From a virus: DNA of 20,007 bases. Below are positions 1-20,007 of this stretch, piece after piece. A program made the position numbers and the translations under genes. Position 1 is the first letter of the stretch. Each line of letters starts with the position of its first letter. The notes under the pieces are model-generated. The model was given only the letters and a program-made list of their open reading frames with translations, did not search any database and was not told where the DNA came from. The stretch spans positions 1-20,007 of the IMG/VR virus record IMGVR_UViG_3300046321_000474; one strand, written 5' to 3'.

Positions 1-1
1 T

Positions 2-472
2 GAGCACAAAGTTAAATTTAAAGATGGTGCAACACATAAAGTGTCTTTAGGTCATGCCGAGGCAATTATGAGAAAACATGATGCATTGAAAAAGCCCTCT
101 GATAAACTTGCTTTTGTAAATAAAGTTTCTAAGTCACATACACATTTGAAAAGTGAAATTGATTTAACTAAGCGTGCTGATACATCTGATAAGCCTTCTG
201 ATGATTCAAAAAAAATAACATTGGCGAAAAGCGTTAAGGAAGAAACATTGTCTGAACTATCGACCGGCACTTTGAAGTCATATACCAAAAAGGCAACAAA
301 AAGCGCAGACAAGCTTAGCTCCAAATTGAACAAAGAAGAAGACAAAGCTATGTCTACAGACGGTAATAAATATCCAGAAAAGCAAGAAAGACATAACAAC
401 GCCTCTATAAAAATAGGTAAAAAACTTGCGAAAAGATTTGCAGGTTTGCATCAGGCAAAATCAAAAATATAA
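2..472 (+). CDS. Hypothetical lysine-rich protein, 5' end outside window
   Basis: The reading frame is open from the first bases of the window to a stop at 470-472, so the true start lies to the left and at least 156 residues are visible. A GTG at 41 is an internal candidate start, but it has no clear ribosome binding site and the upstream codons are still open and protein-like. The visible part is very hydrophilic and rich in Lys, Ser and Asp, with no membrane segment and a basic C-terminus ending in KSKI. The stop overlaps the ATG of the next gene (TAATG), which suggests translational coupling in one operon. I do not recognise the family. Its place at the head of a run of small genes ahead of replication genes fits a virion or assembly accessory protein, but that is inference from position only. 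Confidence 0.65.
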   Translation, partial: EHKVKFKDGATHKVSLGHAEAIMRKHDALKKPSDKLAFVNKVSKSHTHLKSEIDLTKRADTSDKPSDDSKKITLAKSVKEETLSELSTGTLKSYTKKATKSADKLSSKLNKEEDKAMSTDGNKYPEKQERHNNASIKIGKKLAKRFAGLHQAKSKI

Positions 473-684
473 TGCCAATAAATATTGTTGGCAATAAAAT
501 AACTATTAAAAAAGAACAAATCTCAATTCCCGAGGTAAAAAATAATACCAAGTTTGCAATTGAAAAAAAATTAAAAAAAGAATATCCTGAAACCGGAATC
601 TTTTTATTGGTTGATGGAAAAATAAAAAAGATAAGCCCCAAGTCAAGATACCTTCTTGATATGTTAACATTCGAGGAAAACTAA
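472..684 (+). CDS. Hypothetical small basic protein (70 aa)
   Basis: A 70-residue Lys/Ile-rich protein whose ATG overlaps the stop of the preceding gene (TAATG), so it is probably read by re-initiation. It has no Cys, no membrane segment and no recognisable domain. Alternating hydrophobic and charged residues near the middle (a GIFLLVDGKIKKI segment) suggest a small beta-rich fold. The next gene starts three bases after its stop. I cannot assign a function. The tight packing with both neighbours is the main reason to accept it as real. Confidence 0.6.
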   Translation: MPINIVGNKITIKKEQISIPEVKNNTKFAIEKKLKKEYPETGIFLLVDGKIKKISPKSRYLLDMLTFEEN

Positions 685-687
685 AAA

Positions 688-948
688 ATGGCAATTAATA
701 GAAAACAAGAAATAAAAACAGAAACAGTAGAAACTCCTTTTCCTGAAAAGGCTGCATCTACTGTAGATATTGCTGATAAAGAAGTTATTTCTTTAGAAAA
801 TTTTGATAAGATTACAGAAAGCAAAATCGTAGAAGTTTCTGCAAAAGATGCAACAATGGCACATACCCATGCAGGTGTTGTTAAAACAACTGTTGGTACG
901 GGTGGACGTGCTGGTCGCATATTTCATGAGACATTGGTTGCTAAGTAA
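688..948 (+). CDS. Hypothetical protein with His/Gly-rich C-terminus (86 aa)
   Basis: An 86-residue protein. The N-terminal two thirds are acidic and low in aromatic residues. The last 35 residues are more ordered, with an AHTHAG segment followed by a Gly-rich GTGGRAGR stretch and FHETLVAK at the end. The stop codon (TAATGG) overlaps the ATG of the next gene, so the two are likely coupled. A small virion-associated protein is possible from its place in the run, but nothing in the sequence proves that. I do not recognise the family. Confidence 0.6.
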   Translation: MAINRKQEIKTETVETPFPEKAASTVDIADKEVISLENFDKITESKIVEVSAKDATMAHTHAGVVKTTVGTGGRAGRIFHETLVAK

Positions 949-1427
949 TGGCTTCTAATTCTGTTATGTTATCTCAATTAACAAAAACATCTAGCATCTC
1001 GGCAAATGATGTTTTTGTTGTTTCTAAATTTGTAAACACAAAATATGAAACTAAGGGTATTTTTGTTAATAACGTTGCAAACTCGATTAGCAAAATGCTC
1101 CCGCTTCATTTTGATAACACAAATATAATTTCAGGTAATCTTTCATTAACATCAAATAATACTACAAATGTTGTAGTAAGTGAATTTGCTAATTGTGAAA
1201 CTGCTGAAATAATATTTAAAGCAAAAGAAGGTTTGAACCTTTCTTTTGGCAGAATGTTTATTCTTATAACAGACGGGGTGATATTTAACACATTCTACTC
1301 ACAATCGGGTGCTAACAAAATTAATTTTGTTGCTGATATGAATGCTGGAAACATCCGTTTGAACTTCAACAGAGAATTTGCATCAACCGCAAATGTTAAC
1401 TTAGAGTATAAAGCCTACACAAAATAA
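948..1427 (+). CDS. Hypothetical beta-rich, probably virion-associated protein (159 aa)
   Basis: A 159-residue protein rich in Asn, Ser, Thr, Val and Phe with few charged residues and no Cys-rich motif. Short alternating hydrophobic stretches separated by Asn/Gly turns are typical of beta-sandwich fibre or decoration proteins of phages. It has no signal peptide and no clear membrane helix. The start overlaps the upstream stop (TAATG) and the stop overlaps the downstream start (TAATG), so it sits in the middle of a coupled chain. Assignment as a fibre or head decoration protein is inference from composition and neighbours. No catalytic motif is visible. Confidence 0.6.
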   Translation: MASNSVMLSQLTKTSSISANDVFVVSKFVNTKYETKGIFVNNVANSISKMLPLHFDNTNIISGNLSLTSNNTTNVVVSEFANCETAEIIFKAKEGLNLSFGRMFILITDGVIFNTFYSQSGANKINFVADMNAGNIRLNFNREFASTANVNLEYKAYTK

Positions 1428-1819
1428 TGTATGACAATTTAAACAATGAAAATTTTTTATTATATTGTGCTAAGTATTATGACAATCCACATTGTTATGA
1501 TATGAGTGAGTTTAAAGAAGATATGGGAAGAATTAAAAACATAAAAAAGCTTGTCACTAGGTATTCTAATGATGGTGATTTGAGAGAGAGATTAATTCTA
1601 AATCATTTAATCATTCTCTCAAATGTTTTTCCTCCTCCTCATCTTGTGAGGATTTTATTTTTAAAGGCAGAGAAACAGATGAATGTTTTGAAACCTTTTT
1701 TATTATTTTTGGGAATATTACCAGAAAAAATTATGAACATTGGTAAAGAAAAAAAGATTATAGATACGAATTTAATTGCTATGGATCAAAATATCGTAAA
1801 TGTATTGAGGAAGATATGA
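1427..1819 (+). CDS. Conserved T4-like phage hypothetical protein (130 aa)
   Basis: A 130-residue, mainly helical protein. The visible pattern is an N-terminal FLLYCAKYYDNPHC segment, then EFKEDMGRIKNIKKL, then LRERLILNHLIILSNVF around residue 55, and a hydrophobic helix LKPFLLFLGILPE. I recall this pattern (an EFxED..RIK..KxL block followed by LxERLILNHxIxLxNVF) from small conserved proteins of T4-like marine phages with no assigned function. The match is from memory and was not searched. Its start overlaps the upstream stop (TAATG), and its final TGA overlaps the ATG of a 40-codon ORF (ATGA). A role in virion assembly or DNA packaging would suit its usual neighbours, but is not shown here. 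Confidence 0.7.
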   Translation: MYDNLNNENFLLYCAKYYDNPHCYDMSEFKEDMGRIKNIKKLVTRYSNDGDLRERLILNHLIILSNVFPPPHLVRILFLKAEKQMNVLKPFLLFLGILPEKIMNIGKEKKIIDTNLIAMDQNIVNVLRKI

Positions 1820-1938
1820 AATCAATTAAAGAAGACGCTCCGGTTAATTCAGCACAGGGAATATCTTCTTTGTCTACAGATAATATTACCACAATAAAAA
1901 AGAAAAATTTAAGAGACATAATAAGAAGAAAGAAATAA
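1816..1938 (+). CDS. Small hypothetical ORF (40 aa), basic C-terminus
   Basis: A 40-residue ORF whose ATG overlaps the TGA of the preceding gene (ATGA), a typical coupled pair. It starts MKSIKEDAPVNSA and ends in a strongly basic segment, KKKNLRDIIRRKK. Small ORFs with an acidic/Pro/Ala start and a Lys/Arg-rich end occur at this kind of place in T4-like phages, which supports it being real. The basic tail suggests nucleic acid or partner-protein binding, but that is inference. The next gene starts two bases after its stop. Confidence 0.5.
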   Translation: MKSIKEDAPVNSAQGISSLSTDNITTIKKKNLRDIIRRKK

Positions 1939-1940
1939 AT

Positions 1941-2330
1941 ATGACTCCTGTAGAAAAGGCATTGTTATACATATTGACTGCTATGGGTATTCAAGTACTT
2001 CCCGCTGACTTTATCGCAGGATTGTTATTAGCAATATCAATGACTTATATTGCATCATTTGTTTCCCAAGAAAAAACAAGTATAGAACTATACAAAAGAA
2101 TATTTGTCGCTATATTTTTTGCTATTATCGTTGCAATGTCTCATAAAATAATTTTTATAGAATATCCTGTCCAATTAAAAATGGCAATATCTGGATTTTT
2201 TTCTGTTCCAGCATTAATGTTGTTCAGCAATATAGGATTTTCTACTTCTAATAAAAGTGAACAAATCACAAATTCAATACTCAAAAGGATTTTTGGTGGA
2301 AATACCGAAAACAAAGAGGATAAAAAATAA
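1941..2330 (+). CDS. Small multi-pass membrane protein, possible holin
   Basis: A 129-residue protein with about four hydrophobic segments: roughly residues 7-21, 23-42, 51-70 and 80-98. A charged, Lys/Glu-rich tail of about 25 residues follows. Small size, several close membrane helices and a hydrophilic C-terminal tail are holin-like properties, and the next gene also encodes a small membrane protein, as in holin/antiholin pairs. No endolysin lies beside it, though, and an NlpC-like hydrolase is 13 kb away. The start is coupled to the preceding ORF and the stop overlaps the next ATG (TAATG). I call it a membrane protein with confidence and a holin only as a possibility. Confidence 0.65.
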   Translation: MTPVEKALLYILTAMGIQVLPADFIAGLLLAISMTYIASFVSQEKTSIELYKRIFVAIFFAIIVAMSHKIIFIEYPVQLKMAISGFFSVPALMLFSNIGFSTSNKSEQITNSILKRIFGGNTENKEDKK

Positions 2331-2647
2331 TGATAGCTTTTATGTTGAATATTGCAATTGTCACAAGTATTTTTTCATTTTTGACAACCTTTATTATTTT
2401 TTTGATAATAATGCCCAGAATGAGAGATAAAATGATATGGCACCAATATGGTATGTGGGGTTTTGCTATGGGATATTTATTTTTGGGATATGAATTGTGG
2501 TATAAAGGATTTGGTATGTGGATTCCTCCTTCTGTTGGAATAATTCAAGGAATTTTGTTTGTTGTGGGGGCTTGGGTCATTATGTCAGGATATTTCATAT
2601 ATTATACATTTTTTAAAGATAAACCTCTTGACAAAGAAGAACTATAA
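2330..2647 (+). CDS. Small membrane protein (105 aa), partner of upstream membrane protein
   Basis: A 105-residue protein with three strong hydrophobic segments, about residues 6-28, 43-58 and 66-92. A short charged loop (PRMRDKMIWHQYG) separates the first two, and the C-terminal tail is acidic. It is rich in Trp, Tyr, Met and Phe, as expected at membrane interfaces. The ATG overlaps the stop of the previous membrane gene, so the two are probably made together and may form one complex. Holin/antiholin is one option and an inner-membrane remodelling pair is another. Its final codons overlap the -35 region of a sigma70-like promoter for the primase. Confidence 0.6.
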   Translation: MIAFMLNIAIVTSIFSFLTTFIIFLIIMPRMRDKMIWHQYGMWGFAMGYLFLGYELWYKGFGMWIPPSVGIIQGILFVVGAWVIMSGYFIYYTFFKDKPLDKEEL

Positions 2648-2655
2648 TATATAAA
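2628..2655 (+). promoter_or_regulatory. Sigma70-like promoter for primase
   Basis: TTGACA at 2628-2633 and TATAAA at 2650-2655 are separated by 16 bases. The -35 overlaps the end of the upstream membrane gene. Transcription would start near 2661-2663, almost at the primase ATG (2664), which has no Shine-Dalgarno sequence upstream. This is read directly from the sequence. Activity is inferred. Confidence 0.55.
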
Positions 2656-2663
2656 TCATAGTT

Positions 2664-3722
2664 ATGTTGTGGTTAGATCAAAAATACATCAGCATGTTAG
2701 GCAATTCTTTGCGCAATTTTAAGCGTAAATCAAATTCCATGTGGAATTTTTCTTGCCCTTACTGCGGTGATTCAAACAAAAATAAAAGAAAAGCTAGAGG
2801 TTATATTTTTGCACAAAAGCAAAGGTATGCTTTTCATTGTCACAACTGTAACATAAACAGACATTTTGAAGGATTTCTTAAAGATAACAATCTTAATTTA
2901 TATAACGAATACAAGGTTGAGTCTTTTATAGAACAAGGCCAAGAGAAAGAATCTGAGAGATTTGAACAAAAATATTTAGTACGTCTTAATGAAATAGACT
3001 CGTCATTTAAAAAAGCAAAAAAAATTTCCCAATTAAAGCATGGTCATATTGCAAAGCAATATATTGAAAGTAGGCTCATACCAACAAATCTTCATAATCA
3101 TCTATTTTGGGTGCCTGCATTTAAAGCCTGGACAAACACTTTAATTTCAAATAAATTTGAAAATTCCAAATATGATGAAGGTCGTATAATAATTCCTTTT
3201 TATGATAAAAAAGAGAAGATATTTGGGTACCAAGGAAGATCGCTTCAAAAGGATGACCCTGTCCGTTATATCACAATTATGTTAGATGAAAACAAACCTC
3301 GTTTTTATGGTTTAGACACTTGTGATTATAATAAAGACGTTTTTGTCTTTGAAGGTCCAATAGATTCTATGTTTATTCCCAATGGCATCGCTTCGGGTGG
3401 CGGAGACCTTTTTCGGGAATTAAATCAATTAGATATAGATAAAGAAAACATTGTAATTGTTTACGATAATGAAAGAAGACATAAAGATACTGTTTCTAAA
3501 ATGCGTAAGTCTGTAGCAAGGGGTTATCGTGTATGTTTTTGGCCCGAAACTATTGAAGAAAAGGATGTTAATGATATGGTCATGAAAAGATTTGGAAAGC
3601 AGGATCATATTCCAACAGAGAAGATTAAAGAATATGGAGAAGAATTGAAAGGAATGATAATACAATGCGCAAAACAGGGATTAGACGCAGAAGTGGAGAT
3701 GAGTGCATGGTCAAAAATTTAA
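2664..3722 (+). CDS. DNA primase, T4 gp61 type
   Basis: A DNA primase that makes RNA primers for lagging-strand synthesis at the phage fork, normally as partner of a gp41-type helicase. It has 352 residues, close to T4 gp61. An N-terminal zinc ribbon shows CPYCGDS (C31, C34) and CHNC (C59, C62) around a GYIF segment, matching the gp61 layout, and the WLDQ start is also gp61-like. The Toprim-like catalytic core is visible as VFEGPID (E230, D234), then GGGDL around 246, then IVYDNE (D268, E270) and a DVNDM block near 301. The start at 2664 fits the family alignment but has no ribosome binding site. A sigma70-like promoter ends just upstream, so the mRNA could be leaderless. It is followed by an overlapping 43-codon ORF and thyX. 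Confidence 0.92.
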   Translation: MLWLDQKYISMLGNSLRNFKRKSNSMWNFSCPYCGDSNKNKRKARGYIFAQKQRYAFHCHNCNINRHFEGFLKDNNLNLYNEYKVESFIEQGQEKESERFEQKYLVRLNEIDSSFKKAKKISQLKHGHIAKQYIESRLIPTNLHNHLFWVPAFKAWTNTLISNKFENSKYDEGRIIIPFYDKKEKIFGYQGRSLQKDDPVRYITIMLDENKPRFYGLDTCDYNKDVFVFEGPIDSMFIPNGIASGGGDLFRELNQLDIDKENIVIVYDNERRHKDTVSKMRKSVARGYRVCFWPETIEEKDVNDMVMKRFGKQDHIPTEKIKEYGEELKGMIIQCAKQGLDAEVEMSAWSKI

Positions 3723-3838
3723 GAGAACAAAATAAATTCTATGATTATTTGGACGGGAAACATTGTCTTGGTTGGAGAAGTAGTATGAGACAGCATATTG
3801 AACACAAAACCAAATTTGATGAGTATTATGTACAATGA
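3707..3838 (+). CDS. Small hypothetical ORF (43 aa) bridging primase and thyX
   Basis: A 43-residue ORF that begins inside the last codons of the primase gene and ends in TGA overlapping the thyX ATG by four bases (ATGA). It fills what would otherwise be a 112-base gap. The product is hydrophilic and has the pattern W-R-S-S-M-R-Q-H near the middle and a Tyr-rich end. No domain is recognised. The double overlap, in a genome where nearly every junction is coupled, is the main support. It could act only as a translational bridge between the two enzymes. Confidence 0.5.
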   Translation: MVKNLREQNKFYDYLDGKHCLGWRSSMRQHIEHKTKFDEYYVQ

Positions 3839-4770
3839 GCGATCCTTTTGTAAAAGTTATAGCGCACTCATTATCACCTGATAATATACCTTTAATTACA
3901 ATTCATGCTCGTTATTGGCGAGCAATTCATGCGGAGGTCATGACACACCGAGTTTTTAGTAGAAATGCTAGATCTTCCCGAGCTGTACCTACAACAAAAA
4001 TGTTAGATGAAATTCTTAATGATCCTTTTATTCCCCGCCATTGGGGCAAAAATCAAAAAGGAATGCAAGCAGATGAAGAATGCAATTCCCCTGTTATTTT
4101 AAATCATTACATAGACGAAGATTTTACTCCGATAGAATCTACAAAAGAAGAAGCTTGGTTGATTGCAAGAGATTCTGCTTTGCATGTGGCGTCAGCTTTC
4201 GGTGATGCAGGTTACCACAAACAGGTGGTAAATCGTTTAGTTGAGCCTTTTATGTGGATTGATACTCTTATTACTTCAACACAATGGAATAACTTCTTTA
4301 TGTTACGAGATCATAAAGATGCGGAACCTCATATGCGAGATTTAGCTGTTTTAGCAAAGGAAGCTATTAATGCATCAACTCCTAGACAAGTGGGGCATTA
4401 CAATTGGCATATACCATATGTGTCCAACGAAGAACTGGTGAGTTTTGTAGGTGAAGGCCCTGGTGATTCAGAAATATATGACGGGTATGAAATAGCCTGT
4501 ATGGTGTCTGCTGCGCGCTGCGCTCGTATCTCGTATGCACCTTTTGATGGCAATTCTTCAATAGAAAAGGAGCTTGAGCGATATAAATTACTAACAAACT
4601 CTAATCCAATTCATGCGAGTCCTGTAGAGCATCAGGCCACCCCTGATTATTTTGATGACAAATATAAACAGTGGACCCACCCAGAAGAACATAGGAATTT
4701 TCATGGTTGGAGACAATTTAGAGCACAAATACCAAATGAAACTTCTTTTGACAGTTTCATTCAAAAATAA
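3835..4770 (+). CDS. thyX: Flavin-dependent thymidylate synthase (ThyX family)
   Basis: Makes dTMP from dUMP using methylene-tetrahydrofolate, FAD and NADPH in the cytoplasm, supplying thymidine for phage DNA. It has 311 residues. The key signature is MTHRVFSRNARSSRA near residues 36-50, the phage variant of the ThyX RHRxxSxxxxSxR loop that binds dUMP and flavin. Further family features are WNNFFMLRDHKDAEPHMR around 154-171 and a second-half CARISY/HASPVEHQATP segment that contributes to the dUMP site. The start is fixed by the four-base overlap with the preceding small ORF. The next gene, ribonucleotide reductase, follows after 14 bases, and a dUTPase lies at 18051. Together they form a dNTP supply set. 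The THR in place of the usual RHR is the only deviation I see. Confidence 0.93.
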   Translation: MSDPFVKVIAHSLSPDNIPLITIHARYWRAIHAEVMTHRVFSRNARSSRAVPTTKMLDEILNDPFIPRHWGKNQKGMQADEECNSPVILNHYIDEDFTPIESTKEEAWLIARDSALHVASAFGDAGYHKQVVNRLVEPFMWIDTLITSTQWNNFFMLRDHKDAEPHMRDLAVLAKEAINASTPRQVGHYNWHIPYVSNEELVSFVGEGPGDSEIYDGYEIACMVSAARCARISYAPFDGNSSIEKELERYKLLTNSNPIHASPVEHQATPDYFDDKYKQWTHPEEHRNFHGWRQFRAQIPNETSFDSFIQK

Positions 4771-4784
4771 TAAAAAGGAAATTA

Positions 4785-7565
4785 ATGAAAGATACTAAAC
4801 AACTATTATCTGATGCAAAATTTTACGAAGGTTATTCGCGTTGGGATGATGACAAGCAACGTTATGAAACCTGGGACGAATCTGTTGACAGGGTAATGAA
4901 CATGCATCGTTCTTATTATAAAAATAAGATGACGAATACTATTGAAGGTTTGATTGAAGAAGTTACAAAAGCATATAAAGAAAAAAGAGCATTGGGGGCG
5001 CAAAGAGCTCTTCAATTCGGCGGTGATCAATTGCTTCGACATCCATTGAAGCTCTATAACTGCCTCGGTTCATATGCAGATCGTCCTGAATTTTTTGGTG
5101 AATATTTTTATTCTCTTCTTTGTGGCTGTGGCTTCGGTTTTTCAGTTCAATCTCACCATATTTTGAAACTTCCCAATATTCATCTTCGCTCCAAACAACC
5201 AAAAACACATGTTGTAGAAGATTCTATAGAAGGATGGGCTACCTCTTTAGATGTATTGATGTCTTCTTATTTTGTAAGGGGCGGTAGACATCCCGATTTC
5301 GAAGGAAGAAAGGTATATTTCGATCTAACTAATATTAGACCCAAGGGTTCTAAGATTTCAGGAGGTTTTAAGGCCCCTGGTCCCGAGCCGCTCCGTGCAG
5401 CTTTGGATAAAATTGAATATATTTTACAAGGGGTTGCACTCAAAAAAAATCAAAAATTGAGTTCTGTCCAAGTTTATGATATATGTATGCATACTGCCGA
5501 TGCAGTCATTTCTGGAGGTGTTAGGAGATCTGCAACGATTTGCTTATTCTCTCCTGATGATGTTGAAATGGCGAACGCAAAAACGGGTAACTGGTTTATT
5601 GACAATCCTCAGAGAGCTCGTTCCAATAATTCAGCATTGATTGTGAGAAAAAACATTACAAGAGAGCGTTTCCATGAACTTATGCAAACAATCAAGCAAT
5701 TCGGAGAACCTGGATTCTATTTTGCAGAATCGACGGAACATGCCACTAATCCTTGTTTGTCGGGAGATACATGGGTGACCACAAAGGATGGTCCAAAACA
5801 AATATCAACAATAATAGAAGAATATAAAAATACGGAAGATAAAACTATTGAGATACTTGTGGATGGTGTTTTTAGAAAAACAACTTCAAGAGGTTTCTGG
5901 GAAACCTCTTCTGATTCAAAATTGTATGAATTAACATTGTTTAATGGTATGAAAATCAAAGCAACAGAAAATCATCAATTTTTGTCTAAAGACGATTGGG
6001 TCGAATTAAAAGACCTTGCAATAGGCGATGAAGTTTTCTTATCTGAAAATAATTCAAATATCGCATGGGAAGGATCTGGAGGGTCAAAGGAACAAGGTTG
6101 GCTGATAGGAAACCTTATAGGAGACGGCACTTTTAATTCTGATGATAGTTGCAAATGGTCGTTTTGGGGAGATTCTAAAACAGAAATGCAAAAAAAATGT
6201 AGTATTTTGTTGGAAGAATTAAAAGTCTCAAATATTGTTTCTCAAAATTACGGAAATGAAACACATAAAGACTTTTTGAATGTTTCTTCAACTAAATTTG
6301 TCCCTACTCTCAAAGAATGGGGTGTTAAAAGAGGAGATAAACATATAAATCCTATTATTGAAACTGGTTCTACTGATTTTTATAAAGGCATAATCGGAGG
6401 GTTTTTTGACGCTGATGGTTGCGTAACGGGGAGCAATAAGACAGGTTTGTCTGCAGTTTTTACCCAAATCTATAAGGAAAGCTTAGAAATTCTGCAAAGA
6501 ATGTTATCCAGAGTAGGTATTCAATCTAAAATTAGAAAATCTAGAGCATCAGGTTTCACTCTTCTTCCTGATGGTTTAGGGGGCAAAAAATTATACCCAA
6601 CACAAGATTGTTATGAATTGAGGATTACAGGAAGAGAAACTGTTTCAAAGTTGTTCAGTTTTATGTACTCTTTACATCCCGAAAAGAAAGAAAAATATGT
6701 TAAATTGATTTCCGAATATAAAAAGAACCCCTATAACAATGATAATAATACTTCTCAGATAGTAAAAATAGAATACATGGGTAATGGTCCGGTATATGAT
6801 TGTACAGTTCCCGAAACTTCAGCTTTTGATGCCAATGGTATATATGTTCATAATTGCGTGGAAATTAGTTTTTTCCCTCAATTGGAAGGAGTTACGGGCA
6901 TTCAAGGATGCAATTTGACTGAGATAAATGGTTCGCTTTGTGTTGATGAAGATTCATTTTATTTGGCTTGCAGAATTGCAACCATATTGGGCACATTGCA
7001 GGCAGGTTATACTAATTTTGATTTTGTATCCGAAACTACCAAAAAGATTTTTGAAAGAGAAGCCTTGTTGGGAGTATCTATTACAGGTTGGATGAACAAT
7101 CCTGATATTTTATTCAATGAAACAATCCTCAAAAAGGGTGCTAAGATTTGCAAAGAAGTTAATGCTGAAGTTGCAAAATTGTTGGGTATTAATGCGGCCG
7201 CAAGAATTACTTGCACCAAACCCAGCGGTAATGCGTGTTTGGGGTTTGATAGTCGAATAAAAACAGAGTTAGGTGATATGACTTTAGAGGAAATCTTCAA
7301 TTTCATATCAAATAATCAGTTTGATCTTAACACTGCTTATGAAAATCAAACATTATTTTCAGAAAAATCTTTAAAAGTTTACGATGAAAATAATGAACTA
7401 CAAACCATTAAAGGGGGTTTTGTTAATGGGTACGATGATTCTTATGAAGTAGAATTTGAAGATGGGGGAGTGTTTATGTTTACGGGTAAACATAAACTTA
7501 AAACTACAAAGGGGTGGAAAATGGTCTCCGATCTTTTAGAGAGTGATGTTGTAATAAGTTACTAA
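4785..7565 (+). CDS. nrdJ: Class II ribonucleotide reductase, N-terminal part, with one full intein and an N-terminal split intein
   Basis: The first 817 of 926 residues, minus the first intein, form the N-terminal body of an adenosylcobalamin-dependent ribonucleoside-triphosphate reductase. This enzyme converts NTPs to dNTPs. Early conserved blocks include ETWDESVDRV, GGDQLLRHPLKLYNCLGSYADRP, GCGFGFSVQ and SGGVRRSATICLFSPDD. Residues 324-690 are a complete intein placed directly before the Cys of NPCVEI, the expected thiyl-radical Cys of this class. Residues 818-926 are an intein N-half inserted in the conserved KPSGNA/S motif, and the gene then stops. The remaining reductase is encoded at 8531-9508. 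Extein total is 323+127+285, or 735 residues, very near the family's usual size, so both splicing events are needed for an intact enzyme. AAGGA precedes the start at 4785. Confidence 0.93.
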   Translation: MKDTKQLLSDAKFYEGYSRWDDDKQRYETWDESVDRVMNMHRSYYKNKMTNTIEGLIEEVTKAYKEKRALGAQRALQFGGDQLLRHPLKLYNCLGSYADRPEFFGEYFYSLLCGCGFGFSVQSHHILKLPNIHLRSKQPKTHVVEDSIEGWATSLDVLMSSYFVRGGRHPDFEGRKVYFDLTNIRPKGSKISGGFKAPGPEPLRAALDKIEYILQGVALKKNQKLSSVQVYDICMHTADAVISGGVRRSATICLFSPDDVEMANAKTGNWFIDNPQRARSNNSALIVRKNITRERFHELMQTIKQFGEPGFYFAESTEHATNPCLSGDTWVTTKDGPKQISTIIEEYKNTEDKTIEILVDGVFRKTTSRGFWETSSDSKLYELTLFNGMKIKATENHQFLSKDDWVELKDLAIGDEVFLSENNSNIAWEGSGGSKEQGWLIGNLIGDGTFNSDDSCKWSFWGDSKTEMQKKCSILLEELKVSNIVSQNYGNETHKDFLNVSSTKFVPTLKEWGVKRGDKHINPIIETGSTDFYKGIIGGFFDADGCVTGSNKTGLSAVFTQIYKESLEILQRMLSRVGIQSKIRKSRASGFTLLPDGLGGKKLYPTQDCYELRITGRETVSKLFSFMYSLHPEKKEKYVKLISEYKKNPYNNDNNTSQIVKIEYMGNGPVYDCTVPETSAFDANGIYVHNCVEISFFPQLEGVTGIQGCNLTEINGSLCVDEDSFYLACRIATILGTLQAGYTNFDFVSETTKKIFEREALLGVSITGWMNNPDILFNETILKKGAKICKEVNAEVAKLLGINAAARITCTKPSGNACLGFDSRIKTELGDMTLEEIFNFISNNQFDLNTAYENQTLFSEKSLKVYDENNELQTIKGGFVNGYDDSYEVEFEDGGVFMFTGKHKLKTTKGWKMVSDLLESDVVISY
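5754..6854 (+). other. Intein 1 with LAGLIDADG homing endonuclease, in nrdJ
   Basis: A contiguous intein of 367 residues. It begins with Cys1 in the CLSGDTWV block A and shows a TENH block B (in MKIKATENHQF). It carries two LAGLIDADG-type motifs, LIGNLIGDGTF and GIIGGFFDADG, and ends in a block F/G of VPETSAFDANGIYVHN followed by extein Cys. The +1 Cys belongs to NPCVEI, the catalytic-Cys motif of the reductase. The first LAGLIDADG acidic position (GDG) and the second (DADG) are both intact, so the endonuclease may be active. All splicing residues (C1, B-block H, penultimate H, terminal N, C+1) are present, so self-splicing is expected. Confidence 0.92.
7236..7562 (+). other. Split intein 2, N-terminal half (IntN)
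   Basis: The last 109 residues of the first nrdJ gene. It begins with Cys1 of CLGFDSRIKTELGD (block A) right after extein KPSGNA and contains block B as FTGKHKLKT (T and H in TxxH spacing). It ends with a short hydrophobic strand, DVVISY, just before the stop. Length and blocks match IntN pieces of naturally split inteins such as the NrdJ and gp41 types. Its partner IntC starts at 8531. Confidence 0.9.
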
Positions 7566-7567
7566 AC

Positions 7568-7621
7568 ACATGTGGTAAACCAACAATTTTGATAAATAAA
7601 ATTAAAAGGTTTACCACATGT
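7568..7621 (+). promoter_or_regulatory. Start-codon hairpin of GIY-YIG gene
   Basis: A perfect 14-bp inverted repeat, ACATGTGGTAAACC at 7568-7581 and its complement at 7608-7621, with a 26-base AT-rich loop. The right arm contains the ATG (7618) of the GIY-YIG gene and overlaps its weak AAGG binding site (7606-7609). In an mRNA read through from nrdJ this stem would hide the start. Comparable hairpins control T4 homing endonuclease genes such as I-TevI. Confidence 0.75.
7591..7598 (+). promoter_or_regulatory. Late-promoter-like GATAAATA in hairpin loop
   Basis: GATAAATA differs by one base from the T4 late promoter TATAAATA and lies in the loop of the start hairpin. A transcript begun about six bases downstream (near 7604) would lack the left arm and leave the start free. 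The motif is seen. The use of a gp55-type late sigma by this phage is unproven. Confidence 0.35.
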
Positions 7622-8562
7622 CACAAAATTGTTATGTCTATTTTATTAAAAATATTACTACTGGAAAAAAATATATAGGGTCTAAATATGCGAAAAATGC
7701 AGACCCTTCTTTTTTTTGGGTTAATTATTTTACTAGTTCAGCTTTTGTATCAAAATTGATTGAAATTTATGGTAAATCAGATTTTAAATTTAAAATCTTA
7801 AAATGTTTCGGTGAAAATTCAAAAAATTGTTTAGATTATGAAAGAAACTTGCTTAAATTTGCGGTAAAAAGAAAAGATTATCTTAATCTGCGATATAATT
7901 TTGCGGGAACAGGAAATTTGTCTGAAAAAGAAAAATACATGATTAGAATAAAAATAGGATCCTTTTGTGGTAAAGAGTCGTTTAAGAATAAAACCGGGTT
8001 TCACAAATTTTTAGGAAAAGAGAAATTTGATATATGTTCTTCAGGTGGAAAAGCTGCAGCGAAGATCAATAAAAAATTAGGAAGAGCAATATTTGATCCG
8101 GAAGTCAGAAAAAGACAACATATCACATTAAAAGAAAAGAAGGTTTCTGCTTTTTATAATCCCTTGACTAGAAAAGATATAGGGCGTATGGGGGGATTAA
8201 GAGGTGCGTTTTCTAAAGAATATTATGCTAAAATGGGTCTTTCAGAAGAAGACAGAATTGAAAAACAAAGGGAAAGAGGTCGCAAAGGTGGAATACATAA
8301 TAAAGGATGTATTGCATGTAATGATGGAGTAAATAATCTGAAATTTACTGCTAAAATGCAAAAAATAGAAACGATTGAAGAATTCTTAATAAGAAACCCC
8401 GATATTAAATTGGGTCATTTGCCAAGAAAATCGAGAACTTGGGTAAATAACGGCGTAAAAAATCTATTCATTTATCCTGAAGAAGTTACGCAGGAGCATT
8501 TTAAAGGAAGGCTAGGAGATAGAAAGAAATATGGTAAAAGAAACAAAAATAAAATCAATTAA
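7618..8562 (+). CDS. GIY-YIG homing endonuclease between split intein halves
   Basis: A 314-residue free-standing homing endonuclease. The GIY-YIG core is at the N-terminus: YVYF (6-9), KKYIGSKYA (17-25), a W/YFTSS segment (34-41) and the metal-binding Glu in LDYERNLL (E75). The C-terminal region is basic. It carries two similar segments, NDGVNNLKF near 235 and NNGVKNLFI near 277, probably DNA-contacting repeats. It lies exactly in the break between IntN and IntC of nrdJ, and its last 32 bases overlap the IntC gene. This fractured-gene layout is known for phage and metagenomic split inteins. Its likely target is the uninterrupted or unsplit nrdJ allele, so it would spread the whole cassette. 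The start codon is within a stable hairpin, so expression is probably held back early. Confidence 0.9.
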   Translation: MSQNCYVYFIKNITTGKKYIGSKYAKNADPSFFWVNYFTSSAFVSKLIEIYGKSDFKFKILKCFGENSKNCLDYERNLLKFAVKRKDYLNLRYNFAGTGNLSEKEKYMIRIKIGSFCGKESFKNKTGFHKFLGKEKFDICSSGGKAAAKINKKLGRAIFDPEVRKRQHITLKEKKVSAFYNPLTRKDIGRMGGLRGAFSKEYYAKMGLSEEDRIEKQRERGRKGGIHNKGCIACNDGVNNLKFTAKMQKIETIEEFLIRNPDIKLGHLPRKSRTWVNNGVKNLFIYPEEVTQEHFKGRLGDRKKYGKRNKNKIN

Positions 8563-8650
8563 AAGAATTAAAAACTTCCAGTTCACAGGCGATATTGAGA
8601 TAGAAAATACACACTCATATCAATTAAGCAACGGTGTCGTTTCTCACAAC
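8531..8650 (+). other. Split intein 2, C-terminal half (IntC)
   Basis: The first 40 residues of the second nrdJ gene. It starts MVKETK and ends with block F/G, DIEIENTHSYQLSNGVVSHN, followed by extein Ser+1. The penultimate His and terminal Asn are present. The size of about 40 residues and the Ser+1 match naturally split NrdJ-type inteins. Joined with IntN it would give the uninterrupted extein KPSGNA-SVLLKTASGIHPEH. Confidence 0.9.
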
Positions 8651-9508
8651 TCAGTACTCCTTAAGACGGCAAGCGGTATACATCCGGAACATGCTCCGAT
8701 GTATTTAAGAACTGCCCAGATGAATAAAGAATCTGAGGTTGCACAATTGTTGAAGAAAACAAATCCTCATATGGTTGAAGATTCTGTATGGAGCGCAAAC
8801 AAGACGGACTACGCAATCTCATTTCCTGTTATTTCTCCAAAAGGTTCAATATTCAAGGATGATCTTTTGGGGGTAAAGCATCTTGAACTTGTGAGAAAAG
8901 CTCAAAAGTTTTGGGTAGAAGAAGGAACCAATGTTGAATTATGCGTAGAAAAATCAACAAGACACAACATTTCTAATACTATTGTTGTGGACGATTGGGA
9001 TGCTGTTGAAGAATACGTTTTTGAAAACCGTGATTCATTTTCTGGAGTTTCTTTCCTTGCTATGTCAGGAGACAAAGATTATGTTCAAGCACCTTTCACA
9101 AAAGTAATTGACGCAAAGGAAATTACTAAAACGTACGGCAATGGTGGCATTTTTGCATCGGGATTAGTTGTAGATGCATTGAAGGCCTTCAATAATGATT
9201 TATGGGCGGCATGTGCAACAGCAAACGGGTTCGGAGAAGATATTACAAGCGATGATAATATCAATCTTTTGAAAAAAGATTGGGTTCGTAGGTTTATTAA
9301 ATTCTCAAAAAATCATTTTAAGGATGATTTGAAAAAAGCAGAATATTGTCTCAAAGATGTTTATAATCTTCATAAATGGGAGAAGATACAACAAAACTTG
9401 GTCGATATTGATTGGATCAATGAATTGCATGAAAAGAAATTTATAGACATTTCAACAACCGGTTCTGCTGCATGTGTGGGTGGTTCGGAAGAAGGTTGCT
9501 TTGTATGA
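8531..9508 (+). CDS. nrdJ: Class II ribonucleotide reductase, C-terminal part, with split intein C half
   Basis: A 325-residue protein. Residues 1-40 are IntC and residues 41-325 are the C-terminal reductase. The extein starts SVLLKTASGIHPEHAPMYLRTAQ, the conserved PSGxxS...SGIHPxH region of B12-dependent reductases. It ends CVGGSEEGC plus FV, the C-terminal redox Cys pair that passes electrons from thioredoxin or glutaredoxin to the active site. The start at 8531 is supported by AGGAG at 8514-8518 and lies inside the end of the GIY-YIG gene. This piece is inactive alone. Trans-splicing with the product of 4785-7565 is needed to give one chain of about 735 residues. That explains why the stop at 7563 is not a simple disruption. 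Confidence 0.93.
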   Translation: MVKETKIKSIKRIKNFQFTGDIEIENTHSYQLSNGVVSHNSVLLKTASGIHPEHAPMYLRTAQMNKESEVAQLLKKTNPHMVEDSVWSANKTDYAISFPVISPKGSIFKDDLLGVKHLELVRKAQKFWVEEGTNVELCVEKSTRHNISNTIVVDDWDAVEEYVFENRDSFSGVSFLAMSGDKDYVQAPFTKVIDAKEITKTYGNGGIFASGLVVDALKAFNNDLWAACATANGFGEDITSDDNINLLKKDWVRRFIKFSKNHFKDDLKKAEYCLKDVYNLHKWEKIQQNLVDIDWINELHEKKFIDISTTGSAACVGGSEEGCFV

Positions 9509-9518
9509 GGAGAAATTA

Positions 9519-9767
9519 ATGGGTTGGAATACAGGCTCGGAAATAATGTCCGGCATCATAGAGTCTCTAGTAAACTCTGTTGGTGACACAGACACAAGAG
9601 AAGAAATTTATGTTTCTCTCATAAATCTATTTGAAGAATATGATTGTGATGTTTTATTTGAATGCAAAGGTGAAGATGTTGCATTTGATAGAGCATATGA
9701 TCAATTATATCCTGAGGAAGAAGAATTTGAAATGTTAGATCCTTTTGAGGACGACAATATAGAATAA
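9519..9767 (+). CDS. Hypothetical small acidic protein (82 aa)
   Basis: An 82-residue acidic protein beginning MGWNTGSEIMSGI. The start at 9519 is preferred over an upstream in-frame ATG at 9474 because GAGGAG lies at 9507-9512 and the upstream start would overlap the reductase. It has a helical first half and a very acidic C-terminus (LYPEEEEFEMLDPFEDD). A segment like YVSLINLFEEYDCDVLFECKG occurs in small host and phage proteins of unknown role that begin MGWxTGSE, which I recall but have not searched. It lies 10 bases after nrdJ and may belong to the same transcript. Confidence 0.7.
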   Translation: MGWNTGSEIMSGIIESLVNSVGDTDTREEIYVSLINLFEEYDCDVLFECKGEDVAFDRAYDQLYPEEEEFEMLDPFEDDNIE

Positions 9768-9776
9768 TTTACAACA

Positions 9777-9784
9777 AATAAATA
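9777..9784 (+). promoter_or_regulatory. Late-promoter-like AATAAATA at base of hairpin
   Basis: AATAAATA lies in the left arm of the start hairpin of the SegE-like gene. A start about six bases downstream (near 9790) would remove most of the left arm while keeping GGAG and ATG. One mismatch to the T4 late consensus. Function is inferred from placement. Confidence 0.35.
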
Positions 9785-9813
9785 CCACATAAGGAGAAAT
9801 TATGTGGTATTTA
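9779..9813 (+). promoter_or_regulatory. Start-codon hairpin of SegE-like gene
   Basis: A perfect 14-bp inverted repeat: 9779-9792 pairs with 9800-9813. The 7-base loop GGAGAAA holds the Shine-Dalgarno sequence. The start codon ATG (9802) is inside the right arm. The core TACCACAT/ATGTGGTA is the same 8-mer pair as in the hairpin at 7568-7621, with arms in the opposite order. Confidence 0.75.
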
Positions 9814-10230
9814 AATAATAAAGAATTCACAAGTGAAAATATACTTGACAATGTAGGATTTGTGTATATGATCACAAATCTAGAAACCAACAAAAAGTAC
9901 ATTGGCAAAAAGATATTTTGGTCAAAAACGAAAATTAAACCCCTCAAGGGAAAAAAACGCAAAAGACTTAAAATAAAAGAATCTGATTGGCAAGAATATT
10001 ATGGCTCAAATGAAGAGTTGAAAGACCTTGTTGCAAAAGGAACCCCCTCTAATTTTGAAAGAAAAATATTATACTTAGCGAAATCTAAGGGTGAAATGTC
10101 TTATATGGAAACAAAATTTCATTTTAAATTTGATGTTCTATTAAATGATGATTTTTATAATAGTTTTGTTGGTTGCAAAATTCATAGAAATCATGTCAAA
10201 AACATGGTTGACAAAGAAATAATTGAATGA
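9802..10230 (+). CDS. GIY-YIG nuclease, SegE-like
   Basis: A 142-residue protein with an N-terminal GIY-YIG fold. The variant motifs are VGFVYMITN (GIY equivalent) and KKYIGKK (YIG) in the first 40 residues. A Lys/Arg-rich insert follows, then WQEYYGSNEELKDLVAKGT and a Glu in SYMETKFHF. This pattern matches the phage SegE-type GIY-YIG domain family, made of compact single-domain nucleases found beside replication genes. It may cut a related phage's DNA to spread itself. It lacks the long DNA-binding tail of the 7618 endonuclease, so target recognition must sit within the core. The start codon is in a strong hairpin with the ribosome site in its loop. A sigma70 promoter for the next gene overlaps its 3' end. 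Confidence 0.82.
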   Translation: MWYLNNKEFTSENILDNVGFVYMITNLETNKKYIGKKIFWSKTKIKPLKGKKRKRLKIKESDWQEYYGSNEELKDLVAKGTPSNFERKILYLAKSKGEMSYMETKFHFKFDVLLNDDFYNSFVGCKIHRNHVKNMVDKEIIE

Positions 10231-10236
10231 TATTAA
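10208..10236 (+). promoter_or_regulatory. Sigma70-like promoter for HTH gene
   Basis: TTGACA at 10208-10213, a 17-base spacer, then TATTAA at 10231-10236. It overlaps the end of the SegE-like gene. Start would be near 10243, 21 bases before the ATG at 10264 and just ahead of GGAG at 10253-10256. Confidence 0.6.
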
Positions 10237-10263
10237 TAACAAACAAACAACATGGAGTTAAAT

Positions 10264-10500
10264 ATGACAAAAATTGAACGTATGTGTAAATCTTTTGCTA
10301 AAGGTGATGCACTCTCTGAAAAGCAAATTATTCAACGTTTCGGTTATGCTTCGGGCAATAGCGTGCGTGGTAGAATCACTGAATTGCGAGATGATAAAAT
10401 TACTATCAACCTCATTCGCAAAGGAAATGGTATCTCAAAGTATGTTCTCGGTAAACACACTCAGACTTATCTGAAACAAGGTTATCAATTAGTAGGTTAA
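10264..10500 (+). CDS. Small winged-helix/HTH-like protein (78 aa)
   Basis: A 78-residue basic protein. Residues about 17-45 (ALSEKQIIQRFGYASGNSVRGRITELRDDKITI) have the spacing of a helix-turn-helix in which SxKQIxxRFG begins the first helix and RxxELR ends the recognition helix. The next part (INLIRKGNGISKYVLG) would be a beta wing. Similar small proteins occur in T4-like marine phages, in which the HTH is followed by a short beta hairpin. ATG 10264 is chosen because GGAG lies eight bases upstream, while the ATG at 10252 overlaps that site and has none of its own. A good sigma70 promoter lies directly upstream, suggesting early expression. It may be a regulator. Targets are unknown. Confidence 0.75.
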   Translation: MTKIERMCKSFAKGDALSEKQIIQRFGYASGNSVRGRITELRDDKITINLIRKGNGISKYVLGKHTQTYLKQGYQLVG

Positions 10501-10561
10501 TAATATAATATAGCGGGATACTTAACTGTGTGTTATGCAGTGAAGTGACAATTCTCGTAAG

Positions 10562-10597
10562 ACAAGACATTTAATCTGGTTCTTGTTTTTTATTTTA
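10562..10597 (+). terminator. Possible weak terminator before tRNA-Leu
   Basis: ACAAGA at 10562-10567 can pair with TCTTGT at 10581-10586, followed directly by a T-rich stretch. The stem is only six AT-rich pairs with a 13-base loop, so it is weak. The rest of 10501-10597 has no ORF or RNA that I can support. Confidence 0.25.
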
Positions 10598-10673
10598 GCC
10601 CCGGTAACCCAGAGGTAGAGGTAGAGGATTTAAAATCCTTTCAGGGTGAGTTCGAATCTCACTCGGGGCACCA
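10598..10673 (+). tRNA. tRNA with UAA anticodon (Leu codon UUA), short variable loop
   Basis: A cloverleaf with CCA encoded. The acceptor is GCCCCGG paired with TCGGGGC (one G-T). The D stem has three pairs with a long D loop made of AGAGGTAG repeats. The anticodon stem is GAGGA/TCCTT with a normal 7-base loop TTTAAAA, giving anticodon TAA at 10631-10633. The T arm is GTGAG-TTCGAAT-CTCAC, then A73 and CCA. The anticodon reads Leu UUA, but the variable region is only five bases (TCAGG), whereas tRNA-Leu normally has a long variable arm. It could be a leucine tRNA of reduced form, or a class I tRNA whose anticodon has changed. The hairpin of the next gene starts at its final A. Confidence 0.85.
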
Positions 10674-10720
10674 TTCATAAATACATTAATAAATCCAAGG
10701 AGATATGTTAATGTATGAAT
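10673..10720 (+). promoter_or_regulatory. Start-codon hairpin of SNase-like gene
   Basis: An imperfect inverted repeat: 10673-10678 and 10683-10689 pair with 10708-10720 (6 + 7 bp around a 4-base bulge). The 18-base loop holds AAGGAG and the first ATG (10705). The preferred ATG (10711) is in the right arm. The left arm begins at the last base of tRNA-Leu. Confidence 0.55.
10676..10683 (+). promoter_or_regulatory. Late-promoter-like CATAAATA in hairpin left arm
   Basis: CATAAATA is one base off the T4 late consensus. A start near 10689 would cut off the left arm of the hairpin and keep AAGGAG. This is the third occurrence of this arrangement at a nuclease gene in the window. Confidence 0.3.
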
Positions 10721-11055
10721 ATCAAGCACAAGTATCTAAAGTTATTGACGGTGACACTGTTGATTTAATTGTAGATCTAGGATTTAAATTATACACCAAT
10801 CAAAGAATTCGTTTATCATTTATAGATGCACCTGAAGTATCTACAGTTGAAGGTAGGATTTCTAGAGATTTTTTAATATCAGTCTTGCCGAAGGGATCTA
10901 ATGTCGTTTTGATTTCCAGAAAAGGTGATAAATATGGAAGATGGTTGGGTGAAATAAAAATTTCTAATATAATGGATAAAAGATTGACAGATACAAATAC
11001 AACAACTATTAACGAAGCAATGATTGCATTAGGATTTGCTTCAAAATACATATAA
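10711..11055 (+). CDS. Staphylococcal-nuclease-like (SNase) thermonuclease
   Basis: A 114-residue calcium-dependent nuclease of the SNase/thermonuclease fold, which cleaves DNA and RNA. The OB-fold core motifs are VIDGDTVDL (11-19), RIRLSFIDAPE (32-42) and KGDKYGRWLG (71-80). The catalytic residues correspond to R34, D39, E42 and R77, and all are present. There is no signal peptide, so it acts inside the cell, perhaps in host DNA breakdown or nucleotide recycling. ATG 10711 is preferred over the in-frame ATG at 10705 because AAGGAG (10697-10702) is only two bases from 10705 but eight from 10711. Its start lies in a hairpin. It is flanked by tRNA genes on both sides. Confidence 0.9.
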   Translation: MYEYQAQVSKVIDGDTVDLIVDLGFKLYTNQRIRLSFIDAPEVSTVEGRISRDFLISVLPKGSNVVLISRKGDKYGRWLGEIKISNIMDKRLTDTNTTTINEAMIALGFASKYI

Positions 11056-11062
11056 AATATAA

Positions 11063-11153
11063 CCGCGTGGGTGTTGGACACGAGAGGGCCTTATAATCCC
11101 TTCAGCAGCAGATGGCTGTTCTAGACCAGGATCGAAACCTGGCACGCGGACCA
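11063..11153 (+). tRNA. tRNA-like gene with long variable arm, anticodon uncertain (UAU likely)
   Basis: A 91-base tRNA-like gene with CCA encoded. The acceptor CCGCGTG/CACGCGG pairs perfectly and the T arm CCAGG-ATCGAAA-CCTGG is good. The D arm is very small (GTGT-TGG-ACAC, 3-base loop). The anticodon arm pairs GAGGG/CCCTT with a 9-base loop, CCTTATAAT. If the C-T apposition at its edge is counted as stem, the loop is CTTATAA and the anticodon TAT (Ile AUA). A 6-bp hairpin (11104-11109 with 11115-11120) makes a long variable arm, which is usual for Leu, Ser or Tyr and not Ile. Identity is therefore unclear, and it may be degenerate or carry an insertion. Confidence 0.6.
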
Positions 11154-11182
11154 ATTTTCCTTTATCATGACAGGAGTGCAAC

Positions 11183-11424
11183 ATGAAAGCTAAATACAAA
11201 AAGTTTATTAAAGACATGAAAAAAGGTTGGGAAACTCGTCATGTGCAATAGGTGCTGCAGCTTTCAATGTTTTTCTCAATAATCATGACGTTGACGCAAG
11301 AATTTATGCAGAAAAGATTTTTGGTGATGAAAATACATGGGACCGAGTTGTAGAACTTTCAAATCGAGCAGGATACAAAAAGCGCGCAATTGAGCGCATA
11401 GAAAGATATCTAGCAACGGTCTAA
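11183..11424 (+). pseudogene. Small hypothetical gene split by a -1 frameshift at an A6 run
   Basis: An ORF with a good ribosome site (CAGGAG at 11170) starts at ATG 11183 but stops after 22 codons. A second frame, open from about 11212, continues to 11424 with 65 protein-like codons from a weak TTG (11227) that has no binding site. The frames differ by -1 and overlap at ATGAAAAAAGG. One extra A, or ribosomal slippage on the A6 run, would give a single protein of about 80 residues: MKAKYKKFIKDMKK joined to RLGNSSCAIGAAAF and a helical C-terminus rich in Arg. It could be a recent single-base deletion, a sequencing error in the homopolymer, or programmed slippage. The family is unknown. Confidence 0.5.
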
Positions 11425-11430
11425 CATTTT

Positions 11431-11503
11431 GTCTTGATAAATCAAAGGGAGAAACTTGTGAGTTGATCACACAAGAGTGGTTCGAATCCGCGTCAAGACA
11501 CCA
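11431..11503 (+). tRNA. tRNA-like gene, abnormal anticodon loop, identity uncertain
   Basis: Acceptor GTCTTGA pairs perfectly with TCAAGAC, and ACCA follows. The T loop is TTCGAAT with a T stem of four pairs plus one mismatch. The D stem shows only about two pairs around AAAGGGA. The anticodon arm pairs CTTGTG/CACAAG and leaves a 9-base loop, AGTTGATCA, so TTG, TGA and GAT are all possible anticodons and none has a fully normal setting. The gene is about three bases short before CCA. It is either decaying or heavily remodelled. Confidence 0.55.
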
Positions 11504-11510
11504 ATTTAAC

Positions 11511-11552
11511 TCTCTTATAGCTCAATGGTTAGAGCAAGCCTCTGAACAAGAC
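11511..11552 (+). pseudogene. 5' half of a truncated tRNA
   Basis: TCTCTTA, TA, then a perfect D arm GCTC-AATGGTTA-GAGC, and the beginning of an anticodon arm with CTGAACA (GAA, Phe-like) match the first 40 or so bases of a tRNA. No T arm or matching acceptor 3' strand follows. Instead tRNA-Met begins at 11553. It appears to be the remnant of a deletion or recombination between neighbouring tRNA genes. Confidence 0.5.
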
Positions 11553-11628
11553 AGTCCTATAGCATAAAGGTCAATGCTCCCAGCTCATAACTGGAAAGAT
11601 TTCGGTTCGATTCCGGATGGGACTACCA
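11553..11628 (+). tRNA. tRNA with CAU anticodon (Met or Ile2)
   Basis: A 76-base tRNA with CCA. The acceptor AGTCCTA pairs with TGGGACT (one T-G). The D arm is GCAT/ATGC. The anticodon stem has loop CTCATAA and anticodon CAT at 11586-11588. The T arm is TTCGG-TTCGATT-CCGGA with A73. Elongator Met or Ile2 (CAU with lysidine) cannot be separated by eye. The first pair A-T rules against neither. It starts directly on the remnant tRNA upstream. Confidence 0.85.
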
Positions 11629-11842
11629 TTTTTATGATATATATGTAGCTCGGGCATTCTCTTATCGTCAAAGGTCATGGCGATAATAAATCCGGCACCA
11701 CAGGAAAGCGCAGGGTATGATTGACCATCAGGAGAAGGCGCAAAAGTACTGGCATCGAAGGTGTAAAAGTGAAACTGAGGAGGTTCCTGCAATTTCACGT
11801 TCTTTTCGGGGAGAATAAAAACAAACCCGAATTTCTTTTTGG
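11629..11842 (-). other. Stretch between tRNAs with a doubtful minus-strand ORF
   Basis: This stretch is visibly richer in G and C than its neighbours and interrupts the tRNA cluster. On the minus strand an ORF of 92 codons (11849 down to 11571) starts with TTG and has no properly spaced ribosome site. The part within this stretch is protein-like (aromatic-rich, with segments FGFVFILPEKN and CGAGFIIAMTFDDKR), but its 3' end runs into tRNA-Met. It would be the only minus-strand gene in the window. It could be a decayed imported gene. I would not annotate it as functional. Confidence 0.25.
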
Positions 11843-11871
11843 TTGACAAAATCCTAAAATTTTATTATAAA
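11843..11871 (+). promoter_or_regulatory. Strong sigma70-like promoter for tRNA-Arg and downstream genes
   Basis: A perfect TTGACA (11843-11848), a 17-base spacer, and TATAAA (11866-11871). Predicted start near 11878, four bases before tRNA-Arg. It may also drive the three genes that follow. Confidence 0.7.
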
Positions 11872-11881
11872 ATAATAACAT

Positions 11882-11958
11882 GCTTCCTTAGCTCAGCTGG
11901 ATAGAGCAAGACACTTCTAATGTCGAGGTCACAGGTTCGAATCCTGTAGGGAGCGCCA
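11882..11958 (+). tRNA. tRNA-Arg (UCU)
   Basis: A canonical 77-base tRNA with CCA. The acceptor is GCTTCCT/AGGGAGC, the D arm GCTC-AGCTGGATA-GAGC, the anticodon loop CTTCTAA with anticodon TCT (11916-11918), and the T arm ACAGG-TTCGAAT-CCTGT. The discriminator is G. It reads AGA, a codon frequent in the AT-rich genes of this window, so it may compensate for host tRNA supply. It is the best-formed tRNA here and has its own strong promoter. Confidence 0.95.
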
Positions 11959-11978
11959 AATTTAAAAGGAAATATATT

Positions 11979-12329
11979 ATGAATAGACAAGAGTTCATAG
12001 AAAGATATAATAAAGAGACCGGGAAAAACATCATCGGTTTCCGTATAAGCTTTTCAAATCATGAGATAACCGGTTATTCAGAAGAAGATTATCAAATTTT
12101 CAAATCATCAATTGTCCGTGCAGAAAAATCTCTTGAAGATACAATACTCATTCCCCGTAGTCATTTAGAACACATTTTAAAAAATTTAAAAAAGTTGACA
12201 AAGTTGGGCAGGACTAATATGTCCGAATTTGCAAATCAAAATGCAGAAGTTTCTAAATTAAAAAACGAAATCTTTACATTGTCGGAATTTGCCTCAATGT
12301 ACGCCTCTCAAGCTCTGAGAAATGGATAG
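11979..12329 (+). CDS. Hypothetical helical protein (116 aa)
   Basis: A 116-residue protein preceded by AAAGGA at 11965-11970. The N-terminal half has mixed charge. Residues from about 62 to 105 show a heptad-like pattern of Leu, Ile and Lys (SHLEHILKNLKKLTKLGR, then NQNAEVSKLKNEIFTLSEF) that suggests a coiled coil. No catalytic motif is visible and I do not recognise the family. Its stop overlaps the start of the next gene by eight bases. Transcription is probably from the promoter at 11843. Confidence 0.7.
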   Translation: MNRQEFIERYNKETGKNIIGFRISFSNHEITGYSEEDYQIFKSSIVRAEKSLEDTILIPRSHLEHILKNLKKLTKLGRTNMSEFANQNAEVSKLKNEIFTLSEFASMYASQALRNG

Positions 12330-12726
12330 AATTATGGAAAGATCTTTGACATTGTTGAACTCTATGGGCGATTTGACAATCACTTGGTCATCTGATAAAG
12401 ATGACCATATTCGAGAAATTGTTGAAGAACAATTAAAAAAAGGTGTTAGGTTTTTCATAATAAAACCTTTCACAAAAGAACAACTTCAAATTAAAAACAT
12501 TAGTGATATTACATCTCGAGAACTTATTGTATCAGATGATGATGTTCTTGTCATGTTCGGTAAAAAAGCAACCATCCCTAAATTAGGTAAAGCAATTAAA
12601 GAAAACAAAGTCTCTTTTGGTAAAAGAGTGAGTAATGCTGTTATTTCAACTTTGAAACCCACAAAAAATGTTGATGAAATTGTTTCATCACATAGTGTTG
12701 GAACTGCTCCTTTGAAAGGAGGTTAA
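12322..12726 (+). CDS. Hypothetical protein (134 aa)
   Basis: A 134-residue protein starting inside the last codons of the preceding gene; an internal ATG at 12334 is an alternative start. Visible segments are GDLTITWSSDKDDHIREIVEEQLKKGVRFFIIKPF near the N-terminus, a DDDVLVMFGKKATIPKL patch around residue 72, and a flexible C-terminal tail. The pattern of a short beta region, an amphipathic helix and a second strand (RFFIIKPF) resembles small conserved proteins of large phages whose role is not known to me. Its last codons carry the ribosome binding site of the next gene within a potential hairpin. Confidence 0.7.
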   Translation: MDRIMERSLTLLNSMGDLTITWSSDKDDHIREIVEEQLKKGVRFFIIKPFTKEQLQIKNISDITSRELIVSDDDVLVMFGKKATIPKLGKAIKENKVSFGKRVSNAVISTLKPTKNVDEIVSSHSVGTAPLKGG

Positions 12727-12748
12727 TATGGTAGGATTTCTTCCTCCT
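12707..12748 (+). promoter_or_regulatory. Competing hairpins over the AAGGAGG site of gene 12728
   Basis: The strong AAAGGAGG site can pair upstream (CTCC 12707-12710 with GGAG 12718-12721, extendable through TTTGAAA) or downstream (AGGAGG 12717-12722 with CCTCCT 12743-12748, enclosing the start codon). The upstream partner lies in the last codons of the previous gene, so translating ribosomes would open it. This suggests translational coupling. Confidence 0.4.
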
Positions 12749-13831
12749 GATTTAAGTTATTTTGTTGATTGTGCGTTAGAGTGCAATGATATAACTCCTG
12801 ATATATATTGGTATCTTACATTATTTGAGCATGATCCAATTAACATATTGGATAACTTGTCTAATTTTGACTTCAAAAAAAGTCACAGTCATAATTTATT
12901 CAGATCTTGTGATACTCTTGAGGCACTCATCTTTAATATTAAAGATTCAACCGCCAAAAGGTACCTAAATGCAATAGGCGATTCTCATATCAATTCTTGC
13001 TTGAAAGAAGTTATAGGTGCTTGTTCTTCGGACATATTTGTCAACAAAGAAATTCCTTCAAAAAACGAGATAATTTTTTCAATTAATAAATCTTTTGATA
13101 AATATTTCTTTGATGAAAGATTAGGCAGGCAAAAAAGAGCACAAAAAAGAAATGATAAAAGCATTTCTTTTCAAGATGCCTTTAATGCTTTGCATATGAA
13201 TTATAATCAAAGAGCGAAAGACATTCAACAAAAACTTATATCAACAAATCATAGTGATGTCATAGAGTGGAATGACACAGCTTTAGTTTCAGCTCGAAGG
13301 AATAATACCTCCAATCTTTTAACTCCCTTAAATATGAGGACTAAAAAGAAGACATTGAAGAAAAGTCTGGCTCTTGCAGAAAGTGTCATATCTAAAAATG
13401 ATGTGAAAATGTTTTTGTCAGGAAAAGAGATAATCATCGAGGGTCAAGAAAATATATTTAAACTGACAAAAACATCTGCATTATCAAATTCCCACGGGGG
13501 AACAAAATGCTCAGTATTTTCTAAACAAAATGAAAGACAATTTGATCTTTGCATATACAGTGAAGATGCTCCGGTATTGGATCATTTGACAAGCATTTAT
13601 CTGCATATTAAATCTGGTCTTGAATCTGAATTATTGTCAATTGGCAACAAATATAATTTCGAAAATGAAACCGCAAAAGAAATAAATGAATTATTCAATC
13701 GAATGGAAAATTCTCCTCCCTTTCTGTTAAATTATAAAACTATTATTAAAAGAACTTTTCCTCGAGAGTATAAAAAGATTATAAAGTTGATTTATGAAAA
13801 GGTTTGTGACATATCTGGATTGCATTGTTAA
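12728..13831 (+). CDS. Hypothetical protein (367 aa)
   Basis: A 367-residue soluble protein with a strong ribosome site (AAAGGAGG) six bases before the ATG. The N-terminal third is acidic and aromatic-rich. The middle (about 125-220) is basic with RLGRQKRAQKRN and a segment MRTKKKTLKKSLALAESVI. The C-terminal third has beta-like strands around HGGTKCSVFSKQNERQFDLCIYSEDAPVLDHLTSIYLHIKSG. That last pattern, with its Cys, Glu, Asp and His residues, looks conserved and might be enzymatic, but I cannot name a family. It ends 17 bases before pnuC and may share a transcript with it. Confidence 0.7.
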   Translation: MVGFLPPDLSYFVDCALECNDITPDIYWYLTLFEHDPINILDNLSNFDFKKSHSHNLFRSCDTLEALIFNIKDSTAKRYLNAIGDSHINSCLKEVIGACSSDIFVNKEIPSKNEIIFSINKSFDKYFFDERLGRQKRAQKRNDKSISFQDAFNALHMNYNQRAKDIQQKLISTNHSDVIEWNDTALVSARRNNTSNLLTPLNMRTKKKTLKKSLALAESVISKNDVKMFLSGKEIIIEGQENIFKLTKTSALSNSHGGTKCSVFSKQNERQFDLCIYSEDAPVLDHLTSIYLHIKSGLESELLSIGNKYNFENETAKEINELFNRMENSPPFLLNYKTIIKRTFPREYKKIIKLIYEKVCDISGLHC

Positions 13832-13848
13832 TAACAAAGGACTTTATT

Positions 13849-14505
13849 ATGAAAAATTTACATGCCTTCCTTGTTTCATTTATATTGACTATTTTGACTT
13901 ATGCAATTGCATATTTTAATAAATGGGTTGATTTATCATCTCTCAATTATATTGAGCTGTTTGCTGTGTTTACATCATATGCTTCAACTTATTTGTGTGT
14001 TGTGCAATCGAGACACAATTATATATGGGGTGCAATTTCGGTTGTATTGTATTCCTGGTTATTTTATAACATCGGTTTGATTTCTTCCACAATTCTAAAC
14101 TTATATTTGTTTCCTGTTTTATTGTGGGGTTGGTTTAGATGGCGGTCAGATTCATACACCCGACCTGTTACTTTCGTTGCGATGAAGTGGTGGCCTATGT
14201 ATATCACATTCGCTGTTGCAGTGTGGTTTATTTTAAATTATATAACAAATTCAATGAATGCCGCTCTCCCTGTAACTGATTCTGCAATTCTTATTCTTTC
14301 AATATTGGCACAATCTTTGCTTGATCAAAAGAAAATTGAAACCTGGGCTATATGGTTTGCGGTGAATGTGTTTGCAATTTACACATATTACAATTCTGAA
14401 TTATATATGGTTGCATTGCAATATGTGGTTTTCTTGATGAATACTTTATATGGAACATACGCATGGATTAAGACCATGGGAGACAAAGAAATTGAAACAG
14501 TATAA
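13849..14505 (+). CDS. pnuC: PnuC-type nicotinamide riboside transporter
   Basis: A 218-residue inner-membrane protein with about seven hydrophobic helices. It would let nicotinamide riboside enter by facilitated diffusion. PnuC hallmarks are the YIELFAVFTSYASTYLCVVQSRHNYIWGAISVVLYSWLFY region (E..A...Y..L..R.N...WG......LY), the LLWGWFRWRS segment and the C-terminal TWAIWFAVNVFAIYTYYNSELYMVALQYVVFLMNTLYG. ATG 13849 is preferred because AAAGGA lies 10 bases upstream; the frame is open from 13825 inside the previous gene. The next gene, a NadR-like NMN adenylyltransferase/riboside kinase, overlaps its end. This is the usual PnuC partner and supports the assignment. Confidence 0.92.
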   Translation: MKNLHAFLVSFILTILTYAIAYFNKWVDLSSLNYIELFAVFTSYASTYLCVVQSRHNYIWGAISVVLYSWLFYNIGLISSTILNLYLFPVLLWGWFRWRSDSYTRPVTFVAMKWWPMYITFAVAVWFILNYITNSMNAALPVTDSAILILSILAQSLLDQKKIETWAIWFAVNVFAIYTYYNSELYMVALQYVVFLMNTLYGTYAWIKTMGDKEIETV

Positions 14506-15559
14506 TAGAGCTTTCGTGTATATGTCTGCAATATTGCCTACAACGGGACACATTAATTTGATCAAATTCGCCGCAGAGTGTGCCAATTCAGTGCATGTTC
14601 TTGTGAGCGAAACAAAGAATGAACCGTCAAAAGTTCAAGAAAGAATTGCTGCTTTAAGTTTAGATTTTAAATCAACAAGTTCGGTGAATTTCATACTACA
14701 TTATGATCCTGATGCTCCTCAGTTCCCATCGTCAGATGACGATTTTGATTTTTGGGAATATTGGAAAAACACACTTTACGTTGCTCCTCCCGCAGCGAGT
14801 GACGTGCTTATTGGCTCTCAAGAATACATTATTCCTTTCGCTAAACATCTTGGTTGTAGTTTTATTGTTTATGATATTGGAAGACAAATAAATTCTGCAA
14901 GAGGAACAGAATGTAGACAAAATATCGGAAAACATTTTGATAAAATTACTTCTGCATTTCAGCAAAAATTGAATACTCGAGTAGTTTTTTTTGGTCCCGA
15001 ATCTTGCGGAAAAACTACAACTGCTAAGCTGTTTACTGGGCGTGGCAAAGGAACGTTTGTTCCTGAATGGGCCCGGGAGTATCTTGAAATGCCCAGAATT
15101 GGACCGAAAGTTACTGACGAAAAAATGAAGGCAATCGCCATAGCTCAACATGCTTTGGAAAAACATGCGGAAAAAAACCTTGTGAGTAAACCATTTACTT
15201 TTTTCGATACTGATATTATATCAACTTGGGGATATATGAAGTTATGGGATAAAACATTTTCTTTGCGCACAAATCATGTTATAAATGATATAATTATGCG
15301 AGATTTTGTAAATAAGGATATATATATTCTTATGAGTGATCGTATCCCCTTTGAGCCTGATATTTTAAGATATGGGGGCAATAAAAGAGAATCTAATTGC
15401 GAATATTGGAAAAATATTCTTGACATTTTTTCCTTGCCTTATTATGAAGTCAAATCAACAGATAAAACCTCACAATTATATGAAATTGCTGAAGTCTGTG
15501 AAAATATTCAACTTGAAAAATACAAATCTTTTTCTGAATTTGGCAGGCCGTTACAATGA
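14492..15559 (+). CDS. nadR: NadR-like bifunctional NMN adenylyltransferase / nicotinamide riboside kinase
   Basis: A 355-residue enzyme with two domains. The N-terminal nucleotidyltransferase (to about 160) shows AFVYMSAILPTTGHINLIKFA (the GxxxPxHxGH-like site, here PTTGH) and the INSARGTECRQN segment that corresponds to the ISxTxxR motif. The C-terminal P-loop kinase has Walker A GPESCGKTT (168-176) followed by VPEWAREYLE, typical of NadR. The kinase phosphorylates nicotinamide riboside to NMN and the transferase makes NAD+. There is no HTH repressor domain, as in other phage versions. The TTG at 14492 follows GGGAG (14478-14482). An ATG at 14450 would add 14 residues but lacks a binding site. 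Position 14522 would cut into the active site. Confidence 0.9.
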   Translation: MKQYNRAFVYMSAILPTTGHINLIKFAAECANSVHVLVSETKNEPSKVQERIAALSLDFKSTSSVNFILHYDPDAPQFPSSDDDFDFWEYWKNTLYVAPPAASDVLIGSQEYIIPFAKHLGCSFIVYDIGRQINSARGTECRQNIGKHFDKITSAFQQKLNTRVVFFGPESCGKTTTAKLFTGRGKGTFVPEWAREYLEMPRIGPKVTDEKMKAIAIAQHALEKHAEKNLVSKPFTFFDTDIISTWGYMKLWDKTFSLRTNHVINDIIMRDFVNKDIYILMSDRIPFEPDILRYGGNKRESNCEYWKNILDIFSLPYYEVKSTDKTSQLYEIAEVCENIQLEKYKSFSEFGRPLQ

Positions 15560-15649
15560 TTTTAATAAAATATATGTTGGAGTTATTTTCTTGAGAGACC
15601 TCACTATACTTTATACAAAAGGAATTAAAAATTATATGAAAGGAAAACA

Positions 15650-16012
15650 ATGAAAAAATTAGCTTTGGTACTATCTATTGTAATGTCAACAACTCTTCCA
15701 GTAGAAGCCAAATCAAAATTTGTTTTTGGTCGTTTAAAATGTGCTGAAAATGTAAACAATTATCTAAATACACTGGGAAGAAAAGTTACAAATTCTAGAT
15801 CTTCTCATTCCTTTCATCAAAAATTTAAACGTACTTCTTCGCCCAAAAAAGGTGATGTGTTATTTGTGGATAGACCTGGAGATGGGGGTCATGTTGCAGT
15901 TTATGTAGGTAATGGTCAATGTGACAATCCTTCAGAAAACCGTGGGTGGAAGAGAGTTAATTGTTCTTCTATTTGGCGAGGTAAAAAAAGATTTTTTGTA
16001 TCAACGAGGTAA
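15650..16012 (+). CDS. Exported NlpC/P60-like cell-wall hydrolase
   Basis: A 120-residue protein with a clear signal peptide (MKKLALVLSIVMSTTLPVEA, likely cut after A20), so it acts in the periplasm. The mature part is a small papain-like fold of the NlpC/P60 type. Cys31 is in LKCAENVNNYL, the KKGDVLFVDR strand follows, and His81 is in GDGGHVAVYVGNG. These are the expected Cys-His pair and spacing, though the third catalytic residue is not certain. The likely activity is peptidoglycan peptide cleavage or amidase. It could help lysis or modify the cell wall during infection. AAAGGA precedes the start. The next genes also encode envelope proteins. The gap at 15560-15649 holds no supported feature. 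Confidence 0.75.
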   Translation: MKKLALVLSIVMSTTLPVEAKSKFVFGRLKCAENVNNYLNTLGRKVTNSRSSHSFHQKFKRTSSPKKGDVLFVDRPGDGGHVAVYVGNGQCDNPSENRGWKRVNCSSIWRGKKRFFVSTR

Positions 16013-16018
16013 AATAAA

Positions 16019-16219
16019 ATGAAACATTTTTTAAAATTAGTATTGTTTGTGTCTGTAATTTATTTTAGTTATGGATTTATATCCCCATTGTTAATTTCTT
16101 ATCCTGATACCTTCTTAGTATTGTTTGGTTTTTTGAATACTTTTGTGTTAACACCTGTTGTTTTATATTATATTATAAAACCATATATTGATTATATCAA
16201 AGACAAATATTACTATTAA
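16019..16219 (+). CDS. Small membrane protein (66 aa)
   Basis: A 66-residue protein with two strong hydrophobic segments, about residues 5-25 and 30-54, and a short charged, Tyr-rich tail (YIDYIKDKYYY). It follows the NlpC-like gene by six bases with GAGG as ribosome site. Size and topology fit a holin, a spanin-like helper or a small inner-membrane partner of the lipoprotein encoded next. There is no motif to decide. The pairing with a peptidoglycan hydrolase makes a lysis role possible but unproven. Confidence 0.6.
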   Translation: MKHFLKLVLFVSVIYFSYGFISPLLISYPDTFLVLFGFLNTFVLTPVVLYYIIKPYIDYIKDKYYY

Positions 16220-16252
16220 TTTAAAACATTTATTTTCTGAGGAATTTACAGA

Positions 16253-17122
16253 ATGAAAATTAAAAATATATTGATGGTTGGATTGTGCGCTCTTGCCCTT
16301 GCTGCATGTTCTCGAGTTCCTGCAGGTAATGTCGGACTTAAGGTGTTTTTGCTCGGGGGATCTAAAGGAGTGGACACCGAAGAATTAACACCCGGTCGTT
16401 ATTGGATAGGGTTTAATGAGGAACTGTTTTTGTTTCCTACCTTTATGCAAAATTATTGCTGGACTGCAGGAAATGATGTTGATTGTGGCTCTCCAGAAGA
16501 CGAATCGTTTTCATTCCAGACAATTGATGGTATGGTCGCTTCCGCCGATGTAGGAATTTCCTACAGCATTGACCCCGCAAAGGTAAATGAGATTTTTCAA
16601 ACGTACCGTCGAGGTATTGATGAAATTACAGACACTTTCTTGCGTAACATGGTTAGAGACGCACTTGTTAAAAATGCATCCTCGAAAGCCATTGATTATG
16701 TATATGGTGCGGGGAAGGCAGAATTGATTGAGAGTGTTCTTAAGGACGTACAAGCTCAGGTGTCAACTCAAGGCATCCATGTTACAAAGATCTATTGGAT
16801 TGGGGAAATTCGTCTGCCCCCGCCGGTAATTGAGCGTATTAATGAAAAGAATGCTGCAATTCAACAAGCGGAAACTCGCAGAAACGAAGTGCAGTCCGCA
16901 AAAGCCGAAGCTGACAAGGTAAGAGAAACTGCAAGAGGTCGAGCAGATGCCGTTGCTATTGAAGCCGAAACACAAGCAAAAGCAAATAAACTTTTGTCTG
17001 AGTCCTTGACACCTGAGTTAATTCAATATAAAATGCTCGATAAGTGGTCGGGAAATTTACCACAATATCAAGGGCAAATTACACCGATGATCTCATTACC
17101 TCCATTTCAACCTCAACAATAA
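16253..17122 (+). CDS. SPFH/prohibitin-like lipoprotein
   Basis: A 289-residue lipoprotein. The signal peptide ends in the lipobox LAAC with Cys19 as lipidation site. The following region reads RVPAGNVGLKVFLLGGSKGVDTEELTPGRYWIGFNEELFLFPTFMQ, the start of an SPFH (band 7) domain. It continues with DGMVASADVGISYSIDPAKVNEIFQTYRRGIDEITDTFLRNMVRDAL, the conserved SPFH core. A long helical part rich in Ala, Glu, Lys and Arg (about 195-245) is the usual coiled-coil region. SPFH proteins form large ring-shaped cages on membranes and hold proteases or stabilise membrane zones. A phage version could shield or reorganise the host envelope. AGGAA precedes the ATG. The TAXI-like binding protein follows after nine bases. 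Confidence 0.88.
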   Translation: MKIKNILMVGLCALALAACSRVPAGNVGLKVFLLGGSKGVDTEELTPGRYWIGFNEELFLFPTFMQNYCWTAGNDVDCGSPEDESFSFQTIDGMVASADVGISYSIDPAKVNEIFQTYRRGIDEITDTFLRNMVRDALVKNASSKAIDYVYGAGKAELIESVLKDVQAQVSTQGIHVTKIYWIGEIRLPPPVIERINEKNAAIQQAETRRNEVQSAKAEADKVRETARGRADAVAIEAETQAKANKLLSESLTPELIQYKMLDKWSGNLPQYQGQITPMISLPPFQPQQ

Positions 17123-17131
17123 GGAATTATT

Positions 17132-18049
17132 ATGAATAAATTTTTGATGACTACAAGCCTCTTGGCAATTATGTCACTACCATCATTTGCCCAGCAAGAA
17201 AAAATGCAGATCAATCTGTGTACAGGAGGAGAAGGCAAGCCTTATTATTTGACAGGTGAAGCAATTTCATCTTTTGCTTATGATTCTAAGAATATATCTA
17301 TTAAAGTAATTCCGACAAATGGCTCAAAAGATAATATTGATCGCACAGTTGGGACTGTTGCGAATGAGCAAACTGTTGCTAGTGGAGAAGCATGTCATGC
17401 TTTTATTGCGCAACCCGATGCCGCAGTTAACTTGAAGCGACGCAACCCAGCAGCATCTTCTAAATTGAAGATTGTGGGTACAGGCCCTGTTGAATATTTG
17501 CATGTATTGTGTTCAAAAGAATCTGGAGTAGATGATCTGTCGGATCTTGCTGGAGATAACACAAAGACTGTTGCTCTCGGACCAAACGGGTCAGGTGCGT
17601 GGCAAATCTGGGAAAATTTTATTGCCGAAGATAAATCATATGCTGATGTTGTTACCTCTTCGGAAGATGGGGTGATTGCCCTCGCATCTGTTGCGGCAAA
17701 TGAAGCCACCTGTGTCATTATTCCTGCAGCTCTCGGTAACAAGTCTGTTGTTGATGCTGATAATGATTTCGGTGAATCTTTAGCTCTTGCTGGTGCTAAT
17801 GACAAGGATTTTAATGATGCCGTAGATATTAGCGGGAAGTCTTTATACACATGGAAAGAAATTCCTTCCGGAATTTATCCTAAAAACCTTCAAGGATGGT
17901 TTTCAGGTGTAGACACAATTGCTTGGCAGGCTCAGGTTTATGTCAATGTCGATTATTTCCGTGATAACCAAAAGGCATTACAAGATTTTGTTTCAGCAAC
18001 TGCGAAAGCACGGCCTGCAATTCGCAAAGCATTTGGGACTCTTGACTAA
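17132..18049 (+). CDS. Periplasmic solute-binding protein, TAXI/TRAP-like
   Basis: A 305-residue exported protein. The signal peptide MNKFLMTTSLLAIMSLPSFA is followed by QQEKMQINLCTGGEGKPYYLTGEAISSF, the N-terminal GG..GxYY..G pattern of TAXI-type TRAP binding proteins. Further fold features are TNGSKDNIDRTV, ACHAFIAQPDAAVN, a VGTGPVEYLHVLC strand, and a WKEIPSGIYP to VDYFRDNQKALQDFVSATAKARPAI end. It probably binds a small organic acid or similar solute in the periplasm. No transport subunits are in the window, so it would have to use a host TRAP permease or serve another purpose. Phage-encoded binding proteins such as PstS are known in marine phages. A TAXI type is unusual. AAGGA precedes the start. 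Confidence 0.75.
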   Translation: MNKFLMTTSLLAIMSLPSFAQQEKMQINLCTGGEGKPYYLTGEAISSFAYDSKNISIKVIPTNGSKDNIDRTVGTVANEQTVASGEACHAFIAQPDAAVNLKRRNPAASSKLKIVGTGPVEYLHVLCSKESGVDDLSDLAGDNTKTVALGPNGSGAWQIWENFIAEDKSYADVVTSSEDGVIALASVAANEATCVIIPAALGNKSVVDADNDFGESLALAGANDKDFNDAVDISGKSLYTWKEIPSGIYPKNLQGWFSGVDTIAWQAQVYVNVDYFRDNQKALQDFVSATAKARPAIRKAFGTLD

Positions 18050-18050
18050 C

Positions 18051-18467
18051 ATGCTAAAGGTCAATTTCAATGGTTCGGCACCTGTATATTCATCGGAAGG
18101 AGCAGCAGGTGCTGATTTAAAATCTAATGAAAATGTAACTGTTGAATCTGGAACTCATGAGATTGTATCGACTAATACATATCTTGAAATTCCTAAAGGG
18201 TATGAGGGGCAAGTTAGGTCTCGTTCTGGTCTTGCAGCAAAGCATGGAGTTTTTGTATTAAATTCGCCTGGGACTATTGATTCAGACTATCGAGGAGAAG
18301 TAAAGGTTATTCTTATGAATAACGGTCCTTATGATTTTAAAGTGGCTAAAGGCGATAGAATTGCTCAGATTGTTTTTGCTAAACATGAAACTGCAGATTT
18401 TGTAAAAGAACATTTTACAGAAAGTGAAAGAGGAGACTGCGGATTTGGATCGACAGGAATTAAGTAA
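18051..18467 (+). CDS. dut: dUTP diphosphatase
   Basis: A 138-residue trimeric dUTPase that hydrolyses dUTP to dUMP and pyrophosphate. This keeps uracil out of phage DNA and feeds dUMP to the ThyX encoded at 3835. All five motifs are visible: AGADLKS (motif 1), RSRSGLA (2), GTIDSDYRGEVKVILMN (3), GDRIAQIVF (4) and RGDCGFGSTG (5, with Gly-rich C-terminal arm). The start at 18051 is one base after the stop of the binding protein gene and matches the family N-terminus. The open frame extending upstream to 17919 is only the antisense-free read-through of that gene. Ribosome entry is probably coupled to the upstream gene, since no clear binding site is seen. Confidence 0.95.
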   Translation: MLKVNFNGSAPVYSSEGAAGADLKSNENVTVESGTHEIVSTNTYLEIPKGYEGQVRSRSGLAAKHGVFVLNSPGTIDSDYRGEVKVILMNNGPYDFKVAKGDRIAQIVFAKHETADFVKEHFTESERGDCGFGSTGIK

Positions 18468-18471
18468 TATC

Positions 18472-18500
18472 TTGACATTATATGTATCATAATGTAATAT
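18472..18500 (+). promoter_or_regulatory. Sigma70-like promoter after dut
   Basis: A perfect TTGACA (18472-18477), a 17-base spacer and TAATAT (18495-18500). Start would be near 18507, giving an 83-base leader before the ATG at 18590. Confidence 0.65.
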
Positions 18501-18506
18501 AAAAAT

Positions 18507-18589
18507 TAGGAATGAATACAGCAAAACTTTCAAATTTGGCTAGAATATTGGTTCGCCAATAGTCGAGGTTCTTATACCTAGAATAAGAT
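18507..18589 (+). promoter_or_regulatory. Structured 5' leader with UUCG hairpin
   Basis: A 6-bp stem TATTGG/CCAATA at 18546-18561 closed by a TTCG tetraloop is followed by AGGT/ACCT and CTTAT/ATAAG pairings close to the start codon at 18590. The leader has no good Shine-Dalgarno sequence. It may stabilise the mRNA or control translation. I do not recognise a known riboswitch. Confidence 0.35.
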
Positions 18590-18922
18590 ATGTGTTTTGG
18601 TGCTGACAGTTACACGAAACAAAAAATGCACCGATCATTCCGTTTAATTAGGAGAATAGTTTTGCCTAGAAGAAAAGAAGTTGAATATGTTATAGAACCT
18701 TATAAAAATGGGTTTGATCAAGAAATTACTCCGGGAACTCCTGTATTATTCATGGGAACATCCCGCAAAGTCACAAGTCACAAGTCCGGAAATTATGCTG
18801 GTGTTTATAAGATTGACAACAAAGTAATTTCTATTAAGATAGAAAACGTGCCAAGATTTAGTTGGCAAAAAAGAACATATGCAATTTTGCCATTAAAACG
18901 AGCATTTGTTCTTTCAAAATAA
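18590..18922 (+). CDS. Hypothetical basic protein (110 aa)
   Basis: A 110-residue basic protein starting MCFGADSYTKQKMHRSF. The first 35 residues are rich in Arg and Lys (RLIRRIVLPRRKEVEY). The rest looks like a small beta barrel: EITPGTPVLFMGTSRKVTSHKSGNYAGVYKIDNKVISIKIENVP, a KOW or SH3-like pattern of short strands. An RNA- or DNA-binding role is possible but only by composition. It is transcribed from a clear promoter at 18472 through a structured leader. An internal ATG at 18626 is an alternative start. It is eight bases upstream of the tRNA-like RNA. Confidence 0.6.
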   Translation: MCFGADSYTKQKMHRSFRLIRRIVLPRRKEVEYVIEPYKNGFDQEITPGTPVLFMGTSRKVTSHKSGNYAGVYKIDNKVISIKIENVPRFSWQKRTYAILPLKRAFVLSK

Positions 18923-18930
18923 AAAGTTTT

Positions 18931-19045
18931 AGGTTCACTACAGCATAAATCTCATTTTTTCATAAAAAAGGGGCCCGAGTTCGAATCTCGGCGTCTGCGA
19001 AGGCAGATGTGGTGTAGAGGATAGCACGTAAGAGCATGTGAACCT
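18931..19045 (+). ncRNA. Circularly permuted tRNA-like RNA, candidate YrlA-type Y RNA
   Basis: Elements in 5'-3' order. An outer strand AGGTTCAC (18931-18938) leads into a region with a TTTT-TTCATAA-AAAA hairpin (18955-18969) that looks like an anticodon arm. Then comes a T arm CCGAG-TTCGAAT-CTCGG (18975-18991), an acceptor 3' strand CGTCTGC (18992-18998), loop GAAG, and an acceptor 5' strand GCAGATG (19003-19009). TG and a D arm GTGT-AGAGGATA-GCAC with G18G19 (19012-19027) follow. The outer strand GTGAACCT (19038-19045) pairs with the first. TTTT just before (18927-18930) can also pair with AAAA at 19049-19052 around a bulge. So the tRNA elbow is complete but the order of halves is reversed and the acceptor is closed by a tetraloop. 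Bacterial YrlA Y RNAs have this tRNA-like module plus an end-closed Ro60-binding stem, and a Ro60-like gene follows at 19153. Confidence 0.75.
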
Positions 19046-19078
19046 GTTAAAATAAGAATAAGTTCAGCAATAAAAAAC

Positions 19079-19092
19079 GCGGGTAATCCCGC
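19079..19092 (-). terminator. Hairpin resembling a minus-strand intrinsic terminator
   Basis: GCGGG (19079-19083), loop TAAT, CCCGC (19088-19092). On the plus strand it is preceded by an A-run (19072-19077) and not followed by T, so read on the minus strand it is a compact stem followed by GTTTTTT. It may block antisense transcription, or be a structured element of the Ro60 leader. A second small hairpin CACAT/ATGTG lies at 19106-19120. Confidence 0.4.
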
Positions 19093-19152
19093 TCCAGTGT
19101 GACAACACATAAAACATGTGAAAAATTATTCTGTAAATTAAAGGAAAATAAT

Positions 19153-20007
19153 ATGAACACTTTTGTTAACAATATTAATAATCAAGAAGTAAAAACCTCA
19201 AATGGCATGAAAGCTCTGAACTCAACATCTTCAATGTGTGTCGATTTGTTTTTCAATATAGGTGCTTCTCGCGGCAAAGATATTGTTCCGGGCTTTCTTG
19301 CTGCATATAATGAAAATCCTGATTATGCATTACGCATTGCTCAATGGGTGCGTGATGTTCGCCAAGGCGCAGGTGAACGCAAAATCTTCCGTGATATTTT
19401 GTTAGAAACAGAACGCAAGGATCCAGATGCTGCAATTGCTTTGTTAAACAATGTCCCTGAATTAGGACGTTGGGATGACCTATTGATTGATTTCAAAAAC
19501 CCTGCGGTAAAGAAATATGCTTTCAACATGATAAAAGATGCTTTGGCTTCTGGAAACGGGCTTGCAGCAAAATGGATGCCCCGCAAAGGGCCAAAGGCTG
19601 CTGAACTGAGGTTATTCTTGGGTTGGACCCCAAAACAGTATCGTAAAACTTTGGTTAATTTGACTAAAGTTGTTGAAACACATATGTGTGCAAAAGATTG
19701 GGATAATATTAATTTCAATCATGTACCATCTGTAGCTGGCGCTCGCTACAAGAAGGCATTCAATCGTCATACCCCAAAGTATGCTGAATGGGCCGCCAAG
19801 TTGATATCTACGGATCCTGAAGTTTCGGCTTCAGTCAAGGTGAATGCGGGTGCTGTATATCCGCATGATGTATTAAAAGGTTTTAATAGATATTATACAC
19901 CTTCTGACGCTAAATTGAACAATATTCAAGGACAATGGGATGCTTTGCCAAATTTTATGGGTGAAGGTGTTAATGTAATGCCTATCTCTGATGTTTCAGG
20001 TTCTATG
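19153..20007 (+). CDS. Ro60-like protein (TROVE/DUF2828 with vWA domain), N-terminal part
   Basis: The first 285 residues of a larger protein that continues beyond the window. ATG 19153 follows AAGGA (19141-19145). Residues about 25-120 are helical repeats (VDLFFNIGASRGKDIVPGFLAAYNENPDYALRIAQWVRDVRQGAGERKIFRDIL, then LGRWDDLL). They continue with WMPRKG, ELRLFLGWTPKQYRKTLVNLTKVVETHMCAKDWDNINFNHVPSVAG and AVYPHDVLKGF, the signature series of DUF2828 proteins, relatives of the TROVE domain of Ro60. The last residues, ISDVSGSM (D280, S282, S284), begin the vWA metal site (DxSxS). Ro60 proteins are rings that bind Y RNAs and misfolded RNAs in quality control. The Y-RNA-like gene directly upstream supports such a role here. 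Confidence 0.88.
   Translation, partial: MNTFVNNINNQEVKTSNGMKALNSTSSMCVDLFFNIGASRGKDIVPGFLAAYNENPDYALRIAQWVRDVRQGAGERKIFRDILLETERKDPDAAIALLNNVPELGRWDDLLIDFKNPAVKKYAFNMIKDALASGNGLAAKWMPRKGPKAAELRLFLGWTPKQYRKTLVNLTKVVETHMCAKDWDNINFNHVPSVAGARYKKAFNRHTPKYAEWAAKLISTDPEVSASVKVNAGAVYPHDVLKGFNRYYTPSDAKLNNIQGQWDALPNFMGEGVNVMPISDVSGSM

What the first reader, a model, noticed from the sequence alone, without database searches (positions are those of the whole stretch)
18931..20007. Ro60-like gene and tRNA-mimic RNA as a two-gene phage module
Seen: the RNA ends 107 bases before the start codon of a DUF2828/TROVE-vWA protein. Known: in bacteria, Ro60 (Rsr) and Y RNA genes are neighbours and form ribonucleoproteins, some with the exonuclease PNPase. 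Inference: the phage carries its own RNA quality-control or RNA-decay particle, perhaps to steer host rRNA/tRNA degradation late in infection or to withstand RNA-damaging defence. DUF2828 proteins in phages are usually listed as unknown, so an adjacent Y RNA would give them a function.
Basis: partly seen in the sequence, partly recalled or inferred. Interest (0 to 1): 0.82.

Follow-up and report, generated by a model that had tools for sequence, protein, structure and literature searches.

The report
Phage Ro60-like protein with Y-RNA array
This phage carries a relative of the RNA-binding Ro60 protein next to three small RNAs, one folded like an inside-out tRNA, and the same kit with its own RNA signature recurs in many phages and some bacteria, so a poorly understood phage gene family gains a likely RNA partner.

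Summary
18931-19045 encodes a Y-RNA-like transcript: the ends pair (AGGUUCAC/GUGAACCU) around a permuted tRNA module (T-arm, closed acceptor stem, D-arm, plus an anticodon-like arm). It lies upstream of a DUF2828 gene whose modelled fold matches only Ro60 structures across both domains.

All share a stem signature, AG-N5-N3-CAGCAA...N5-CU-GU. It recurs upstream of DUF2828 genes in phages and bacteria (72/81 IMG/VR contigs, 17/25 bacterial contigs, 9/25 phage isolates), often in arrays of up to seven. CAGCAA within 1.2 kb upstream carries the stem in 195/282 sites, against 0/34 on the other strand. Canonical TROVE/Rsr loci share the tRNA module but, where a motif was found, have a different one (CGAAUGC).

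Phage Ro60-Y RNA pairs are already known in outline (Chen 2014, not readable here). What appears new: a DUF2828-specific Y-RNA class, its position against the Shine-Dalgarno (58/103 loci), and tRNA genes carrying the same stem opened at the acceptor. RNA binding and function are inferred, not shown. Verdict: real; a new variant of a known kind.

The parts
18472..18500 (+). sigma-70-like promoter TTGACA-17-TAATAT, 8 nt before the first Ro-stem RNA
   Evidence: consensus match; such matches are not enriched over shuffles in the region, so only the position is suggestive
18509..18641 (+). candidate Y-like RNA no. 1: Ro-type stem GGAATGA...TCATTCC-GTTT with CAGCAA; no recognisable tRNA module
   Evidence: descriptor score 17.5, fold z -1.7; the weakest of the three
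18662..18922 (+). small ORF (86 aa, TTG start, SD-like AGGAG just upstream), unknown function, between RNA 1 and RNA 2
   Evidence: read; no Pfam match; an ATG start at 18590 would overlap RNA 1
18931..19045 (+). Y-like RNA no. 2 with permuted tRNA module (the RNA of the finding): outer stem AGGUUCAC/GUGAACCU followed by GUU
   Evidence: model R1 50.7 bits (this sequence was in the seed)
18941..18946 (+). conserved CAGCA(A/U) motif after the 5' strand of the outer stem
   Evidence: 195/282 CAGCAA sites upstream of DUF2828 genes have the stem; opposite strand 0/34
18955..18969 (+). anticodon-like arm UUUU-UUCAUAA-AAAA (CAU loop)
   Evidence: 7 of 23 such RNAs have an arm of this form against 0.09 expected
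18970..18974 (+). variable-loop-like GGGGC (relatives mostly AGGUC)
18975..18991 (+). T-arm CCGAG-UUCGAAU-CUCGG
   Evidence: covariation in relatives
18992..19009 (+). acceptor-like stem CGUCUGC-GAAG-GCAGAUG, closed by a loop
   Evidence: all six counted pairs covary in relatives
19012..19027 (+). D-arm GUGU-AGAGGAUA-GCAC
19055..19132 (+). Y-like RNA no. 3: stem AGAAUAA...UUAUUCU-GU with CAGCAA, internal GCGGG-UAAU-CCCGC hairpin; ends 20 nt before the start codon, against the Shine-Dalgarno
   Evidence: fold z -3.75; 58/103 relatives have such an element 10-31 nt before the start codon
19153..20007 (+). Ro60-like protein gene (DUF2828; first 285 aa, includes the start of the vWA MIDAS motif DVSGSM), open at the contig end
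   Evidence: fold of a full-length relative (66% identical) matches Ro60

Best explanation
The locus encodes a phage Ro60-type ribonucleoprotein. A DUF2828 protein with a Ro60-like HEAT-ring plus vWA fold is made next to Y-like RNAs that it binds through a shared stem (7-8 bp, N3, CAGCAA). One RNA carries a circularly permuted tRNA body that presents a tRNA elbow and an anticodon-like loop. Most likely mechanism (inferred): as in Deinococcus Rsr-Y RNA-PNPase, the stem docks on the protein while the tRNA-like body recruits or blocks a tRNA-binding enzyme, so the particle changes RNA decay or repair in the infected cell. The stem placed against the Shine-Dalgarno of the protein's own message probably lets free protein sense RNA supply and limit its own translation. 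Shown: RNA structures and their conservation, linkage, predicted protein fold. Inferred: binding, recruitment, autoregulation, benefit to the phage.
For: Stem descriptor: 289 plus-strand against 22 minus-strand hits, shuffles about 13 per strand. Motif-first test: 195/282 upstream CAGCAA sites have the stem, opposite strand 0/34, most control motifs about 2-8% (CTGCAA 31% and CAGCAG 25% look like variants of the motif). 21 of 117 long stem RNAs contain the permuted tRNA core, against 0.06 in shuffles. Covariation of the core: 98.5% of cells paired, 81 double changes against 21. The core model finds the RNAs beside canonical TROVE genes at 54-68 bits though none was used to build it. Fold: four Foldseek hits at E<=1e-3, all Ro60/TROVE; Z 11.4-17.1 for all ten Ro60 entries, against 9.9 or less for single-domain vWA matches. 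Stem against the Shine-Dalgarno in 58/103 loci, control 0.5%. In Listeria phage CKA15 the homologue CKA15_055 was found in purified particles (PMC12282133).
Against: No binding, expression or phenotype data for this phage. 11 of 25 phage isolates have no stem RNA within -1.5 to +3 kb at the threshold (KVP40-like, several Straboviridae, jumbo phages), so the RNA is not strictly needed beside the gene, or lies elsewhere. No TROVE match by sequence even at E<=10. The most abundant non-coding RNA of CKA15 (26,236-26,727) is not one of the stem RNAs, which map to 25,290-25,552. The effector is unknown.
Confidence: 0.8

Rival explanations
1. Decoy: the tRNA-like RNAs, with anticodon-like loops, soak up host anticodon nucleases or other tRNA-targeting defences, and the Ro60-like protein only stabilises or displays them.
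For: Anticodon-like arms with varied loops in 7/23 RNAs; many of these loci are next to phage tRNA genes; the authors of PMC7790460 suggested that the YrlA tRNA-like domain could act as a competitive inhibitor of an anticodon nuclease.
Against: Most stem RNAs have no tRNA module at all (21 of 238 do), so a decoy role cannot be the common function; in PMC7790460 YrlA was not a substrate of the nuclease.
Confidence: 0.2
2. Mainly cis-regulatory: the stems are leader and operon elements bound by the protein to control its own mRNA, with no separate particle.
For: A stem ends 10-31 nt before the start codon in 58/103 loci, control 0.5%; the stem RNAs are mostly on the gene's strand and upstream.
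Against: Arrays of up to 7 RNAs, RNAs up to 3 kb away or downstream of the gene (L019, L021, L028), tRNA modules and CCA-ended forms are not needed for a leader switch.
Confidence: 0.12
3. Remnants: the RNAs are decayed tRNA genes or chance hairpins in a tRNA-rich region.
For: Phage tRNA genes are close by in many loci; real tandem tRNA genes do cross-hit the core model below about 45 bits.
Against: Compensatory changes, strand bias and stem test, conservation in mycobacterial, enterobacterial, Listeria, Enterococcus and Sinorhizobium phages and in bacterial contigs.
Confidence: 0.02

Closest known systems
Bacterial Y RNAs of the YrlA type with Rsr (Chen et al. 2014 RNA 20:1715; Sim and Wolin reviews; known here from memory and from citing papers PMC12282133, PMC7790460)
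   Same: Ends pair to form a Ro-binding stem; a tRNA-like module in permuted order; gene next to a Ro60-type gene; the module matches the RNAs beside TROVE genes L136, L138, L139, L141, L142.
   Different: Stem motif CAGCAA instead of the CGAAUGC-type motif counted at four of eight TROVE loci; partner is DUF2828, not TROVE; arrays of up to seven; a stem against the Shine-Dalgarno; some members as CCA-ended tRNA genes with the stem inserted.
Ro60 / Rsr (TROVE, PF05731), including the Ro60 structure from Thermus phage phiLo (PDB 9l5y; 9kop is titled only 'Trove domain')
   Same: HEAT-like ring plus vWA domain with MIDAS; best and only full-length structural matches.
   Different: About 13-16% identity; no Pfam TROVE match up to E=10; no TROVE match in ten bacterial genomes that carry DUF2828.
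DUF2828/DUF7788 proteins (PF11443, PF25043), phrog_850
   Same: This protein is a member.
   Different: Listed as domains of unknown function; no held paper mentions DUF2828 together with phages.
Listeria phage CKA15 ncRNAs and CKA15_055 (PMC12282133)
   Same: The homologue there was called Rsr-like and Y RNAs were suspected nearby.
   Different: The stem RNAs located here (25,290-25,552) are not the paper's top region 26,236-26,727.

Membership tests
Bacterial Y RNA, YrlA subfamily | encoded next to a Ro60-type gene | tested here: met
   RNA 107 nt upstream; linkage across loci; partner has a Ro60 fold
Bacterial Y RNA, YrlA subfamily | 5' and 3' ends pair to form the Ro-binding stem | tested here: met
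   8-bp stem in the window, conserved in relatives; that it binds the protein is not shown
Bacterial Y RNA, YrlA subfamily | tRNA-like module in the order T-arm, acceptor, D-arm | tested here: met
   same model finds the RNAs beside TROVE genes
Bacterial Y RNA, YrlA subfamily | recognition-stem motif of the RNAs beside canonical TROVE genes (CGAAUGC type) | tested here: not met
   0 in all DUF2828 loci; 2-5 copies in four of eight TROVE loci
Bacterial Y RNA, YrlA subfamily | binds the Ro60 protein in cells | not testable with these tools
   needs CLIP or gel shift
TROVE (PF05731) Ro60 family | match to the TROVE sequence profile | tested here: not met
   no TROVE hit at E<=10 for five DUF2828 proteins; profile against PDB reaches a TROVE chain only at E=0.058, over part of the vWA domain
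TROVE (PF05731) Ro60 family | Ro60 fold: HEAT-like ring plus vWA domain | tested here: met
   model of a full-length relative, pLDDT 84; Z 11.4-17.1 to ten Ro60 entries over about 390-405 residues
TROVE (PF05731) Ro60 family | MIDAS metal site DxSxS...T...D | tested here: met
   D280, S282, S284 of the window protein invariant in the family; T352 and D384 in the relative
DUF2828 (PF11443) | Pfam profile above cut-off | tested here: met
   77.8 bits against a cut-off of 29
Rsr-Y RNA-PNPase degradation machine | RNA tethers PNPase to the protein | not testable with these tools
   no interaction data

The most novel reading that the evidence does not exclude
DUF2828 proteins are a second Ro-type family with their own Y-RNA class, marked by stem-N3-CAGCAA. 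The same tRNA-plus-Ro-stem fold is encoded in two circularly permuted forms: closed at the acceptor (as in this window) and opened at the acceptor as a tRNA gene, usually CCA-ended, with the Ro stem inserted between D-arm and anticodon arm. A copy of the stem in the mRNA leader controls the protein's own synthesis.
Probability: 0.5. Interest if true: 0.78.

Novelty: new variant of a known kind. Interest (0 to 1): 0.62.

Why it matters
Phage DUF2828 genes (681 phage records match the protein) are annotated as hypothetical or just 'RNA-binding'. A shared RNA signature gives them a testable partner and lets anyone find the RNAs by a simple pattern. The two topologies would bear directly on how tRNA-mimic Y RNAs arose from tRNA genes. 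DUF2828 is also reported in plant proteins (held papers), so a Ro-like role for the fold would raise the question whether those bind RNA too (speculation).

Tried and rejected
Rfam at gathering and relaxed thresholds found no family for the RNA; the one weak antisense leader hit was discarded. Single-sequence phmmer against PDB gave only a spurious match. Minus-strand core hits 'TGGGT TTCAACA ACCTT' recur inside the DUF2828 gene itself and were set aside as a conserved coding artefact. Core hits next to ordinary tRNA genes (L038, L039, L070, L088) are tandem tRNA junctions, not Y RNAs; the core model cross-hits these below about 45 bits. A relaxed search found no convincing stem RNA near the gene in most of the isolates that lacked one; L007 has a short stem with CAGCAC in its leader. 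The idea that the most abundant CKA15 ncRNA is a Y RNA of this class was rejected from coordinates. The Chen 2014 paper and the 2020 review are not held, so prior description of the CAGCAA motif could not be excluded.

Full report
What is there. The window is an IMG/VR virus record that ends inside a DUF2828 gene starting at 19153. Upstream, 18931-19045 folds as an outer 8-bp stem (AGGUUCAC/GUGAACCU, followed by GUU) enclosing a T-arm, an acceptor-like stem closed by a 4-nt loop, and a D-arm, in permuted tRNA order. A purpose-written scanner gave score 41; no hit that high occurred in 11.25 Mb of dinucleotide-shuffled sequence. ARAGORN and Rfam do not report it.

More RNAs than reported. Comparing RNAs near related genes showed a shared outer-stem signature: AG-N5, about 3 nt, CAGCAA, then after the insert N5-CU-GU. 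A descriptor of this stem finds three RNAs in the window: 18509-18641, 18931-19045 and 19055-19132. The last folds well (z -3.75); the first is near threshold and folds only moderately (z -1.7). A sigma-70-like promoter lies 8 nt before the first RNA, but such matches are not enriched in the region.

How general it is. I collected DUF2828 loci from 25 phage isolates, 81 IMG/VR contigs and 25 bacterial contigs. The descriptor gives 289 hits on the gene's strand and 22 on the other, with about 13 per strand expected from shuffles. Because the descriptor itself demands pairing, I also asked the question motif-first: of CAGCAA sites within 1.2 kb upstream, 195 of 282 have the stem, against 0 of 34 on the opposite strand; unrelated control hexamers run at about 2-8% there, while the variants CTGCAA (31%) and CAGCAG (25%) are raised. 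Per locus, a stem RNA lies within 1.5 kb upstream in 72/81 IMG/VR, 17/25 bacterial and 9/25 isolate loci (14/25 isolates within -1.5 to +3 kb); minus-strand controls over -1.5 to +3 kb are 7, 1 and 4. Many IMG/VR loci are close relatives of one another, so these counts are not independent events. Isolates without one include KVP40-like, several Straboviridae and jumbo phages.

The tRNA module. Of 117 non-redundant stem RNAs with an insert of at least 60 nt, 21 contain the permuted core; shuffling the inserts gives 0.06. On 18 aligned cores 98.5% of cells pair, with 81 double-sided changes against 21 in shuffles and a covariation score of 0.87 against 0.22. Those cores were chosen by a scanner that requires pairing, so the percentage paired is partly built in; the variety of pair types is not. 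A covariance model of the core finds the RNAs beside canonical TROVE genes (L136, L138, L139, L141, L142) at 54-68 bits although none was in the seed. In 7 of 23 cores an anticodon-like arm (7-nt loop YUNNNRN) precedes the T-arm, against 0.09 expected; the window's is UUUU-UUCAUAA-AAAA.

The protein. Full-length relatives match DUF2828 plus DUF7788 and, weakly, vWA profiles, but not TROVE even at E<=10. A model of the 66%-identical relative L029 (45-sequence alignment, pLDDT 84) has four Foldseek hits at E<=1e-3, all Ro60/TROVE. In the VIA-align second look all ten Ro60 entries score Z 11.4-17.1 over about 390-405 residues, the highest being 9kop ('Trove domain') and 9l5y (Ro60 of Thermus phage phiLo); the next rows align only the vWA domain at Z 9.9 or less. 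So it works structurally like Ro60 without being a sequence member of TROVE.

Two Ro systems. TROVE was sought in 398 genomes of one phylum and found in eight. Their RNAs share the tRNA module but, in four of the eight loci, carry a CGAAUGC-type motif in 2-5 copies, which is absent from every DUF2828 locus; the CAGCAA descriptor gave only two hits in the eight TROVE loci, neither with the AG...CU-GU context. Ten bacterial genomes with DUF2828 have no TROVE match.

Open-acceptor forms. In L004, L005, L014, L015, L098, L106 and in the Breznakiella homolactica chromosome (L128), tRNA-like genes in normal order carry the same stem inserted between D-arm and anticodon region, closed by a GNNA-type loop in most cases and followed by N3-CAGCAA or a variant (CTGCAA, CCGCAA, CAGCAT). 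Most end in CCA; L014 and L128 do not show it. L015 has two open forms followed by a closed, permuted one whose acceptor loop contains ACCA. The two forms are circular permutations of one fold. A tandem array of open forms would read as a closed form across the junction, which suggests a route of origin (inference).

Position at the start codon. In 58 of 103 loci a stem RNA ends 10-31 nt before the DUF2828 start codon, directly before the Shine-Dalgarno; random minus-strand positions give 0.5%. This suggests translational feedback (inference).

Literature. Jumbo-phage Ro/TROVE proteins have been noted (PMC7824862), as has a Ro60 relative in a Vibrio jumbo phage (PMC7765460). PMC12282133 found CKA15_055 of Listeria phage CKA15 in purified particles (20 peptides, 57% coverage) and suspected nearby abundant RNAs of being Y RNAs. 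The stem RNAs here are identical in CKA15 at 25,290-25,552; the paper's most transcribed region, 26,236-26,727, corresponds to L017 1489-1980, a different RNA without the motif. Chen et al. 2014, which from memory reports Y RNAs near Ro60 in many bacterial and phage species, is not held.

Verdict. The locus is a phage Ro60-type RNP operon, a new variant of a known kind. Binding, effector and benefit remain to be shown.

Noticed in passing
L004 about 4570-4840; L005 4893-5125; L015 4896-5138; L014 2630-2745; L098 about 815-935; L106 about 1547-1676; L128 about 2815-2930: tRNA-like genes in normal order with a Ro-type stem inserted between D-arm and anticodon region; some are annotated as tRNA-Ser, tRNA-OTHER or pseudo-tRNA of 113-121 nt.
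   Followed up: partly
L017 1489-1980 (Listeria phage AG20; CKA15 26,236-26,727): Structured RNA of about 490 nt without Rfam match, reported as the most transcribed region of CKA15; a TTGACA/TATAGT promoter-like pair lies just upstream.
   Followed up: partly
L009 1859-2987: Array of seven stem RNAs upstream of the DUF2828 gene of Aeromonas phage LAh_9.
   Followed up: partly
L010 and L024, leader of the DUF2828 gene: KVP40-like phages keep GACATTTTACAGCA(A/T) just before the start codon but no 3' partner strand was seen.
   Followed up: no
L050 1197-1315: A normal-order tRNA-like sequence lies inside a Ro-type stem, a third arrangement.
   Followed up: no
window 4785-9508: Class II-like ribonucleotide reductase gene with an intein (LAGLIDADG) and a GIY-YIG endonuclease ORF within the split gene region.
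   Followed up: no
window 13825-15559: Overlapping genes for an NMN transporter (PnuC-like) and an AAA_28 protein resembling NadR: a likely NAD-salvage pair.
   Followed up: no
L129 / L145 (Tumebacillus lacus): Chromosomal DUF2828 gene with one in-frame TAG stop.
   Followed up: no
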